This document shows, one piece after another, positions 1-64,000 of a DNA stretch of 64,000 bases (position 1 is the first letter of the stretch; each line of letters opens with the position of its first letter). A program made the position numbers and the translations under genes. The notes under the pieces are model-generated. The model searched no databases, was not told the DNA's origin, and saw nothing but the letters and a program-made list of their open reading frames with translations. Source of the DNA: Pseudomonas sp. Irchel 3E20 (lineage in GTDB: Bacteria > Pseudomonadota > Gammaproteobacteria > Pseudomonadales > Pseudomonadaceae). The DNA is taken from contig NZ_FYEE01000005.1 of assembly GCF_900187645.1 (NCBI RefSeq), forward strand, positions 124,001-188,000, read 5' to 3'.

Positions 1-541
1 GCCGCTGCCGGAAAACCGCTGCGCGCTGGTCTGGACCCGCGTCGGCATGGACGCCAAGCGCTTGGCGGAGCTGGACGAGCGCAGTTTCTTGAGCGAATTG
101 CAGGGCGTGTTCGGCTACCGCCTCGGCACCCTCAAGCACGTCGGCGCGCGGCACCTCTACCCGCTGACGCTGGTGGAGGCCGAAGAGCAAGTGCGGCCCC
201 ATCTGACGGTGCTGGGTAACGCGGCCCACAGCCTGCACCCCATCGCCGGGCAGGGCTTCAACCTGTCCCTGCGCGATGCCCAGGCCCTGGCCGATGCCTT
301 GCTGGCCAGTGAATTGCCACCGGGTGACTTCCCCACGCTGCAAGCCTATCGCGAGCGCCAGCGCCTCGATCAGCAGCTCACCGTGGGCTTTTCCGACCAG
401 GTCACGCGCCTGTTCGGCAGCACCCAACCCTTGGTGTCGTTTGGCCGCAACCTTGGCCTGCTGGGCCTCGACCTACTGCCGCCCGCCAAACGCTGGTTCG
501 CCCGCCAGGCCATGGGCCTGGGCACCCGGCCCGATATCTAA
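1..541 (+). CDS. ubiH: 2-polyprenyl-6-methoxyphenol hydroxylase UbiH, C-terminal part (5' end outside window)
   Basis: This is the C-terminal part of an FAD-dependent aromatic hydroxylase; the frame is open from base 2 to the TAA at 539-541. The segment GNAAHSLHPIAGQGFNL is the second FAD-binding motif of the UbiH/UbiI/COQ6 family, in which the Asp usually seen (GDAAH) is replaced by Asn. The family hydroxylates the ring of ubiquinone precursors at the inner membrane. The next gene is a paralogous hydroxylase starting 82 bp downstream, the ubiH-ubiI arrangement usual in Pseudomonas. Assignment as UbiH rather than UbiI rests on gene order and is inference; the family call is firm. The N-terminal GxGxxG Rossmann motif lies outside the window. 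Confidence 0.85.
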   Translation, partial: PLPENRCALVWTRVGMDAKRLAELDERSFLSELQGVFGYRLGTLKHVGARHLYPLTLVEAEEQVRPHLTVLGNAAHSLHPIAGQGFNLSLRDAQALADALLASELPPGDFPTLQAYRERQRLDQQLTVGFSDQVTRLFGSTQPLVSFGRNLGLLGLDLLPPAKRWFARQAMGLGTRPDI

Positions 542-623
542 GTTGCGCGCCCGGCGTGTGCCGGCGCGGCTCACTACAACCCTTTAGGTGCGACGCAAGT
601 CGCCCGCGAGACAGGCTTAAAGC

Positions 624-1847
624 ATGGACATGCGCGCAGATCTGCTGATTGTCGGGGCCGGAATGGTCGGGAGCGCCCTGGCGCTGGCGTTGCAGGGCAG
701 TGGCCTGGAGGTGCTGTTGATCGACGGCAGCCCTCTGAGCGTCAAACCCTTCGACCCCCAGGCCCCCTTCGAGCCACGGGTGAGCGCCTTGTCGGCCGCC
801 AGCCAGCGGATTCTCGAACGCCTCGGCGCCTGGGACGGCATCGCCCACCGCCGCGCCAGCCCCTACAACCAGATGCACGTGTGGGACGGCAGCGGCACCG
901 GGCAGATCCACTTCTCGGCGGCCAGCGTGCATGCCGAGGTGCTGGGCCATATCGTCGAAAACCGCGTGGTCCAGGACGCTTTGCTGGAGCGCCTGCACGC
1001 CTGCGACCTGGGCCTGCTGGCCAACGCGCGCCTGGAGCAGATGCGCCGCTCCGGCGACGACTGGCTGCTGACCCTGGCCGATGGCCGCACCTTGCGCGCG
1101 CCCCTGGTGATTGCCGCTGATGGCGCCCACTCCGCCGTGCGCCGCCTCACCGGGTGCGCGACCCGCGAATGGGATTACCTGCACCACGCCATTGTTACCA
1201 GCGTGCGCAGCAGCAAGGCGCACCAAATGACCGCGTGGCAGCGCTTCACCGACACCGGGCCGCTGGCCTTTCTGCCGTTGACGCGTGATGGCCAGCAAGA
1301 CTGGTGCTCCATCGTCTGGTCCACCACACCCAGCGAAGCCGAACGTTTGATGACCCTGGACGAGGAGGCCTTTTGCCGCGAACTGGAGCGCGCCTTTGAA
1401 GGACGCCTGGGCACGGTGCTCAGTGCCGACGGGCGGCTGTGCGTGCCCCTGCGCCAGCGCCACGCCAAGCGCTACGTGGCCGAAGGCCTGGCGCTGATCG
1501 GCGACGCGGCGCACACCATCCACCCGTTGGCCGGGCAGGGCGTCAACTTGGGCTTTCTCGATGCGGCGGTGCTGGCCGAGGTGCTGCTCAACGCCGCCAG
1601 CCGTGGCGAGCGCCTGGCGGACGTGAAAGTCCTCAGCCGCTTCGAGCGTCGGCGCATGCCCCACAACCTGGCGCTAATGAGCGCGATGGAAGGCTTCGAA
1701 CGCCTGTTCCAAGCCGACCAACTGCCGCTGCGCTGGCTGCGCAACACCGGGCTGAAAATGGTCGAGCAAATGCCCGAGGCCAAGGCCCTGTTCGTGCGCC
1801 AGGCCCTGGGCCTGAGCGGCGACCTGCCGGAGCTGGCCAAGGCTTGA
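624..1847 (+). CDS. ubiI: UbiI/VisC-type FAD-dependent ubiquinone-biosynthesis hydroxylase
   Basis: A 407-residue flavoprotein hydroxylase acting on a polyprenylphenol intermediate of ubiquinone synthesis. The N-terminus carries the ADP-binding fold (LLIVGAGMVGSALALAL, residues about 6-22) and the C-terminal half carries the FAD motif GDAAHTIHPLAGQGVNLGF near residue 293. Length is normal for the UbiH/UbiI/UbiF family. It follows ubiH on the same strand and probably belongs to the same operon (pepP-ubiH-ubiI in relatives). The ATG at 624 begins directly at the Rossmann strand. Which ring carbon is hydroxylated cannot be read from sequence; UbiI (C5) is favoured because Pseudomonas usually uses a Coq7-type enzyme at C6. 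Confidence 0.85.
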   Translation: MDMRADLLIVGAGMVGSALALALQGSGLEVLLIDGSPLSVKPFDPQAPFEPRVSALSAASQRILERLGAWDGIAHRRASPYNQMHVWDGSGTGQIHFSAASVHAEVLGHIVENRVVQDALLERLHACDLGLLANARLEQMRRSGDDWLLTLADGRTLRAPLVIAADGAHSAVRRLTGCATREWDYLHHAIVTSVRSSKAHQMTAWQRFTDTGPLAFLPLTRDGQQDWCSIVWSTTPSEAERLMTLDEEAFCRELERAFEGRLGTVLSADGRLCVPLRQRHAKRYVAEGLALIGDAAHTIHPLAGQGVNLGFLDAAVLAEVLLNAASRGERLADVKVLSRFERRRMPHNLALMSAMEGFERLFQADQLPLRWLRNTGLKMVEQMPEAKALFVRQALGLSGDLPELAKA

Positions 1848-1925
1848 GTGGGCAATATCTGAGCGGACACTGCGGGCCCTGCAACATCCAGTAACGCCTG
1901 GGCTCAGTGATCGATTGAGAACGTA

Positions 1926-1944
1926 AATGTGAGTCCTTATCATT
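1926..1944. promoter_or_regulatory. Candidate Fur box upstream of fbpA
   Basis: The 19-mer AATGTGAGTCCTTATCATT matches 15 of 19 positions of the Fur-type sequence AATGAGAATGATTATCATT as I recall it. It lies 33 bp before the start of an iron-binding protein gene, where Fur repression would be expected. This is visual matching, not a scored search. Confidence 0.5.
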
Positions 1945-1976
1945 TGACCCCCTCCTGACTACGAGAGACCGCTCCC

Positions 1977-2978
1977 ATGTTGGCACCCAAGCGCCTGCTC
2001 ACTGCCCTCGCACTGACCCTGATTGGCACCACCGCCCAGGCGGCCGACGAGGTGGTGGTCTACTCCTCGCGCATCGACGAACTCATCAAACCGGTATTTG
2101 ACGCCTACACCCAGGAAACCGGGGTCAAGATCAAGTTCATCACCGACAAAGAAGCGCCGCTGATGCAGCGCATCAAGGCCGAGGGTGAAAACGCCACCGC
2201 CGACCTGCTGCTCACCGTTGACGCCGGCAACCTGTGGCAGGCCGAGCAGATGGGCATCCTGCAACCGTTCACCTCGCCGGTGATCGACGCCAACATTCCC
2301 AGGCAATACCGTGCGTCCAGCCACGCCTGGACCGGCCTGAGCCTGCGGGCGCGGACCATCGCCTACTCCACCGCGCGGGTCAAACCCGGTGAACTGACCA
2401 CCTACGAAGCCCTGGCCGATAAACAGTGGGAAGGGCGCCTGTGCCTGCGCACCGCGAAAAAGGTCTATAACCAGTCGCTGACCGCCACCCTGATCGAAAC
2501 CCACGGCGAGGCCAAGGCCGAGGAAATCATCAAGGGCTGGGTCAACAACCTGTCTACCGATGTGTTCTCTGACGACGTCGCGGTACTGGAGGCGATCAAC
2601 GCCGGGCAGTGCGACGTGGGCATCGTCAACACCTACTACTACGGGCGCCTGCACAAGCAGAAGCCGGACCTGGGCGTGAAACTGTTCTGGCCCAACCAGG
2701 CTGATCGCGGCGTACACGTGAACCTGTCGGGCATCGGCCTGACCAAGCACGCGCCGCACCCGGCAGCGGCCAAGGCCCTGGTGGAGTGGATGACCACCGC
2801 CCCAGCGCAGAAAATCTTCGCCGACGTGAACCAGGAATTCCCGGCCAACCCGGCCGTGGCACCGTCCGCCGAAGTGGCGGGGTGGGGCAAGTTCACCGCC
2901 GATTCGCTGCCCGTGGAAGTCGCCGGCAAGCGCCAGGCGCAAGCCATCCGCCTGATGGATCGCGCTGGCTGGAACTGA
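1977..2978 (+). CDS. fbpA: Periplasmic Fe(III)-binding protein of an FbpABC/HitABC-type ABC transporter
   Basis: A 333-residue class-II periplasmic binding protein for ferric iron. Residues 1-22 are a classical signal peptide ending TAQA-AD. The mature protein starts [20 protein letters not shown], the standard opening of the FbpA/FutA family, and ends with the usual [17 protein letters not shown] pair of tyrosines in NTYYYGRL (near residue 220) fits the iron-coordinating Tyr pair of this family. The permease gene follows after 164 bp containing a REPIN, and a Fur-like box lies just upstream. No ATPase gene (fbpC) is adjacent, so the transporter must borrow one encoded elsewhere. PA5217/HitA is the likely P. 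aeruginosa counterpart. Confidence 0.92.
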
Positions 2979-3008
2979 GTACAATCTGTAGCGCAGCGTA
3001 ATGCCCGT

Positions 3009-3096
3009 GTGGGAGCGGGCCTGCTCACGATAGCGGCCAGTCAGCCGAAACCTTGGTTGACTGAGCCATGCGTATCGCGAGCAGGCTCGCTCCCAC
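3009..3096. repeat. REPIN (two inverted GTGG-type REP sequences)
   Basis: GTGGGAGCGGGCCTGCTC at the left is mirrored by GAGCAGGCTCGCTCCCAC at the right, about 50 bp apart. This is the paired REP doublet common in fluorescens-group genomes. It sits between fbpA and fbpB and could fold in mRNA, lowering fbpB expression relative to fbpA. Confidence 0.85.
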
Positions 3097-3142
3097 AGTG
3101 TTTTGTGCCGCTCCCCAGTCCGCCCTCTGAGAGAGTTTTTTC

Positions 3143-4759
3143 TTGGCCCATCCCGCCCAACGCCGCTGGTATCCCCTGGTTTTTGCCGTCGCCGCGCTGG
3201 TGTTGCTGCCGCTGAGTGTGCTGCTGCTGTCGTGGCAGTCGGTCGATACGCAGATCTGGTCGCACCTGTGGCAAACCCAGATGCCGCGCCTGCTGGGCAA
3301 CACCCTGACGCTGGTGCTGGGGGTGGGCGTGGGTGTGACGCTGCTGGGGGTGAGCCTGGCGTGGTTGACCAGCCTCTGTGAGTTCCCCGGCCGGCGCTGG
3401 CTGGACTGGGCATTGATGCTGCCCTTCGCCATCCCCGCTTATGTATTGGCCTTTGTCTTTGTCGGCCTGCTGGATTTCTCGGGGCCGGTGCAAAGCCTGC
3501 TGCGCGAGTGGTTCGGCACGGGCCTGCACCTGCCGCGGGTGCGCTCCACCGGCGGGGTGATCCTGGTGCTGGTGCTGGTGTTCTATCCCTACGTTTACCT
3601 GTTGGCGCGCACGGCGTTCCTGGCCCAGGGCAAGGGCCTGATGGAAGCGGCGCGGGTGCTCGGCCAATCGCCGTGGCAAGCGTTCTGGCGCGTGGCCCTG
3701 CCCATGGCGCGCCCGGCCATTGGCGCGGGGGTGGCGCTGGCGCTGATGGAAACCCTGGCGGATTTCGGCGCCGTGTCGGTGTTCAATTTCGATACCTTCA
3801 CCACGGCCATCTACAAGACCTGGTACGGCTTTTTCAGCCTCTCCAGCGCCGCTCAGCTGGCCAGCCTACTGTTGCTGGCGGTGATGCTGGTGCTCTATGG
3901 CGAACGCCGCGCCCGGGGCGCCAGCCGCGCCAGCAACGAGCGCCCGCGGGGCAAGGCGCTGTATCACCTGCGCGGTTTCAAGGCCCTGGCCGCCAGCGGT
4001 TGGTGCCTGTTGGTGTTCGCCTGTGCGTTCGTCATCCCGATGCTGCAATTGCTGGTGTGGTTCTGGCAACGCGGGCGCCTCGACCTCGACGAACGCTACG
4101 CCGCCCTTATCAGCCACACCCTGTACTTGGGCGCTATGGCTGCGTTGATTACCGTCAGCGTGGCCCTGGTGCTGGCCTTCGCCCGGCGCCTGGCGCCGAC
4201 CCGGGCGATTCGTTCCGGGGTCAGCCTGGCGAACCTGGGCTACGCCTTGCCGGGTTCGGTGCTGGCGGTGTCGATCATGCTGGCGTTCAGCTACCTGGAC
4301 CGCGTGCTGGTGATCCCGGCCTCGTCCTGGCTGGGCGGTGCCGGTAAGCCATTGCTGCTGGGCAGCCTGGCGGCGCTGTTGCTGGCGTATCTGGTGCGTT
4401 TTATCGCAGTGGCCTACGGGCCGCTGGAGAACAGCCTGGGGCGAATCCGCCCGTCATTGCCCGAAGCGGCACGTAGCCTGGGTGTCAGTGGGCCGCGACT
4501 GTTTTTCAAAGTGTATCTGCCGTTGTTGCTGCCCGGCACCCTGAGTGCGGCGCTGCTGGTGTTCGTCGATGTGCTCAAGGAAATGCCCGCCACCCTGCTG
4601 ATGCGCCCGTTCGGCTGGGACACCCTGGCGGTGCGGGTGTTCGAGATGACCAGCGAGGGCGAGTGGGCGCGGGCGTCGTTGCCGGCCCTGACCCTGGTTT
4701 TGGTCGGCCTGTTACCGGTGATCGGATTGATCCGCCGCTCGGCGCATCGAACGGGCTAG
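3143..4759 (+). CDS. fbpB: Fe(III) ABC transporter permease (two fused BPD modules)
   Basis: A 538-residue inner-membrane permease of the FbpB/SfuB family, made of two binding-protein-dependent transport modules, each with about six membrane helices, separated by a basic loop near residues 250-270. The EAA-type cytoplasmic loops are visible (MEAARVLGQSPWQAFWRVALPMARP and LPEAARSLGVSGPRLFFKVYLPLL begin them, quoted here in part). The start is TTG at 3143, preceded by a GAGAG ribosome site; no better ATG is available without removing the N-terminal region. It should partner with FbpA immediately upstream; the ATPase is not in the window. Confidence 0.9.
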   Translation: MAHPAQRRWYPLVFAVAALVLLPLSVLLLSWQSVDTQIWSHLWQTQMPRLLGNTLTLVLGVGVGVTLLGVSLAWLTSLCEFPGRRWLDWALMLPFAIPAYVLAFVFVGLLDFSGPVQSLLREWFGTGLHLPRVRSTGGVILVLVLVFYPYVYLLARTAFLAQGKGLMEAARVLGQSPWQAFWRVALPMARPAIGAGVALALMETLADFGAVSVFNFDTFTTAIYKTWYGFFSLSSAAQLASLLLLAVMLVLYGERRARGASRASNERPRGKALYHLRGFKALAASGWCLLVFACAFVIPMLQLLVWFWQRGRLDLDERYAALISHTLYLGAMAALITVSVALVLAFARRLAPTRAIRSGVSLANLGYALPGSVLAVSIMLAFSYLDRVLVIPASSWLGGAGKPLLLGSLAALLLAYLVRFIAVAYGPLENSLGRIRPSLPEAARSLGVSGPRLFFKVYLPLLLPGTLSAALLVFVDVLKEMPATLLMRPFGWDTLAVRVFEMTSEGEWARASLPALTLVLVGLLPVIGLIRRSAHRTG

Positions 4760-4782
4760 GTGCTAGTCCTACACCTTGCGGC

Positions 4783-4912
4783 TACAATGCGCCGCATTCG
4801 GTGCGGTCCGCCTGACCGGCCGGGTCGCTGAAAGCCGTCGCAAGCCCTGTATTGCGGGGCTTTTGCCAGCACAGCGCCCGCGCACCTTCGCCACGCCCGG
4901 AAGGAGAAACCC
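4783..4912 (+). promoter_or_regulatory. gcvT promoter and structured 5' leader with a terminator-like hairpin
   Basis: A TACAAT -10-like hexamer lies at 4783-4788, which would leave a leader of about 118 nt before the gcvT ATG. The leader contains hairpin CCGCA-TTCGG-TGCGG, a GACC/GGTC hairpin, and at 4842-4862 AAGCCC/GGGCTT followed by a short T run, which looks like an intrinsic terminator. I do not recognise the glycine-riboswitch core here. Attenuation is inference. Confidence 0.35.
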
Positions 4913-5995
4913 ATGGGACAGCGCACGCCTCTGTATGACCTTCATCTCGCCCTCGGCGCGAAGATGGTCGATTTTGGCGGTTGGGATATGCCTTTGCATT
5001 ACGGCTCGCAAGTCGAGGAGCACCACCAGGTGCGCCGTGACTGCGGGGTTTTCGATGTATCCCACATGACCGTGATCGACGTCGCCGGCCCCCAGGCCAA
5101 GGCGTGGCTCCAGCATTTGCTGGCCAATGACGTCGAACGCCTGCACAGCACCGGCTCTGCCTTGTACAGCGCCATGCTCAACGAGCGTGGCGGCGTGGTG
5201 GACGACATGATCGTCTACCGTCTCGACGAGGGTTACCGCTTGGTGGTCAACGCCGCGACCCGCGACCAGGACGTGGCCTGGATGCACGCGCAACTGGGCG
5301 CCTACCAGGTGCAACTGCATGAGCGTACCGAGTTGGCGATGCTGGCGATCCAGGGGCCCCATGCCCGGCACAAGATCGCCGAACTGGTGAGCCAGCCCCG
5401 CGCCGCCATGATCCAGCAACTCAAGCCCTTTGAAGGCCACGCCGATGGCGACTGGTTCATCGCCCGCACCGGTTACACCGGCGAGGATGGCCTGGAGATC
5501 CTCCTGCCGGCCGACCAGGCCCCGGGGTTTTTCAACGACCTGGTGGGCGCCGGCATTTCCCCCATCGGCCTTGGCGCCCGTGACACCCTGCGCCTGGAGG
5601 CCGGCATGAACCTCTACGGGCAGGACATCCACCAGGACGTCTCGCCGCTGGCGGCCAACATGGCCTGGAGCATCGCCTGGGAGCCGGCCAGCCGTCATTT
5701 CATCGGGCGCAGCGCCCTAGAGGCCGAAAAAGCCGCTGGCGTGGCGACCAAACTGGTGGGCCTGGTGCTGGAAGAACGCGGTGTTCTGCGTGCCCATCAG
5801 GTGGTGCGCATCGCCAATGTTGGCGAAGGTGAGATCACCAGTGGTAGTTTCTCCCCTACGCTTAGCAAGTCGATTGCCCTGGCCCGCGTGCCGATGGCGA
5901 CCGCTGACCGTGGCGAAGTGGAAATCCGTGGCAAGTGGTATCCGGTTCGTGTGGTCAAGCCCACGTTTGTGCGGCACGGCAAAGCCTTGATCTAA
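4913..5995 (+). CDS. gcvT: Glycine cleavage system T protein (aminomethyltransferase)
   Basis: A 360-residue tetrahydrofolate-dependent aminomethyltransferase. It takes the aminomethyl group from lipoylated GcvH and makes 5,10-methylene-THF plus ammonia. The N-terminus [20 protein letters not shown] and the segment GVFDVSHM are hallmarks of the GcvT family; the C-terminal barrel domain ends with [19 protein letters not shown] and the final [11 protein letters not shown]. Start ATG follows GGAGAAACCC. gcvH follows after 52 bp in the same direction. gcvP, which follows gcvH in P. aeruginosa as I recall it, is missing here and must lie elsewhere. Confidence 0.95.
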
Positions 5996-6047
5996 CTCCC
6001 TATTGGCGGGTATCAGCCGCTGACATTTCTTCTTGAGGACACCGAAT

Positions 6048-6431
6048 ATGAGCAATATCCCTGTCGATCTACGGTTTGCTGAAAGTCACGAATGGGCCCG
6101 CCTGGAAGCTGATGGCACGGTGACCGTCGGGATCAGCGACCACGCCCAGGAAGCCTTGGGCGATGTGGTGTTCGTGGAGCTGGCCGAAATCGGCAAGGTG
6201 TTCGCGGCGGGCGATCAGGCCGGTGTCGTTGAGTCGGTGAAAGCCGCTTCCGATATCTATGCCCCGGTGGCCGGCGAAGTGATCGCGGTCAACGAGGCGC
6301 TCACTGGCGAGCCTGAATTGCTTAACAGCGCGCCCTATGATTCGTGGATCTTCAAGCTCAAGCCGAGCGACAAAGGTGAGCTGGACAAGTTGCTGGACGC
6401 TGCTGGCTACAAAGCCGTTCTCGGCGAGTAA
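6048..6431 (+). CDS. gcvH: Glycine cleavage system H protein
   Basis: A 127-residue lipoyl carrier protein that shuttles the aminomethyl group between GcvP and GcvT and presents it to the L protein. The lipoylation site is Lys65 in [16 protein letters not shown]. The opening LRFAESHEW and the closing segment ending [11 protein letters not shown] are typical. ATG at 6048 is chosen over an in-frame TTG at 6033 because GAGGA sits 8 nt upstream of the ATG. It is the last gene of a gcvT-gcvH unit, closed by a strong terminator. Confidence 0.95.
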
Positions 6432-6449
6432 GCCCCACGCGGCACCCCA

Positions 6450-6480
6450 AAGCCCCGACCTGTCGGGGCTTTTTGCTTTT
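6450..6480 (+). terminator. Rho-independent terminator after gcvH
   Basis: AAGCCCCGAC-CT-GTCGGGGCTT hairpin followed by TTTTGCTTTTT, 19 bp after the gcvH stop codon. It separates gcvTH from everything downstream. Confidence 0.9.
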
Positions 6481-6657
6481 TGCACGCAGGCCCCGGCGAC
6501 GATTTTGCCGCCGGGCGCGGGCGGGCCCGCTTATTACTAGGTTGTTTGGGCTGCGCTGCATCGCCCCACGCCAGGGCCCACAAGTACTGGCCGACGGTGA
6601 ACCGGGCGACCGCCATTTGTTCTGCGCCTGTGTGCCGCTGGAGGATTACCGCCAGGC

Positions 6658-6689
6658 ACAAAAAACCGCTCATCGAGAGCGGTTTTTTT
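6658..6689. terminator. Bidirectional terminator between gcvTH and the minus-strand DUF2388 gene
   Basis: AAAACCGCTC-ATCGA-GAGCGGTTTT with A/T runs on both sides, 18 bp beyond the stop codon of the minus-strand gene. The remaining 178 bp between this and the gcvH terminator show no convincing gene. Confidence 0.85.
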
Positions 6690-6706
6690 CATCGGGTGTC
6701 GCGGGT

Positions 6707-7021
6707 TTACTCGGCGACGGCGTTCTTGGCCAGGATGGCGTTTGCCAGTTCCATGTCTGTGGCGGCCAGGCCTGGGTTGTCGGCACGCACTTTCTGCATG
6801 GCGGCTTCCAGGTACGGCCCGCGGATACCACCGTCGCTGGCCACGAAGCTGCCGGCGTCATCCTGGGCGGCGACGATCAGCTTGTGATCCTTGAAGGTCA
6901 GGTAGGTGGAGCCAGTGGTGGCGCCTGAGGAAATGACGTTACGCCAGAAGCTGTCGGCCATTGCCGAACCGACAGGAAGGGACAGCAGGGCAAGGGTGGC
7001 GACAGCAATTTTGAGACGCAT
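6707..7021 (-). CDS. DUF2388 domain-containing small exported protein
   Basis: A 104-residue protein with a signal peptide (MRLKIAVATLALLSLPVGSAMA, cleaved before DSFWRN). The mature part, about 82 residues, has the family pattern SSGATTGSTYLTFKDHKLIVAAQDDAGSF and ends with DMELANAILAKN. I recognise it as the Pseudomonas DUF2388 family, periplasmic and of unknown function. ATG at 7021 is preferred over longer in-frame starts because it begins the signal peptide. It is followed by a terminator. Upstream on the same strand, 68 bp away, is the NfeD-like gene, so co-transcription is possible but not shown. Confidence 0.8.
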   Translation of the reverse strand: MRLKIAVATLALLSLPVGSAMADSFWRNVISSGATTGSTYLTFKDHKLIVAAQDDAGSFVASDGGIRGPYLEAAMQKVRADNPGLAATDMELANAILAKNAVAE

Positions 7022-7089
7022 GATGGGTGACTCCAGCTGGGTTATCTGAAGGGTTTGATGCCCAATAGCCCAGTGGAGTTCCGTTGCCA

Positions 7090-7539
7090 TCAGTCGATGC
7101 GTTCTACCTGAAGAATGACGCCATCCTGTGCGATAACTCGCACCTGGGCGCCGACGGGTGCGTCCGGGCCCTTGGCCATCCACACACTGTCCGCGACCTT
7201 GATCTTGCCGCGCCCGCCGGTAATGGCTTCATGCACGGTGAAGGTGCGGCCGATCAGTTCCTGGCCGCGCAGGTTGAGGTTGGGTTGGTCGCTGGCGCGC
7301 ACCGCGCTGCGCTGGCGTCGCCACCAGTACAGGGCGGTCAGCACCGAGAGCAGGCCAAACAACAGGAACTGCATTTCCCAGGACAGCTCGGGCATCAGGA
7401 ACGTCAGCACGCCAACCGCGGCGGCGGCGAGGCCGATCCACAGCAGGTAGCCGCCGGCACCGAACACTTCGAGGATCAACAGCACGGTGCCCAGCGCCAG
7501 CCAGTCCCAGAACGACAGTTGTTGCAGGAATTCCCACAT
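7090..7539 (-). CDS. NfeD family membrane protein
   Basis: A 149-residue protein of the short NfeD type. Residues about 10-80 form three membrane helices (WLALGTVLLILEVFGAGGYL, then WIGLAAAAVGVLTFL, then FLLFGLLSVLTALYWW) and residues about 95-149 form a soluble OB-fold domain (LIGRTFTVHEAITGGRGKIKV). NfeD proteins partner with SPFH/stomatin proteins, and such a gene lies just upstream, 10 bp away on the same strand. The pair is thought to organise membrane microdomains or control membrane protease activity; a specific role here is unknown. ATG at 7539 is chosen so that the protein begins at MWEFLQQLSFWDW. Confidence 0.9.
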   Translation of the reverse strand: MWEFLQQLSFWDWLALGTVLLILEVFGAGGYLLWIGLAAAAVGVLTFLMPELSWEMQFLLFGLLSVLTALYWWRRQRSAVRASDQPNLNLRGQELIGRTFTVHEAITGGRGKIKVADSVWMAKGPDAPVGAQVRVIAQDGVILQVERID

Positions 7540-7549
7540 GGCGTTGGCC

Positions 7550-8470
7550 TCAGGCCTTCTTGCTGTCGAAGGTGGCCTTGACGATCTCGCCGATGCCGCC
7601 CACCGCGCCAATCACCTGGCTGGCTTCCAGTGGCATCAGGATCACTTTGCTGTTGTTGGCCGAGGCCAGTTTGCCCAGGGCATCGATGTACTTTTGCGCG
7701 ACGAAGTAGTTGATCGCTTGCACGTTGCCGGTGGCGATGGCTTCGGACACCACCTGGGTGGCGCGGGCTTCGGCTTCGGCCTGGCGCTCGCGGGCTTCGG
7801 ATTCGAGGAATGCTGCCTGACGTTCACCCTCGGCTTCGAGGATCTGCGCCTGCTTCTTGCCTTCGGCGGTCAGGATCGCGGCGGCACGCAGGCCTTCGGC
7901 TTCGAGGATTTGTGCGCGCTTGACCCGTTCGGCTTTCATCTGCCCGGACATGGCGGCCATCAGGTCGGCGGGCGGGCTGATGTCCTTGATCTCGATCCGG
8001 GTGATCTTGATGCCCCACGGCGCTGTCGCTTCATCGACGGTGCGCAGCAGTTTTTCGTTGATACCGTCACGCTGGCTGAGCATGGCGTCCAGCTCCATGG
8101 AGCCGAGCACGGTACGGATGTTGGTTTGCAGCAGGTTGCGGATGGCGTGTTCGAGGTTGTTCACCTCGTAGGCGGCCTGGGCGGTGTTGACCACCTGGAA
8201 GAAGCACACGGCGTCGATCTGCACGGTGGCGTTGTCGGCGGTGATGACTTCCTGGGGCGGGATGTCCAGCACGCTTTCCATGACGTTGATCTTGCGCCCG
8301 ATGCGGTCCATGACCGGGATGATGATGTTCAGGCCTGGCTTGAGGGTGTTGGTGTAGCGGCCGAAGCGCTCGACGGTCCATTGGTAGCCCTGGGGCACCA
8401 CTTTGAAACCCATGAAGACGATGGCGATGGCCAAGCCGACGAAAAGCAGAAGCACTGTACCGATTTGCAT
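7550..8470 (-). CDS. SPFH/band-7 (stomatin/slipin-like) membrane protein
   Basis: A 306-residue protein with an N-terminal hydrophobic helix ([18 protein letters not shown]) followed by a band-7 domain beginning [25 protein letters not shown], which is near-diagnostic for the paraslipin/QmcA branch. A charged, Ala/Glu/Gln-rich coiled coil (residues about 190-250, [20 protein letters not shown] as an example) and a C-terminal oligomerisation part follow. These proteins assemble ring scaffolds at the inner membrane and associate with NfeD partners and proteases such as FtsH. The NfeD gene is 10 bp downstream, a conserved pairing. ATG at 8470 precedes the membrane helix. Confidence 0.92.
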
Positions 8471-8564
8471 AACCGTTCCCTGTTCAAGTTTTAATCAAGT
8501 GCACGCGAGGGGTGTGATTGTAGCGAGGTGTTTAAAGCAGAAGAACCCGTTCATACGGCTAGCA

Positions 8565-10373
8565 TCATCCCGCCACACAAAAGCCCTCGGCTTCGCCCGT
8601 CGCCGGTTCGGCCTGGGGCGTGACCCGCAGCACTTCTTCCAGGGTGGTCAGGCCCCGGGCAACGCTTTGCGCACCGGCCAGGCGCAGGCTGCGCATGCCT
8701 TCCTTCAGCGCCTGGCGGCGCAGGGCCAGCAGGTCGAGGTCGGTATGCACCAGGGCCTTGAGGGCGTTGCTCATGGGCATGATTTCGTAGATTCCGGCGC
8801 GCCCGCGGTAGCCGGTGTGCCGGCATTCCAGGCAGCCTTCGGCGCGGTGGGCGCCGTCCGGCACCGGCATTTGCCAGGGTTGCACCAGGTTGTCCCAGGC
8901 CAGGGGCTCCAGGCTCAAGGGCTGCTTGCAGTGCGGGCAGAGGCTGCGCAGCAGGCGTTGAGCCATGACTCCCAGCAGCGTCGCGCGGATGAGGTAAGGC
9001 GCCACACCCAGCTCCAGCAGGCGGCTGATGGCGCTGGGTGCATCGTTGGTGTGCAGGGTGGAGAGCACCAGGTGTCCGGTCAGCGCGGCCTGGATCGCCA
9101 TTTCAGCGGTTTCCAGGTCGCGGATCTCACCGATCATGATGATGTCCGGGTCTTGGCGCATGAGCGCGCGGATGCCGCTGGCGAAGGTCAGGTCGATGTT
9201 GGCCTGCACCTGCATCTGGTTGAAGGCCGGTTCGACCATTTCTATCGGGTCTTCAATGGTGCACAGGTTGATTTCGCTGTTCGCCAACTGCTTGAGGGTG
9301 GTGTAGAGCGTGGTGGTCTTGCCCGAGCCGGTGGGGCCGGTGACCAGGATGATGCCGTGGGGCTGGCGGATCATCGGCTGCCAGCGTTGCAGGTCCTGGG
9401 GGCCGAGGCCCAGTTGCTCGAAATCCTTGAGCAGCACCTGGGGGTCGAAGATGCGCATTACCAGTTTTTCGCCGAATGCGGTGGGCAGGGTGGCCAGGCG
9501 CAACTCCACCTCGCTGCCCTCGGGGGTGCGGGTCTTGACCCGGCCATCCTGGGGCTGGCGCTTTTGTGCGACGTTCATCCGCCCCAGGCTCTTGAGGCGG
9601 CTGACCACGGCCATCAGCACGTGGGGCGGGAACTGATAGACGGTGTGCAGGATGCCGTCGATGCGAAAGCGCACGCTGCCCTGCTGCTGGCGCGGCTCGA
9701 GGTGGATATCGCTGGCGCGCTGGGCAAAGGCGTACTGGAACAGCCAATCGACGATATTGACGATATGGCTGTCGTTGGCGTCCGGTTCCTGGTCGTTGGC
9801 GCCCAGGTTGAGCAGTTGCTCGAAGCTGGCCGGGGCGTTGCCGGTGTGGTCGTTGGCGCCGCTGACGGATTTGGCCAAGCGGTAGAACTCCAGGGTCAGG
9901 CGCTGGATCTCGACAGGGTTGGCCACCACGCGGCGGATCGGCCGCTTGAGCACATGGGTCAGGTCCGCCTCCCAGGCGTGGAGGTAGGGCTGGGCGCTGG
10001 CCACGGTCACGGCGTCGGCATCGACGGCCACTGCGAGGATGCGGTGGCGCTGGGCGAAGGTGTAGGACATCAGCGGCGTGACGGCGGCGACGTCGATGCT
10101 CAGCGGGTCGAGGCGCAGGTACGGCTGCTGCGCTTGGCGGGCGAGCCACGCGGTGAGTTGCTCCAGGCCCAGGTGTTGGCCGGGCAGGCGCGGGTCGGCC
10201 AATTGTTGGGCGGCGATAAATTCCAACGGGTGTTGCGTCTGGGCGCTGCTGTCGTGGCGGGCGGCGAGGGTACGTTCGGCATCGGGCTGGCTGAGCAGGC
10301 CTTGGGCGACTAGATCGCGCAGCAGGTCATTGAGGTCCAGCCAGCGATCCTGGCCATGGCGTGTAGCGGGCAT
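8565..10373 (-). CDS. Stand-alone GspE/PilB-type secretion ATPase
   Basis: A 602-residue AAA-like ATPase of the type II secretion/type IV pilus assembly family. The N-terminal third resembles the MshEN/GspE-N domain. The motor domain has Walker A GPTGSGKTTTLYTT, an Asp box, Walker B with LMRQDPDIIMIGEIRD and His box LSTLHTNDAPSAISRLLELG. A four-Cys zinc motif lies near residue 480 (CPHCKQ ... CLECRHTG), as in GspE/PilB. ATG at 10373 follows a strong AGGAGGG site. No pilin, GspF or secretin gene is nearby, so it must act with a system encoded elsewhere or be a remnant of one. Whether it serves pili or secretion is not decidable here. Confidence 0.9.
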   Translation of the reverse strand: MPATRHGQDRWLDLNDLLRDLVAQGLLSQPDAERTLAARHDSSAQTQHPLEFIAAQQLADPRLPGQHLGLEQLTAWLARQAQQPYLRLDPLSIDVAAVTPLMSYTFAQRHRILAVAVDADAVTVASAQPYLHAWEADLTHVLKRPIRRVVANPVEIQRLTLEFYRLAKSVSGANDHTGNAPASFEQLLNLGANDQEPDANDSHIVNIVDWLFQYAFAQRASDIHLEPRQQQGSVRFRIDGILHTVYQFPPHVLMAVVSRLKSLGRMNVAQKRQPQDGRVKTRTPEGSEVELRLATLPTAFGEKLVMRIFDPQVLLKDFEQLGLGPQDLQRWQPMIRQPHGIILVTGPTGSGKTTTLYTTLKQLANSEINLCTIEDPIEMVEPAFNQMQVQANIDLTFASGIRALMRQDPDIIMIGEIRDLETAEMAIQAALTGHLVLSTLHTNDAPSAISRLLELGVAPYLIRATLLGVMAQRLLRSLCPHCKQPLSLEPLAWDNLVQPWQMPVPDGAHRAEGCLECRHTGYRGRAGIYEIMPMSNALKALVHTDLDLLALRRQALKEGMRSLRLAGAQSVARGLTTLEEVLRVTPQAEPATGEAEGFCVAG

Positions 10374-10490
10374 GGGAATTCCCTCCTGGAATGCGCTCGC
10401 CAGCGAGCTAGGTATCCAAGACTAGCCGTGGTCGATGGCGCTGTGCTGTACGCCTGCGACTCAAGCGTTGCGGGAGTTTTCCGACGGTAC

Positions 10491-10826
10491 TTACCCCGCC
10501 GCGTGCGCAGGTTCAGCCCAGGTCGCCTCGGTTTTTTCCAGGGTCACCGTGTAGACGCTAATCAGGTTGCGGAGTTTTTCCCCGATCACCTGGGCCCGGT
10601 GCCAGCTCAAACCATCGACCTCGATATCGATGGCCAGCAGGTCGTCTTCGCGCACGGCACCCACCTGGCAGGGCGTCAGGCACTGCAAGGCGAAATGGTT
10701 GAGCACCCGGCACAGCACGTCGGGTTCGGCCTCGGCCAGCAGGTGGTAGCGCGCCCGGCAATGGGCGTTGCCCACGTGCCAGGCGTCGGCGCGGGTGGTG
10801 GTGTGGACGGCTTCGAGCGGGGGCAC
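10491..10826 (-). CDS. Conserved hypothetical protein with ACT-like fold
   Basis: A 111-residue soluble protein. GTG at 10826 is chosen because GAGGAG sits 7 nt upstream; a longer reading without a ribosome site is less likely. The segment PDVLCRVLNHFALQCLTPCQ, followed by an alternating hydrophobic strand (DLLAIDIEVDGL) and helix, resembles the ACT domains of acetolactate synthase regulatory subunits in spacing. That is inference from pattern, not an established assignment. It is divergent from an Lrp/AsnC regulator across 126 bp. Such a layout suggests, but does not prove, control by that regulator. Confidence 0.6.
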   Translation of the reverse strand: MPPLEAVHTTTRADAWHVGNAHCRARYHLLAEAEPDVLCRVLNHFALQCLTPCQVGAVREDDLLAIDIEVDGLSWHRAQVIGEKLRNLISVYTVTLEKTEATWAEPAHAAG

Positions 10827-10952
10827 GGCGGGTCTCCTCAATGGTGGGAGAAATATTTACATGGGTTTGGTGGTTTTTCTTGCCTATGATCGGCCTATCT
10901 AGGGTGTGTACGACTTGTTCAATTCTTAAAATTGCTGATTGGGGGTTTTTAT

Positions 10953-11417
10953 ATGCATAGCGAACTGGACGCCTACGACCGCCGCATCCTGGCGCTGCTT
11001 CAGGCAGACGCCTCGCTCTCCAGCGCGCAGATCGCTGAGCAGGTGGGGTTGTCGCAGTCGCCGTGCTGGCGGCGGATTCAGCGGCTCAAGGAGGAGGGTG
11101 TGATTCGCGCCCAGGTGACGCTGCTGGACCGCAAGAAAATCGGCCTCAACACGCAGATCTTCGCCGAGGTCAAACTCAACGCCCACGGGCGCTCCAACTT
11201 CACCGAGTTCACCGACGCCATTCGCGGTTTTCCCGAGGTGCTGGAATGTTATGTGCTGATGGGCGCAGTGGACTTCCTGTTGCGCATCGTCACCGCCGAT
11301 ATCGAGGCCTACGAACGGTTTTTCTTCGAAAAACTGTCCATGGTGCCGGGTATTCAGGAGGTCAACTCGATCGTTGCCCTCTCTGAGATCAAGTCCACCA
11401 CCTGCCTGCCGGTGTGA
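10953..11417 (+). CDS. Lrp/AsnC family transcriptional regulator
   Basis: A 154-residue regulator. The N-terminal winged helix-turn-helix is clear: LDAYDRRILALLQADASLSS followed by QIAEQVGLSQSPCWRRIQRL. The C-terminal RAM ligand domain (residues about 70-150) contains EVLECYVLMGAVDFLLRIV, the usual effector-binding strand and turn. These proteins form octamers that bind amino acids. The ATG at 10953 is preceded by a G-rich ribosome site at 10940; an earlier in-frame TTG (10932) would add seven non-conserved residues. The neighbouring divergent ACT-like gene is a possible target. Specificity is unknown. Confidence 0.9.
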   Translation: MHSELDAYDRRILALLQADASLSSAQIAEQVGLSQSPCWRRIQRLKEEGVIRAQVTLLDRKKIGLNTQIFAEVKLNAHGRSNFTEFTDAIRGFPEVLECYVLMGAVDFLLRIVTADIEAYERFFFEKLSMVPGIQEVNSIVALSEIKSTTCLPV

Positions 11418-11420
11418 GGC

Positions 11421-12326
11421 CTAGAGCGTTGGCACCAACAGTTGCTCGTAAAGGGCGCCGGTGATGTTGAGCAGGTCGCTGCAACCGCGGCTGTGGGGCA
11501 CCTGTTCCAGTGGGTCGCGGCCCTCGCTGCCCGCCAGGCGGATAACCGGGTCGCAGTGCACCACGCCCAGCAGTTGCCGGCCCAGGCGTTTTTTCAGCAC
11601 TTGGCACATGTCCAGGTTGAAGGAGCTGGTGATGTCGACGCGGTTGATGACGAAGTAGCTCTGCGGCGGGTTGTCCTGCTCCAGATACGGCAGCAACAGG
11701 CGTTCCATGTAGTTGGCGTAGCGGTAGGACGAGGTGTCGGCCAGGGTCACCACTAAGGCTTTGTCGGCCAGGCCTAGGGCTTGGCTGAGGTAGGGCGATT
11801 CGCCGGCGGGGGTGTCGATGATGACCAGGTCGCGTTCCTCAAGGTTCATCGCCGCCAGTTGCCGGGCGAGCCAGAGAGGGTCTTGGCGCAGGTGCTTTTC
11901 CAAGTCGCGTTGTTGCTCGCAGGTGGCGTTGCCAAAGGCCAGCACCCGGCTGTCGGCGAACCCGCCCAGGCTAGCGTCGCGCCAGTTTTTCCCGTGCTGC
12001 TGGGCGTGGATCAGGCCTGTGGCGGTGGCGGTGGCACCGAGCCGTGCAGCCAGGGCGTTTTTTGGGTCCAGGTCGAGAGCGAAGGTTTGCCCGCGTGGCA
12101 GTTGCAGGGAACTGGCCAGCGCTGCCACCAGGGTGGTCTTGCCCACGTTGGGGCGGGCCGAGGTGACGACGATGACGCGGGCCTTAAGGGCGCCGGGTGC
12201 AGGTTCAAGGGGTTGGCCGAAGGCGTTGGTGCGCGGGGCGGCAGGTGGACGCGCGGCGGTCGGCGGGCGTAGGTCAACGGGCGTGGCTTGCGGGCACTCA
12301 GTGTTGCTGGCCCCGGGATGGGTCAT
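11421..12326 (-). CDS. BcsQ/YhjQ-like MinD/ParA ATPase (orphan)
   Basis: A 301-residue SIMIBI ATPase. After a Pro/Ala-rich disordered N-terminus (about 45 residues) comes the nucleotide site VTSARPNVGKTT, a deviant Walker A in which the leading KGG is replaced by RPN. Switch II is VIIDTPAGESPYL. The C-terminal part (YFVINRVDITSSFNLDMCQVL, then PHSRGCSDLLNITG) resembles BcsQ/WssA-type proteins linked to cellulose synthesis and polar localisation. No bcs/wss genes lie beside it, so the cellulose role is only by homology. ATG at 12326 has a GTGAGGA site; the GTG at 12344 is less likely. It converges on the Lrp gene with 3 bp between the stop codons. Confidence 0.75.
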   Translation of the reverse strand: MTHPGASNTECPQATPVDLRPPTAARPPAAPRTNAFGQPLEPAPGALKARVIVVTSARPNVGKTTLVAALASSLQLPRGQTFALDLDPKNALAARLGATATATGLIHAQQHGKNWRDASLGGFADSRVLAFGNATCEQQRDLEKHLRQDPLWLARQLAAMNLEERDLVIIDTPAGESPYLSQALGLADKALVVTLADTSSYRYANYMERLLLPYLEQDNPPQSYFVINRVDITSSFNLDMCQVLKKRLGRQLLGVVHCDPVIRLAGSEGRDPLEQVPHSRGCSDLLNITGALYEQLLVPTL

Positions 12327-12646
12327 GTTGTCCTCACGCTTCACGCTGGTTCTTCCTGGTTAATCGTCAGTCACTTAAAAGCAAAAAATGGGCAAAGAGC
12401 GTCCGGAGGCCGGCAGTGTCAATGTCCATTTTTTTTGTACGAGTACTCTGTGATATCAGCGTGACAGTGTCATTATTTTGTTGTTTTTATCGGATCAAAT
12501 CCGACGAACGGTAAGTTGTCATAAATATGGCGTTTATTTGACGGTCGGTGACCTGTCATTCAGCCCCACGACGGCGGCCAACCGTTACAAAAAAGGGCAG
12601 TGCAGGGCGATCGTCCCTGGCACTGCCCTTTTTCAAAACCCTGCGC
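12327..12646. other. AT-rich intergenic region with one terminator
   Basis: These 320 bp hold no credible gene. The first 220 bp are AT-rich compared with the surroundings and should carry the promoter of the minus-strand BcsQ-like gene. The last part is the terminator of the CYTH-CHAD gene (listed separately). Confidence 0.6.
12589..12633. terminator. Long terminator hairpin after the CYTH-CHAD gene
   Basis: GGGCAGTGCAGGG pairs with CCCTGGCACTGCCC (one-base bulge) around loop CGATCGT, flanked by an A run on the left and a T run on the right, so it can work in both directions. It lies 14 bp beyond the minus-strand stop codon. Confidence 0.9.
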
Positions 12647-14014
12647 TTAGAGGCGCAGCAGGGTTTTCCAGGCGCGGTTTTGGTACACCGCAATGGCCTG
12701 ATGCTTGCGCACGTCCAGGGACTCTTCGGTGATTGGCTCGTTGGCCAGTTGCTGCAACTTGTTCAGCTCGCCGTAGAGGCGATCCAGTTCCGGGATTTCC
12801 AGCACGTGGCGGGCGTGGTGCAACCAGGCCTGGATGCGCTCGATGCGCGGCAGTTGCTCGGCCAGGTCTTCGGGTTGCTGCTGGTAGCGTTGCAGTTGCA
12901 GGGCCACGGCTTCGTCGCCCAGCAGGCGCGGCAGCCAACTGCTCAACTGCGCGGCGCCCTGGCGGTTGCCACGGGTGTTGCGCTCGGCGGTCCAGGTGCG
13001 GGCCAGCAGCCAGCGCGAGGCGTTGAGGGAGAACTGGCCCCAGCGCGGGTCCTGGAGTTCTTCGAGGAACTGCTCCGGCGCGGCTTTGCGCACGTCTTCG
13101 TCGTCTTGCCCGGCCTGGACCAGCGGGCGCCAGTCTTCGAGCAGGGCGTCCAGGGCCAGGCGCAGTTCGCTGGTGGCCTGGCGCGGCGCAGCCTGGCCGA
13201 GGCTGGCGATCAGGGCGCGCATTTCGGCGAGGTTGTCCACCCAGTCCTGTAACAGGCGCCAGTGGCCATTGAAGCGATATTGCTCGGCCAGGCGCTGGCT
13301 GCTGCCCAGCAAGTGCCAGCTCAGGGCGGCGAAGGCGTCGTCCAACGGCGTTTCGGCACTCAGTTGTGGTGCCGGCAGGCTCAGGGAATAGCTGTTGGCG
13401 TCGAACAGGCGATAGCCGCGCTCGGCCTTGCTGATGTCGCACGGCATCAGCGCCAGGGTGGCGGCCAGTTCGGCGGCCAGCTCCAGCAGGGCGCTGGGTT
13501 CGCCTTCGCGCAGTTCCAGCTCCAGCTCACAGATTTCTTCTTTCTGTTTACCGGCGATCACCAGGCCCAGGTCCAGGGCTGCTTCGATCACCACCTTGGC
13601 CTTGCCACGGCCCCAGGCGATTTCCGCGCGCTCGCGCACGAAGTCGGTGGTGAAGATCGGCTTGAGGGTTTTTTTGTCCAGCTCGGCCAATTGCTCGGGC
13701 CAGCATTCGCCGTCGAGTTTCTTCACGTCGAGCTTGGCTTTGGGCAGGTCCCAGTTGTATTCGTTGCGCTCTGACAGGCCTGCAACGCTTTGCCCGCGGG
13801 TTTTGAGGGTCTGGATGATGGCCTCGCCATCCTTGCGCAGGCGCAGGGCCACCTTGGCCTGGGCCAGGTCGCGCTCGGGGGTGTCGAAGTATTGGTTCAT
13901 CAACTCACGGCGTTCCCAGCCACTTTTGTTGCGTTTTTTCAGTAACGGGTGCTCGCGCAGGGCAGCGAGGGTTTCGCGGCTGACGCGCAGTTTGATTTCG
14001 GTTTCTTTGTGCAT
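12647..14014 (-). CDS. CYTH-CHAD protein, YgiF-type inorganic triphosphatase
   Basis: A 455-residue two-domain protein. The N-terminal CYTH domain (residues 1 to about 200) opens MHKETEIKLRV, containing the ExExK signature, and has further tunnel-lining charged residues in YFDTPERDLAQAKVALRLRKDG. The C-terminal CHAD domain (about 220-455) is helical and rich in conserved His and Arg (LDDAFAALSWHLLGSSQRLA; VDNLAEMRALIASLGQAAPR). The E. coli relative YgiF hydrolyses inorganic triphosphate; CHAD domains bind polyphosphate. ATG at 14014 gives the exact CYTH start. It is divergent from argE across 157 bp. Confidence 0.9.
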   Translation of the reverse strand: MHKETEIKLRVSRETLAALREHPLLKKRNKSGWERRELMNQYFDTPERDLAQAKVALRLRKDGEAIIQTLKTRGQSVAGLSERNEYNWDLPKAKLDVKKLDGECWPEQLAELDKKTLKPIFTTDFVRERAEIAWGRGKAKVVIEAALDLGLVIAGKQKEEICELELELREGEPSALLELAAELAATLALMPCDISKAERGYRLFDANSYSLSLPAPQLSAETPLDDAFAALSWHLLGSSQRLAEQYRFNGHWRLLQDWVDNLAEMRALIASLGQAAPRQATSELRLALDALLEDWRPLVQAGQDDEDVRKAAPEQFLEELQDPRWGQFSLNASRWLLARTWTAERNTRGNRQGAAQLSSWLPRLLGDEAVALQLQRYQQQPEDLAEQLPRIERIQAWLHHARHVLEIPELDRLYGELNKLQQLANEPITEESLDVRKHQAIAVYQNRAWKTLLRL

Positions 14015-14171
14015 GGCCGGAAAATCCAGGATCGGGAGCGCAGCCGGAGGGAATGTGTGGCTGCCAAGGCCGTGCAGTGTACAGGACTCGCCGGCCCAGG
14101 GTCGGCCAACGGTTTATTGTGCGGCGAAGATGGCACTATGATGAGACTCATTGCCTTCCAGGAGCCCGCGC

Positions 14172-15320
14172 ATGCCTTTGCCGTCGATGAAAGACCAGTT
14201 CGCTGCGCTGATTGCCGCGCCCTCGGTGAGTTGTACCCAGGCGCACCTGGACCAGTCCAACCGTGGCGTGATCGACCTGCTTGCCACCTGGCTGGGTGAT
14301 TTGGGTTTTGCTTGTGAGCTCCAGCAGGTCAGCCCGGGCAAGTTCAACCTGTTGGCCAGTTACGGCAGTGGCCCCGGTGGCCTGGTGCTGGCCGGGCATA
14401 GCGACACTGTGCCTTTCGACGAAGCGCTGTGGCAGACCGATCCGCTGAAACTGACGGAAATCGACGGCCGCTGGGTAGGCCTGGGCAGTTGCGATATGAA
14501 AGGGTTTTTCGCTCTGGCCATCGAGGCGGTGTTGCCGCTGTTGGGCCAACCCTTCAAGCAGCCGCTGCTGATCCTCGCCACTTGCGATGAAGAAAGCTCC
14601 ATGGCCGGCGCCCGTGCCCTGGCCGAGGCGGGTCGGCCCCTGGGCCGTGCGGCGGTGATCGGCGAGCCGACCGGGCTCAAGCCGATCCGCTTGCACAAAG
14701 GGGTGATGATGGAGCGCATCGACATCCTCGGACGCAGCGGCCATTCCTCCGACCCGCGCCTGGGCCACAGTGCTCTGGAAGCCATGCACGACGCCATGGG
14801 CGAACTGCGCGGCCTGCGCCTGGCGTGGCAGCGCGAATACCGCAACCCACAGTTCTCGGTGCCCCAGCCGACGCTCAACTTCGGCTGCATCCACGGTGGC
14901 GACAACCCCAACCGCATCTGCGGCCAATGCTCCCTGGAATTCGACCTGCGGCCCTTGCCGGGCATGGACCCGGCCGCCCTGCGCGCGGCCATCCGGCAGA
15001 AGCTTGAACCGGTGGCCGAGCGGCATCAGGTGCAAATCGACTACGCGCCGCTGTTCCCCGAAGTGCCGCCCTTCGAGCAACGCGAAGACGCCGAGCTGGT
15101 GCAACTGGCCGAACGTCTAACCGGCCATCGCGCGCAAGCAGTAGCGTTTGGCACCGAAGCACCTTATCTTCAGCGCCTTGGCTGCGAGACGCTGGTGCTC
15201 GGCCCGGGCGATATCGCCTGCGCCCACCAACCGGGGGAATACCTCGAAATGTCACGTTTGCAGCCTACCGTGCATCTATTACGTCAACTGATCCAACACT
15301 ACTGCCTGACCCCGGCCTGA
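14172..15320 (+). CDS. argE: Acetylornithine deacetylase ArgE
   Basis: A 382-residue M20-family metallohydrolase that removes the acetyl group from N-acetylornithine in arginine synthesis. Zinc-site motifs are visible: VLAGHSDTVPFD (His and Asp), GLGSCDMKGFFALAIEA (bridging Asp), and CDEESSMAGA (catalytic Glu and ligand). The dimerisation lid contains KGVMMERIDILGRSGHSSDP, and LVLGPGDIACAHQPGEYLE near the end gives the last His. ATG at 14172 is preceded by CCAGGAG; an earlier in-frame TTG (14151) would remove that ribosome site. argA, for the pathway's first step, follows on the same strand. Confidence 0.95.
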   Translation: MPLPSMKDQFAALIAAPSVSCTQAHLDQSNRGVIDLLATWLGDLGFACELQQVSPGKFNLLASYGSGPGGLVLAGHSDTVPFDEALWQTDPLKLTEIDGRWVGLGSCDMKGFFALAIEAVLPLLGQPFKQPLLILATCDEESSMAGARALAEAGRPLGRAAVIGEPTGLKPIRLHKGVMMERIDILGRSGHSSDPRLGHSALEAMHDAMGELRGLRLAWQREYRNPQFSVPQPTLNFGCIHGGDNPNRICGQCSLEFDLRPLPGMDPAALRAAIRQKLEPVAERHQVQIDYAPLFPEVPPFEQREDAELVQLAERLTGHRAQAVAFGTEAPYLQRLGCETLVLGPGDIACAHQPGEYLEMSRLQPTVHLLRQLIQHYCLTPA

Positions 15321-15359
15321 TCCGCCGGTTGCCAGCCCCCGACCCCAAGGAGAGTGCGC

Positions 15360-15386
15360 GTGTTGCCAAGCCTGTTCCGACGATAA
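15360..15386 (+). CDS. Candidate 8-codon leader peptide ending Arg-Arg, upstream of argA
   Basis: GTG TTG CCA AGC CTG TTC CGA CGA TAA encodes a short peptide MLPSLFRR. A perfect AAGGAG site sits 7 nt upstream (15347-15352). The last two codons are consecutive CGA Arg codons before the stop codon, and argA starts 66 bp later. A weak CAGCC/GGCTG hairpin followed by CTTTTTATT lies in between. Translation-coupled arginine sensing is inference; a chance ORF is possible. Confidence 0.35.
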   Translation: MLPSLFRR

Positions 15387-15452
15387 CCAACAGCCCGCTG
15401 TGCGTTTTGTGCCCACCCTTTTTTCGGCTGCTTTTTATTACAGGTTCAGGTC

Positions 15453-16751
15453 ATGCCCGAATACGTCAATTGGCTTCGTCACGCGTCTCCCTACATTAAT
15501 GCCCACCGCGACTGCACCTTTGTGGTGATGCTGCCCGGTGACGGCGTCGAGCATCCCAACTTCGGCAATATCGTCCACGACCTGGTGCTGCTGCACAGCC
15601 TGGGCGTGCGTTTGGTGCTGGTCCACGGCTCGCGCCCGCAGATCGAAACCCGCCTCGCCGCCCGTGGCCTGATCCCCCATTACCATCACGGCATGCGCAT
15701 CACCGACGCCGCGACCCTGGAATGCGTGATCGACGCCGTGGGCCAGTTGCGCATCGCCATTGAAGCGCGGCTGTCCATGGACATGGCCGCCTCGCCCATG
15801 CAGGGCTCGCGCCTGCGGGTGGCCAGCGGCAACCTGGTCACCGCGCGGCCCATCGGCGTGCTTGAAGGCGTCGACTACCACCATACCGGTGAGGTGCGCC
15901 GGGTTGACCGCAAGGGCATCAATCGCCTGCTGGACGAGCGCTCCATCGTGCTGCTGTCGCCGTTGGGCTATTCGCCCACCGGGGAAATCTTCAACCTCGC
16001 CTGCGAAGACGTGGCTACCCGCGCCGCCATCGACCTGGGTGCCGACAAATTACTGCTGTTTGGCGCCGACACCGGCCTGATCGACGCTGATGGCCGCTTG
16101 GTGCGCGAGCTGCGCCCGCAACAGGTGCCCGCGCACCTGGCGCGCCTGGGCAGCAACTACCAGGGCGAATTGCTCGACGCGGCCGCCGAGGCCTGCCGTG
16201 GCGGTGTGGCCCGCAGCCATATCGTCAGTTATGTGGAAGATGGCGCGCTGCTGACCGAGCTATTCACCCGTGACGGCGGTGGCACCCTGGTGGCCCAGGA
16301 GCAATTCGAGTTGGTACGCGAGGCGGCCATCGAAGACGTCGGTGGCTTGCTGGACCTCATCAGCCCCTTGGAAGAACAGGGGATTTTGGTGCGCCGCTCG
16401 CGGGAAGTGCTGGAGCGGGAAATCGAGCAGTTCAGCGTGGTCGAGCGCGAGGGCATGATTATCGCCTGCGCGGCGCTGTATCAGATCGCCGACTCGGACG
16501 CCGGCGAACTGGCGTGCCTGGCGGTCAGCCCGGAATATCGCCACGGTCGGCGCGGCGACGAATTGCTCGAGCGCATCGAAAGCCGCGCCCGGGCCCAGGG
16601 CCTCAAAACCCTGTTCGTGCTCACCACCCGCACCGCCCATTGGTTCCGCGAACGCGGCTTCGTGCCCAGCAGCGTCGAACGCCTGCCCTCGGCGCGGGCG
16701 TCGCTGTACAACTACCAGCGCAACTCGAAGATCTTCGAAAAGGCACTTTGA
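15453..16751 (+). CDS. argA: N-acetylglutamate synthase ArgA
   Basis: A 432-residue enzyme that acetylates glutamate with acetyl-CoA, the first step of arginine synthesis. The N-terminal amino-acid-kinase domain (residues about 20-270; LVLVHGSRPQIETRLAARGL, RRVDRKGINRLLDERSIVLL) binds arginine as feedback inhibitor. The C-terminal GNAT domain (about 285-432) has the acetyl-CoA loop LAVSPEYRHGRRGDELLERI and ends FVLTTRTAHWFRERGF. Length and the opening YVNWLRHASPYINAHRDCTFV match the classical ArgA type. It follows argE after 132 bp containing the candidate leader peptide. Confidence 0.95.
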   Translation: MPEYVNWLRHASPYINAHRDCTFVVMLPGDGVEHPNFGNIVHDLVLLHSLGVRLVLVHGSRPQIETRLAARGLIPHYHHGMRITDAATLECVIDAVGQLRIAIEARLSMDMAASPMQGSRLRVASGNLVTARPIGVLEGVDYHHTGEVRRVDRKGINRLLDERSIVLLSPLGYSPTGEIFNLACEDVATRAAIDLGADKLLLFGADTGLIDADGRLVRELRPQQVPAHLARLGSNYQGELLDAAAEACRGGVARSHIVSYVEDGALLTELFTRDGGGTLVAQEQFELVREAAIEDVGGLLDLISPLEEQGILVRRSREVLEREIEQFSVVEREGMIIACAALYQIADSDAGELACLAVSPEYRHGRRGDELLERIESRARAQGLKTLFVLTTRTAHWFRERGFVPSSVERLPSARASLYNYQRNSKIFEKAL

Positions 16752-16776
16752 TAGAAGGCCGAGTTCGGTTCCTCTG

Positions 16777-16862
16777 GTAGCGAGCCTGCTCGCGATGACG
16801 CTCTACCCGCCAACATCCTCGTTGGCTGGCACTCGGTTATCGCCAGCAGGCTCGCGCCCCTA
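16777..16862. repeat. Diverged GTAG-type REPIN between argA and tauA
   Basis: GTAGCGAGCCTGCTCGCGATGAC at the left is mirrored less perfectly by GCCAGCAGGCTCGCGCCCCTA at the right, around a central GCCAAC-ATCCTC-GTTGGC hairpin. It lies between two convergent genes. In P. putida, as I recall, tauBCD lie downstream of tauA, so this repeat marks the place where those genes are absent. Confidence 0.7.
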
Positions 16863-16877
16863 GAGGCCGATTGCCCC

Positions 16878-17864
16878 TCAATGCGCGATGAACTTCGCAC
16901 TCACATACGGCCCATAGTCGGGCAGCACCGTTTCGACCTTGCCTTGTTCCTTGAGAAACCTGGCCGTTTCGCCAATTGCCTTGGCCGTGCCGCCGTCCAG
17001 CAGCGCGCTGCTTTTTTGCGCCTGGGCGTCGGGGAAGGTGGAGCCGGCGAGCAGTTCAGGGATGTCGGCGGCGTTGGCGCCGGTCAGTTTGGCGATTTTT
17101 TGTACAGGCACCGATTCGGCCGTCCAGGTGGCTTTGTTCGCTGCATAGTCAGCGAACGCATCCAGGGTCACTTTGGCGAATTGGGCAATCACCTCGGGGT
17201 GCTTCTCGGCGTAATCCTTGCGCGCCACCCACACCTCAAACGTCGGTGCGCCCCATTGGCCGACTTGGGCGGCGTCGGTCAGGGTCTTGCCGTTTTTGCG
17301 GATTTCCCCCAGGGCCGGCGACCAAACGAACGCGCCGTCGATGTCGCCGCGCTTCCAGGCTGCGGCAATCTGCGCCGGTTGCAGGTTCACCACTTTTACT
17401 TGCGAGGTGCTCAGGCCCCAATGCTTGAGGGCGCCGAGCAGGCTGTAGTGGGAGGTGGACACGAACGGCGTGGCGATGGTCTTGCCGATCAGGTCTTGAG
17501 GTTTGTCGATGCCGCTGCCGTTGCGCACCACCAGAGCCTCGGCGGCGTTGATCTGCGCGGCCACTAGAAAGGTGACGATCGGCACATTGCGTGACGCGGC
17601 GGCGGCCAGGGGGCTGGAGCCCAGGTTGCCGATCTGCACATCCCCCGAGGCAATGGCTGCGACCACCTCCGGGCCGCTGTTGAAGCGGCGCCAGTCGATC
17701 GCCTGGCCGGTGGTTTTCTCGTACAGGCCATCGGCCTGGGGGACTTTGCTGGGGTCGATGCCGGTTTGATAGCCCACGGTGAGGTCGGCGGCATGGGCGG
17801 CAAACGCCACGGCCAGCGAGGCGAAAAGGGTGGCAAATTGACTCAGAACGACGGGTTTGGCCAT
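16878..17864 (-). CDS. tauA: Taurine-type periplasmic substrate-binding protein TauA
   Basis: A 328-residue binding protein of the TauA/SsuA family. Residues 1-25 are a signal peptide ending FAAHA-ADLTVGYQTGIDP. The family core EALVVRNGSGIDKPQDLIGK and the TSHYSLLGALKHWGL segment fit taurine binding proteins. Its transporter partners tauB and tauC and the dioxygenase tauD are not downstream; the next gene there is convergent argA. It may therefore feed the SsuBC transporter encoded 6 kb away or be a leftover. It is divergent from an OprD-type porin across 345 bp that contains an AT-rich motif shared with the other sulfur-island promoters. Confidence 0.88.
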   Translation of the reverse strand: MAKPVVLSQFATLFASLAVAFAAHAADLTVGYQTGIDPSKVPQADGLYEKTTGQAIDWRRFNSGPEVVAAIASGDVQIGNLGSSPLAAAASRNVPIVTFLVAAQINAAEALVVRNGSGIDKPQDLIGKTIATPFVSTSHYSLLGALKHWGLSTSQVKVVNLQPAQIAAAWKRGDIDGAFVWSPALGEIRKNGKTLTDAAQVGQWGAPTFEVWVARKDYAEKHPEVIAQFAKVTLDAFADYAANKATWTAESVPVQKIAKLTGANAADIPELLAGSTFPDAQAQKSSALLDGGTAKAIGETARFLKEQGKVETVLPDYGPYVSAKFIAH

Positions 17865-18209
17865 GATGGCGCGCCTTTTTTGACGGAATTGATTTACGTC
17901 AAAGCTAAGCGATCTAAAAAACGTCTAATAAATATCTTTTAAGAATTAGCTTATGTGCCGATACGCTTTTATTCGGCCCGTTTTGCTTTATTCCTGAAAG
18001 GTATGAAAAAGAACGAAACAATTCTTTTTGGGTTTATGGAAAACTCATTACCCTAGGGGCGAATTGGCAGCGGTTAGACCTTGGTCGTAGACATAAGTGG
18101 TTACGATTGACTTATCAGTCACGGTCTGGCGCTAATCGCGCATCTGTGGATCCCGGGCTTCAGACCCAGGACCAAAGAACACAAGAATTAGAAACGAGAG
18201 GAGCGAAAC
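17865..18209. promoter_or_regulatory. Divergent control region of tauA and the porin gene
   Basis: A 345-bp gene-free region. At 17911-17935 it contains GATCTAAA and AATAAATAT, words that recur before lsfA (both) and ssuE (the second). AT-rich stretches near 17925-17955 and 18000-18035 are likely promoters. Regulation by CysB, the LysR-type activator of sulfur-starvation genes, is expected from the gene content but no validated site is shown. Confidence 0.5.
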
Positions 18210-19541
18210 ATGAACAAGTCCACGTTGGCCCTGGCTGTTGCCGTTGGGGTGTTGGCACAGCAAGCTGGCGCCGCCGGTTTTATCGAAGACAGCAAGGCGA
18301 GCATCACTGCCCGCAACTTCTACATCAACTCAGATAACCGTGATGGCACCGCCAATCCTTCCAAGCAGGAAGAATGGGGCCAGGGTTTCATCTTCAACTT
18401 CGCTTCCGGCTACACCCAAGGCACTGTGGGCTTTGGTGTGGACGCCATCGGCCTGTACGGCGTCAAGCTCGATTCGGGCAAGGGCACGCACTACAACGCC
18501 AACAGCGCGGGCAAGGGCGGCCTGGTGTTCCCAAGTGACAGCGACGGCCGTGCCGTGGACGATTTCAGCAGCCTGGGCCTGACCGCCAAGGTCAAGGTGT
18601 CCAAGACTGAACTGCGCCTGGGCACCCTGCTGCCAAAACTGCCGGTGGTGACTTCCAACGATGGTCGCCTGCTGCCGCAGACCTTCGAGGGTGGCCAGAT
18701 CACCTCCAACGACATCGAGAACCTGACCCTGGTCGGCGGTAAGTTGGAACACGCCAAAGGTCGTAACTCGACCAACAACGACTCGCTGACCATCGCGGGC
18801 TCCAACGGCGCCACCACCACCAAGACCTCGAACAAGCGCAGCAACGAGTTCTACTTCGCCGGTGGTGACTACAAAATCACCAAAGACCTGACTGCCCAGT
18901 ACTACTACGGCAACCTGGAAGATTTCTACAAACAGCACTTCCTGGGCCTGACCCACAACTGGGCACTGCCAGTGGGCGCGATCAAGAGCGACCTGCGTTA
19001 CTTCAACAGCAGCTCCGACGGCAAGAACGGCAACCAGGAAGGTCGCTTGGCCGGCTACCGTTCCAGCGGCTACCAGAACAACGGTGGTGAAGTGGACAAC
19101 CGTACCTGGAGCGCCAAGTTCACCTATAGCCTGCAAGGCCACGCGGTCAGCGCCGGCTACCAGCGCGTCAACGGCACCAGCGACTTCCCGTTCCTGAACC
19201 AGGGTGACGGTGCTTCGGCCTACCTGATTACCGACTCCCAGATCGGCAAGTTCCAGCGTGCCGGCGAGCGCACCTGGCTGGCTCAGTACGCCTATGACTT
19301 CGCCGCTATCGGCGTGCCTGGCCTGACCACTTCTGTGATCTACCTCAAGGGCGACAACGTGGCGACCTCGGCCGGCGACAAGGGCGAGTGGGAACGCGAC
19401 TTCAACCTCGGCTACGTGGTGCCCGAAGGTACGTTCAAGGGCGTGGGCCTGGCGTGGAAAAACGCTTCCCTGCGTTCCGACGTGGCGCGTAACCAAGACG
19501 AAAACCGTCTGATCGTCAGCTACACCCTGCCGATTCTGTAA
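18210..19541 (+). CDS. OprD-family outer-membrane porin
   Basis: A 443-residue specific porin. Residues 1-21 are a signal peptide ending QQAGAAG; the mature start FIEDSKASITARNFYINSDN is characteristic of the OprD family. The protein then shows about 16-18 alternating beta strands with aromatic girdles and ends DENRLIVSYTLPIL, close to the usual terminal aromatic/hydrophobic strand for BAM recognition. ATG follows AGAGGAGCG. It is flanked by tauA (divergent) and lsfA, so sulfonate or sulfate-ester uptake is the likely job (inference). The P. putida gene in this position is annotated OprE3, as I recall. A terminator follows. Confidence 0.9.
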   Translation: MNKSTLALAVAVGVLAQQAGAAGFIEDSKASITARNFYINSDNRDGTANPSKQEEWGQGFIFNFASGYTQGTVGFGVDAIGLYGVKLDSGKGTHYNANSAGKGGLVFPSDSDGRAVDDFSSLGLTAKVKVSKTELRLGTLLPKLPVVTSNDGRLLPQTFEGGQITSNDIENLTLVGGKLEHAKGRNSTNNDSLTIAGSNGATTTKTSNKRSNEFYFAGGDYKITKDLTAQYYYGNLEDFYKQHFLGLTHNWALPVGAIKSDLRYFNSSSDGKNGNQEGRLAGYRSSGYQNNGGEVDNRTWSAKFTYSLQGHAVSAGYQRVNGTSDFPFLNQGDGASAYLITDSQIGKFQRAGERTWLAQYAYDFAAIGVPGLTTSVIYLKGDNVATSAGDKGEWERDFNLGYVVPEGTFKGVGLAWKNASLRSDVARNQDENRLIVSYTLPIL

Positions 19542-19554
19542 CCCCGCTTCAAAA

Positions 19555-19590
19555 CCCCCGCCCGGCGCTATGCCGGGCGGGGCGTTTCAC
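19555..19590 (+). terminator. Terminator after the porin gene
   Basis: A perfect 11-bp stem CCCCGCCCGGC / GCCGGGCGGGG around loop GCTAT (19567-19571), then CGTTTC. The T tract is short, but the stem is very stable. Confidence 0.75.
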
Positions 19591-19680
19591 TTGCTCTCCC
19601 GCCTCTTTCTCCCAACCCTGCCAGCCTGTTTCGCGGGCGGATGGCGCGTGGACGTCGGGCCGTTCTGGCCACCTTTTAAT

Positions 19681-19735
19681 ATTCTTTTATGATCTAAATA
19701 AATCGATATTTATTCTTTTTAAATAAATTCCCTGG
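19681..19735 (+). promoter_or_regulatory. AT-rich promoter region of lsfA with a perfect dyad
   Basis: AATAAAT-CGAT-ATTTATT at 19697-19714 is a perfect 18-bp palindrome within a very AT-rich stretch 64 bp before lsfA. GATCTAAA (19691) and the reverse of AATAAATAT (19706-19714) match the tauA/porin region. Confidence 0.5.
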
Positions 19736-19777
19736 CAGGCACAGTAGGCTCAAACCGCACTCACCAGGAGCACCACC

Positions 19778-20416
19778 ATGAGCCTTCGACTCGGCGATAT
19801 CGCCCCCGACTTTGAACAGGATTCCAGCGCCGGCACCATCCGCTTCCACGAGTGGCTGGGCGATAGCTGGGGCGTGCTGTTTTCCCACCCGGCGGACTTC
19901 ACCCCGGTGTGCACCACAGAGCTGGGTTTCACCGCCAAGCTCAAGGACGAATTCGCCCAGCGCGGCGTCAAGGCCATTGCCTTGTCCGTGGACCCGGTGG
20001 ACTCGCACCACCGCTGGATCGAGGACATCAACGAGACGCAGAACACGATCGTCAACTTCCCGATCCTGGCCGATGCCGACCGCAAGGTTTCCGACCTTTA
20101 TGACCTGATCCACCCCAACGCCAGCGACACCCTGACCGTGCGCTCGCTGTTCGTCATCGACCCGAATAAAAAGATTCGCCTGACCATCACCTACCCAGCC
20201 AGCACCGGGCGCAACTTCCACGAAATCCTGCGGGTGATCGACTCGCTGCAACTGACCGACCACTACAAAGTCGCCACCCCGGCCAATTGGCAGGACGGCG
20301 ACGAGGTGGTGATCGTGCCCTCGCTCAAGGACGAAGACGAAATCAAGAAGCGCTTTCCCAAGGGCTACCGCGCAGTGAAGCCGTACCTGCGCCTGACGCC
20401 GCAGCCTAACCGCTGA
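19778..20416 (+). CDS. lsfA: 1-Cys peroxiredoxin LsfA
   Basis: A 212-residue Prx6-type peroxiredoxin that reduces peroxides and organic hydroperoxides with one catalytic cysteine. The peroxidatic Cys45 sits in HPADFTPVCTTELG with the conserved Pro and Thr. No resolving Cys is evident. The C-terminal extension (GDEVVIVPSLKDEDEIKKRF, then GYRAVKPYLRLTPQP) is typical of Prx6/LsfA. In Pseudomonas it is induced by sulfate starvation and belongs to the sulfonate island, fitting its place between the porin gene and ssuE. The Cys-poor composition matches sulfur-limited expression. ATG at 19778 follows CAGGAG. Confidence 0.95.
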   Translation: MSLRLGDIAPDFEQDSSAGTIRFHEWLGDSWGVLFSHPADFTPVCTTELGFTAKLKDEFAQRGVKAIALSVDPVDSHHRWIEDINETQNTIVNFPILADADRKVSDLYDLIHPNASDTLTVRSLFVIDPNKKIRLTITYPASTGRNFHEILRVIDSLQLTDHYKVATPANWQDGDEVVIVPSLKDEDEIKKRFPKGYRAVKPYLRLTPQPNR

Positions 20417-20463
20417 GCTGGACGCCAGGTGGGGGCGAACTTATCCACAAAGCAGGGGATTTC

Positions 20464-20487
20464 AGGCCGTTTACGCGGCCTTTTTTT
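20464..20487 (+). terminator. Terminator after lsfA
   Basis: AGGCCG-TTTACG-CGGCCT followed by seven T, 48 bp beyond the lsfA stop codon. It implies that ssuE has its own promoter. Confidence 0.9.
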
Positions 20488-20504
20488 ATGGGGGGTAGAA
20501 AGCC

Positions 20505-20580
20505 ATTTGCATATTCATTTAAAGAATAAACAAATGAATAAATATGATTTATGGATATAAAAAACACCTGTTAAGGTCTG
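20505..20580 (+). promoter_or_regulatory. ssuE promoter region with inverted repeat
   Basis: Inverted repeat ATTCATTT (20513-20520) and AAATGAAT (20532-20539) with an 11-bp spacer, overlapping the word AATAAATAT (20537-20545) shared with the other two sulfur-island promoters. A T-N11-A dyad spacing of this kind is common for LysR-type regulators; CysB is the natural candidate. Confidence 0.5.
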
Positions 20581-20636
20581 TCCATCGCAGCGAGATCGCC
20601 CACGGCGAATCGCCATAACCCTGAGGAATTATCTGC

Positions 20637-21230
20637 ATGCTGGTCGTCTCTATCGGTGGCAGCCCCAGCCAACGCTCCCGTTCCGCAGTGCTGCTGGATC
20701 TCTCCAAACGCTGGCTGCAGCAACAGGGCGTGGAGGTGGTGAGTTATCAGGTGCGTGACTTTGCGGCCGAAGACTTGCTCCACGCGCGGTTCGACAGCCC
20801 CAAGGTCATCGACCTGCTGCAACAGATTGAAAATGCCGATGGCTTGCTGATTGCCACGCCGGTGTACAAGGCCTCGTTCGCCGGTGCGCTCAAGACCATC
20901 CTGGACCTGCTGCCCGAACGCGCCCTGAGCCACAAAGTGGTGCTGCCCATGGCCACCGGCGGCAGCATCGCCCACATGCTGGCGGTGGATTACGCGCTCA
21001 AACCGGTGCTGTCGGCGCTCAAGGCCCAAGAGATGCTCCACGGCATCTTTGCCGAGGACAGCCAGATCGCCTACGGCGAAGGCAGCGCGCAACCGCAACT
21101 GGTGCCGGTGCTGGAAAAACGTTTGCACGAGGCCCTGGAGCAGTTCTACAGCGCCCTGGCGCGGCGGCCCAAGCCCCTTGACCCGCGGTTGCTGAATGAA
21201 CGTTTGTTGAGTGCTCGCTGGAGCATTTGA
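20637..21230 (+). CDS. ssuE: NAD(P)H-dependent FMN reductase SsuE
   Basis: A 197-residue flavodoxin-like reductase that supplies FMNH2 to the monooxygenase SsuD. The FMN phosphate loop [12 protein letters not shown] is at residues 5-16 and the second flavin-binding region [19 protein letters not shown] near 80-98; [18 protein letters not shown] follows. Length is usual for SsuE. ATG at 20637 is preceded by TGAGGAATT. It opens the ssuEADCBF operon; ssuA begins 90 bp downstream. In the family, SsuE and SsuD form a two-component system for releasing sulfite from alkanesulfonates. Confidence 0.95.
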
Positions 21231-21320
21231 GCCTTACCCAATACCGCTTTACCTCGCCTTACTTGGCCGCTAACGGCTCAGCAGGCGCAACCACTACCCA
21301 ACCGCAAATAGGAGAGCGCC

Positions 21321-22289
21321 ATGCGCCCTGTAATTTTGCGTCGCGGTCTGGTCGCGCTGTTTGCTGCGGCTGTGTCCTTCGGCGCCATCGTTCAAGCCCA
21401 CGCGGGCGAAACCCTGCGTATTGGCTATCAGAAGTACGGCACCCTGGTGCTGCTCAAAGCCAAGGGCACCCTGGAAAAACGCCTCGCCGCCCAAGGCGTC
21501 GAGGTGCAATGGACCGAATTCCCCGGCGGCCCGCAATTGCTCGAAGGGCTTAACGTGGGCTCTATCGACTTTGGCGTGACCGGCGAAACCCCACCCGTGT
21601 TCGCCCAGGCTGCCGGCGCCGACTTGCTCTACGTTGCCTACGAGCCGCCAGCCCCCACCAGCGAAGCCATCCTGGTGCCCAAGGGCTCGCCGATCCAATC
21701 GGTGCAAGACCTCAAGGGCAAGAAAGTGGTGCTCAACAAAGGCTCCAACGTGCATTACCTGCTGGTGCGCGCCCTGGCGGATGCGGGCCTCAAGTACACC
21801 GATATCCAGACCGTGTTCCTGCCGCCCGCCGATGCCCGCGCCGCGTTCGAGCGGGGCAGCGTCGACGCCTGGGTGATCTGGGACCCGTACCAGGCTGCCG
21901 CCGAGCAGCAACTGCAAGCGCGCACCCTGCGTGACGGCAGCGGCATCGTCGATAACCACCAGTTCTACCTGGCCACCAAGCCTTACACCGAAAAACACCC
22001 GCACGTGATAAAGGCCCTGGTCGAAGAAGTGCGCGCCGTGGGCGAATGGTCCAAGGCCAACCCTGAAGAGGTGACCCAGCAAGTCGCGCCGCTGTTGGGC
22101 CTGCCGGCCGAGATCACCCTGACGTCGGTCAAGCGCCAGGGCTACGGTGCGTTGTTCCTCACCCCCGAGGTGGTCGCCGCGCAACAGAAAATCGCCGACG
22201 CCTTCTACCAGCTCAAGCTGATCCCCAAACCGCTGACCATCAAAGACGTGATCTGGACGCCGCCCGCGGCCGTGGCCACAGCGCCTTAA
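21321..22289 (+). CDS. ssuA: Sulfonate ABC transporter periplasmic binding protein SsuA
   Basis: A 322-residue periplasmic binding protein with a signal peptide of about 28 residues ending [17 protein letters not shown]. The family pattern [20 protein letters not shown] and [19 protein letters not shown] is diagnostic for alkanesulfonate-binding SsuA. ATG at 21321 follows TAGGAGAGCGCC. It lies between ssuE and ssuD; together with SsuC (permease) and SsuB (ATPase) it imports aliphatic sulfonates. Compared with tauA 3.5 kb away it is clearly paralogous but not a recent duplicate. Confidence 0.95.
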
Positions 22290-22314
22290 TTCGCCTTCCT
22301 TAGGAGACCACTCC

Positions 22315-23463
22315 ATGAGCCTCAATATTTTCTGGTTCCTGCCTACCCACGGCGACGGCCATTACCTTGGCACCGCCGAAGGCGCTCGCGCCGTGGATCA
22401 CGGTTACTTGCAGCAGGTTGCGCAAGCGGCCGATCGCCTGGGCTTTGGTGGCGTGCTGATTCCCACCGGGCGGTCCTGCGAGGACTCCTGGCTGGTGGCC
22501 GCGTCGCTGATCCCGGTGACCCAGCGGCTGAAATTCCTCGTGGCCCTGCGCCCGGGGATCATTTCGCCGACGGTGGCGGCGCGTCAGGCCGCGACCCTGG
22601 ACCGTTTGTCCGGCGGCCGGGCGTTGTTCAACTTGGTGACGGGCGGCGACCCGGAAGAATTGGCCGGCGATGGCTTATTCCTCAGCCACGAAGAGCGCTA
22701 CCAGGCCTCGGTGGAGTTCACCCGCATCTGGCGCCGCGTACTCGAAGGCGAAACCGTGGACTACGACGGCCAGCACATCAGCGTCAAAGGCGCCAAATTG
22801 CTCTACCCGCCGATCCAGCAACCGCGCCCGCCGCTGTACTTTGGCGGTTCCTCGGAGGCGGCCCAGGACTTGGCCGCCGAGCAGGTGGAAATGGTCCTGA
22901 CCTGGGGCGAACCGCCGGCAGCCGTGGCGGAAAAAATCGAGCAAGTGCGCGCCAAGGCCGCCAAGCTGGGGCGCACCGTGCGCTTCGGTATCCGCTTGCA
23001 TGTGATCGTGCGGGAAACCAACGAAGAGGCCTGGAAAGCCGCCGACAAACTCATCTCCCACCTGGACGAAGACACCATCGCCCGTGCCCAGGCGTCTCTG
23101 GCGCGCTTCGACTCGGTGGGCCAGCAACGCATGGCCGCGCTGCACGGCGGCAGCCGCGACAACCTGGAGGTCAGCCCCAACCTGTGGGCGGGCGTGGGCC
23201 TGGTGCGCGGCGGTGCCGGCACGGCGCTGGTGGGCGATGGCCCGACCGTGGCGGCGCGGGTCAAGGAATACGCGGCGCTGGGCATCGACACCTTTATTTT
23301 CTCTGGCTACCCGCACCTGGAAGAGTCGTACCGCGTGGCCGAGCTGTTGTTCCCGCACTTGGATGTGGAACGCCCCGAGGTGCCGAAAACCGGCGGCTAC
23401 GTGAGCCCGTTCGGTGAGATGGTGGCCAACGACATCCTCCCCAAAGCCGCGTCCCAGAGCTGA
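22315..23463 (+). CDS. ssuD: FMNH2-dependent alkanesulfonate monooxygenase SsuD
   Basis: A 382-residue bacterial luciferase-like enzyme that converts alkanesulfonate, O2 and FMNH2 into aldehyde and sulfite. The start [20 protein letters not shown] is nearly identical to E. coli SsuD as I recall it, and Cys55 in [10 protein letters not shown] corresponds to the E. coli active-site Cys54. The flexible loop region ([21 protein letters not shown]) and TWGEPP segment are present. Start follows TTAGGAGACCACTCC. The gene is 25 bp after ssuA and 9 bp before ssuC, so translation is closely coupled. Confidence 0.97.
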
Positions 23464-23472
23464 GGCGTGGTC

Positions 23473-24258
23473 ATGAACAACAAACTTATCCACAGCCTGG
23501 CGCCCTGGTTGCTGCCGGTGCTGCTGCTGGCGGTGTGGCAGTTGTCGGTGTCGGCGGGGTGGCTGTCTACGCGGATTCTGCCCGCGCCGAGCGCGGTGAT
23601 TGGCGCAGGCGTTGAGTTGGTGCGCAGCGGCGATATCTGGCAGCACCTGGCGATCAGCGGCTGGCGTGCGGGCTTGGGGTTCGTCATCGGCGGCGGTATC
23701 GGCCTGGCCCTGGGCTTTATCACCGGCCTGTCGAAGTGGGGCGAACGCCTGCTGGACAGTTCGGTGCAAATGATCCGCAACGTGCCGCACCTGGCGTTGA
23801 TCCCGTTGGTGATCCTGTGGTTCGGCATCGATGAGTCGGCGAAGATTTTCCTGGTCGCCCTGGGCACGCTGTTCCCGATCTACCTCAATACCTACCACGG
23901 CATCCGCAACGTCGACCCGGCGCTGGTGGAAATGGCGCGCAGCTACGGGTTGTCCGGGTTCGGCCTGTTCCGCCAGGTGATCCTGCCCGGCGCTTTGCCG
24001 TCGATTCTGGTGGGCGTGCGCTTTGCCCTGGGCTTTATGTGGTTGACGTTGATCGTGGCCGAGACCATTTCCGCCAGCTCCGGCATCGGCTACCTGGCGA
24101 TGAACGCCCGCGAATTCCTGCAAACCGATGTGGTGGTGCTGGCCATCGTCCTTTACGCGGTGCTCGGCAAACTCGCCGACCTCGCGGCCCGTGGCCTGGA
24201 GCGCGTGTGGCTGCGCTGGCACCCGGCCTATCAAGTGGCCAAGGGAGGTGCGGCATGA
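23473..24258 (+). CDS. ssuC: Sulfonate ABC transporter permease SsuC
   Basis: A 261-residue inner-membrane permease with about six helices. The EAA loop is recognisable ([20 protein letters not shown], then [16 protein letters not shown]). ATG at 23473 is preferred to the in-frame GTG at 23467; a GAGG sequence overlapping the ssuD stop codon serves as its ribosome site. The end overlaps ssuB by four bases (ATGA), typical of coupled transporter subunits. It forms the channel for sulfonates delivered by SsuA and possibly by TauA. Confidence 0.94.
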
Positions 24259-25061
24259 CCGCTCAACAACCGCCGCGCCTGCTGCGCGGTATTCCGCTGG
24301 CGGTGCGCAAGCTGCAAAAAACCTTCGGCGCGCGCCAGGTGCTGCGCGAAATCGACCTGCATATCCCGGCCGGGCAATTTGTCGCGGTGGTGGGGCGCAG
24401 CGGCTGCGGCAAGAGCACCTTGCTGCGCCTGCTCGCCGGCCTCGACCTGCCCAGCGGCGGCGAACTGCTCGCCGGCTCCGCGCCGCTGAGCGCGGCCCGC
24501 GACGACACGCGGCTGATGTTCCAAGAGGCGCGTTTGCTGCCCTGGAAAAAAGTCATCGACAACGTGGGCCTGGGGCTCACGGGCAACTGGCGCGCCAAGG
24601 CCTTGGAGGCCCTCGACGCGGTAGGCCTTGCCGACCGCGCCGAGGAATGGCCGGCGGCGCTGTCCGGGGGCCAGAAACAACGGGTGGCCCTGGCCCGCGC
24701 GCTGATCCATCAACCGCGCCTGCTGCTGCTCGACGAACCCCTGGGCGCGCTGGACGCCCTGACCCGCATCGAGATGCAGCAACTGATCGAACGCCTCTGG
24801 CAGCAACATGGCTTCACCGTGCTGCTGGTGACCCACGATGTCAGCGAGGCCGTGGCCATCGCCGACCGGGTGATCCTGATCGAAGACGGCGAAGTCGGCC
24901 TGGACCTTGTCGTGGAACTGCCACGCCCCCGGGTCCGCGGCTCCCATCGCCTGGCCACCCTGGAAACCGAAGTGCTTAACCGCGTGCTGTCGCTGCCCGG
25001 CAGCCCGCCCGAACCAGAACCCGTGTCACCCCTGCCCACGCAACTGCGTTGGGCGCAATGA
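24255..25061 (+). CDS. ssuB: Sulfonate ABC transporter ATP-binding protein SsuB
   Basis: A 268-residue ABC ATPase. Walker A is [14 protein letters not shown] (near residue 50), the Q-loop [13 protein letters not shown], the signature [16 protein letters not shown] and Walker [17 protein letters not shown], with H-loop [20 protein letters not shown]. The start ATG at 24255 overlaps the ssuC stop codon. The sequence belongs to the SsuB/TauB branch (PWKKV after the Q-loop). After the stop codon comes a short repeat region before ssuF. Confidence 0.95.
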
Positions 25062-25073
25062 AGGCAGTTGCAA

Positions 25074-25146
25074 GTGTTGAGCTGCAAGCTTCAAGAGGAA
25101 GCGCTTTTGCTTTGACTTGCCGCTTGAAGCTTGCCGCTCGCCACTC
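25074..25146. repeat. CAAGCTTCAAG-type inverted repeat between ssuB and ssuF
   Basis: AGCTGCAAGCTTCAAG is mirrored by CTTGAAGCTTGCCGCT about 30 bp later. It is a second repeat family, distinct from the GTAG/GTGG REP elements; a degraded relative occurs near 41682. It could form an mRNA hairpin that protects the ssuEADCB message. Confidence 0.6.
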
Positions 25147-25170
25147 AATACCGACCCTAGGAGCAACACC

Positions 25171-25386
25171 ATGACCATTAAAGCCATCAACGTGCGCAAC
25201 CAGTTCAAAGGCACCATCAAGGAAATTGTCGAAGGCGATGTGTTGTCGGAAATCGACGTGCAAACCGCTTCCGGCATCGTCACTTCCGTCATCACCACTC
25301 GCTCGGTCAAAGAGCTGGAACTGGTGATCGGTAGCGAGGTGATCGCTTTTGTTAAATCCACCGAGGTTTCCATCGCCAAGTTGTGA
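25171..25386 (+). CDS. ssuF: SsuF, small TOBE/molbindin-type protein
   Basis: A 71-residue single Mop/TOBE domain (INVRNQFKGTIKEIVEGDVL; then EIDVQTASGIVTSVITTRSV; ending VIAFVKSTEVSIAKL), the fold of molybdate-binding molbindins. In P. putida ssuF ends the ssu operon and was reported to be needed for sulfonate use; its biochemical role is not settled. ATG at 25171 follows TAGGAGCAACACC. Spacing of 109 bp after ssuB contains a repeat but no terminator. Confidence 0.9.
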   Translation: MTIKAINVRNQFKGTIKEIVEGDVLSEIDVQTASGIVTSVITTRSVKELELVIGSEVIAFVKSTEVSIAKL

Positions 25387-25404
25387 TCCATGCGCCAGGC
25401 ACGG

Positions 25405-25436
25405 CCCCGGACGGCGTGAGCCCTTCGGGGTTTTTT
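25405..25436 (+). terminator. Weak terminator after ssuF
   Basis: CCCCG (25405-25409) can pair with CGGGG (25426-25430), followed by six T. The 5-bp stem with a 16-nt loop is modest, but its position at the end of the ssu operon fits. Confidence 0.6.
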
Positions 25437-25583
25437 ATGGGAGGTTATTTGCTTTTAAAGGGCGTTTTAATGCCTATTAATCAATATAAAGAGCCTTATA
25501 GTGCGCTTTATGAATATTTTATTTAGGGTTAATCGGTGCTAGGGTGCGTCTTAAGGGTTTTTAGAGGCACTGAGGCGCGCTTT

Positions 25584-25904
25584 ATGACTGAGTTTTTTCC
25601 CATCGAATGCAGCGATAACCTGCACGCCATCGGGCTTTTGGTAAAAAGCCGTCGCCTACAAACCAAGCAGCGCCAGAAGGATCTTGCGCGGGCGTTGGGG
25701 GTTTCCGAGCGCAGTTTGCGCAAGATCGAGTCTGGCGACCCCTCGGTGGAGTTGCGCTCATTCATGCTGGTGCTCTGGCACTTGGGGCTGACCGGCGAAG
25801 TGTTCCGCAGCCTCGAGCAGTTGGCGTCTTCGTCGCAATTTCAGGTCCATGATCCGCGTGCAGCCGTGCGGGTGCGGTTACCCAAGCCGAAGGGGGAATT
25901 CTGA
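25584..25904 (+). CDS. hipB: HipB-like XRE antitoxin/regulator
   Basis: A 106-residue DNA-binding protein. The helix-turn-helix spans residues about 20-75 (IGLLVKSRRLQTKQRQKDLA, then LGVSERSLRKIESGDPSVEL), followed by a C-terminal tail that ends LPKPKGEF. ATG at 25584 gives a complete N-terminus; the ribosome site is weak. Its stop codon overlaps the start of the HipA-like gene (ATGA), the classical order of hipBA modules, where HipB neutralises HipA and represses the operon. Two copies of GCGCTTTATG (25503 and 25577) flank the start and may be part of the control region. Lower GC upstream suggests a promoter. Confidence 0.85.
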   Translation: MTEFFPIECSDNLHAIGLLVKSRRLQTKQRQKDLARALGVSERSLRKIESGDPSVELRSFMLVLWHLGLTGEVFRSLEQLASSSQFQVHDPRAAVRVRLPKPKGEF

Positions 25905-27118
25905 TGGGGCGCGCATACATTTACATGGAGCACCCGCAAACGGGCGACGTGCTGACCCTCGGGCGTTTGACCCTCAGCCAGGGGCAGGGCGAGTTCGTCT
26001 ACGACCCCGACTACGTCGCCACCCAGGGCTGGGTGCCGGACCCGATTCGCTACCCGCTGCGTGAGGAGCCCTTCAGTGCCATCACGAAAAACCAGGGCGT
26101 GCCCGGTTTTATCAACGACGCCATGCCTGACGGGTGGGGCGAACGGGTGCTGCGTGATATTGCGCGAGCCGAACTGGCGCCGATCGATTATCTGCTCAAG
26201 TCGCCCAACAACGACCGCGCGGGCAACTTGATGGTGGGCACGACACGCCATCCGCCGCCCGGCCTGGGCCGCGAGCCGTTGCCGAGCCTCAAGGGGCTGG
26301 CACCATTCATAGAAGCTGCCGAGGCGATTTTCGACAACCAGTTGGACGACGAAGCCATCGCTACGTTGAAGATGCGCAAGCAGCGTTCGTCCCTGGGCGG
26401 GGCTCGGCCCAAGCGGACCTTGCAAGATCAGGGGGTGCTGATGCTGGTCAAGCCTCGCGACCGCTATGACAGTTGCGATGTACCGGCGCTGGAGCACGCG
26501 TGCATGACCTTCGCAGCCCTCAAGGGCCTGAATGTGGCGCGCACAGCGCTGTATGCGGGCCAGCCATCGACCTTGCTGGTCAAGCGCTTCGATCGCCTGC
26601 CGCCCGCCGACAGCGGCCGCCGTATTCCTATGTTGAGCGCCCTGACGTTGCTCGATGCCGATTGGCATGGCGCTGACCACAGCGCCTGGGTGTATGGCGC
26701 CTTGGCCAATGAGCTACAGCGCCGGGGCGCGCCGGATGAGGACCGGCATGAGTTGTTCAAGCGCATGTGCTTCAACGCCCTGGTGGGCAACGACGACGAT
26801 CATCCAAAAAACCACGCGGTGCTTTGGTTGGGGCAAGGTTGGCGCCTGGCGCCGATGTACGACGTGGTGCCGAGCATGGACGGCAGTTCGCCCGCGTACT
26901 TGTCGATGGCGGTGGGGCGCGAAGGGCGGGTCATCAACCGCGGCAACCTGCTCAGCCACGCCGCGCATTTTGGCCTGGCACCGCAGCAGGCTAGCGACCT
27001 GTTGGACGAGGTCATCGGTTGGGAACCGCAGCTGCGCGAGCACTATGGGCAGCAGCTCGAGGGTGCGGCCCTGGCGTTTGCGCTGTCGGCCATTGGCGCG
27101 CAGCGCATGGCTGCCTAG
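25904..27118 (+). CDS. hipA: HipA-family Ser/Thr kinase toxin
   Basis: A 404-residue HipA-like kinase. The N-terminal subdomain (1 to about 100) contains GFINDAMPDGWGERVLRDIA. The nucleotide-binding loop SSLGGARPKRTL is near residue 165, and the catalytic and metal-binding loop VGNDDDHPKNHAVLW is near residue 295, followed by RLAPMYDVVPS, the counterpart of the DFG region. All key residues of an active kinase are present. E. coli HipA phosphorylates glutamyl-tRNA synthetase, but this protein is a diverged member and its target is unknown. It is translationally coupled to the upstream antitoxin. Confidence 0.88.
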   Translation: MGRAYIYMEHPQTGDVLTLGRLTLSQGQGEFVYDPDYVATQGWVPDPIRYPLREEPFSAITKNQGVPGFINDAMPDGWGERVLRDIARAELAPIDYLLKSPNNDRAGNLMVGTTRHPPPGLGREPLPSLKGLAPFIEAAEAIFDNQLDDEAIATLKMRKQRSSLGGARPKRTLQDQGVLMLVKPRDRYDSCDVPALEHACMTFAALKGLNVARTALYAGQPSTLLVKRFDRLPPADSGRRIPMLSALTLLDADWHGADHSAWVYGALANELQRRGAPDEDRHELFKRMCFNALVGNDDDHPKNHAVLWLGQGWRLAPMYDVVPSMDGSSPAYLSMAVGREGRVINRGNLLSHAAHFGLAPQQASDLLDEVIGWEPQLREHYGQQLEGAALAFALSAIGAQRMAA

Positions 27119-27121
27119 GCC

Positions 27122-27760
27122 TCAGATCGGGTGTTCGCGCTTGGGCAAATAGGGCGGCAGATACAACCCCAAATAAGCGTCGAACACCCGCATGCCTTCC
27201 TCGGCCATGCGCGGGGTGATTTGCCCGTGTTGCTGCACCGAGCGGGCGTAGACGCGGTCGCCCAGTTCCATGGCCAGGGCGAAGACGTCAACGTCATCGG
27301 GTAGCCGGGGCAGTTGGAAGTGGTGGTCGAACAACTTGTGCATCAGGTCGCCCAGCTCGATGTCGTGCTGGCGGTCGGCCTGGGTGACTTCGGTGAGGCC
27401 GTGCTGGGCGAGGATCAATTGGCGGGCGGCGGCGTCCTGGTCGTAGATGTCCAGCATGCGTTGCTCCACCAGGCGCGAGAGGTCGTGCCAGCCCTTGAGC
27501 GGAGCGTGGTCGATGGGCGCTTGCAGGGCCGCGCGGAATGCGGCGTGGATATCGGCGGTCAAGGCTTCGAGCAGCGCCGGGACGCTGGCGAAAAAGTGAT
27601 AGACCGAAGAAGCCGGAATACCCGCCAGTTTCGCCACGCCATAGATCGACAGGTTGGCCACGCCCTCGGCGGCCAGTAGCGTGCGGGCGGCATCGAGGAT
27701 GGAGTCGATCCGCGCCTGGCTGCTGGTGCGGGGTTTACGGGGAGTGGCGGGGCGGGTCAT
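27122..27760 (-). CDS. TetR family transcriptional regulator
   Basis: A 212-residue regulator with an N-terminal TetR helix-turn-helix (RIDSILDAARTLLAAEGVAN, then YGVAKLAGIPASSVYHFFAS) and a helical C-terminal ligand domain with GLTEVTQADRQHDIELGDLM. ATG at 27760 is selected because CAGGAGA precedes it. It converges on hipA with 3 bp between stop codons and lies downstream of spuI on the same strand beyond a terminator, so it has its own promoter. Ligand and targets cannot be deduced. A TetR gene lies at the end of the ssu block in P. putida, as I recall, so it may belong to that neighbourhood. Confidence 0.88.
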   Translation of the reverse strand: MTRPATPRKPRTSSQARIDSILDAARTLLAAEGVANLSIYGVAKLAGIPASSVYHFFASVPALLEALTADIHAAFRAALQAPIDHAPLKGWHDLSRLVEQRMLDIYDQDAAARQLILAQHGLTEVTQADRQHDIELGDLMHKLFDHHFQLPRLPDDVDVFALAMELGDRVYARSVQQHGQITPRMAEEGMRVFDAYLGLYLPPYLPKREHPI

Positions 27761-27842
27761 CGAAATCTCCTGCAAGGCTGCGGGCATTGTACGTGATGAC
27801 GTGGTGGTTCTGTCCTACATGAGCGCGCGCATTCCGTGGGCA

Positions 27843-27886
27843 CAAAAAAAACGCCGCGGGCCATGGGCCTGCGGCGTTGTTTTTGA
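27843..27886 (-). terminator. Terminator after spuI
   Basis: ACGCCGC and GCGGCGT pair around GGGCCATGGGCCT, which is itself partly self-complementary, with an A run at 27843-27850 giving the U tract on the minus strand. It lies 11 bp after the spuI stop codon. Confidence 0.88.
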
Positions 27887-27896
27887 GCGCCAGCGC

Positions 27897-29273
27897 TTAC
27901 ACGGTGTGCAAGTACCAGTTGTATTCGAGGTCGGAGATGGAGTGTTCGAACTCCTCCAGCTCGCTTTCCTTACAGGCGACGAAGATATCGATGTACTTAG
28001 GGTCGATGTACTTGGCCATTACTTCGCTGTCATCCAACTCGCGCAAGGCGTCGCGCAGGTTGTTCGGCAGGCTTTGTTCGTTCTGCTCGTAGCTGTTGCC
28101 TTCCACCGGTGCGCCAGGCTCGATCTTGTTGGTCAAGCCGTGGTGCACACCCGCCAAAACCGAAGCCATCAGCAGGTAAGGGTTGGCGTCGGCGCCGGCC
28201 ACGCGGTGTTCCAGGCGTACCGCGTCGGCGGAACCGGTGGGCACGCGCACGGCCACGGTGCGGTTATCCAAGCCCCAGCACGGCGCGTTCGGCACATAGA
28301 ACTGCGCACCGAAGCGGCGGTAGGAGTTGACGTTGGGGCACAGGAAAGCCATTTGCGCGGGCAGGGTCTCCAGCACACCGCCGATCGCGTGACGCAGTGC
28401 GGCGTTCTGCTCGGGATCCTCGCTGGCGAAGATGTTCTTGCCATCTTTGTCCAGGATCGAAATGTGGACGTGCAAACCATTGCCAGCCTGGCCCGGGTAG
28501 GGCTTGGCCATGAAGGTGGTGTCCATTTCATGGTCGTAGGCGATGTTCTTGATGAGGCGCTTGAGCAGTACGGCGTAGTCGCAGGCCTTGATCGGGTCGG
28601 CGACGTGGTGCAGGTTCACCTCGAACTGCGCTGGGGCACTTTCCTTGACGATGGCGTCGGCGGGGATGCCTTGCTCTTTGGCGCCTTCGAGAATGTCCTG
28701 CAAGCAATCGACGTATTCGTCGAGGTCGTCGATCAGGTAGACCTGTGTCGAGTGCGGGCGCTTGCCGGAAATCGGTGAGCGTGGCGGTTGGGGGCGGCCG
28801 TTCACGTTCTCCTGGTCGATCAGGTAGAACTCCAGCTCGAATGCGGCGCAGATGGTCAGGCCCAACTCGTCGAACTTGGCCACGACCTGACGCAATACTT
28901 CACGCGGGTCGGCGAAGAACGGCTCGCCTTCGAGTTCGTGCATGGTCATCAACAGTTGCGCGGTAGGGCGCTTCTGCCAGGGTTCATTGCACAGGGTGTC
29001 GGGGATTGGATAACAGATTCGGTCAGCATCACCGATGTCCAGGCCAAGGCCGGTGCTTTCCACCGTAGAGCCGTTGATATCCAGGGCAAAAAGGGAGGCC
29101 GGCAGGTTGATGCCTTTCTCGTAAACCTTGTGGAGGCTGGTGCGTTCGATGCGCTTGCCGCGCACCACACCATTCATATCCGCAATCAGAAGGTCAACGT
29201 ACAGAACCTCAGGATGTTCCTTAAGGAACGCGTTCGCTTCGTTAAGCTGAACGGCACGCGGGGGTACCGACAT
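27897..29273 (-). CDS. spuI: Gamma-glutamylpolyamine synthetase SpuI (glutamine synthetase family)
   Basis: A 458-residue glutamine synthetase-like ligase that couples glutamate to putrescine or related amines at the cost of ATP. Family motifs include LLIADMNGVVRGKRIERTSL, the Glu metal ligands in CAAFELEFYLID, FEVNLHHVADPIKACDY, the His loop GNGLHVHISILDKDGKN and ATP-site NSYRRFGAQFYVPNAPCW. The N-terminal region is that of PuuA/SpuI rather than GlnA. It is divergent from spuA across 278 bp. The P. aeruginosa counterpart is SpuI (PA0296), which lies beside spuABCDEFGH as here. Confidence 0.93.
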   Translation of the reverse strand: MSVPPRAVQLNEANAFLKEHPEVLYVDLLIADMNGVVRGKRIERTSLHKVYEKGINLPASLFALDINGSTVESTGLGLDIGDADRICYPIPDTLCNEPWQKRPTAQLLMTMHELEGEPFFADPREVLRQVVAKFDELGLTICAAFELEFYLIDQENVNGRPQPPRSPISGKRPHSTQVYLIDDLDEYVDCLQDILEGAKEQGIPADAIVKESAPAQFEVNLHHVADPIKACDYAVLLKRLIKNIAYDHEMDTTFMAKPYPGQAGNGLHVHISILDKDGKNIFASEDPEQNAALRHAIGGVLETLPAQMAFLCPNVNSYRRFGAQFYVPNAPCWGLDNRTVAVRVPTGSADAVRLEHRVAGADANPYLLMASVLAGVHHGLTNKIEPGAPVEGNSYEQNEQSLPNNLRDALRELDDSEVMAKYIDPKYIDIFVACKESELEEFEHSISDLEYNWYLHTV

Positions 29274-29551
29274 GATGCAACACCTTTGTTGTTAAAAATA
29301 TCAATCATTGATCTCTTTGGATTCCAGTCAACCCGAACGGCATGCCGAAGTCAAGCGAGGCCTTTTGTGCCCTAAAAAAGCGCTAGCAGGCCATTTTAGG
29401 GGCAAATCGGGGCATTTTTTTGCCGTTATGGCGCTGGTCCTTCGCGGGCTTGAGCGGGCCGTGTTGTATTTTTTACGGGGGTGTTGTGTAAAAAAATGAA
29501 CAAGGCTAAGCTCGATTCAAACCCATAACAGCAATAATACCGGGGTGCTAC
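29274..29551. promoter_or_regulatory. Divergent spuI/spuA control region with inverted repeat
   Basis: A 278-bp gene-free region. TGCCCTAAAA at 29368-29377 is mirrored by TTTTAGGGGCA at 29394-29404 (one extra G), and a further GGGGCATTTTTTTGCC follows. The dyad is placed to control both directions. A repressor of polyamine catabolism such as PauR is a candidate; this is inference. Confidence 0.45.
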
Positions 29552-30328
29552 ATGGCTCGCCTGCCCTTAATCGGCGTCACGGCCTGCTCCAAACAGGTCG
29601 GTCTGCATGCTTATCACATCAGTGGCGATAAGTACGTCCGGGCAGTGGCCACTGCTGCCAAGGGCTTGCCATTGATTATCCCGTCCCTCGGGCCCCTGCT
29701 CGAACCGACCGATATTCTTGACGGTCTGGACGGCCTCCTCTTTACCGGCTCACCCTCCAACGTCGAACCTTTTCATTACCGCGGGCCGGCCAGTGAGCCT
29801 GGCACTGCTCATGATCCTGCACGCGACGCCACCACCTTGCCCTTGATCCGCGCGGCCATCGCCGCGGGCGTACCGGTGCTGGGGATTTGCCGTGGCTTCC
29901 AGGAAATGAACGTGGCCTTTGGCGGTAGCCTGTACCAGAAGGTGCACGAAGTGCCGGGCATGCTCGACCACCGCGAAGACGACAGCCAACCCGTGGACGT
30001 GCAGTACGGCCCCGCACACGCGGTGAGCATTGTGCCGGGGGGCGTGTTGGCAGGGCTGGGCCTGCCGGGGCAGATCCAGGTCAACTCGATCCACAGCCAG
30101 GGTGTGCAGCATCTGGCGCCGGGGTTGCGGGCCGAGGCTACCGCGCCGGATGGCCTGATCGAGGCTTTTTCGGTCGTGCAAGGCAAGGCTTTTGCTTTAG
30201 GTGTGCAGTGGCACCCCGAATGGCAGGTAAGCTCCAACCCCGACTACCTCGCCATCTTCCAGGCCTTTGGCGAGGCCTGCCGCCAGCGTTCGATACAACG
30301 CGACGCCGATGCGTCAAACAACGCCTGA
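29552..30328 (+). CDS. spuA: Gamma-glutamyl-GABA hydrolase SpuA (class I amidotransferase fold)
   Basis: A 258-residue peptidase C26-type enzyme that hydrolyses gamma-glutamyl-GABA to glutamate and GABA. The nucleophile Cys is in VLGICRGFQEMNVAFGGSLY (near residue 114), and the catalytic His/Glu pair is in GVQWHPEWQ near the C-terminus. The start MARLPLIGVTACSKQVGLHA is typical for PuuD/SpuA. A hairpin CCTGACTT-AATAAG-AAGTCAGG spans its stop codon, 22 bp before spuB. It is the first gene of the plus-strand spu operon. Confidence 0.92.
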   Translation: MARLPLIGVTACSKQVGLHAYHISGDKYVRAVATAAKGLPLIIPSLGPLLEPTDILDGLDGLLFTGSPSNVEPFHYRGPASEPGTAHDPARDATTLPLIRAAIAAGVPVLGICRGFQEMNVAFGGSLYQKVHEVPGMLDHREDDSQPVDVQYGPAHAVSIVPGGVLAGLGLPGQIQVNSIHSQGVQHLAPGLRAEATAPDGLIEAFSVVQGKAFALGVQWHPEWQVSSNPDYLAIFQAFGEACRQRSIQRDADASNNA

Positions 30329-30345
30329 CTTAATAAGAAGTCAGG
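30324..30345 (+). other. Hairpin over the spuA stop codon
   Basis: Perfect 8-bp stem CCTGACTT / AAGTCAGG around AATAAG. The spuA TGA (30326-30328) lies in the left arm. There is no T run, so it is more likely an mRNA processing or stability element than a terminator. Confidence 0.5.
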
Positions 30346-30366
30346 ACACTCAGCCCAGAGGCATTT

Positions 30367-31725
30367 ATGAGTAACAACCTCGACCAGCTCACCGATTGGT
30401 TGAAAGACCACAAGATCACAGAAGTCGAATGCATGATTAGCGACCTGACCGGGATCACCCGGGGCAAGATCTCGCCGACCAACAAGTTCATCGCCGAAAA
30501 AGGCATGCGCCTGCCCGAGAGTGTCCTGCTGCAAACCGTAACGGGCGACTACGTCGAAGACGACATCTATTACGAACTGCTGGACCCGGCGGACATCGAC
30601 ATGATCTGCCGCCCCGACCAGAACGCGGTGTTTGTCGTGCCCTGGGCCGTCGAGCCCACCGCCCAGGTGATCCACGACACCTACGACAAGCAAGGCAACC
30701 CCATCGAGCTGTCGCCGCGCAACGTGCTCAAGAAAGTCCTGAAACTCTATGCCGACAAGGGCTGGCAGCCGATCGTGGCGCCGGAAATGGAGTTCTACCT
30801 GACCAAGCGCAGCGACGACCCCGACTACCCGTTGCAGCCGCCCGTGGGCCGCTCCGGGCGCCCGGAAACCGGTCGTCAGTCCTTCTCTATAGAAGCGGCC
30901 AACGAATTCGACCCGTTGTTTGAAGACGTCTACGACTGGTGCGAGTTGCAGGACCTGGACCTCGATACCTTGATCCACGAGGACGGCACGGCGCAGATGG
31001 AAATCAACTTCCGTCACGGCGATGCCCTGTCCCTGGCCGACCAGATCCTGGTGTTCAAGCGCACCATGCGCGAGGCGGCGCTCAAGCACGATGTGGCCGC
31101 CACCTTCATGGCCAAGCCCATGACCGGCGAGCCCGGCAGCGCCATGCACCTGCACCAGAGCATCATCGACCTGGAGACCGGCAAGAACGTGTTCTCCAAC
31201 GAAGACGGCAGCATGAGCCAGCTGTTCCTGCACCACATCGGCGGCCTGCAGAAGTTCATCCCCGAGCTGCTGCCGCTGTTCGCGCCCAACGTCAACTCGT
31301 TCCGCCGCTTCCTGCCCGATACCTCGGCGCCGGTGAACGTGGAGTGGGGCGAAGAAAACCGCACCGTGGGCCTGCGTGTGCCGGATGCCGGCCCGCAGAA
31401 CCGTCGCGTGGAAAACCGCTTGCCGGGCGCCGACGCCAACCCCTACCTGGCGATTGCCGCGAGCCTGTTATGCGGCTTCATCGGCATGGTCGAAGGGCTC
31501 AACCCCAGCGCGCCCGTGGTGGGCCGTGGCTACGAGCGACGCAACCTGCGCCTGCCGCTGACCATCGAAGACGCCCTGGAGCGCATGGAAAACAGCAAGA
31601 CCATCGAGAAGTACCTGGGCCACAAATTCATCACCGGCTACGTCGCGGTCAAGCGGGCCGAGCATGAAAACTTCAAGCGCGTCATCAGTTCGTGGGAAAG
31701 GGAGTTCCTGCTCTTCGCCGTCTGA
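30367..31725 (+). CDS. spuB: Gamma-glutamylpolyamine synthetase SpuB (glutamine synthetase family)
   Basis: A 452-residue paralogue of SpuI. Shared motifs include VECMISDLTGITRGKISPTN, MEFYL (Glu ligands), MEINFRHGDALSLADQILVF, the His loop GSAMHLHQSIIDLETGKN and PNVNSFRRFLPDTSAPVNVE. It has a different N-terminus from SpuI (a run of acidic and amide residues before ITEVECMI). The family adds glutamate to polyamines so that the chain can be oxidised without toxic intermediates. Two such ligases in one locus fit different amines (for example putrescine, spermidine), but exact substrates cannot be told from sequence. The start ATG follows CCCAGAGGC. Confidence 0.92.
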   Translation: MSNNLDQLTDWLKDHKITEVECMISDLTGITRGKISPTNKFIAEKGMRLPESVLLQTVTGDYVEDDIYYELLDPADIDMICRPDQNAVFVVPWAVEPTAQVIHDTYDKQGNPIELSPRNVLKKVLKLYADKGWQPIVAPEMEFYLTKRSDDPDYPLQPPVGRSGRPETGRQSFSIEAANEFDPLFEDVYDWCELQDLDLDTLIHEDGTAQMEINFRHGDALSLADQILVFKRTMREAALKHDVAATFMAKPMTGEPGSAMHLHQSIIDLETGKNVFSNEDGSMSQLFLHHIGGLQKFIPELLPLFAPNVNSFRRFLPDTSAPVNVEWGEENRTVGLRVPDAGPQNRRVENRLPGADANPYLAIAASLLCGFIGMVEGLNPSAPVVGRGYERRNLRLPLTIEDALERMENSKTIEKYLGHKFITGYVAVKRAEHENFKRVISSWEREFLLFAV

Positions 31726-31783
31726 TACGCCGGGCGTGGTGCCCAGGCGCCACGCGCTCACTTGGAACCATTAGGAGATTGGT

Positions 31784-33148
31784 ATGACCAGCAACAACCC
31801 GCAAACCCGTGAATGGCAAGCCCTGAGCAACGACCATCACCTGGCGCCGTTCAGCGATTTCAAGCAATTGAAAGAGAAAGGCCCGCGCATCATCACCAAC
31901 GCCAAGGGCGTTTACCTGTGGGACAGTGAAGGCAACAAGATCCTGGACGGCATGGCCGGCCTGTGGTGCGTGGCCATCGGCTACGGTCGCGATGAACTGG
32001 CCGATGCGGCCAGCAAACAGATGCGTGAACTGCCGTACTACAACCTGTTCTTCCAGACCGCTCACCCGCCCGTGCTGGAGTTGGCCAAGGTCATCGCCGA
32101 TATCGCCCCGCAAGGTATGAAGCACGTGTTCTTCACCGGCTCGGGCTCCGAAGGCAACGACACCATGCTGCGCATGGTCCGCCATTACTGGGCGATCAAG
32201 GGCCAGCCGAACAAGAAAACCATCATCAGCCGCATCAACGGCTACCACGGCTCCACCGTCGCCGGCGCCAGCCTGGGCGGCATGACCTACATGCACGAGC
32301 AGGGCGACTTGCCGATCCCGGGCATCGTCCACATCCCGCAGCCTTATTGGTTCGGTGAAGGTGGCGACATGAGCGCCGAAGAGTTCGGCGTGTGGGCGGC
32401 CAACCAACTGGAAGAGAAAATCCTCGAAGTCGGTGTCGATAAAGTCGGCGCCTTCATCGCCGAGCCGATCCAGGGCGCGGGCGGGGTGATCGTGCCGCCA
32501 GAAACCTACTGGCCGCGCATCAAGGAAATCCTCGCCAAGTACGACATCCTGTTCGTTGCCGACGAGGTGATCTGTGGTTTCGGCCGCACCGGTGAGTGGT
32601 TCGGTAGCGATTTCTACGGCCTCAAGCCCGACATGATGACCATCGCCAAGGGCCTGACCTCCGGCTACATCCCCATGGGTGGCCTGATCGTGCGCGACGA
32701 AGTGGTGGCGGTGCTCAACGAGGGCGGCGACTTCAACCATGGCTTCACCTATTCCGGCCACCCGGTTGCTGCAGCCGTGGCCCTGGAAAACATCCGCATT
32801 CTGCGCGACGAGAAAATTATCGAGCGCGTGCACAGCGAAACGGCACCGTACTTGCAAAAGCGTTTGCGTGAACTCAACGATCACCCGTTGGTGGGCGAAG
32901 TTCGCGGGGTGGGTTTGCTGGGGGCCATCGAGCTGGTCAAGGACAAGGCCACCCGTGCGCGCTATGAGGGCAAGGGCGTGGGCATGATCTGCCGGCAGTT
33001 CTGCTTCGATAACGGCCTGATTATGCGCGCCGTGGGCGACACCATGATTATCGCGCCGCCGCTGGTCATCAGCCTGGCCGAGATCGATGAGTTGGTAGCC
33101 AAGGCGCGCCTGTGCCTGGACCTGACCCTGAGTGCGTTACATGGCTAA
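31784..33148 (+). CDS. spuC: Putrescine-pyruvate aminotransferase SpuC
   Basis: A 454-residue class-III PLP aminotransferase. The PLP Lys is in MMTIAKGLTSGYIPMGG (near residue 288), the Asp that contacts the ring nitrogen in ILFVADEVICGFGRTG, and the phosphate loop is HVFFTGSGSEGNDTMLRMV. In P. aeruginosa SpuC transaminates putrescine (and cadaverine) to 4-aminobutanal with pyruvate as acceptor. It lies after spuB with 58 bp between, ribosome site TTAGGAGATTGGT. A strong hairpin follows its stop codon. Confidence 0.94.
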   Translation: MTSNNPQTREWQALSNDHHLAPFSDFKQLKEKGPRIITNAKGVYLWDSEGNKILDGMAGLWCVAIGYGRDELADAASKQMRELPYYNLFFQTAHPPVLELAKVIADIAPQGMKHVFFTGSGSEGNDTMLRMVRHYWAIKGQPNKKTIISRINGYHGSTVAGASLGGMTYMHEQGDLPIPGIVHIPQPYWFGEGGDMSAEEFGVWAANQLEEKILEVGVDKVGAFIAEPIQGAGGVIVPPETYWPRIKEILAKYDILFVADEVICGFGRTGEWFGSDFYGLKPDMMTIAKGLTSGYIPMGGLIVRDEVVAVLNEGGDFNHGFTYSGHPVAAAVALENIRILRDEKIIERVHSETAPYLQKRLRELNDHPLVGEVRGVGLLGAIELVKDKATRARYEGKGVGMICRQFCFDNGLIMRAVGDTMIIAPPLVISLAEIDELVAKARLCLDLTLSALHG

Positions 33149-33156
33149 GTGCTAGT

Positions 33157-33193
33157 CTCTGGGCCAGGGGCGCTCGTCGCGCCTGGCCCAGAG
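33157..33193 (+). other. Strong mRNA hairpin between spuC and spuD
   Basis: Perfect 12-bp stem CTCTGGGCCAGG / CCTGGCCCAGAG with a 13-nt GC-rich loop, 8 bp after the spuC stop codon. No T tract follows directly. It is probably a partial terminator or an RNase-blocking structure that separates catabolic from transport genes. Confidence 0.6.
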
Positions 33194-33331
33194 CAAGTTG
33201 AAGGAGGGTCTTTTTCTTGAAAGCCTGCCTTGGATCTTGCCAGACTACCCACCGTTCGAGTCGCCCAGGCGTTGGCCACCGGCTCTTGGTGAACAAGAAT
33301 GTGGATTAAAAGAACAATTGGAGCATGTCGC

Positions 33332-34444
33332 ATGAAGGCAGTAGGAATGAAACACGCAGGCAAGACCCTCCTCGCATTGTCCCTGGCGGGGCTGATGGCG
33401 GGTGCAGCTCAGGCCGATGACAAGGTGCTGCACGTCTACAACTGGTCCGACTACATTGCGCCGGACACCATCAAGAAATTCGAGGCAGAGTCGGGGATCA
33501 AGGTCGTCTACGACGTATTCGACAGCAACGAAACCCTGGAAGCCAAGCTGCTGGCCGGTAAGTCCGGCTACGACATCGTGGTGCCGTCCAACAACTTCCT
33601 GGCCAAGCAGATCAAGGCGGGCGTTTACCTGGAACTGGACAAATCCAAGCTGCCGAACTGGAAAAACCTCAACCCTGACCTGCTCAAGGCTGTTTCGGTC
33701 AGCGACCCCAACAACGCCCACGCCTTCCCGTACATGTGGGGCTCGATCGGCATCGGCTACAACGCCGAGAAGGTCAAAGCCGCACTGGGCGCCGACGCAC
33801 CGACCAACTCCTGGGACCTGGTGTTCAAGCCTGAAAACGCTGCCAAGCTCAAGTCCTGCGGCATCAGCTTCCTCGATTCGCCGACCGAGATGATCCCGGC
33901 CGCCCTGCATTACCTGGGCTACCCGACCGACAGCCAGGACAAGAAGCAACTGGCCGAAGCCGAAGCCTTGTTCCTTAAAGTGCGTCCATCGATCGGCTAC
34001 TTCCACTCCTCCAAGTACATCGGTGACCTGGCCCAGGGCAACATCTGCGTGGCCATCGGTTACTCGGGCGACATCTACCAGGCCAAGGCCCGCGCCGCGG
34101 AGTCCAGCGCCAAGGTCAAAGTTGACTACAACATCCCCAAAGAAGGTGCTGGCAGCTTCTTCGACATGGTCGCCATCCCTAAAGATGCGGAAAACGTCGA
34201 AGGCGCCTACAAGTTCATGACCTTCCTGATGAAGCCAGAAATCATGGCCGAAATCACCGACGCCGTGCGCTTCCCCAACGGCAACGCGGCGGCCACCCCC
34301 CTGGTGGACAAGGAAATCACCAGCGACCCGGGCGTTTACCCACCGGCCGACGTGATGGCCAAGCTGTATGCCATCGCCGACCTGCCGGCCGCGACCCAGC
34401 GCCTGCTGACCCGCAGCTGGACCAAGATCAAGTCGGGCAAGTAA
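33332..34444 (+). CDS. spuD: Putrescine-binding periplasmic protein SpuD
   Basis: A 370-residue PotF-type binding protein. The signal peptide ([16 protein letters not shown]) is cut before [20 protein letters not shown]. Ligand-pocket landmarks are [20 protein letters not shown], the [20 protein letters not shown] segment and the final [18 protein letters not shown] at 33332 has GGAG 8 nt upstream; another ATG at 33347 is possible. SpuD in P. aeruginosa prefers putrescine and SpuE spermidine. It is flanked by two strong hairpins, which could raise its mRNA level relative to the permease genes. Confidence 0.93.
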
Positions 34445-34475
34445 CCCCGGCGGCTTTGCTGTAGCCGCTGCCAAA

Positions 34476-34511
34476 GGCCGCGATGGGCACCCGTTTCGGG
34501 CCATCGCGGCC
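34476..34511 (+). other. Strong mRNA hairpin between spuD and spuE
   Basis: Perfect 11-bp stem GGCCGCGATGG / CCATCGCGGCC around a 14-nt loop, 32 bp after the spuD stop codon, with no T run. It may stabilise the upstream spuD message or reduce read-through. The remaining 150 bp before spuE hold no gene. Confidence 0.6.
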
Positions 34512-34652
34512 GGTGGCAACGGCGACATAAGCCTTCAACGACATAAAAGTTTTGCTGGATCGGTTTATCGAGGGTAAGTTGCGCGCCGGTTTTGTTGTCA
34601 GGCAGCGATCAGCTGTCATGTAACGCGGGGCAACTTGGGCCCAACTATTTAA

Positions 34653-35756
<1,104 letters not shown>

Positions 35757-35831
35757 GGGGCGGTAGACGCTCAAACTATCCAAGGTTCGCCCGCATGGGG
35801 CGAACTGCAAATTTTGTTGGGAGTTTCGTAA

Positions 35832-36974
35832 ATGGCAGTTGCCTCCGGCGCCTACAAGAAAGCCCTCGAGGGCGGCCAAAACCCTAAACAGGTGTTGGTC
35901 AAAATCGACCGGGTCACGAAAAAATTCGACGAGACGATTGCCGTGGACGACGTGTCCCTGGAAATCAAGAAAGGCGAAATCTTCGCCCTGCTCGGCGGTT
36001 CCGGCTCGGGAAAATCCACCCTGCTGCGCATGCTGGCCGGGTTCGAGCGGCCCACCGAAGGGCGGATCTTCCTCGATGGCGTCGACATCACCGACATGCC
36101 GCCCTACGAGCGGCCGATCAACATGATGTTCCAGTCCTACGCCCTGTTCCCCCACATGACCGTGGCCCAGAACATTGCGTTCGGCCTGCAACAGGACAAG
36201 ATTCCCAAGGCTGAGGTCGAGGCCCGTGTGGCCGAGATGCTCAAGCTGGTGCAAATGAGCCAGTACGCCAAGCGCAAACCCCATCAGCTTTCCGGTGGCC
36301 AACGCCAGCGGGTGGCGCTGGCCCGCTCCCTGGCCAAGCGCCCCAAGCTGCTGTTGCTCGACGAACCGATGGGCGCGCTGGATAAAAAACTGCGCTCGCA
36401 GATGCAGCTGGAACTGGTGGAAATCATCGAGCGCGTGGGTGTGACCTGCGTAATGGTGACCCACGACCAGGAAGAGGCCATGACCATGGCCGAGCGCATC
36501 GCCATCATGCACCTGGGCTGGATCGCGCAGATCGGCAGCCCCATCGACATCTACGAAACCCCCACCAGCCGCCTGGTGTGCGAGTTCATCGGCAACGTCA
36601 ACATCTTCGAGGGCGAAGTGGTCGAAGACGCCGAGGGCCACGCGCTGATTACCAGCCCGGAACTGGAGCGCAGCATCTACGTCGGCCACGGCGTGACCAC
36701 TTCGGTGCAGGACAAATCGGTGACTTACGCGATCCGCCCGGAAAAACTGCTCATCACCACCACCCAGCCCGAGTACGAGTACAACTGGTCGCGCGGCAAG
36801 GTGCACGACATCGCCTACCTGGGCGGCCATTCGGTGTTCCACGTCGAATTGCCGTGCGGCAAATTGGTGCAGTCGTTCGTGGCCAACGCCGAGCGCCAGG
36901 GCCTGCGGCCGACCTGGGGCGATGAAGTGTTCGTATGGTGGGAAGACGACAGCGGCGTGGTACTGCGCTCATGA
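35832..36974 (+). CDS. spuF: Polyamine ABC transporter ATP-binding protein SpuF
   Basis: A 380-residue PotA/PotG-type ATPase. Walker A is GGSGSGKSTLLRMLAGF (near residue 57), the Q-loop MFQSYALFPHMTV, the signature LSGGQRQRVALARSLA, Walker B LLLLDEPMGALDKKLR and the H-loop MVTHDQEEAMTMAERIA. The C-terminal third (from about residue 260) is a TOBE-type regulatory domain. Its stop codon overlaps the spuG start (ATGA), so the subunits are translationally coupled. It drives uptake of polyamines bound by SpuD and SpuE. Confidence 0.95.
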   Translation: MAVASGAYKKALEGGQNPKQVLVKIDRVTKKFDETIAVDDVSLEIKKGEIFALLGGSGSGKSTLLRMLAGFERPTEGRIFLDGVDITDMPPYERPINMMFQSYALFPHMTVAQNIAFGLQQDKIPKAEVEARVAEMLKLVQMSQYAKRKPHQLSGGQRQRVALARSLAKRPKLLLLDEPMGALDKKLRSQMQLELVEIIERVGVTCVMVTHDQEEAMTMAERIAIMHLGWIAQIGSPIDIYETPTSRLVCEFIGNVNIFEGEVVEDAEGHALITSPELERSIYVGHGVTTSVQDKSVTYAIRPEKLLITTTQPEYEYNWSRGKVHDIAYLGGHSVFHVELPCGKLVQSFVANAERQGLRPTWGDEVFVWWEDDSGVVLRS

Positions 36975-37891
36975 AAATCCGCAAACTCAAACGCGCCCTG
37001 CATCGAATAATCCCCGGTGGCCGGCAACTGGTCATCGGCATCCCGTTCCTGTGGCTGTTCCTGTTCTTCATGCTGCCGTTCTTCATCGTCCTGAAGATCA
37101 GCTTCACCGAAGCTGACGTGGCCATTCCGCCGTACACGGAAATCTACAGCTACGTCGACCAGAAGCTGCAAGTGCTGCTCAACTTCGCCAACTACGCGAT
37201 GCTCACCGACGACGAGCTGTACATCGCCGCGTACCTGGGCTCGCTGAAAATGGCGTTCTTCAGCACCTTGCTGTGCCTGCTGATCGGTTACCCGATGGCC
37301 TACGCCATCGCCAGCGCGCGCAAGGAAATGCAAACCGTGCTGGTGCTGCTCATCATGATGCCGACCTGGACCGCGATCCTGATCCGCGTCTATGCGTGGA
37401 TGGGCATCCTGAGCAACAACGGTTTGCTCAATGGCTTTTTGATGTCGATGGGCCTTATCAGCGAGCCGTTGCAGATCCTCAACACCAACATCGCGGTGTA
37501 CATAGGCGTGGTCTATTCGTACCTGCCGTTCATGATCCTGCCGCTGTACGCCAACCTGGTGAAGCACGACAACAGCCTGCTCGAAGCCGCATCCGACCTG
37601 GGTTCGAGCACCTTCAACAGCTTCTGGAAAATCACCGTGCCGTTGTCGAAAAACGGCATCATCGCCGGCTGCATGCTGGTGTTCATCCCGGTGGTGGGCG
37701 AGTTCGTCATCCCCGAGCTGCTGGGCGGCCCGGAAACCCTGATGATCGGTAAAGTGCTGTGGCAAGAATTCTTCAACAACCGTGACTGGCCGGTAGCGTC
37801 TGCCCTGGCCGTGGTGATGCTGGCGATCCTGATTGTGCCGATCATCCTGTTCAACCGCAGTCAGGCCAAAGAAATGGAGGGCAAGGAATGA
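36971..37891 (+). CDS. spuG: Polyamine ABC transporter permease SpuG
   Basis: A 306-residue PotH-type permease. About six membrane helices; the first (VIGIPFLWLFLFFMLPFFIV) begins near residue 20. The EAA loop is in SLLEAASDLGSSTFNSFWKI, followed by TVPLSKNGIIAGCML. ATG at 36971 overlaps the spuF stop codon. Its end overlaps spuH by four bases. It pairs with SpuH to form the channel. Confidence 0.94.
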   Translation: MKIRKLKRALHRIIPGGRQLVIGIPFLWLFLFFMLPFFIVLKISFTEADVAIPPYTEIYSYVDQKLQVLLNFANYAMLTDDELYIAAYLGSLKMAFFSTLLCLLIGYPMAYAIASARKEMQTVLVLLIMMPTWTAILIRVYAWMGILSNNGLLNGFLMSMGLISEPLQILNTNIAVYIGVVYSYLPFMILPLYANLVKHDNSLLEAASDLGSSTFNSFWKITVPLSKNGIIAGCMLVFIPVVGEFVIPELLGGPETLMIGKVLWQEFFNNRDWPVASALAVVMLAILIVPIILFNRSQAKEMEGKE

Positions 37892-38778
37892 AGCGCTTCA
37901 GTTTTTCAAGCCTGATGCTGGTGGTGGGGTTGATCTTCATCTACCTGCCGATGCTGATCCTGGTGATCTACTCGTTCAACGCCTCGCGCCTGGTCACGGT
38001 GTGGGGCGGCTGGTCGATCAAGTGGTACGTGGGCCTGCTGGACAACACCCAGTTGATGGGCTCGGTCATGCGCTCCCTGGAAATCGCCTGCTACACCGCC
38101 ATCGCGGCGGTGGCGCTGGGCACCCTGGCGGCGTTCGTGCTCACGCGCATCACCCACTTCAAGGGCCGCACGCTGTTCGGTGGCCTGGTCACCGCACCGC
38201 TGGTCATGCCCGAGGTCATTACCGGTCTGTCGCTGCTGCTGCTGTTCGTGGCCATGGCGCAAATGATCGGCTGGCCGCAGGAACGCGGCATCGTCACCAT
38301 TTGGATCGCTCACACGACCTTCTGTGCGGCCTATGTGGCGGTGGTGGTGTCGGCACGCTTGCGTGAGCTGGACCTGTCCATCGAAGAGGCGGCCATGGAC
38401 CTTGGGGCGCGTCCGTGGAAGGTGTTCTTCCTGATTACCATCCCGATGATCGCGCCTTCGCTGGCGGCGGGCGGCATGATGTCGTTCGCCCTGTCCCTGG
38501 ATGACTTGGTGCTGGCCAGCTTCGTCTCCGGGCCGGGTTCCACCACGTTGCCGATGGAAGTCTTCTCGGCGGTGCGCCTGGGCGTGAAGCCGGAAATCAA
38601 CGCCGTGGCCAGCCTGATCCTGCTGGCGGTGTCGCTGGTGACTTTCCTGGTCTGGTACTTCAGCCGCCGCGCCGAAGAACATCGCAAACGCGCGATCCAG
38701 CAAGCCATCGAAGAAAGCGCCGCCGACTCCTGGAAACAACCCACCGCCCGCCGCCCGGCGGCCTCGGCCCAAGGGTAA
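37888..38778 (+). CDS. spuH: Polyamine ABC transporter permease SpuH
   Basis: A 296-residue PotI-type permease with about six helices, starting LMLVVGLIFIYLPMLILVIY. The EAA loop reads LSIEEAAMDLGARPWKVFFL. The C-terminal tail (about residues 262-296) is charged and Ala/Lys-rich, longer than usual but common in Pseudomonas. It is the last gene of the spu operon; a REPIN and a bidirectional terminator follow. Confidence 0.94.
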   Translation: MKRFSFSSLMLVVGLIFIYLPMLILVIYSFNASRLVTVWGGWSIKWYVGLLDNTQLMGSVMRSLEIACYTAIAAVALGTLAAFVLTRITHFKGRTLFGGLVTAPLVMPEVITGLSLLLLFVAMAQMIGWPQERGIVTIWIAHTTFCAAYVAVVVSARLRELDLSIEEAAMDLGARPWKVFFLITIPMIAPSLAAGGMMSFALSLDDLVLASFVSGPGSTTLPMEVFSAVRLGVKPEINAVASLILLAVSLVTFLVWYFSRRAEEHRKRAIQQAIEESAADSWKQPTARRPAASAQG

Positions 38779-38801
38779 GCAGCAAACCAGAGGCACATCC
38801 T

Positions 38802-38892
38802 GTGGGAGCGGGCCTTGCCCGCGATGGGGCCGGTACAGCCGATAGAGGTTTATCGGTAGCAATACCGCCATCGCGGGCGACCGCGCTCCCAC
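38802..38892. repeat. REPIN (GTGG-type) between spuH and metQ
   Basis: GTGGGAGCGGGCCTTGCCCG on the left is mirrored by CGGGCGACCGCGCTCCCAC on the right, with CGATGG / CCATCG extending the pairing. It lies between convergent transcription units. Confidence 0.85.
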
Positions 38893-38910
38893 AAGCCTCA
38901 AGCCCCAGCC

Positions 38911-38954
38911 ACACAAAAACGCCGACGCTGTACCAGCCGTCGGCGTTTTTGTGT
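38911..38954. terminator. Bidirectional terminator between spuH and metQ
   Basis: ACACAAAAACGCCGACG pairs with CGTCGGCGTTTTTGTGT, a 17-bp arm with A and T tracts on both sides. It serves both the spu operon and metQ. Confidence 0.92.
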
Positions 38955-38970
38955 GGGCGAACCCGGTGTA

Positions 38971-39753
38971 TCAGAACGCCGGCAGTACCGCGCCGCCGTA
39001 TTTCTTCTCGATGAAGGCTTTGACCTCTGGGCTGGTCAGGGCCTTGGCGAGTTTCTGGATGGCGGCGGCGTCCTTGTTGTCCGGACGCGACACCAGGTAG
39101 TTCACGTAAGGCGAGTCGGAGCCTTCGATCACCAACGCATCCTTGGCCGGGTTCAGGCCCGCTTCCAGGGCGTAGTTGGTGTTAATCATGGCCAGGTCGA
39201 CCTGGTCCAGCACGCGCGGCAGCAGGGCCGATTCCAGTTCCTTGAACTTGAAGTTGTGCGGGTTTTTGCCGATGTCCTTGGGCGTGGCCAGGGCGTTTTT
39301 CGGGTCCTTGAGTTCGATCAGGCCAGCCTTTTGCAGCAGGATCAGCGCACGGCCGCTGTTGCTGCCTTCGTTCGGCAGGGCGATCGTGGCGCCGTCCTTG
39401 AGCTCGGACAGGCTCTTGACCTTCTTGGAGTAGCCGCCGAAAGGTTCGACGTGCACGCCGATCACGGTCACTAGGTTCGTGCCTTTGCCTTCGTTGAAGC
39501 TTTTGAGGTAGGGCAGGGTCTGGAAGTAGTTGGCGTCCAGACGCTTCTGATCGACCTGCACGTTAGGCTGCACGTAGTCGGTGAAGACTTTGATTTCCAG
39601 GTCCACACCTTCTTTGGCGAGGGTGGGCTTAATCAGTTCGAGAATCTCGGCGTGGGGCACGGGCGTTGCGGCAACCACCAGTTTTTCCCCGGCCTGGGCG
39701 ATGCCCGCAGCCAGCGCAGCCGCCAATGCGGTAAACAACAGAACCTTTTTCAT
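38971..39753 (-). CDS. metQ: MetQ/NlpA-family periplasmic binding protein (orphan)
   Basis: A 260-residue methionine-type binding protein. The N-terminal signal peptide (MKKVLLFTALAAALAAGIAQA) ends without a lipobox Cys, so it should be soluble periplasmic, unlike E. coli lipoprotein MetQ. Core motifs are VVAATPVPHAEILE, EIKVFTDYVQPNVQVDQKRL, ANYFQTLPYLKSF and ALPNEGSNSGRALILLQKAGL. The metN ATPase and metI permease genes are not adjacent. Its neighbour on the same strand is a sigma-54 AAA+ protein, a context seen with sulfur-source genes in Pseudomonas, so a role in uptake of methionine or related sulfur compounds is likely. Confidence 0.88.
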   Translation of the reverse strand: MKKVLLFTALAAALAAGIAQAGEKLVVAATPVPHAEILELIKPTLAKEGVDLEIKVFTDYVQPNVQVDQKRLDANYFQTLPYLKSFNEGKGTNLVTVIGVHVEPFGGYSKKVKSLSELKDGATIALPNEGSNSGRALILLQKAGLIELKDPKNALATPKDIGKNPHNFKFKELESALLPRVLDQVDLAMINTNYALEAGLNPAKDALVIEGSDSPYVNYLVSRPDNKDAAAIQKLAKALTSPEVKAFIEKKYGGAVLPAF

Positions 39754-39843
39754 GCAGTGTCCTTATTTGTCGTTGTCGACAACGGCTAAAAAGTGAGGGG
39801 CCAGTGAAGGGCTATCACTGGCGTGGAGCGGACAATACCGAGT

Positions 39844-39886
39844 TTTCATATTCCCGAACAATAATGTTTTTTCACTTTCATATTCC
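39844..39886 (-). promoter_or_regulatory. Two 11-bp direct repeats upstream of metQ
   Basis: TTTCATATTCC occurs at 39844-39854 and again at 39876-39886, 32 bp (about three helical turns) apart, in the AT-rich region 90-130 bp upstream of the metQ start. Spacing on one DNA face suggests binding of a multimeric activator. Confidence 0.45.
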
Positions 39887-39913
39887 ATTTTGTTCACTTG
39901 CCACCCCACCCTT

Positions 39914-40000
39914 GTAGCAAGCGGGCTTGCCCGCGCTCGGTCACGCAGCGGCCGCAAAAAATCGGTCAGGCCCCCCACCGCCGGCGAGCCTGCTTTCTAC
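39914..40000. repeat. REPIN (GTAG-type) at the end of the sigma-54 activator gene
   Basis: GTAGCAAGCGGGCTTGCCCGC at the left is matched in inverse by GCCGGCGAGCCTGCTTTCTAC at the right. The right outer GTAG (minus strand) contains the TAG that ends the CDS at 39997. Confidence 0.85.
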
Positions 40001-40932
40001 AACAACACCGCCAGCGATTGCAGGTGTTGTTTGAGGGCTTGGCGTTGGCTGGCGTCGCCACTGCGGGCGATGTGGGTGATGTGCTGCTCGATCGCGGCCA
40101 GCGGCTCGGGGCCCTGCGGCAGGTTGAGGTGCTCGGGCAGGATCTCGTCGCCGCTGCTCACCAACAGGGCGAAATGGATGACGTTTTCCAGTTCGCGGGT
40201 GTTGCCCGGCCAACTGTGCTGCTCCAGCAGTCGCTGGGCGGCTTCGCTAATCAATGGCACGGGCAAGGCCAGGCGTTGGCTGTAGATGCCCAGGAAGTAC
40301 TCGGCCAGGGACTCGATATCGCCCACCCGCTCGCGCAGGGCCGGCAGTTCCAGTTGGCCCTCGTTGAGGTAGTTGAACAGCCGCTCATGGAATTTCCCGG
40401 CGGCCACCGCTTGGGCCAGGTCGATGCTGGTGGCGGCCACCAGGCGCACGTCCACTGGGCTTGGCTGATGGGCGCCGACGCGGGTCACCTCGTGGTTTTC
40501 CAGGGCGGCGAGCAGCTTGATCTGGATCGGCAGCGGCAAGTCGCCGATTTCATCCAAGTACAGGGTGCCGCCGTTGGCCGAGCCGAACCACCCGGCGCGG
40601 CTGCTGGCCGAGCCGGTGTAGCTGCCGGCGGTATAGCCGAACAGTTCGGCATCGGCGTAGGTCGGGCTGATGGCGCCGCAGTTGACCGAGACGAACAAGC
40701 CGCCGCGGTCGCTGGCGCGGTGGATGTGCCGGGCCAGCAGCTCCTTGCCGCTGCCGGTTTCGCCGCGGATCAGCACGGGCAGGGCGCGGGGCGCCAGTTG
40801 TTCGAGTTCGTGGCGCAATTGCCGCGAGCGTGGGTCGACGAACACCAGCGCTTTGGCGCGGATGCTCAGGGGGCTTTTTTCCGCATCGGGAAAGGTCAGC
40901 AGCGGCTGACCGAAGGTTTCATGCAGGCTCAT
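39997..40932 (-). CDS. Sigma-54-interacting AAA+ regulator without visible HTH
   Basis: A 311-residue protein composed almost only of the sigma-54 AAA+ domain. Walker A is RGETGSGKELLARHI, Walker B GGTLYLDEIGDLPLPIQ, and the Arg-finger/sensor regions are FNYLNEGQLELPALRERVGD and HSWPGNTRELENVI. The sigma-contacting loop, normally GAFTGA, reads GSYTGS. After the AAA+ domain only about 45 residues follow (LPQGPEPLAAIEQHITHIAR...), and no Fis-type helix-turn-helix is recognisable. The stop codon lies in a REP element. A SfnR-like relative that lost its DNA-binding end is one reading. Neighbours are metQ downstream and a small hydrolase upstream. Confidence 0.82.
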   Translation of the reverse strand: MSLHETFGQPLLTFPDAEKSPLSIRAKALVFVDPRSRQLRHELEQLAPRALPVLIRGETGSGKELLARHIHRASDRGGLFVSVNCGAISPTYADAELFGYTAGSYTGSASSRAGWFGSANGGTLYLDEIGDLPLPIQIKLLAALENHEVTRVGAHQPSPVDVRLVAATSIDLAQAVAAGKFHERLFNYLNEGQLELPALRERVGDIESLAEYFLGIYSQRLALPVPLISEAAQRLLEQHSWPGNTRELENVIHFALLVSSGDEILPEHLNLPQGPEPLAAIEQHITHIARSGDASQRQALKQHLQSLAVLL

Positions 40933-40988
40933 GGCAGACTCCCGCCCACGGCGGCCGGGAGACGCGGGGCGTTAACGAAATAAAGGGT

Positions 40989-41570
40989 TCAAGCGCGGCG
41001 CAGGGCGTGTTGTTCCATGCGGTTTTGCAGGCGATAGAGGTAGGCGAAGCCCTGCTCCCAGCGTTGGTGCCCGGACTTCACATTGATATGCCCGGCGCCG
41101 CTAAGAATCCCCGCCTCGGCGCCCCAGTTGCGTGCCAGCGCCAGGGCACGGCTGGCGCTGACGGCGCTGTCGTTGTCGGAACTGACCACTTGGCTGGGGA
41201 ACGGCAGCAGATCGCCGGGGATCGGCGCAAAGTTGCGCAGCGCCGGCGCGCACGCCGGGCGCTCCACATCGGCGGGCGCCACCAGCAGGGCACCGCGCAC
41301 CTGGCGCAGCAGGCTCACCGGTGCCTGCGCCGCCCAGTGCGCCACCGTGATGCAACCCAGGCTGTGGGCGATGAGGATCACCGGCGTGCTGTCGGCGGCA
41401 ATCGCCTCGGCCAGCGCCGCAACCCAATCCTCGCGGCGCGGCGTCAACCAATCGGCCTGCTCGACGCGGGCGCTGTTAGGCAAACTGTTCTGCCAATGGC
41501 TCTGCCAATGGTCTTCTGGCGATCCTTGCCAGCCCGGCACGATCAGATAGCGAATCGACTCGTTGCGCAT
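40989..41570 (-). CDS. RBBP9/YdeN-type small serine hydrolase
   Basis: A 193-residue alpha/beta hydrolase. The start IRYLIVPGWQGSPEDHWQSHW is typical of the RBBP9/YdeN family. The nucleophile elbow is VILIAHSLGCITVAHWA (Ser near residue 75), the acid is probably in SQVVSSDNDSAVS and the His in SGAGHINVKSGHQRWEQG. Its substrate is unknown. ATG at 41570 is followed by a charged N-terminus. It precedes the sigma-54 protein by 56 bp on the same strand, so co-transcription is plausible. Confidence 0.88.
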   Translation of the reverse strand: MRNESIRYLIVPGWQGSPEDHWQSHWQNSLPNSARVEQADWLTPRREDWVAALAEAIAADSTPVILIAHSLGCITVAHWAAQAPVSLLRQVRGALLVAPADVERPACAPALRNFAPIPGDLLPFPSQVVSSDNDSAVSASRALALARNWGAEAGILSGAGHINVKSGHQRWEQGFAYLYRLQNRMEQHALRRA

Positions 41571-41681
41571 GGGGAACCCTCCGGCTGCGTTGTCTTTGCA
41601 GCCGAGTATAGGGACGAGTTTTATATTCGTTAAGGAATAAGAAGCTATTTGTTAATAACCAAAAAATTATTTTTTAATGTG

Positions 41682-41756
41682 CAGCTGCAAGCGGCAAGTC
41701 GGAGCGGGGTAGGGCTTTGGCTTGAAGCGTGAAGCTAAAAACGTGAAGCGAAAAAA
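41682..41756. repeat. Degenerate CAAGC/GAAGC-type repeat remnants
   Basis: GCAGCTGCAAGCGGCAAGTC, GGCTTGAAGCGTGAAGCT and ACGTGAAGCG occur together in a 236-bp gene-free region between a hydrolase and exbD. They resemble the repeat between ssuB and ssuF, but lack a clean inverted arm. Confidence 0.4.
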
Positions 41757-41784
41757 GGACCGCACCCTGCCAAGGAGACGGTCC
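41751..41784 (-). terminator. Terminator after exbD
   Basis: GGACCG (41757-41762) and CGGTCC (41779-41784) pair; the A run 41751-41756 gives the U tract on the minus strand, 23 bp after the exbD stop codon. Confidence 0.85.
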
Positions 41785-41806
41785 GAAAGTCGTGTGAAGG
41801 TAATGC

Positions 41807-42208
41807 TTAGCGGGCGGTAATCACCGACAGCTTGGTAATCCCCGCGCGTTCGATGGCGGCCATGGCGCGCGCCACTTCACCGTAGTTGACGCCGTCGTCG
41901 GCCTGCAATTGCACGCGCACGTCGGGGGTCTTGGCCTTGGCGGCCTGTAGGTTGAATTCCAGCAGGTCGGGTTGGATTTCATCCTTGTTGATAAACACCT
42001 TGCCGGCACCGTCGATGCTCACCACCAATGGGTCTTTTTGTTCCACCGGGGCCACGGCCTCGGTCTTGGGCAGGTTGATCGGGATGGCGTTGGTCAACAG
42101 CGGCGCGGTGACGATAAACACCACCAGCAGCACCAGCATCACGTCCACCAGGGGCGTGACGTTGATTTCGCTCAGCACCTCATCGCTGTCTTGGGTCGAG
42201 AAGGCCAT
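41807..42208 (-). CDS. exbD: Biopolymer transport protein ExbD
   Basis: A 133-residue ExbD/TolR family protein. A single membrane helix (LVDVMLVLLVVFIVTAPLLT) contains the essential Asp of the proton path at its start, after the conserved EINVTPLVD. The periplasmic domain follows (INLPKTEAVAPVEQKDPLVV). It forms the proton-motive-force motor with ExbB and energises TonB. The start overlaps closely with the end of exbB, with one base between the genes. Confidence 0.95.
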   Translation of the reverse strand: MAFSTQDSDEVLSEINVTPLVDVMLVLLVVFIVTAPLLTNAIPINLPKTEAVAPVEQKDPLVVSIDGAGKVFINKDEIQPDLLEFNLQAAKAKTPDVRVQLQADDGVNYGEVARAMAAIERAGITKLSVITAR

Positions 42209-42209
42209 A

Positions 42210-42935
42210 TCAGGACGCCTCCTTCACGTTTTGCCCGGCGGCGGGGGCGCTGGTTTTTTGCCCGGCGGGGTGCAGCAGCACGCGGAACGAACTCTTCTGC
42301 GCCAGGCTGTAGAAGTCGTGGGCGAAGTCGTCCAGGTCGGCGGCGGTCAGCTTCAAGCGGCGCAAAAAGTAGTTGTAGACCAGTACCGCTGGCACAGCGA
42401 CCGCGATCCCCACGCCGGTGGCCACCAGCGCTGCGCCGATGGGCCCGGCCACGGTTTCCAGGCTCGCCGAGCCCGCCGCGCTGATGCCCTTGAGCGCTTC
42501 CATGATGCCCCACACAGTGCCGAACAAGCCGATGAAGGGCGAGGTGCTACCGATGCTGGCCACCACCGCGAGGCCGGTTTCCAGGGAGCGGCGTTCACGC
42601 ACGATTTGCTGGCGCAGGGCCCGTTCGAGGCGGTCTTGGTGGTTGATGGCCTGGCTCAGGTCCGCCGTGTGGGGCGCTTCGCCGACCTGGATCGCCGCAT
42701 AGCCGGCCTGGGCCACACGGGCGGCGGCACCGGGGTGGCTTTCGCTCAGTGGCGCCGCCGAATCGAGGCTGGAGGCGGCCCAGAAGTGCTTGTGGAACTT
42801 GCGGTCCTGGGCCTTGAGGCGGGCGAACTGCACCCCTTTGAGCAGGGCCAGGCCCCAGGTGGCGACGGAAAAAACCACCAGCAGCCAGATCACCGCGCTT
42901 TCGATGGATTCAAGGGGAGATGCCAGTAATGTCAT
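42210..42935 (-). CDS. exbB: ExbB (MotA/TolQ/ExbB proton channel)
   Basis: A 241-residue protein with three membrane helices: residues about 10-35 (ESAVIWLLVVFSVATWGLAL), about 130-155 (LAVVASIGSTSPFIGLFGTV) and about 170-200 (IGAALVATGVGIAVAVPAVL). The helix-2 and helix-3 motifs are conserved in the family. ATG at 42935 is chosen because MTLLASPLESIESAV gives the normal short periplasmic N-terminus; longer in-frame starts add a non-homologous stretch. It lies between tonB and exbD on the same strand. Confidence 0.94.
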   Translation of the reverse strand: MTLLASPLESIESAVIWLLVVFSVATWGLALLKGVQFARLKAQDRKFHKHFWAASSLDSAAPLSESHPGAAARVAQAGYAAIQVGEAPHTADLSQAINHQDRLERALRQQIVRERRSLETGLAVVASIGSTSPFIGLFGTVWGIMEALKGISAAGSASLETVAGPIGAALVATGVGIAVAVPAVLVYNYFLRRLKLTAADLDDFAHDFYSLAQKSSFRVLLHPAGQKTSAPAAGQNVKEAS

Positions 42936-43043
42936 GGTGTGGTTCCTCTGTGGCGATGGTGCGAGGCGGTGGGCGGGCGTGCATGGGGGGCGGTCGAGCC
43001 CGCTCCCCCATAGCGCTTCACCGCCCCTCATCCGTGGTCGGGA

Positions 43044-43853
43044 TTAATGAATCTTGAAATCGATCGGTACGCTGACCCAGCCGTCCTGGGCCACGTCGCC
43101 GCGCTTGGACGGGACAAAGCTCCAGCGCTTGACCGCCGCCAGGGCTGCGTCGTCGAGTGGCTGGCGGCCGCTGCTTTTCTGGATCTGGATTTCGCCGGGC
43201 TTGCCGCTGGCCAGTACCTGCACCCGCAGCAGCACGGTGCCTTCCCAGCCCCGGCGCTGGGCCAGTGACGGGTACTGCGGTGCCGGGTTCTTCAGGTACG
43301 CGGCGTTGGCTGAGGCCGGGGTGACTGGCGCAGGTGCCGGCGGTGCCGGGGCGGCCACCACGGGGGCTGGCGGTTGCGGTGGGGCCGGGGGTTGCTCCAC
43401 AGCTTTGGGCGCCGGTTTTGGCACAGGCTTGGGCACCGGTTTGGGTGTTGGCTTGGGCACAGGCTTGGGCGGGGGCGGCTTGACCGCCAACTCGTCCTCC
43501 ACCGGCGGTGGCGGTTCTACCACCGGAGGCGGTGCGGGCTGCGGCGGCGGTGGTTCGACCACGGGCGGCGCGGGTTGGGAAAACTCGATGGTCATCGGTG
43601 GAATTTCCGGCGGCACGATGGGCAGCACCGGCGTCGGCTGCTGGCTCACCCAATACAGCACTGCGCCGTGCAGCAGCAGGGCCAGGGCGCCCAGGGCGAT
43701 GCCTTCGCGGCGGCGCAGCACGCCCTTGGGCGCACGCTGCAACCGCAACTGCCCCAGCGGCAGGCGATGGGGGCGGCCCAGGTCGACCAACTCACCACCC
43801 GGTGCCTGGCGCCACAGCACCTCGTGCTTGCTGGCGGTCTGGACGTTGCCCAT
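43044..43853 (-). CDS. tonB: TonB energy transducer
   Basis: A 269-residue TonB. The cytoplasmic N-terminus is long (about 55 residues, rich in Arg), as in the P. aeruginosa TonB2 type; one membrane helix follows (ALGALALLLHGAVLYWV). The periplasmic linker (residues about 75-170) is rich in Pro with Pro-Lys repeats (VPKPTPKPVPKPVPKPAPK), stiff enough to span the periplasm. The C-terminal domain (PQYPSLAQRRGWEGTVLLRV; ending WSFVPSKRGDVAQDGWVSVP) contacts TonB boxes. It begins a tonB-exbB-exbD operon. No clear Fur box was found upstream. Confidence 0.94.
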   Translation of the reverse strand: MGNVQTASKHEVLWRQAPGGELVDLGRPHRLPLGQLRLQRAPKGVLRRREGIALGALALLLHGAVLYWVSQQPTPVLPIVPPEIPPMTIEFSQPAPPVVEPPPPQPAPPPVVEPPPPVEDELAVKPPPPKPVPKPTPKPVPKPVPKPAPKAVEQPPAPPQPPAPVVAAPAPPAPAPVTPASANAAYLKNPAPQYPSLAQRRGWEGTVLLRVQVLASGKPGEIQIQKSSGRQPLDDAALAAVKRWSFVPSKRGDVAQDGWVSVPIDFKIH

Positions 43854-44109
43854 TGCTTCACTCCTTGGTTGCAGAAAATCGACGTAGCGCCGTGGGCGGC
43901 GTCGTCCTGGAGGGAATGATTGGCGGGAGTTATTTATCTCTTAAAGTAATTTTTTGAGTGTTTTATAGGTGTTTATGGAATATGACATTCAAGTGATTCC
44001 CGCCAGGCCCCGCCGTTCAAGGCCTGCGGCCAAAACGTCGCTGGCGGCATGCCTTGCCGGCATAAAAAGTATTCGTCAAAGGCATCGTTTTTTTGCGCTG
44101 CTGTCGCCT

Positions 44110-44130
44110 GTAGCAAGGGGGCTCGCCCGT
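44110..44130. repeat. Single GTAG-type REP
   Basis: GTAGCAAGGGGGCTCGCCCGT, the core hairpin of the GTAG REP family, without a mirrored partner nearby. Confidence 0.7.
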
Positions 44131-44163
44131 GCTGGAGCGTAAAGCGCTCCTCACCATCGAGAG

Positions 44164-44196
44164 TTTTCAATATTCCTTTTAGGTCTAGATTGAAAA
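44164..44196 (+). promoter_or_regulatory. Inverted repeat upstream of the LysR gene
   Basis: TTTTCAAT (44164-44171) and ATTGAAAA (44189-44196) form an 8-bp inverted repeat with a 17-bp spacer, 75 bp before the start codon. A candidate autoregulatory site. Confidence 0.45.
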
Positions 44197-44271
44197 TTTA
44201 ATAGCCGTTGACGGAATAACCCACAAATCGCTAAAACCCCCTCCACCACTCCTTCCCACGCCCGGACCCCC

Positions 44272-45192
44272 ATGGACCTGCGCCAACTGCGTTACTTCAT
44301 CGCCCTCAACGAGCACCGCAGTTTCGTTCGGGCCGCCGAAGCCATGGGCATCACCCAACCGGCGTTCAGCCGCAGCATCCAGGGCTTGGAGCAAGAATTC
44401 GGCTGTGTGCTGGTGGATCGCGGCCACAAGGACCTGCGCCCCACGCCCGAAGGCCAAGTGGTGCTGCAACACGCGCTGTCGCTGGTGCAGGGGGCGGCGT
44501 TGCTCACCAGCCAGGTCACGCAGATGACCAAACTCGACGCCGGCGAGCTGCGTTTTGGCTGTGGCCCGGGCGCGGCGGTGGCGTTGGTGCCCACGGCGGT
44601 GGCGCAGTTCATCAGCGCCCACCCCAACGTGCGTACCCGGTTTGCGGTGGATAACTGGGAAAACCTCAGCCGCAGCCTGGGCCGGGAAGATATCGAGTTT
44701 TTCATCGCCGATGGCCGCCATTTCGACGCCGACCCCAACTACCAGACCCGCGCCCTCAGCCCCCGGCGCGGGGTGTTTTTCTGCCGCGCCGGGCACCCGT
44801 TGCTGGCCAAGGAAAGCCTCTCCACCAACGACCTGTTCGACTACCCGCTGGCCACTACCCTGATGGCGCCGGGGGTGCGCAAGTTGCTCGCCAACCTCAG
44901 CGGGCGCACGGATTTTTCCCCCGCCATCGAAACCGAATGCTTTGCCGCGCTGGTCAAGATCGTCGGCCAGTCCCAGGCCATTGGCGTGGGCAGCGCCGAA
45001 GCGTTCAGCGAGGCCGCGGCGGGTGGTGCGCTGGTGCAACTGCACTGGCGCAACCTGGCGCCCAACATCGACAGCCTGCAATCGCGTTGCGCCATCGTCA
45101 GCCGCGCGGGCTATCGCCTGTCCCCGGCGGCGCGGGCCATGATCGACACGCTGCTGGCCGTGGATGGCGGGCAGGAGAGGGCGCGGGCCTGA
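44272..45192 (+). CDS. LysR family transcriptional regulator
   Basis: A 306-residue LysR-type regulator. The helix-turn-helix is at residues about 1-60 (MDLRQLRYFIALNEHRSFVR, then EAMGITQPAFSRSIQGLEQE), followed by a linker helix and a two-lobed effector domain (ELRFGCGPGAAVALVPTAVA; GVGSAEAFSEAAAGGALVQL). There is no divergent structural gene except tonB, 418 bp away, so the target is unclear. A DUF2789 gene follows in the same direction. ATG at 44272 gives the exact family start. Confidence 0.92.
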   Translation: MDLRQLRYFIALNEHRSFVRAAEAMGITQPAFSRSIQGLEQEFGCVLVDRGHKDLRPTPEGQVVLQHALSLVQGAALLTSQVTQMTKLDAGELRFGCGPGAAVALVPTAVAQFISAHPNVRTRFAVDNWENLSRSLGREDIEFFIADGRHFDADPNYQTRALSPRRGVFFCRAGHPLLAKESLSTNDLFDYPLATTLMAPGVRKLLANLSGRTDFSPAIETECFAALVKIVGQSQAIGVGSAEAFSEAAAGGALVQLHWRNLAPNIDSLQSRCAIVSRAGYRLSPAARAMIDTLLAVDGGQERARA

Positions 45193-45241
45193 GCCCTGCT
45201 AGACTCAGGCGCTTGCCCCTTTACGATCTGGAGTTGTTGTC

Positions 45242-45487
45242 ATGGAATCACCTACCCACAGCCTGCCCGCCCTGTTCAAGCAGTTGGGCTTGCCCGAGGA
45301 CGCGTTGAGCATTGACCAGTTCATCACCAGCCATTCGCCGCTCAAGGCGGATGTGCTCCTGGCCGACGCTTTGTTCTGGACGCCCGCCCAGGCGCAATTT
45401 TTGCGCGAAGAGATTCTTGACGACGCTGACTGGGCCGAGATCGTCGACCAATTGAACCTGCTCCTACGCAAGCCCCGCCAAAGCTGA
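45242..45487 (+). CDS. DUF2789 domain-containing small protein
   Basis: An 81-residue acidic soluble protein: LPALFKQLGLPEDALSIDQF, then LADALFWTPAQAQFLREEIL and DDADWAEIVDQLNLLLR. I recognise the pattern as the DUF2789 family found in gammaproteobacteria, function unknown. It is too small for an enzyme; a helical bundle or binding role is possible. It follows the LysR gene by 49 bp. Confidence 0.78.
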   Translation: MESPTHSLPALFKQLGLPEDALSIDQFITSHSPLKADVLLADALFWTPAQAQFLREEILDDADWAEIVDQLNLLLRKPRQS

Positions 45488-45632
45488 ACCGCCCCGCACA
45501 AAAGCAGACGAACGCATCGTTTGCCGCGCAGTAAATCCTGGGGCCATTGCTATGCTTTGAACTGTCGGGCCGAGGTGGCGCAAAGCCACTGGGCCACGGT
45601 TCAGGCTCGCGTTGGTCATGGGGATTCCAATA

Positions 45633-46262
45633 ATGAAAAACCCTTATGCTCCCGGCTTCTGGTGCGCCATCGTCGCGCTGGTGCTGCTCTCGGCGACTTA
45701 CTTTTACGGCATCATGCTGGCCCACCAGATCGACAAGGCCCTGGTGTTCCTCGACAGCGTCTGCGCGTTGATCGCGGTGATGGCCATTGCGGTGGTGGCC
45801 TGGGCCGCGGTGCAAAACCAGCGCACCCGCAAACGCCAACTCGAACAAGGCAAAACCCGCGTGCTGATCTGGGACACCAAGGTCGCCCTGCGCCGGGTCG
45901 AGACCGTGTTCGACCGCTACTTCTGGGGCAGCTACTGGCAGCCGGGGCGCACCTTCCAAGAAGTGATGGGCGAACTCACCGGCACCCCGCTGGAAAAAAG
46001 CCTCGAAGCCCTCAAGCAGCAATGCCAAAGCCTCGACCGCCAAGTCGCCGGGCGCCACTGGCTGAACAATGCCCGGGAACTGAGCGACGTCGCCACCGCC
46101 ATGGCCCGCGAGCGCTATCAACTGGATTTCCACGACCCCCGCGTCGGCGGGCCGGGCAATGCGGTGATAAACCGTGATTTTGAAGTGCTGGTGTACACCT
46201 GGACCGCCCGCCTGAAAAGCTTCGACCACCAGCTAGATGCCATGGAAATCGAATACACCTAA
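45633..46262 (+). CDS. Hypothetical inner-membrane protein with two helices
   Basis: A 209-residue protein I do not recognise. Two membrane helices lie at residues about 8-30 (FWCAIVALVLLSATYFYGIM) and 38-62 (VFLDSVCALIAVMAIAVVAW), followed by a basic helical segment (NQRTRKRQLEQGKTRVLIWD) and a charged cytoplasmic domain rich in Arg, Glu and aromatic residues. ATG at 45633 is chosen with GGGGA upstream; ATG at 45618 is the alternative. It converges with the RES toxin gene across a perfect REP palindrome. Confidence 0.6.
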   Translation: MKNPYAPGFWCAIVALVLLSATYFYGIMLAHQIDKALVFLDSVCALIAVMAIAVVAWAAVQNQRTRKRQLEQGKTRVLIWDTKVALRRVETVFDRYFWGSYWQPGRTFQEVMGELTGTPLEKSLEALKQQCQSLDRQVAGRHWLNNARELSDVATAMARERYQLDFHDPRVGGPGNAVINRDFEVLVYTWTARLKSFDHQLDAMEIEYT

Positions 46263-46266
46263 CACC

Positions 46267-46294
46267 GTAGAAAGCGGGCTCGCCCGCTTTCTAC
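46267..46294. repeat. Single REP forming a perfect palindrome
   Basis: GTAGAAAGCGGGC-TC-GCCCGCTTTCTAC is a 13-bp perfect dyad between convergent genes. Its right outer edge abuts the TAG stop codon of the RES toxin gene (46295-46297). It may work as a shared transcription barrier. Confidence 0.8.
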
Positions 46295-46756
46295 CTACGA
46301 GCGTTTGGCGAACATGCGCGGGTCGTAGCTGAAGTCGTAGACCTCGACCACTTCGATGCGGCTGGCCGCCGGGTGGCGCGGGTTGATGACCAGGTTCTGC
46401 TCCAGCGGCAGGATCACCGACGGCACCCGCAGCCCCAGGTAGCGCGCCTCGGTCAGCCACGCGGTGCCGAAATCCATGCTGGGCCGGTCGAACGGGCGCA
46501 GGTCCCAGCCCTTGGGCAACTGCTGGGGGGTGAGGTACAGCGTCGGTTCGTCGGGCAGCTCGAAGCAGGTGATCTTTACCGGGTAGTCGGGCATGCGCGT
46601 GGCGTGGACGAAGGTTTCCAGGGCGCAAATGGCCGGGCTCAGGCCCATGTACACGGCGGGCACGTCGATGTCGTTCCAGCGCCCGCCTTCCATGGCGGCG
46701 CCCGTGCCGCTCAGGTCACGGGCGCGTTTGGCCTTGGCGATCCTCCAGGCGCGCAT
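46295..46756 (-). CDS. RES-domain toxin
   Basis: A 153-residue RES-family protein. The conserved Arg lies in GGRWNDIDVPAVYMGLS (Arg26), the Glu in SPAICALETFVHA (Glu47), and the Ser in LRVPSVILPLEQNLVINPRH (Ser113), followed by the conserved NPRHP. RES toxins of the Xre/MbcA-paired kind destroy cellular NAD+ by hydrolysis or phosphorolysis. The start ATG at 46756 overlaps the antitoxin stop codon (TGATG). Loop residues match an active enzyme. Confidence 0.9.
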   Translation of the reverse strand: MRAWRIAKAKRARDLSGTGAAMEGGRWNDIDVPAVYMGLSPAICALETFVHATRMPDYPVKITCFELPDEPTLYLTPQQLPKGWDLRPFDRPSMDFGTAWLTEARYLGLRVPSVILPLEQNLVINPRHPAASRIEVVEVYDFSYDPRMFAKRS

Positions 46757-47235
46757 CAGACCACGCCGCCCCATTCCATGGCGTTGAGCACCCGGCGCAC
46801 CTGCTTGGCGCCGATTTCCATTTCGCACAGTTCGATGGGGGTCTTGTTGTTCAGTGCCTGGTTCGGTGCGGTCATCCAGGCCACGGCTTTGCCTTGGTCC
46901 TCGAACAACTCGGCGGCCTGGGTGGCGATCACCGCGATGCGGTCCAGACGCTCGGACGCCACCGGGCCCAGGGGTTTGTCGTCCTTGCGGCGGCGCTCCA
47001 GGGTAGAGAGCGAAGTGTTGAACAGCGCCTCGATCAAGCGGTTGTTGAGGCCGAACGCGGCTTTGGTTTCGTCGATCCACGTGGCGGAAAAACCGTTGAG
47101 GATCAGCTCCAGGCGCTGGTTTTCGCTATGGCCGAGCAGCTCCTGGACCATGTTCCAGAACAACGGGTGCTCGGTTTTATCCACAGGCTGCGCGGCGGGC
47201 CGGGCGGGTTTACGGACAAGGGATTGAACGCTCAT
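46756..47235 (-). CDS. Xre/MbcA/ParS-type antitoxin (DUF2384)
   Basis: A 159-residue antitoxin for the downstream RES toxin. The N-terminal half is basic and the middle helix-turn-helix-like part reads WIDETKAAFGLNNRLIEALF, followed by NTSLSTLERRRKDDKPLGPV. The C-terminal toxin-binding domain contains LDRIAVIATQAAELFEDQGK and WMTAPNQALNNKTPIELCEM, characteristic of DUF2384. ATG at 47235 is preceded by TAGGAG. A perfect 10-bp inverted repeat lies 12 bp upstream of the start, well placed for autorepression. Confidence 0.9.
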   Translation of the reverse strand: MSVQSLVRKPARPAAQPVDKTEHPLFWNMVQELLGHSENQRLELILNGFSATWIDETKAAFGLNNRLIEALFNTSLSTLERRRKDDKPLGPVASERLDRIAVIATQAAELFEDQGKAVAWMTAPNQALNNKTPIELCEMEIGAKQVRRVLNAMEWGGVV

Positions 47236-47246
47236 GCTGGCTCCTA

Positions 47247-47276
47247 TCATTTGACGTGCTTTGCTTCGTCAAATGA
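47247..47276 (-). promoter_or_regulatory. Candidate operator of the Xre/RES operon
   Basis: TCATTTGACG (47247-47256) and CGTCAAATGA (47267-47276) form a perfect 10-bp inverted repeat with a 10-bp spacer just upstream of the antitoxin start codon. Confidence 0.65.
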
Positions 47277-47480
47277 AGAATAGGCCCGCCAGGCAAAATT
47301 TACAGCCCCCGCCAGACCGGCGGTCGCGTCGCCTTCACTGTTTTTCACATGCAAAGTTGCGGTCTGCGGCCAAAGGCAGTGCTAATCTGCCCGGCACTTT
47401 CGCACCGTCGAGCCACGGCCCCCAAAGGGTTCAGGGATGAGCGGCGCAGTTTTCAACTACGGATATCGATCGGGAACCAC

Positions 47481-48992
47481 ATGAATAAGTCAGCAGGCGT
47501 ACTGGTAGGGATTGTCGTCGCAGTAGGTGCCATCAGCGCGGGCGGCGCCTGGTACACCGGCACGAAGCTGGAAGGGGTGCTGCAGACCTCCGTGCAGGAG
47601 GCCAACAAGGAACTGCAAGCGGCGATGATCGGCTCCAACGGCACCGCCAACCTGGAGCTGGTATCGCTGGAGCGCGGCACCTTCAGCAGCGTGGCGCGCT
47701 ACCGCCTCAAGGGCCAGGGCGAGATGTTCGGCGACGCGGCCGAGGGCGTGGAGCTGCTGTTCACCGACCGCATCGAACACGGCCCGCTGCCGTTCTCGCG
47801 CCTGGTCACCCTGAAGTGGCTGCCGGTAATGGCCACCAGTCATTACTCCCTGGAAAAAACCCCGTTCACCGAAAAATGGTTCGCCGCCACCCACGATGCC
47901 TCGCCGGTCAAAGGCGTGGTCAACCTGGGCTACGACCGCTCGGCCAGCGGCAATGTCGAACTGCTGCCCCTGGAACTGGCGCTGGACGAGCAGTCCACCC
48001 TGAAATTCTCCGGCCTCAACATGGAACTGGCCGTGGCCGCCGAGGCGCAAAAACTCAAGGCCAATGGCTACATGGACAGCCTCACGGTGGCCACCGTGGC
48101 CGAAGACCAGACCCCGGTGCTCATGGAGCTCAATGGCCTGACCCTGGCCAGCGACTTGGCCAAAGGCTCCTTCGGCTACTACCTGGGCCAGAACAACCTG
48201 GAGCTCAAGGAAGCCAAGACCACCTTCGGCTCCCAGCAAGCGGTGCTCAGCCTGAAGAAATTCGAAGCCCGCAGCAGCACCGAGGAGTCGGGCAGCAACG
48301 CCGCCGGGCGTGCCGTCTACACCATTGGCGACGTGGCCTATAACGGCAAGACCCTGGGCAGCGCAAACATGGCCTGGGGCATCAAGAACCTCGACATCCC
48401 CGCCACCCTGTCGCTGATGCAGGTGTATCAGACCAAGCTGCAACCCTATGAAGAGGCTGCTGCGGCTGCTGAAGCGGCGGGCGAGCCCGCGCCGCAGTTG
48501 CAACTGAACGAAGCCGAGCAAGCCCAGGTCAAGGCTGGCCTGGAAAAACTGCTGGCCGCCAAACCCCAGGTCGCCCTGGAAAACCTGTCGTTCAAGACCG
48601 CCAACGGCGAGAGCCGGATGAGCCTGGTGGTGGACCTGACCCAGCCGCAATCCCTGGAGCTGCCGTCCGCCGAGCTGGGCCAGCAACTGGTGGCGATGCT
48701 GGACTTCAACCTGCAACTGTCCAAGCCGATGATCGCCGACGTGGTCGCGGTACAGGCTCAGGTCGAAGGCCTGACGGACGCCAAGGCCATCAGCGAGCAA
48801 GCCAACATGACCAGCGAGATGATCGCCGCCATGGCCCTGGGCACCGAGTTGGCCACCCTCGAGGGCACCAACATCGTCTCCAAACTGCACTACACCAACC
48901 GCGAAGTGACCTTCAACGGCCAGAAAATGACCGTTGACCAGTTCGTCGGCTTCCTGATGAGCAAACTGGGTGGCGTTGCCGGGGTTCAATAA
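47481..48992 (+). CDS. YdgA family protein (DUF945)
   Basis: A 503-residue exported or membrane-anchored protein. The N-terminal helix (KSAGVLVGIVVAVGAISAGG) is followed by a long soluble periplasmic part, with ELVSLERGTFSSVARYRLKG and GPLPFSRLVTLKWLPVMATS as family-like segments. The region around residues 320-360 is Ala/Glu-rich (EEAAAAAEAAGEPAPQLQLN). Length matches YdgA/DUF945 proteins, whose role is unknown. ATG at 47481 begins the hydrophobic helix. It is monocistronic by spacing; a REP follows. Confidence 0.85.
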   Translation: MNKSAGVLVGIVVAVGAISAGGAWYTGTKLEGVLQTSVQEANKELQAAMIGSNGTANLELVSLERGTFSSVARYRLKGQGEMFGDAAEGVELLFTDRIEHGPLPFSRLVTLKWLPVMATSHYSLEKTPFTEKWFAATHDASPVKGVVNLGYDRSASGNVELLPLELALDEQSTLKFSGLNMELAVAAEAQKLKANGYMDSLTVATVAEDQTPVLMELNGLTLASDLAKGSFGYYLGQNNLELKEAKTTFGSQQAVLSLKKFEARSSTEESGSNAAGRAVYTIGDVAYNGKTLGSANMAWGIKNLDIPATLSLMQVYQTKLQPYEEAAAAAEAAGEPAPQLQLNEAEQAQVKAGLEKLLAAKPQVALENLSFKTANGESRMSLVVDLTQPQSLELPSAELGQQLVAMLDFNLQLSKPMIADVVAVQAQVEGLTDAKAISEQANMTSEMIAAMALGTELATLEGTNIVSKLHYTNREVTFNGQKMTVDQFVGFLMSKLGGVAGVQ

Positions 48993-49010
48993 CTTGCGGG
49001 GCAGCCCCCT

Positions 49011-49036
49011 GTGGGAGCGGGCCTGCCCGCGATAGC
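49011..49036. repeat. Single GTGG-type REP
   Basis: GTGGGAGCGGGCCTGCCCGC and following bases, 19 bp after the stop codon of the YdgA-like gene. No partner copy in inverse is seen. Confidence 0.7.
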
Positions 49037-49203
49037 GGTTTACCCGTCGGGGGCTTCAAGGGGGCCGAGGCCTGTGCGCCACGGCAAGCGTTTCGCGCGC
49101 CGCCGCGCCCAGGCCTTAGTGCCCGGCGATGCCCTGTGGTCATGGCTTCGCGGAGCGAAAGCGAGCACTATCGGGGTACTTACTGGTGCATGGGAGGCCA
49201 GCC

Positions 49204-49398
49204 TTGACCCAACGAATCGACCGTATCGCCCAACTGCTCAATTGCCCGGTGCTGGGCGAAGACATCCGCCGCGCGATCACCGACACCCGCAAAGAGGTCC
49301 TCACCGACGAAGAGGACGAGAGCGAGCACGACACCGACGACGTCCCAACGCCCAGTAGCAAGGGGGCTCGCCCGCGCCCGGCGGCGCAGCGGCCGTAG
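49204..49398 (+). CDS. Small hypothetical protein with REP-derived C-terminus
   Basis: A possible 64-residue protein starting at TTG 49204 with a GGAGG ribosome site 6 nt upstream. It opens TQRIDRIAQLLNCPVLGEDI and continues with an acidic stretch (TDEEDESEHDTDD). The last 13 codons or so, from base 49355, are read from a GTAG REPIN, and its TAG stop codon is inside that element. No family is recognised. The first 45 residues have ordinary amino acid use, so the gene may be real; the tail is probably acquired. Confidence 0.45.
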   Translation: MTQRIDRIAQLLNCPVLGEDIRRAITDTRKEVLTDEEDESEHDTDDVPTPSSKGARPRPAAQRP

Positions 49399-49464
49399 AA
49401 ACCTGCCGGGCACCCCATCGTATAGGGCTGCGCGCACCCAGCGCGGGCGAGGCCCCTTGCCTAC
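49355..49464. repeat. REPIN (GTAG-type) overlapping two gene ends
   Basis: GTAGCAAGGGGGCTCGCCCGCG at the left is mirrored by CGCGGGCGAGGCCCCTTGCCTAC at the right. The left half codes for the tail of the small plus-strand ORF; the right edge supplies the TAG stop codon of the minus-strand acyltransferase at 49461-49463. Confidence 0.85.
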
Positions 49465-50507
49465 AAGGCCTGTTCGTAGGGCCGCGCATTACGGGGCCGG
49501 TCAAGAAAAACCCACCGCAGCCATTGGGTCATCGGCAGTTCCACCAGGCGATACATGCTGATCGCCATCAGGTAGCACAGGCCAATCGCCACGGGAGTTA
49601 TCAGGTAGGCGAGGGCACCCGGGGTGTCTAATACGTGGAACACCTTGTTGAACACCTTCATCACGTACGGGTGGAACAGGTACAGCGAGTAACTGGCATC
49701 CCCCAACAGCACCAGGATGGCGGGCAAGCGAACCCCGGCCAGACCATGCACCAACCCCAGGAACGCCACCGTGGCCGGCAGGCCCCAGCAACCAATACGC
49801 CCCAGCCACGGCTCCAACGGCGCGGTGAACGGCATGCAGGCGATCGCCGCGACGCCCAGCAGCACCAGCGCCACCCGCACGCCTGGCGCGGGGCCGGCGT
49901 TGCGCCAGGCCTGGGTGCGCATATAGAGGACGTAGCAGCCCATCCCCAGGGCGAATTCAGCAAGGATGTCCGAGGTGTAGAACTCCCCCAGCACGGACTC
50001 GGGCGTCAGCCCTTTGCCCAGCGCCACCAGGGCCAGCAGCACGCTTGAACAAACGAGCAAACGGTGGCGCTGGCTGACGGCCATGGACAGGGCGAACACC
50101 AGGTAGAAAAACATCTCGTAGTTCAGGGTCCAGCCCAGGTAGAGCAGGGGCTGGACGAACTCGCCCTTTTGGTAGGGGATAAACAGCAGCGACTTGATAA
50201 GGCCGGGCCAATCGGCCGTGGTGTTGTCCAGCAGGTTGGGCAGCAGCAGGGCGATGGCGAATACGCCGAGGGTGCCGAGCCAGTACAGCGGCACCACGCG
50301 AATCACCCGTTTGGCAAAAAAGTGGCGTTTGGACTGGGCCGTGACCAGGGCCATGATGAAGCCGCTTATCACGAAGAAAATATCCACGCCCCAGGCACCG
50401 TTACGGAACAGCGGCACATGGAAAATCACCACGGCAGTCGCCGCGATGGCTCGCAAGAGCTGGACGCTGTCCAGTTTATCGGCGGGGGGGGAGGAGGTTG
50501 CGGGCAT
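49461..50507 (-). CDS. Acyltransferase family 3 membrane protein
   Basis: A 348-residue integral membrane O-acyltransferase with about ten helices. The active-site His is in ATAVVIFHVPLFRNGAWGVD, followed by FFVISGFIMALVTA with the usual Phe/Ser/Gly pattern. The C-terminal part has DASYSLYLFHPYVMKVFNKV, typical of the OafA/ExoZ group that acetylates surface polysaccharides. ATG at 50507 is chosen with an AGGG site upstream; longer in-frame starts run through a REP. The stop TAG is within a REPIN. The target glycan cannot be read from context, since no polysaccharide genes are near. Confidence 0.85.
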   Translation of the reverse strand: MPATSSPPADKLDSVQLLRAIAATAVVIFHVPLFRNGAWGVDIFFVISGFIMALVTAQSKRHFFAKRVIRVVPLYWLGTLGVFAIALLLPNLLDNTTADWPGLIKSLLFIPYQKGEFVQPLLYLGWTLNYEMFFYLVFALSMAVSQRHRLLVCSSVLLALVALGKGLTPESVLGEFYTSDILAEFALGMGCYVLYMRTQAWRNAGPAPGVRVALVLLGVAAIACMPFTAPLEPWLGRIGCWGLPATVAFLGLVHGLAGVRLPAILVLLGDASYSLYLFHPYVMKVFNKVFHVLDTPGALAYLITPVAIGLCYLMAISMYRLVELPMTQWLRWVFLDRPRNARPYEQAL

Positions 50508-50827
50508 GGGCCGTCCCTGTTCGTCGGCTGGGGCCACGCGACGCCGGGTTCGGCGCCGCGACCTAAGAAGCTTCTGGGGACGACCACGCTTCTTGATGGC
50601 CTGGAGTGTAGCAAGCGGGCTAGCCCGCGCTCGGCTGCGCAACAGCCGAAAAACGCCAGGACGCAATAGCACCCCGCACGGCGTGGCCTGTTTCGGCATT
50701 TCCTGCAGGCTTGGCGATGATGTCGCGGCAATTGTCTGTGTAGGAGTCATCTTCAGAGCCTGTAAACTCTTTCGCCACCGCGCAGGAGCGCGGTTTGTAT
50801 ATCGATCAAGCGCGAAGAGGATAGGCA
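50508..50827. other. Gene-free region with one REP and a promoter hairpin
   Basis: A GTAG REP (50608-50635) lies 100 bp upstream of the acyltransferase start. Near the plus-strand gene at 50828 there is a 7-bp hairpin ACCGCGC-AGGA-GCGCGGT (50777-50794). No gene was seen. Confidence 0.5.
50608..50635. repeat. Single GTAG-type REP
   Basis: GTAGCAAGCGGGCTAGCCCGC, a core hairpin with a short continuation and no inverted partner nearby. Confidence 0.7.
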
Positions 50828-51727
50828 ATGAGTCTGTGGGATGACCTGAAAAAGAAAGCCGTCGATGCCAACCCCGAACTTGCGGCCAAGGCCGCCCAGG
50901 CGCTGACCAAGGCCCGGGACATGGCGGTGGAGGCCGGCCAGAAAGCCGCGCCGGTACTCAAGGACGCTAGCGACAAGGCTGCGGCCTATGCCCAGGAAAA
51001 GACCCCCATCCTCAAGGCTCAGGCACTCAAGGCCATCGAAGACGCCAAGCTGCGCCGCGCCGAACTCAAGGAACGCGCCCGGCACGACAAGGCCGCGCGC
51101 GACGAAATGATCCGCACCATGTACGACATCAGCCTGGCGCCCGAAGACCCCAACTTCATCGATGAACCGTTCAACCACGACGAACGCCAGCTGCATTTTT
51201 TTGTCGTCACCGGGCAAGTCCTCGACACCCAGAAACGCAACCAGACCCACCTCAGCGCCAGCCACTCGCACCACGCCGGCGGCGGCCTGCTGATCGACGG
51301 CTACGGCTCCATCGGCGGCAGCTCGTCGTCAATGCACGTGAGCAGCCACAACGTCCAAGAGCATGAATTCTGGGTGCAACTGCGCGACGGCAAGGAAGCC
51401 TGCTTCCAGTTCACCAATAGCGACGTGCGCATCCGCACCGGGCAAACCGTCAGCCTGCTGTTCGCGCGCGCCACCGACAGCCAGAACGGCAAAATGGTGG
51501 CGCTGTACAACCACAGCTCCCAAGAGAACTTCACCCTCGCCGGCCCGGCCACCATCAACCGCATGTTCAACCTCTACACCGTCGAACCGGGCCTGTTCAA
51601 CCGCACCGAAGTGACCACCACCCGTAATCGCCTGCTGCAGGAGTTGGAACGGCGGCTGGGGCAATTGGCGCGCTATTGCGCGTTGCATGGCAATTGTGAG
51701 GTGCGGGTGATTGAGGGGCAGGGTTGA
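50828..51727 (+). CDS. Conserved hypothetical protein, helical N-terminus and beta-rich C-terminus
   Basis: A 299-residue protein I do not recognise with certainty. Residues 1-100 are Ala/Lys-rich, probably amphipathic helix (DDLKKKAVDANPELAAKAAQ; ALTKARDMAVEAGQKAAPVL). The middle has a Ser/His/Gly-rich stretch (SASHSHHAGGGLLIDGYGSI, then SSSSMHVSSHNVQ). The C-terminal part contains HEFWVQLRDGKEACFQFTNS and VRIRTGQTVSLLFARA, a small beta-domain pattern also seen in other uncharacterised proteins with a Ser/His-rich lead. No signal peptide or membrane helix. It is monocistronic. A GNAT gene follows 85 bp later. Confidence 0.7.
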   Translation: MSLWDDLKKKAVDANPELAAKAAQALTKARDMAVEAGQKAAPVLKDASDKAAAYAQEKTPILKAQALKAIEDAKLRRAELKERARHDKAARDEMIRTMYDISLAPEDPNFIDEPFNHDERQLHFFVVTGQVLDTQKRNQTHLSASHSHHAGGGLLIDGYGSIGGSSSSMHVSSHNVQEHEFWVQLRDGKEACFQFTNSDVRIRTGQTVSLLFARATDSQNGKMVALYNHSSQENFTLAGPATINRMFNLYTVEPGLFNRTEVTTTRNRLLQELERRLGQLARYCALHGNCEVRVIEGQG

Positions 51728-51812
51728 TGACTGATTTGGATACTTGCCAGCCCAAGGTGACGGCCTTCGATCCGTGATTGCACGCAGGAATATTGAGAGG
51801 CAGAGGCAAACG

Positions 51813-52262
51813 ATGGAGTGCATAGGGGAAAAAACAATACGAGCGGCCACAGATGCGGATATTCCCGCAATCTTTGATATCCGCACCAGCGTCAAGGAAA
51901 ACCACCTATCCCATGAGCAGCTAACGCAAATGGGCATAACCCCCGAGGCCATACGGCAGGCCATTTCCCTGGCACCTTGTGTGTGGGTGGCCGAGGTCGA
52001 GGGTGTGCCGGTGGGGTTTTCTATGGCTGACCTCGACGACGCCTGCGTGTTTGCCGCGTTCGTCCTGCCTGAGTACGAGGGGTACGGCTTGGGCCGTAGC
52101 TTGATGGCACACGCCGAGGCTTTCCTGTTCCAGCACCACCGGGTGATATGGCTGGAAACCGCCGCCGCCAGCCGCGCCAGTGGCTTCTATCGTCACCTGG
52201 GCTGGGTGCCGGTGGAAGACTTGCCCGAAGGTGATGTCCGTTTTGAAAAACACCTGGCCTGA
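51813..52262 (+). CDS. GNAT family N-acetyltransferase
   Basis: A 149-residue acetyltransferase. The acetyl-CoA binding motif A is AFVLPEYEGYGLGRSLMAHA (R/QxxGxG/A type), with VWVAEVEGVPVGFSMADLDD before it and the C-terminal strand GFYRHLGWVPV. ATG at 51813 is preceded by an AGAGGC purine tract. The substrate is unknown. It lies between the unknown 299-residue protein and tRNA-Arg, convergent to the latter. Confidence 0.88.
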   Translation: MECIGEKTIRAATDADIPAIFDIRTSVKENHLSHEQLTQMGITPEAIRQAISLAPCVWVAEVEGVPVGFSMADLDDACVFAAFVLPEYEGYGLGRSLMAHAEAFLFQHHRVIWLETAAASRASGFYRHLGWVPVEDLPEGDVRFEKHLA

Positions 52263-52288
52263 GCGCGCAAACGCCAGCGCCAGAAACA

Positions 52289-52315
52289 ACAAAGCCCGCA
52301 CTAGGCGGGCTTGTT
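52289..52315 (-). terminator. Terminator downstream of tRNA-Arg
   Basis: AAGCCCGC-ACTAG-GCGGGCTT hairpin between the GNAT gene and the tRNA. It can also end GNAT transcription. Confidence 0.75.
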
Positions 52316-52329
52316 GGGGTGTTGCGATA

Positions 52330-52406
52330 TGGTGCACCAGGCGGGATTCGAACCCACGACCCCTGCCTTCGGAGGGCAGTACTCTATCCAGCTGAGCTAC
52401 TGGTGC
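52330..52406 (-). tRNA. tRNA-Arg, anticodon CCG
   Basis: The reverse strand folds as a 77-nt tRNA with encoded CCA. Acceptor GCACCAG pairs with CTGGTGC; the D-arm has AGCTCAGCTGGATAGAG; the anticodon stem CTGCC/GGCAG holds the loop CTCCGAA, giving anticodon CCG (reads CGG). The T-arm has GTGGGTTCGAATCCCGC. No sign of an integrated element at its 3' end. Confidence 0.97.
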
Positions 52407-52756
52407 AATGCGGGCGCCATGATACTCATATGCATTGCGGGCGTCCATGCTGCTGAATCGACAGGTGTTTTTTACCCGTCGGGCGGCGGAGGCGGGCGTT
52501 GATCTGAAAGTGCCGCCAGGGCGAGGGGTTTTGTTCTTTTTTTCGAACAACCTATTGTCCTTTACCCCCTTTGAACCTAGGATTCGTTTGAGATTTCAAA
52601 CGCTCTTGTCTGGGTGCTGAACCGCACGCTCGTTCCCGCGTGCGCTGATTGTGCTTCGGCCCGGTGAATGAATTTCCTGACGGCAGCCCTTGAGGCGCCT
52701 TTTTTAACAATCAACAATTCGCTCCGCCTTGTGCGGTGCTGTTAAGGAAAGCCTAC
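52407..52756 (+). promoter_or_regulatory. gabD upstream region
   Basis: A 350-bp gene-free stretch. GTTTGA-GATT-TCAAAC (52588-52603) is a small dyad. Near 52690 GAGGCGCCTTTTTT looks terminator-like. AT-rich sequence follows at 52700-52720, then the gabD ribosome site TAAGGA. No clear sigma-54 -24/-12 pair was seen. Confidence 0.35.
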
Positions 52757-54199
52757 ATGCAGCTCAAAGACACCCAGTTGTTCCGCCAGCAAGCCTTCAT
52801 CGACGGTGCTTGGGTCGACGCGGACAACGGTCAGACGATCAAGGTCACCAACCCGGCCACCGGCGAAGTGCTGGGCACCGTGCCGAAAATGGGCGCCGCT
52901 GAAACCCGCCGGGCCATTGAGGCCGCAGACAAGGCGTTGCCAGCCTGGCGTGCACTGACCGCCAAGGAGCGCGCCAACAAGCTGCGCCGCTGGTACGAAT
53001 TGTTGATCGAGAACCAGGACGACCTCGGCCGCCTGATGACCCTTGAGCAGGGCAAGCCGCTGGCCGAGGCCAAGGGCGAAATCGTCTACGCCGCCTCGTT
53101 CATCGAGTGGTTCGCCGAAGAAGCCAAGCGCATCTACGGCGATGTGATCCCCGGCCACCAGCCCGACAAGCGCCTGATCGTCATCAAGCAGCCGATCGGC
53201 GTGACCGCCGCCATTACCCCGTGGAACTTCCCGGCCGCGATGATTACCCGCAAGGCCGGCCCGGCCCTGGCCGCCGGTTGCACCATGGTCATCAAACCTG
53301 CCTCGCAAACTCCGTTCTCGGCCCTGGCCCTGGTTGAGCTGGCGCACCGCGCCGGTATCCCTAAAGGTGTGTTGAGCGTGGTCACCGGCAGCGCCGGCGA
53401 CATCGGCGGCGAGCTGACCAGCAACCCCACCGTGCGTAAGCTGTCCTTCACCGGCTCCACCGAAATTGGCCGTCAACTGATGGCCGAATGCGCCAAGGAC
53501 ATCAAGAAAGTCTCCCTGGAACTGGGCGGCAACGCGCCGTTCATCGTGTTCGACGACGCGGACCTGGATAAGGCCGTCGAAGGCGCGATCATCTCCAAGT
53601 ACCGCAATAACGGCCAAACCTGCGTTTGCGCCAACCGGCTGTACATTCAGGACTCGATCTACGACGCCTTCGCCGAAAAACTCAAGGTGGCGGTGGCCAA
53701 GCTCAAGATCGGCAACGGTCTGGAAGAGGGCACCACCACTGGCCCGCTGATCGATGAAAAAGCTGTGGCCAAGGTCCAGGAACACATCGCCGACGCCCTG
53801 AGCAAAGGCGCCACACTGCTGGCCGGCGGCAAACCTATGGAAGGCAACTTCTTCGAGCCGACCATCCTGGTCAACGTGCCCAAGAACGCGGCCGTGGCCA
53901 AGGAAGAAACCTTCGGCCCGCTGGCGCCGCTGTTCCGCTTCAAGGACGAGGCCGAAGTGATCGCGATGTCCAACGACACCGAGTTCGGCCTGGCGTCGTA
54001 CTTTTACGCCCGTGACCTGGGCCGGGTGTTCCGCGTGGCCGAGGCTTTGGAATACGGCATGGTTGGCGTCAATACCGGGTTGATCTCCAACGAAGTGGCG
54101 CCATTCGGCGGCATCAAGGCCTCGGGCCTGGGCCGTGAAGGCTCCAAGTACGGGATCGAGGATTACCTGGAAATCAAATACCTCTGCCTGGGCATCTAA
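52757..54199 (+). CDS. gabD: NADP-dependent succinate-semialdehyde dehydrogenase GabD
   Basis: A 480-residue aldehyde dehydrogenase that oxidises succinate semialdehyde to succinate. The catalytic Glu is in VSLELGGNAPFIVFDDAD (near residue 255) and the catalytic Cys in NNGQTCVCANRLYIQD (near 289), the NGQTCVCANR being typical for GabD. The NADP-binding Rossmann part has PWNFPAAMITRKAGPALAAG. ATG at 52757 follows TAAGGAAAGCCTAC. gabT comes 181 bp later, with a hairpin between. In this organism it would complete the polyamine/GABA route started by the spu genes. Confidence 0.97.
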   Translation: MQLKDTQLFRQQAFIDGAWVDADNGQTIKVTNPATGEVLGTVPKMGAAETRRAIEAADKALPAWRALTAKERANKLRRWYELLIENQDDLGRLMTLEQGKPLAEAKGEIVYAASFIEWFAEEAKRIYGDVIPGHQPDKRLIVIKQPIGVTAAITPWNFPAAMITRKAGPALAAGCTMVIKPASQTPFSALALVELAHRAGIPKGVLSVVTGSAGDIGGELTSNPTVRKLSFTGSTEIGRQLMAECAKDIKKVSLELGGNAPFIVFDDADLDKAVEGAIISKYRNNGQTCVCANRLYIQDSIYDAFAEKLKVAVAKLKIGNGLEEGTTTGPLIDEKAVAKVQEHIADALSKGATLLAGGKPMEGNFFEPTILVNVPKNAAVAKEETFGPLAPLFRFKDEAEVIAMSNDTEFGLASYFYARDLGRVFRVAEALEYGMVGVNTGLISNEVAPFGGIKASGLGREGSKYGIEDYLEIKYLCLGI

Positions 54200-54221
54200 G
54201 CCCGGCCGGGAATGCTGCAAA

Positions 54222-54253
54222 CGCCAGGGGCACGAGAGCGCTGACCCCTGGCG
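54222..54253 (+). other. Hairpin between gabD and gabT
   Basis: CGCCAGGGG / CCCCTGGCG, a 9-bp stem with a 14-nt loop, 22 bp after the gabD stop codon and without a T run. It may tune the ratio of the two genes or block exonucleases. Confidence 0.55.
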
Positions 54254-54380
54254 CGTTCCAAACCGTTATTCGAAGTGGCCGGGAAAGCTGTGGCAGTCGA
54301 TCATCGCATGCTGGCGTAGTTGCCTCCCCACCACGTAATCCTTGAGCTGCGCCACCCGATGAGTGGCGAATGAGGACTTT

Positions 54381-55658
54381 ATGAGCAAGACAAACGCTTC
54401 TTTGATGAAACGCCGCGAAGCCGCTGTACCGCGCGGTGTTGGCCAGATTCACCCGATCTTCGCCGACTCGGCGAAGAACGCCACCGTGACCGACGTCGAA
54501 GGTCGCGAGTTCATCGATTTCGCTGGCGGTATCGCGGTGCTGAACACCGGTCACCTGCACCCGAAAATCATCGCGGCGGTCACCGAGCAACTGAACAAAC
54601 TGACCCACACCTGCTTCCAGGTGTTGGCGTACGAGCCCTACGTGGAGCTGTGCGAGAAGGTCAACGCCAAGGTGCCGGGTGATTTCGCGAAGAAAACCCT
54701 GCTGGTCACTACCGGTTCCGAAGCGGTGGAAAACGCCGTGAAGATCGCCCGTGCCGCCACTGGCCGCGCCGGCGTGATCGCCTTCACCGGCGCCTACCAC
54801 GGCCGCACCATGATGACCCTGGGCCTGACCGGCAAAGTCGTGCCGTACTCGGCGGGCATGGGCCTGATGCCGGGCGGTATCTTCCGCGCGCTGTACCCCA
54901 ACGAGCTGCACGGCGTGAGCGTCGACGACTCCATCGCCAGCATCGAACGCATCTTCAAGAACGACGCCGAGCCCCGTGACATCGCGGCCATCATCATCGA
55001 GCCAGTGCAGGGCGAGGGCGGCTTCTACGTCGCGCCGAAAGCGTTCATGCAGCGCCTGCGCGAGCTGTGCGACAAGCACGGCATCCTGTTGATCGCTGAC
55101 GAAGTACAAACCGGCGCCGGTCGTACCGGCACCTTCTTCGCCATGGAACAGATGGGCGTTGCCGCCGACCTGACCACTTTCGCCAAATCCATCGCTGGTG
55201 GCTTCCCGCTGGCCGGTGTTTGCGGCAAGGCCGAGTACATGGACGCTATCGCCCCCGGTGGCCTGGGCGGCACCTACGCCGGTAGCCCGATCGCGTGTGC
55301 CGCGGCCCTGGCGGTGATGGAAGTCTTTGAAGAAGAGCAGCTGCTCGACCGCTGCAAAGCCGTGGGCGAACGCTTGGTGAGTGGCCTCAAGGCGATCCAG
55401 GCGAAATACCCGGTGATCGGCGACGTACGCGCCCTGGGGGCGATGATCGCCGTTGAGCTGTTCGACGATGGCGACACCCACAAGCCCAACGCGGCGGCGG
55501 TGGCCGCAGTGGTCGCCAAGGCGCGTGAAAAGGGCCTGATCCTGCTGTCCTGCGGCACTTACGGCAACGTCCTGCGGGTGCTGGTGCCGCTGACCTCGCC
55601 GGACGAGCAACTGGACAAGGGCCTGGCGATCATCGAAGCGTGCTTCGCCGAGCTGTGA
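54381..55658 (+). CDS. gabT: 4-aminobutyrate aminotransferase GabT
   Basis: A 425-residue class-III PLP aminotransferase converting GABA and 2-oxoglutarate to succinate semialdehyde and glutamate. The PLP Lys is in DLTTFAKSIAGGFPLAGV (near residue 269); the Asp partner is in ILLIADEVQTGAGRTGTF; the phosphate loop is LLVTTGSEAVENAVKIARAA. The start MSKTNASLMKRREAAVPRGV is standard for Pseudomonas GabT; ATG at 54381 has TGAGGA upstream. A terminator follows. Confidence 0.97.
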   Translation: MSKTNASLMKRREAAVPRGVGQIHPIFADSAKNATVTDVEGREFIDFAGGIAVLNTGHLHPKIIAAVTEQLNKLTHTCFQVLAYEPYVELCEKVNAKVPGDFAKKTLLVTTGSEAVENAVKIARAATGRAGVIAFTGAYHGRTMMTLGLTGKVVPYSAGMGLMPGGIFRALYPNELHGVSVDDSIASIERIFKNDAEPRDIAAIIIEPVQGEGGFYVAPKAFMQRLRELCDKHGILLIADEVQTGAGRTGTFFAMEQMGVAADLTTFAKSIAGGFPLAGVCGKAEYMDAIAPGGLGGTYAGSPIACAAALAVMEVFEEEQLLDRCKAVGERLVSGLKAIQAKYPVIGDVRALGAMIAVELFDDGDTHKPNAAAVAAVVAKAREKGLILLSCGTYGNVLRVLVPLTSPDEQLDKGLAIIEACFAEL

Positions 55659-55673
55659 GTGTGAGTTGATCGA

Positions 55674-55702
55674 CAAAAAACCCGCTTCGGCGGGTTTTTT
55701 TA
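55674..55702 (+). terminator. Terminator after gabT
   Basis: AAAAAACCCGC-TTCG-GCGGGTTTTTT with a UUCG-type tetraloop, 16 bp after the stop codon. Confidence 0.95.
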
Positions 55703-55785
55703 TGGCTTTGCGCGGTTATTCGGGCTTTGTGCTGTATCGAAAGGCCAGCATTGTCTAAAGTTCAGCCATTGTCTGGAGCGTGCTG

Positions 55786-57000
55786 ATGAAGGCTGTTGAT
55801 GTACCCGCTGCACCCCGAGTGCTAATCGCGGACGCGGACCCCTGGTCGCGAGACTTGCTCAAGCAGGTCGTGCTGAACGTGCGTTGCGATGCGCGGCTGG
55901 ATGTGTGCGGTGATGGCCAGCAAGCGCTGGCGCTGTTTAGCGAAAAGCCCTACGACCTGGTGATTGCCGATTGGGAGTTGCCCGGTGTCGATGGGTTGGG
56001 CCTGCTGCGCAGCATGCGTCAGCAGCGGCGCAACCCGGTGCTCCCGTTCATGTTGCTCAGCCACCGCAGCGACAGTGCCAGCGTGCGCCAAGCCTTGCCC
56101 CTGGCGCCCACCGCTTACCTGACCAAACCCCTGGACATGGAAGGCCTGACCCAGCGTTTGCGGGAGTTGCTGCTGGGCGCGGGCCCGCCGCTGACCTGCG
56201 AGGTGCCGGCCCTGGCGCGGGGCATTAGCCTCAATGGCTTTCTGGAACGGCGCCGCGACGTGGCCGATGGCGCGCCGCTGCTGGCTGATGTGCAATTGGC
56301 GGTCAAGCGCAGCCTCAACCCCCAAGGCCTGGATCTGAAGGTGCTGGAACAGGAAGTCCGCACCGACCCGCAGATCACCGCCGTGCTGATCGCCGCCGCC
56401 AACAGCGCGGCCCAGCATCACGGCAGCGCGGTGCAAACCCTGCCCCAGGCCTTGCAGCGCCTGGGCAGCGGGCAAAGCATGAACCTGATCCTGGGCCTGG
56501 CCCTCAAGCGCAGCGCGCGCCTGAGCGACCCGGCGCTGGCCGATTACGCCGAGCGTTACTGGCAACTGTCGCTGCACACCGCCGAATATGCACGCAGCCT
56601 GGCCCGCACCCTGGAACTGGACCAGGAGCGCTGTTATTGCGCGGGCATGCTGCATTGCCTGGGCGACCTGGCGCTGCTGCGCTGCCTGCAGGAGTGGTTG
56701 CAGGCGGGCGGCGAGTTGGACGACCAGCAAGACGTAGGCGAGGCCCTGGCGCGCTTTGGTGCGGCCTACGGCTCGGCGCTGCGCACCCGCTGGCGCTTGC
56801 CCCTGGAACTGCGGGAGTTGATCGCGGCGATCTATCACCTGGGCGGCGGGGTTTACTCGCGCGAAGCCTTGGTGATGAACATGGCCGCCCAAATGGCGCG
56901 CCTGCGCACCGCGGACGGCATCGAAGCCCTGGCCGGCAGCAAAACCGCACGCCTGTTGCGGCTCGGCCTGCCGGAGCTGGCGCGCCTGCGTCGGGGCTGA
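55786..57000 (+). CDS. Response regulator with HDOD output domain
   Basis: A 404-residue two-domain signalling protein. The receiver domain (residues about 10-130) has acidic residues in VLIADADPW, the phosphorylation site Asp62 in LVIADWELPGVDG, and the Lys in TAYLTKPLD. The HDOD domain (about 165-350) contains NSAAQHHGSAVQTLPQALQRL and the remnant motif YCAGMLHCLGDLALLRCL. HDOD domains look like HD phosphodiesterases but usually lack the metal-binding pair, and they act in signalling. ATG at 55786 has TGGAG upstream. No kinase gene is adjacent. A degenerate GGDEF gene converges from the other strand. Confidence 0.88.
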   Translation: MKAVDVPAAPRVLIADADPWSRDLLKQVVLNVRCDARLDVCGDGQQALALFSEKPYDLVIADWELPGVDGLGLLRSMRQQRRNPVLPFMLLSHRSDSASVRQALPLAPTAYLTKPLDMEGLTQRLRELLLGAGPPLTCEVPALARGISLNGFLERRRDVADGAPLLADVQLAVKRSLNPQGLDLKVLEQEVRTDPQITAVLIAAANSAAQHHGSAVQTLPQALQRLGSGQSMNLILGLALKRSARLSDPALADYAERYWQLSLHTAEYARSLARTLELDQERCYCAGMLHCLGDLALLRCLQEWLQAGGELDDQQDVGEALARFGAAYGSALRTRWRLPLELRELIAAIYHLGGGVYSREALVMNMAAQMARLRTADGIEALAGSKTARLLRLGLPELARLRRG

Positions 57001-57007
57001 TGGCTTT

Positions 57008-57028
57008 GTAGCAAACGGGCCTCAGCCC
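57008..57028. repeat. Degenerate GTAG-type REP remnant
   Basis: GTAGCAAACGGGCCTCAGCCC, an eroded REP core overlapping the last codons of the minus-strand GGDEF gene. Confidence 0.4.
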
Positions 57029-57555
57029 AGCGCAATGCGGTTGCCGCCCAGATGCTTGGCTTCGCGGCTGGCGTTTTGTGCGCGCAGGGCCAGGCTTTGC
57101 AGGCTCAGGTCGGTGCCGCCGAGGCTGGCCAGGCCCAGGCTGAGGGTAATGCTGAAGTGTTGGCGGTCGTGGTCGAAGCTCAGCCCGTGAATCGTCTGGT
57201 GCAGGCGTTCGGCGACTTGCGCGGCCATGTCGGGCGGGCAACCGTTGAGTACGGCGGCAAAGGTTTCACCCTCGAGATGGCGGAACAGATCGCCATGGCG
57301 TAAGACCAGACGCCCGCGTTCGGCGATGCGCCGCAGCACGCGCAGGCCCTGGCGCTGGCCGTAGCGGGCGTTGACGTGGGCCAGGTCGTCGATCTCCAGG
57401 CGTAAGAATGCCAGTGGGGCGCCCTGCAGGCGCGCTTTGTCGAAGGCCAGGGTGGCGCGCTCGAAGAAGTCCCGGGCGCGCTCGCCCGGCGGCAATAGGC
57501 CCGCGCCGGCCATCGGCAACGGCCCGCAAGCGCTGTGTAGGTTCTTATCGATCAT
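57022..57555 (-). CDS. Degenerate GGDEF protein with conserved I-site
   Basis: A 177-residue protein that is nearly all GGDEF domain. In the active site the GGDEF signature is EGETF (in LFRHLEGETFAAVL), which should abolish diguanylate cyclase activity. Five residues before it, RHGD matches the RxxD inhibitory site that binds c-di-GMP. The rest of the fold is intact (PLAFLRLEIDDLAHVNARYG; FSITLSLGLASLGG). ATG at 57555 is the best start, although its ribosome site is weak; an earlier TTG at 57633 lacks any. A c-di-GMP receptor role is inference. It lies between an HDOD regulator and a desaturase. Confidence 0.78.
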   Translation of the reverse strand: MIDKNLHSACGPLPMAGAGLLPPGERARDFFERATLAFDKARLQGAPLAFLRLEIDDLAHVNARYGQRQGLRVLRRIAERGRLVLRHGDLFRHLEGETFAAVLNGCPPDMAAQVAERLHQTIHGLSFDHDRQHFSITLSLGLASLGGTDLSLQSLALRAQNASREAKHLGGNRIALG

Positions 57556-57669
57556 CGGCACAATCTCAAAGGGCACGCCGTGCCAGCGGCGAATGGCTCT
57601 TTGAGATAAGGGAAAAGGCACGAAGTTCCGCAAGGCGCGCCCGCGAACGGGGCGCGCCGGGGTGCGGGG

Positions 57670-58854
57670 TCAGGCAGTGGCGGGGCGCAGCGAGTAGGTT
57701 TTCAACTGGTCGGCGAACTCACGCAGCGACTGAATACCGCTGGCCTCGGCCTCGTGGATCCACTCCTTGATCGCGGCGAGCATGTCGTGGCCGTTGCTGC
57801 TGGTCTTGGCCCAGATCTGCTGCAAGGCCAGGCGTTTTTCGTAGATCACCTTCAGGGCCTGGCTGTGTTCGAGCATGGTCTGGATGCGCACGTGGTGGCG
57901 GTCGTCCAACAGGCTGGTTTCGCGCGAGAGCAAGCGCTTGGCACGGTGGAACTGGTGGCGCACCGAGTGGTCGACCCGCTCCAGCTCCTGCTTGACCAGG
58001 GGCGCGATCACCAATTTGCGGTACTGGGCCATGATCTGGAAGCGGTTGTTGAGGATCGCCATGGCGGTGTCCATGTCCAGGTGGCCCTTGCCTTCGACGC
58101 GGTGGGCAATGGGCGCCACGCGTTGCACCTTGGCCAGGCGCAGGAAGCTGAACACCTTGATCCAGGCCCAACCCAGGTCGAATTCCCACTTTTTGACCGA
58201 CAACTTGGCCGAGTTGGGGTAGGTGTGGTGGTTGTTGTGCAGCTCCTCGCCGCCCACCAGGATGCCCCACGGCACCAGGTTGGTGGCGGCGTCGCGGCAC
58301 TCGAAATTGCGGTAGCCCACGGCATGCCCCAGGCCATTGATGACGCCGGCGGCCCAGAACGGAATCCACATCATCTGGATCGCCCAGATGGTGATGCCGA
58401 TGGTGCCGAACAGCAGCAGGTCGATGATGCCCATGAAGGCCACGCCCAGCAGCGGGAAGCGGGTGTAGAGGTTGCGCTCGATCCAGTCGTCCGGGCAGTT
58501 CTTGCCGTAGATGCGCAGCGTCTCGGGGTTTTCTGCCTCGGCGCGGTACAGCTCGGCGCCTTTGCGCAGCACCGTGGACAGGCCCTTGATGACCGGGCTG
58601 TGGGGATCGTCCACGGTCTCGCACTTGGCGTGGTGCTTGCGGTGGATGGCGGTCCACTCGCGGGTGTTCTGCGCCGTGGTCAGCCACAGCCAGAAACGGA
58701 AGAAATGCTTGAGGCCCGCGTTGAGTTCCAGGGAGCGGTGGGCCGAGTAGCGGTGCAGATAAACCGTGACGCCGATGATGGTCACGTGGGTCATCAACAG
58801 GGTGACTGCCACCAGTTGCCACGGCGACAAGTCAAGAAAACCGTTGTACCACAT
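57670..58854 (-). CDS. desA: Membrane fatty-acid desaturase DesA
   Basis: A 394-residue membrane desaturase of the delta-9 type. Three His boxes are visible: HRYSAH (near residue 34), HRKHH (near 71) and HNNHHTYPN (near 206). Hydrophobic stretches surround the first two (LVAVTLLMTHVTIIGVTVYL; LLGVAFMGIIDLLLFGTIGI). The C-terminal 130 residues are charged and helical. P. aeruginosa DesA (PA0286) makes double bonds in phospholipid acyl chains under oxygen, as I recall, and the PAS-GGDEF-EAL gene beside it (PA0285) is conserved there too. The start ATG at 58854 gives MWYNGFLDLSPWQL. Confidence 0.93.
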   Translation of the reverse strand: MWYNGFLDLSPWQLVAVTLLMTHVTIIGVTVYLHRYSAHRSLELNAGLKHFFRFWLWLTTAQNTREWTAIHRKHHAKCETVDDPHSPVIKGLSTVLRKGAELYRAEAENPETLRIYGKNCPDDWIERNLYTRFPLLGVAFMGIIDLLLFGTIGITIWAIQMMWIPFWAAGVINGLGHAVGYRNFECRDAATNLVPWGILVGGEELHNNHHTYPNSAKLSVKKWEFDLGWAWIKVFSFLRLAKVQRVAPIAHRVEGKGHLDMDTAMAILNNRFQIMAQYRKLVIAPLVKQELERVDHSVRHQFHRAKRLLSRETSLLDDRHHVRIQTMLEHSQALKVIYEKRLALQQIWAKTSSNGHDMLAAIKEWIHEAEASGIQSLREFADQLKTYSLRPATA

Positions 58855-59003
58855 AGGCTGTTTGGCCCTCGATTAAGTAAAGAGACTGCCGACGCATTAT
58901 CACCATGCCCGCAGATAAAACCAGCCGAGGCGACAGATAACAGTGGCGTAATGATTCTTTCCCCTATAATCCCCAACTTTTCGTAGGGACTCTTGGCTGC
59001 CTT

Positions 59004-60923
59004 ATGTCGGTTTCTTCTCGCGACGCCTTACGCGCAGCGCTGCTCTACTTCCTGTTATCGCTGCTCTGGCTGTCGATTACTGGTTATTTATTGAGCAATC
59101 ACTTGGATGAATCTGCCGACGTGGCGCGTTGGCAGCTCGTCAATGGTGGGCTGTGGACGTTATTCAGTGCCGTGCTGATTTTTGCCGCCCGCAGCGGCTG
59201 GCTCAGTTTCCTCGGCATCGACGCCGCCGTGCGCCACCGCAAGGCCGACCGCGAACGCCTGCGCCAGGCCGCTGCCGTGTTCGATTGCACCCGCGAAGGG
59301 GTGTTGGTCAGTGACACCAAAGGCCAGATCGTGCACGTTAACCGCGCTTTTGCCGAAATAACCGGTTACCAAAAAGATGAGGTGTTGGGTCGCCAACCCA
59401 GCCTGTTCAAGTCCGGTCATCATTCCAAGGCGTTCTACGAGGAGATGTTCGCCACGCTGCAAAGCCATGACGAATGGAGCGGTGAGATCTGGAACCGGCG
59501 CAAAGGCGGCGAAATTTACCCGCAATGGCAGACGATCAGGGCCGTTCGCGACGAAAAGGGCCGAGTCTGCCACTACGTCGCGGTGTTTTCCGACATTAGC
59601 GCCATCAAGGATTCGGAGCACGAACTGGCCCACTTGGCCCACCACGACCCGCTCACCGGCCTGCCCAACCGTTTGCTGTTCACCGACCGCGCCGCCCAGG
59701 CGCTGGCGTCGGCGCAGATCCACAAGCGCGGGTGCGCCTTGCTGATGATCGACCTGGACCACTTCAAGATCATCAACGACAGCCTCGGCCACAACGTCGG
59801 CGACCAGTTGCTCAAGGCTGTGGCCGAGCGCCTGCAGGGTATGTTCGGCCCCGGTATCACCCTGGCGCGGCTGGGCGGCGATGAATTTGCGGTGCTCGCC
59901 GAGAGCTGTCCGCAACTGATGCAGGCCGCGGCGCTGGCGCAACGGGTGATCGATGGCCTCAAGGAACCGTTCCAACTGGGCGGGCATGCGCTGTTCGTCA
60001 ACGCCAGCATCGGCATCAGCCTGTTCCCCAGCGACGCCCTGAGCGCCGAGCAACTGCTGCGCAACGCCGACTCGGCGCTGTTCAAGGCCAAGAGCGCCGG
60101 GCGCGAGGGTTACGCGCTGTACACCGAAGAACTGACCGCCCACGCCCAGCACCGGGTGGAAATCGCCAGCCAGCTACGCCGCGCCCTCGAACAAGGGGAA
60201 TTGCGGGTTTACTACCAACCCGTACACGACCTGCGCAGCCGACGCCTGGTGGGGGTGGAAGCGCTGGTGCGCTGGCAGCACCCGGAGCGGGGCCTGGTGG
60301 CACCGGCCGAATTCATTCCGATTGCCGAACGCACCGGGTTGATCGCCGAGATCGACGCCTGGGTGCTGCACCAGGCGTGCGCACAGATGTGTGAGTGGCT
60401 CAAGGCCGGGGTGGACCTGTCGTTTGTCGCGGTGAATGTCTCCAGCCGTCTGTTCGCCCGCCGAGAGCTGTTCCAACAGGTTGCCCAAGTGCTGCACGAC
60501 ACTGGCCTGGACCCGGCTTTCCTGGAACTGGAAGTGACCGAGAGTGCGGTGATGGAAGACCCGGAAGTGGCCCTGGAGCAAATGCACCGCTTGCGCGAAC
60601 TGGGCTTGCGCCTGGCCATCGACGATTTCGGTACGGGTTATTCGTCGCTGCTGCGCCTCAAGCGTTTGCCGGTGCAGAAGCTCAAGATCGACCAGGGCTT
60701 TGTCGCCGGGCTGCCCTGGGACGAGGACGACGCGGCCATCGTGCGGGTGATAATCGCCCTCGCGCAAAGCATGGGCATGCAGGTCCACGCCGAAGGGGTC
60801 GAGCAGGTGGAACAGGCGGCATTCCTGCTCGACCACGACTGCGACCTGGGCCAGGGCTACTGGTTCGGCAAACCCGTGCCCGCGCCGATGCTGGACTGGG
60901 CCAATCGACCGCAGATCCCCTGA
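59004..60923 (+). CDS. PAS-GGDEF-EAL cyclic-di-GMP signalling protein
   Basis: A 639-residue membrane protein. Two helices near the N-terminus (ALLYFLLSLLWLSITGYLLS; LWTLFSAVLIFAARSGWLSF) are followed by a PAS domain (about residues 85-205; VHVNRAFAEITGYQKDEVLG), a GGDEF domain (about 215-370) with intact LARLGGDEFAVL, and an EAL domain (about 390-635) with GVEALVRWQHPERG, VNVSSRLFA, DDFGTGYSSLLRLKRLP and KIDQGFV. Both catalytic sites look complete, so it could make or break c-di-GMP depending on PAS input. It is divergent from desA across 149 bp, as in P. aeruginosa PA0285/PA0286. Confidence 0.95.
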   Translation: MSVSSRDALRAALLYFLLSLLWLSITGYLLSNHLDESADVARWQLVNGGLWTLFSAVLIFAARSGWLSFLGIDAAVRHRKADRERLRQAAAVFDCTREGVLVSDTKGQIVHVNRAFAEITGYQKDEVLGRQPSLFKSGHHSKAFYEEMFATLQSHDEWSGEIWNRRKGGEIYPQWQTIRAVRDEKGRVCHYVAVFSDISAIKDSEHELAHLAHHDPLTGLPNRLLFTDRAAQALASAQIHKRGCALLMIDLDHFKIINDSLGHNVGDQLLKAVAERLQGMFGPGITLARLGGDEFAVLAESCPQLMQAAALAQRVIDGLKEPFQLGGHALFVNASIGISLFPSDALSAEQLLRNADSALFKAKSAGREGYALYTEELTAHAQHRVEIASQLRRALEQGELRVYYQPVHDLRSRRLVGVEALVRWQHPERGLVAPAEFIPIAERTGLIAEIDAWVLHQACAQMCEWLKAGVDLSFVAVNVSSRLFARRELFQQVAQVLHDTGLDPAFLELEVTESAVMEDPEVALEQMHRLRELGLRLAIDDFGTGYSSLLRLKRLPVQKLKIDQGFVAGLPWDEDDAAIVRVIIALAQSMGMQVHAEGVEQVEQAAFLLDHDCDLGQGYWFGKPVPAPMLDWANRPQIP

Positions 60924-60951
60924 CCGCCCTCTATGGCAGAGAGCCTGCCCT

Positions 60952-60972
60952 GAGGGAGCGGGCTCGCCCGCA
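60952..60972. repeat. Degenerate GTGG-type REP
   Basis: GAGGGAGCGGGCTCGCCCGCA, a shortened REP core between convergent genes. Confidence 0.5.
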
Positions 60973-61006
60973 CCCAGGCCCTAACGCGCGCTGAAAATGT
61001 TTGCCT

Positions 61007-61462
61007 TCACCGATGCAACACGTACTGCCCGCTAAACCGCACGGCGTCTTCGTCGCTGTCGCTGTTGACCACGCGGGTGTGCAGGGTCAGGCGGGCGCGG
61101 CCGTGGCGCCGGTACATGGCCAGGAACTTGCGCCACTGCGCCTCATCCGGCGCTGCGCACAAGGCGATGGCATCGGTGGTGACGGGCAGCGGATAGCTGA
61201 TCTGCCCTTCCTGAATGACGATGTGCCCCTCGTCGATGCCTTCTTCGCGCAGGCGCAAATGCAGCCAGCCCCAGCCCGCCAGCACGGCGGCGCAGTACAG
61301 GCTGCCGCCGAACATGGTGCTCTTGTGGTTGACGTTGGCCGCCAGCGGCAGTTGCAGGCGCAGTTGCGCCGATTGCCAATCGAGCACCTTGAGGCCCATT
61401 TCCCGGGTCAGGGGGATGTCGTGGTGCAGCATCGATTCCAGGTGTTGGCGCTCGCGGCTCAT
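61007..61462 (-). CDS. YiiD-type hotdog thioesterase-like protein
   Basis: A 151-residue protein with a hotdog-fold pattern: DIPLTREMGLKVLDWQSAQL, then ANVNHKSTMFGGSLYCAAVL, the Asn-His-x-x-T-x-F-GG being the thioesterase-like helix, and a C-terminal strand RARLTLHTRVV. I recognise it as the putative thioesterase domain found at the end of YiiD. Substrate unknown. ATG at 61462 is favoured by weak GAGA upstream; a start at 61498 would overlap dctD by 14 bases. It lies 22 bp after dctD on the same strand. Confidence 0.82.
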   Translation of the reverse strand: MSRERQHLESMLHHDIPLTREMGLKVLDWQSAQLRLQLPLAANVNHKSTMFGGSLYCAAVLAGWGWLHLRLREEGIDEGHIVIQEGQISYPLPVTTDAIALCAAPDEAQWRKFLAMYRRHGRARLTLHTRVVNSDSDEDAVRFSGQYVLHR

Positions 61463-61484
61463 TGGCGGGGTCTCGTGGGGTGGG

Positions 61485-62885
61485 TCAATCCGGGTCATCG
61501 GCGTTGTTGTGGCTGTTGGCGTCGGCGAAGTTGAGGCCGTGTTTGCGCAGTTTGTCGTGCAGGGTCTTGCGCGCGATGCCCAGGGCTTCGGCGAGGCTGC
61601 GTACGGAGTTGTGCGGGCGGGTCAGTTCGGCGGCGATCAGGTTTTTCTCGAAGGCTTCGACCTGCTCGCTCAGGCCGCCACCCAAGTGGTTGCCCAGGGC
61701 CGCGGTGGCGGCGTCGGGTTCCTGGTTGTCGAGGGCCAGTTCCAGGCCCAGGGCAAAGCGTTCGGCGACGTTTTGCAGTTCGCGCACATTGCCCGGCCAG
61801 GTGTGGCGCAGCAGCAGCGCCCGCTGCCCCGGTTGCAGGGTTTGCAGGGCCAAGCCGTGGCGGGCGCTGGCTTCGTCGGCGAAATGCTGGAACAGCGCCA
61901 GCACATCCTCGCCCCGCTCGCGCAGCGGCGCGATGCGCAGCGGCGCGACGTTGAGGCGGTAATACAGGTCGGCGCGAAACCGCCCCTGGTCGGCTGCTTG
62001 GCGCAGGTCTTCCTTGGTGGCGGCGATGATGCGGATGTCCAGCTTGATCTGTTGGTTGCCGCCCAGGCGTTCGACTACCCGTTCTTGCAGCAGGCGCAGC
62101 AGCTTGACCTGCACGTCCAGGCTCATGCTTTCGATTTCATCGAGAAACAGCGTGCCGCCGTTGGCGAACTCGAACTTGCCGATGCGGCGTTTTTGCGCGC
62201 CGGTGAAGGCGCCGGGTTCGTGGCCGAACAGTTCGCTTTCCACCACCGATTCGGCCAGGGCGCCGGCGTTGATCGCCACGAACGGCCCGTTGCGCCGCGC
62301 CGACAAGTCGTGCAGGGCGCGGGCGACCACTTCCTTGCCGGCGCCGGTCTCACCGAGGATCAACACGTCGGCGTGGGTCGGTGCGAGGGCGCCGATCTGC
62401 TCGCGCAGGCGCAGCATCGGCGCCGATTGGCCGACCAGGCGCGCGCTCAGCTCGTTGCGCTCGCTCAGGGCCAGGCGCAGGCTGCGGTTGTCCAGCACCA
62501 GGCGGCGCAGGTCCAGGGCGCGGCGCACGCTGTCGAGCAGGGCGTCGCTGGCGAAGGGTTTTTCGAGGAAATCGTAGGCGCCGGCGCGCATGGCCTGCAC
62601 CGCCAGCGGCACGTCGCCGTGGCCGGTAATCAGCAGCACCGGCAGCTCCGGGTCCTGGCCGTGCAATTGGGCCAGCAGCTCCAGGCCATCCATGCCCGGC
62701 ATGCGGATGTCGCTGACCACCACCCCCAGCCAGTCGCGCTCCAGGCGCGCGGCCACGCCTTGGGCCTCGGCCAGGGCCTGGACCTTGAGGCCGGCGAGGT
62801 CGAGGGTTTGGCTCAGGGCCTGGAGCAAGTGGGGATCGTCATCGATCAGTAGCACCTGGGTTCGGTGGTCGATGGGGGCGCTCAT
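61485..62885 (-). CDS. dctD: C4-dicarboxylate response regulator DctD (sigma-54 activator)
   Basis: A 466-residue NtrC-type regulator. Receiver domain: QVLLIDDDPHL, phosphorylation site Asp59 in VVVSDIRMPGMDG, Lys in AYDFLEKPFA. AAA+ domain: Walker A LGETGAGKEVVARAL, GAFTGA loop in EPGAFTGAQKRR, Walker B GGTLFLDEIESMSLD. C-terminal Fis-type helix-turn-helix: VRSLAEALGIARKTLHDKLR. It turns on dctA or TRAP transporter genes for succinate, fumarate and malate uptake with sigma-54. Its start overlaps the end of dctB (ATGA). The canonical GAFTGA here contrasts with GSYTGS in the other AAA+ protein of the window. Confidence 0.95.
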   Translation of the reverse strand: MSAPIDHRTQVLLIDDDPHLLQALSQTLDLAGLKVQALAEAQGVAARLERDWLGVVVSDIRMPGMDGLELLAQLHGQDPELPVLLITGHGDVPLAVQAMRAGAYDFLEKPFASDALLDSVRRALDLRRLVLDNRSLRLALSERNELSARLVGQSAPMLRLREQIGALAPTHADVLILGETGAGKEVVARALHDLSARRNGPFVAINAGALAESVVESELFGHEPGAFTGAQKRRIGKFEFANGGTLFLDEIESMSLDVQVKLLRLLQERVVERLGGNQQIKLDIRIIAATKEDLRQAADQGRFRADLYYRLNVAPLRIAPLRERGEDVLALFQHFADEASARHGLALQTLQPGQRALLLRHTWPGNVRELQNVAERFALGLELALDNQEPDAATAALGNHLGGGLSEQVEAFEKNLIAAELTRPHNSVRSLAEALGIARKTLHDKLRKHGLNFADANSHNNADDPD

Positions 62886-64000
62886 GAACTTCGGTCCTCG
62901 GGAGGTTGCAGGCTCACGCCCGGTGCGCCGGCACGCAGGCGCAGGGTCAGGAGGGCGCCGCCTTCGCGGTGGTTGGCGAACGACAGTTCACCGCCAAAGG
63001 CGCGCATCAGGGTGTCACAGATCGCCAGCCCCAGCCCCAGCCCCTGGGTGCGGGTCTTGGTGGTGTAGAAGGGTTCGCTGGCCCGGCCCAGGGCTTCCAT
63101 GCAAAAGCCCGGGCCGTTGTCGCGGATGGACAGGGTAACGCCCTCGTCTGTGGCCTGGGCACTGAGCCAGAGTTTGCGCGGCGGGCCTTTTTCGGTGAGG
63201 GCGTCGAGGGCGTTGGCCAGCAGGTTGCCCAGCACTTGGCGCAAGCGGGTTTCGCCGGCCTCGACCCACAGGGTGGCGGCCGGCAGGTCGCGGATCAGTT
63301 CCACTTCCATGGCGCGCCGGCGTTTGGCCAGCAGGGCCAGGGCATCGTCCAGGGCCGGTTGTAGGGCCACGCTTTCCGGGGCATGGCGGTCGCGGCGAGC
63401 GAAGGCGCGCAGGTGGGCGATGATCGAGGCCATGCGCCCGGTCAGTTCGTTGATGAGCTTGAGGTTGCCGCGGGCGTCGTCCAGGCGTTGGTGGTCGAGG
63501 AGGATTTCGGCGTTTTCCGCGTAGCTGCGGATCGCCGCCAGGGGCTGGTTGAGCTCGTGGCTGATGCTCGCCGACATGGTGCCCAGGGCCGAGAGCTTAC
63601 CGGCCTGCACCAGGTCATCCTGGGCACGCACCAGTTCTTGCTGGGCCGTTTCCCGTTCCAGCACTTCTTCTTTGAGGCGCCGGTTCAGCCCTTCGAGGTC
63701 GCTGGTGCGCTCGGCCACGCGCATTTCCAGGGTGCGCCGCGCCTTGGCTTCGAAGGCGATGCGGTCCAGGTAATGGCGGCGGCGCTGCATCATCAGCCCC
63801 AGCAACAGCATCAACACCAGCAGGGCTGCGCCGCCGATCACCAGCACGGTGCGCACCGGGCGGTCGATCAGGGTGCGCGGGGCGAGGATGCTCACGCTCC
63901 AACCGGTTTCGTCGATTTGCTGGACCTGGGTCAGCCACGCGGCGGGGTTGAGGTTCAGCGGCTGCGGGTCGCGGGTGGGGTAGGGCTGCACGGCGGCGAT
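62882..64000 (-). CDS. dctB: C4-dicarboxylate sensor kinase DctB (N-terminal part outside window)
   Basis: The C-terminal 370 or so residues of a membrane sensor kinase; the frame is open to the window edge. A membrane helix (VLVIGGAALLVLMLLLGLMM) is followed by a coiled coil (EAKARRTLEMRVAERTSDLE) and the histidine kinase core: H-box ASISHELNQPLAAIRSYAEN, N-box RQVLGNLLANALDALTEKGP, G1 SIRDNGPGF and G2 TRTQGLGLGLAICDTLM. This architecture fits DctB, which senses dicarboxylates through periplasmic PAS domains outside this window. The 4-bp overlap with dctD shows they form one unit. Confidence 0.94.
   Translation of the reverse strand: MAAVQPYPTRDPQPLNLNPAAWLTQVQQIDETGWSVSILAPRTLIDRPVRTVLVIGGAALLVLMLLLGLMMQRRRHYLDRIAFEAKARRTLEMRVAERTSDLEGLNRRLKEEVLERETAQQELVRAQDDLVQAGKLSALGTMSASISHELNQPLAAIRSYAENAEILLDHQRLDDARGNLKLINELTGRMASIIAHLRAFARRDRHAPESVALQPALDDALALLAKRRRAMEVELIRDLPAATLWVEAGETRLRQVLGNLLANALDALTEKGPPRKLWLSAQATDEGVTLSIRDNGPGFCMEALGRASEPFYTTKTRTQGLGLGLAICDTLMRAFGGELSFANHREGGALLTLRLRAGAPGVSLQPPEDRSS

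Follow-up and report, generated by a model that had tools for sequence, protein, structure and literature searches.

The argA gene in this Pseudomonas DNA is preceded by a very short reading frame that ends in two consecutive CGA codons, and we conclude from its conservation that this leader is real and selected, and that it is very probably a functional, translated arginine-codon leader. Our best reading is an arginine-sensing leader whose most likely output is translation attenuation of argA through sequestration of the argA ribosome-binding site (RBS), to which we assign a probability of roughly 0.55. The mini-ORF would be translated by ribosomes while the leader is being transcribed. With ample charged tRNA-Arg, the ribosome would finish and depart, the mini-ORF region would fold onto the argA RBS, and argA would be off; with tRNA-Arg(ACG) uncharged, the ribosome would stall at CGA-CGA and cover the 5' arm, leaving the RBS single-stranded and argA translated. 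The leader peptide itself would be without function, and CGA would have been chosen as the slow codon of the tRNA bearing most of the arginine load.

If this is true, a large bacterial genus governs the committed step of arginine synthesis through a tiny leader ORF that senses at the level of codons. ORFs of this size fall below the reach of the usual gene finders and could be overlooked elsewhere. In E. coli, argA is under the control of the ArgR repressor. Among the matches listed in the open-access literature, none describes a bacterial arginine-biosynthesis gene under a leader-peptide attenuator, and among the matches listed for a P. aeruginosa 3'-end study (PMC8297930), which names uORFs at obgE and trpGDC, neither "argA" nor "PA5204" occurs.

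Architecture of the argE-argA interval

The leader lies on the forward strand of the window, by which we mean the whole 64-kb stretch of DNA that was analysed, between argE (N-acetylornithine deacetylase, 14172-15320 with a provisional start) and argA (N-acetylglutamate synthase, 15453-16751), both also on the forward strand. The original prediction had named these two neighbors, and both names are upheld by NCBIfam models above their cut-offs, with PRK05111 (595.8 bits) and TIGR01892 matching ArgE and TIGR01890 (724.7 bits) matching ArgA. A Shine-Dalgarno (SD) sequence, AAGGAG, at 15347-15352 is separated by 7 nt from the mini-ORF GTG TTG CCA AGC CTG TTC CGA CGA TAA (15360-15386, with the TAA stop at 15384-15386). 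The CGA CGA codons, the putative sensor, occupy 15378-15383, and a spacer of 66 nt (15387-15452) runs from the stop to the argA ATG. All the elements described beforehand, namely a perfect AAGGAG at proper spacing, the peptide MLPSLFRR, the CGA CGA end, and the distance of 66 bp to argA, are confirmed in the sequence.

This arrangement goes well beyond what chance would give. With a mini-ORF defined as an SD followed by a start and 2-9 codons beyond it, both strands of the 64-kb window hold 10 SD-led mini-ORFs, and the argA leader is the sole one ending in Arg-Arg. Its 27-mer occurs once in its own genome with up to 3 mismatches allowed, and of 12 matches there to GGAG...CGACGATRA, only the argA leader has an in-frame ATG, GTG, or TTG between GGAG and CGACGA. 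Rfam covariance models gave no match to 14500-16500 at E values up to 1, and a scan of 14900-15800 found no sigma-70-like promoter. Just 3' of argA, at 16770-16870, lies a GC-rich inverted repeat (gcgagcctgctcgc ... gccagcaggctcgc), which resembles a Pseudomonas REP/BIME element; a similar sequence is found between argE and the leader in locus L243.

Conservation in genus, family, and order

All 149 genomes drawn evenly across the genus have, before argA, a mini-ORF with its own SD in which CGA CGA is followed by a stop no more than one codon later, and each of these leaders has an SD-backed in-frame start. A stricter rule recovers 148 of the 149, the one missed being L219 (ATG TTG CGA CGA AGC TAG, encoding MLRRS). 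Among argA loci of named Pseudomonas, a GTG or ATG followed by CGACGA and a stop lies upstream of argA in 80 of 80. For many species, DNA similarity to the window is interrupted after argE and ahead of the leader, and picks up again from 15348, within the SD, so that the leader travels with argA.

For the family we used 109 of 119 genomes, leaving out four g1 genomes that had been used already, and also G183, G225, G233, G241, G248, and G262; the argA start was set by peptide match, and a few distant starts may be 1-2 codons off (e.g. L351). An open search finds the leader in 55 of the 109 loci, and L353 was added by eye. In this locus, from a g13 genome, the CGA CGA pair runs on into a longer ORF (MKQRRNNKHLNK and then a stop), with no stop close by. 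Outside the genus of the window the leader is present in 47 of 100 loci and in 9 of 18 genera, and its presence is all-or-none by genus with the exception of g16 (1 of 2); it is absent from the argA loci examined of g3, g5, g7, g10, g11, g15, g17, g18, and g19. The wider order was sampled through the 25 best argA loci outside the family, out of a search of 145 genomes, and not one of these loci, all from other families, carries an Arg-Arg mini-ORF led by an SD. The comparison by which the original prediction proposed to be judged thus comes out in its favor, with SD, frame, Arg pair, and nearby stop all kept across the genus and nine other genera.

Selection on the frame and the codon pair

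We asked what is kept within the leader. The last 200 nt before argA contain 153 occurrences of CGACGA in the 149 genus loci, of which 151 have an SD-backed ATG or GTG in frame and, in that frame, 151 run into a stop no more than one codon on; the other two frames yield 1 such start and no such stop. The family shows the same pattern, with an in-frame start in 84 and a stop in 84 of 96 occurrences, against 4 starts and 1 stop in the other frames. When the search was opened to SD-led Arg-Arg-stop ORFs with any Arg codon, 204 of the 258 genus and family loci matched and all 204 carried CGA CGA; the only other Arg pair, CGA CGC, is formed by the second and third Arg in 15 of them, and no SD-led leader among the 258 loci has a different Arg pair in place of CGA CGA. 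Three loci of the family genus g5 (L362, L373, and L374) have Arg-Arg-stop ORFs with other Arg codons and a weak or absent SD, and are missing from the SD-led matches. The background use of this codon is low: CGA accounts for 26 of 1012 Arg codons in early argA (the first 67 residues of ArgA, in the same genomes) and for 102 of 1295 in the window ORFs, where CGC is the common Arg codon.

Nearly everything else in the leader varies. In a filtered set of 203 leaders from 202 genomes (G136 contributing both L119 and L247), chosen for CGA CGA and a start, the ORF has about 4-8 codons without the stop, the start is GTG in 165 and ATG in 38, and the stop is TAA in 149, TGA in 46, and TAG in 8. The distance from the stop to argA is 52-83 nt in 193 of the 203, with a minimum of 52 nt. 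The residues ahead of Arg-Arg change freely, the minimal whole ORFs being VQRR, VLRR, and VKRR, and across 137 nine-codon leaders the second codon stands for S, L, T, Q, K, M, or R. The half-site of an ArgR box is TGTCGC, and an ArgR box was considered as the conserved item and rejected, since codon 2 is TTG in the window and only 78 of those 137 leaders have TCG there. The comparison shows the mini-ORF to be selected as a reading frame, in which the parts under selection are the SD-led start and a CGA-CGA pair that either abuts the stop or is one codon away from it. A free peptide with fixed codons is the signature of a codon sensor, and the pattern points to codon-specific sensing of tRNA-Arg charging. 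The central proposal of the original prediction, a translated leader with tandem Arg codons and arginine-responsive stalling before argA, is in this way supported by comparison, translation being the presumed step.

In eight loci (L211-L216, L248, and L249) the mini-ORF, GTG CAG/CAA CGA CGA TGA, shares the reading frame of argE upstream, which is open for at least 397 codons. ArgE would end there in ...HYCL(T/S)RS(D/E)(D/E)VQRR (...HYCLTRSDDVQRR and near variants), its final Arg-Arg coming from CGA CGA. Because the sensor would then be the C-terminal end of ArgE, ribosomes finishing argE in this clade would report arginine status to argA.

Decoding of CGA

The tRNA-Arg genes seen in the window's own genome have the anticodons ACG (twice), CCG, TCT, and CCT, with no TCG. 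The sole tRNA gene found in the window is a tRNA-Arg(CCG) at 52330-52406 on the reverse strand. Because no tRNA-Arg seen reads CGA directly, this codon is left to the ACG (inosine) tRNA, the expected load of which (CGU, CGC, and CGA) amounts to 949 of the 1295 Arg codons in the window ORFs. According to selective-charging theory, the isoacceptor predicted to lose its charge first is one whose codons are heavily used relative to its abundance (PMC1183508). In the Salmonella his leader, the reading of CGA is reported to lag behind that of CGU and CGC, with strong de-attenuation by Arg-Arg pairs containing CGA (PMC4046918). At speF, arginine is described as sensed by two Arg codons, rare or frequent alike (PMC6386406); because codon choice mattered little there, the strict CGA of the argA leader is a real difference that sensing alone does not explain. 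If the reading is right, the pair offers a natural test of CGA (I-A wobble) as a special sensor codon, since no synonym of CGA occurs within the pair in any of the 204 leaders found. We put forward, tentatively and with less confidence than the RBS reading in general, a minimal genus-wide attenuator of at least 4 codons (GTG CTA CGA CGA stop) that would sense tRNA-Arg(ACG) charging through poor inosine-A decoding of CGA-CGA, open the argA RBS, and in one clade (the eight loci above) also serve as the C terminus of ArgE.

Predicted pairing with the argA ribosome-binding site

In the predicted fold of the window leader, the argA ribosome-binding region CAGGUUCAGGU (15441-15451) is the 3' arm of a hairpin that reaches back into the mini-ORF. 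GCCUG (15370-15374), the 5' arm, pairs with CAGGU (15447-15451), followed by CC (15377-15378) with GG (15443-15444), GAUAA (15382-15386) with UUAUU (15435-15439), and CAGCC (15391-15395) with GGCUG (15426-15430), all on the forward strand. The last of these is the stem that the original prediction had put forward as a possible attenuator, and in our prediction it makes up the top of the extended RBS hairpin. With the RNA ending at 15460, the predicted unpaired fraction of the RBS rises from 0.22 when free to 0.63-0.64 with a ribosome mask. When 35-48 nt of argA are included (RNA 15342-15487 or to 15500), the switch fades or reverses at some stall positions, the unpaired fraction dropping from 0.48 to 0.37 when CGA8 occupies the A site.

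Beyond the window we used 72 representatives, which were picked by k-mer similarity and are non-independent; the standard deviations of the shuffles given here ignore relatedness. The predicted share of the RBS in pairs with the mini-ORF region is 0.27, compared with 0.14 (sd 0.016) after shuffling of that region. A mask at CGA-CGA gives a predicted gain in RBS accessibility of 0.084 compared with 0.038 (sd 0.009). This gain exceeds 0.15 in 23 of the 72, against 9.9 in shuffles, and a loss greater than 0.15 is seen in 1. The mask effect is present in the LFRR-like and RRR types, and the short-ORF types have no excess gain (delta 0.031 versus 0.040).

The native arms are on average more stable than cross-clade swaps (-15.7 versus -13.6 kcal/mol, 21 clusters, p 0.009). 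In the window's own cluster, the largest with 25 of the 72 representatives, the native pairing is no better than swaps (-19.2 versus -19.1); it is worse than swaps in five clusters (L194, L211, L226, L251, and L315) and about equal in three (L298, L299, and L351). Taken per representative, a median of 0.39 of the swaps are at least as stable as the native pair, and 12 of 72 fall below 0.05, where 3.6 would be expected. The mini-ORF region is hence predicted to pair with the argA RBS on average, not in all clades. Overall folding is unremarkable: the fold energy of the whole window leader is not unusual (z 0.30), and the spacers of the 72 representatives show no folding excess (median z 0.27).

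The predicted partner of the RBS moves between clades. In the fluorescens and putida types, GCCUGU within the ORF pairs with ACAGGC, and the mini-ORF start also pairs with the argA start; in the family genus g9, CCUGUCG ahead of the start codon pairs with CGACAGG; and in g12, UUCCG and UGA pair with UCA and CGGA. We regard this relocation of the partner of ACAGG as the best structural evidence for the predicted RBS helix. Helices are mostly invariant within clades and covariation within them is thin, the clearest double change (L299, in g9) being possibly an alignment shift. RNAalifold gives clade-specific helices, with no single consensus fold common to all leaders, and for 118 distinct fluorescens- and putida-type leaders it gives a weak helix (-5.9). 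An ACAGG-like motif also stands before argA in some loci that have no mini-ORF (e.g. L300, L303, and L325), and from this retention we take the motif to be an ordinary weak SD as well. TCGTC or CGTCG is found in 26 of 72 spacers compared with 13.2 (sd 3.1) in shuffles, and we treat GACGA/UCGUC pairing as a secondary clue only.

Alternative outputs and sensors

The same sensor might instead act on transcription. In the main rival to RBS sequestration, which could also be its partner, the stalled ribosome would shield the start of a C-rich spacer, as in tnaC and orf34-speF, and its departure would let Rho load and end transcription before argA. The spacers of the 72 representatives contain on average 35% C and 22% G, are not folded beyond expectation, and show no clear surplus of intrinsic terminators; this composition, measured within the spacers themselves, may suit such a route. 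Termination in P. aeruginosa is judged mostly factor-dependent (PMC8297930), and at speF Rho is described as blocked by orf34 translation (PMC6386406). However, the spacer is short, within the 52-83 nt already given for 193 of 203 leaders, and Rho would leave unexplained why the mini-ORF is more complementary to the argA RBS than the controls are, and we consider this output unlikely. A classical trp/his-type attenuator, with the CTTTTTATT stem in the spacer as intrinsic terminator, is very improbable. The window does have CAGCC/GGCUG followed by CUUUUUAUU, with similar sequence in many fluorescens-type leaders, and terminator-like hairpins are slightly commoner in the representative spacers than in shuffles (9 of 72 against 4.4 expected). 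The scan of the window, however, finds no intrinsic terminator-like site, the stem is missing from putida-type and more distant leaders, and the excess across spacers is not clear; this part of the original prediction is not supported. By the same figures, 9 of 72 against 4.4 and none in the window, a trp/his-type transcription attenuator of terminator and antiterminator was rejected as a class for the leader.

Two further readings concern what the CGA pair does. Tandem CGA could keep argA at a fixed level, as a place where ribosomes are always slow or drop off, with no sensing of arginine; in the Salmonella his leader, with no Arg starvation imposed, CGA-containing Arg pairs are indeed reported to be slow (PMC4046918). 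Yet a fixed slow site would presumably have no need of arginine codons, and cognate codons located before the first arginine gene are what sensing would predict, so that we find this reading improbable. Alternatively, the nascent peptide could arrest the ribosome, with free arginine or ornithine sensed in the exit tunnel in the manner of TnaC, SpeFL, or the fungal AAP. The C-terminal Arg residues do adjoin the stop, as in a possible tunnel-arrest peptide; against this, the peptides go down to VQRR, VLRR, or VKRR with freely changing residues, and the choice of codon is fixed beyond the amino acid alone. Peptide arrest is the least probable of the readings we weighed.

Comparison with known systems

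The proposed sensing of tRNA-Arg charging with RBS sequestration has partial counterparts in several systems. Mycobacteria have poly-cysteine leader ORFs (Canestrari et al. 2020, PMC8764745), which are likewise short and carry cognate codons in a row close to their stop; no conserved hairpins are reported for the mycobacterial regions and the leaders are cited as translation attenuation, and Cys-type leaders have been predicted in actinobacteria (PMC1262725). As described there, they differ in sensing cysteine, in belonging to other bacteria with other sequence, and in being leaderless ORFs with runs of Cys codons, whereas the argA leader is SD-led, has 4-8 codons, and holds one fixed codon pair. 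Salmonella orf34-speF resembles the proposed argA system in the sensing of arginine by two consecutive Arg codons, in a sequestered downstream RBS, and in the involvement of Rho, which at argA is the main rival or partner; it differs in its 34-codon ORF, its conserved DUF2618 peptide with an HIRRT core and AGG-CGG at codons 12-13, its 516-nt leader, its target in putrescine synthesis, and its action via RNase G (PMC6386406). Membership of the argA leader in the SpeFL/orf34 (DUF2618) family was rejected, its peptides having 3-8 residues by the scripted count and no HIRRT core. In S. aureus, rbfL is described as a GUG-start mini-leader with rare Arg codons that senses arginine limitation and affects translation, in which the ribosome, once paused, obstructs the RBS of the overlapping rbf and so represses (PMC13009471). 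Occlusion of this kind is ruled out for argA by distance: because at least 52 nt separate the stop from the ATG, a stall on the argA leader should spare the argA RBS and would activate.

With the trp/his ribosome-mediated attenuators, the argA leader shares end-product codons chosen for sensitivity to starvation (PMC1183508), and it differs from them in that no terminator/antiterminator pair was found. It has the attributes of the amino-acid-sensing leader class, namely its own SD, a biosynthetic gene downstream, tandem codons for the end product, and a frame and codons under selection. By comparison, then, the argA leader would work like the known amino-acid leader ORFs. In leaders of the ermC type, a ribosome stalled on the leader ORF frees a sequestered downstream RBS. 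The switch proposed for argA may be likened to this ermC-type translation attenuation (PMC2965389), with the difference that ermC senses an antibiotic and the argA leader would sense the charging of a tRNA at a codon.
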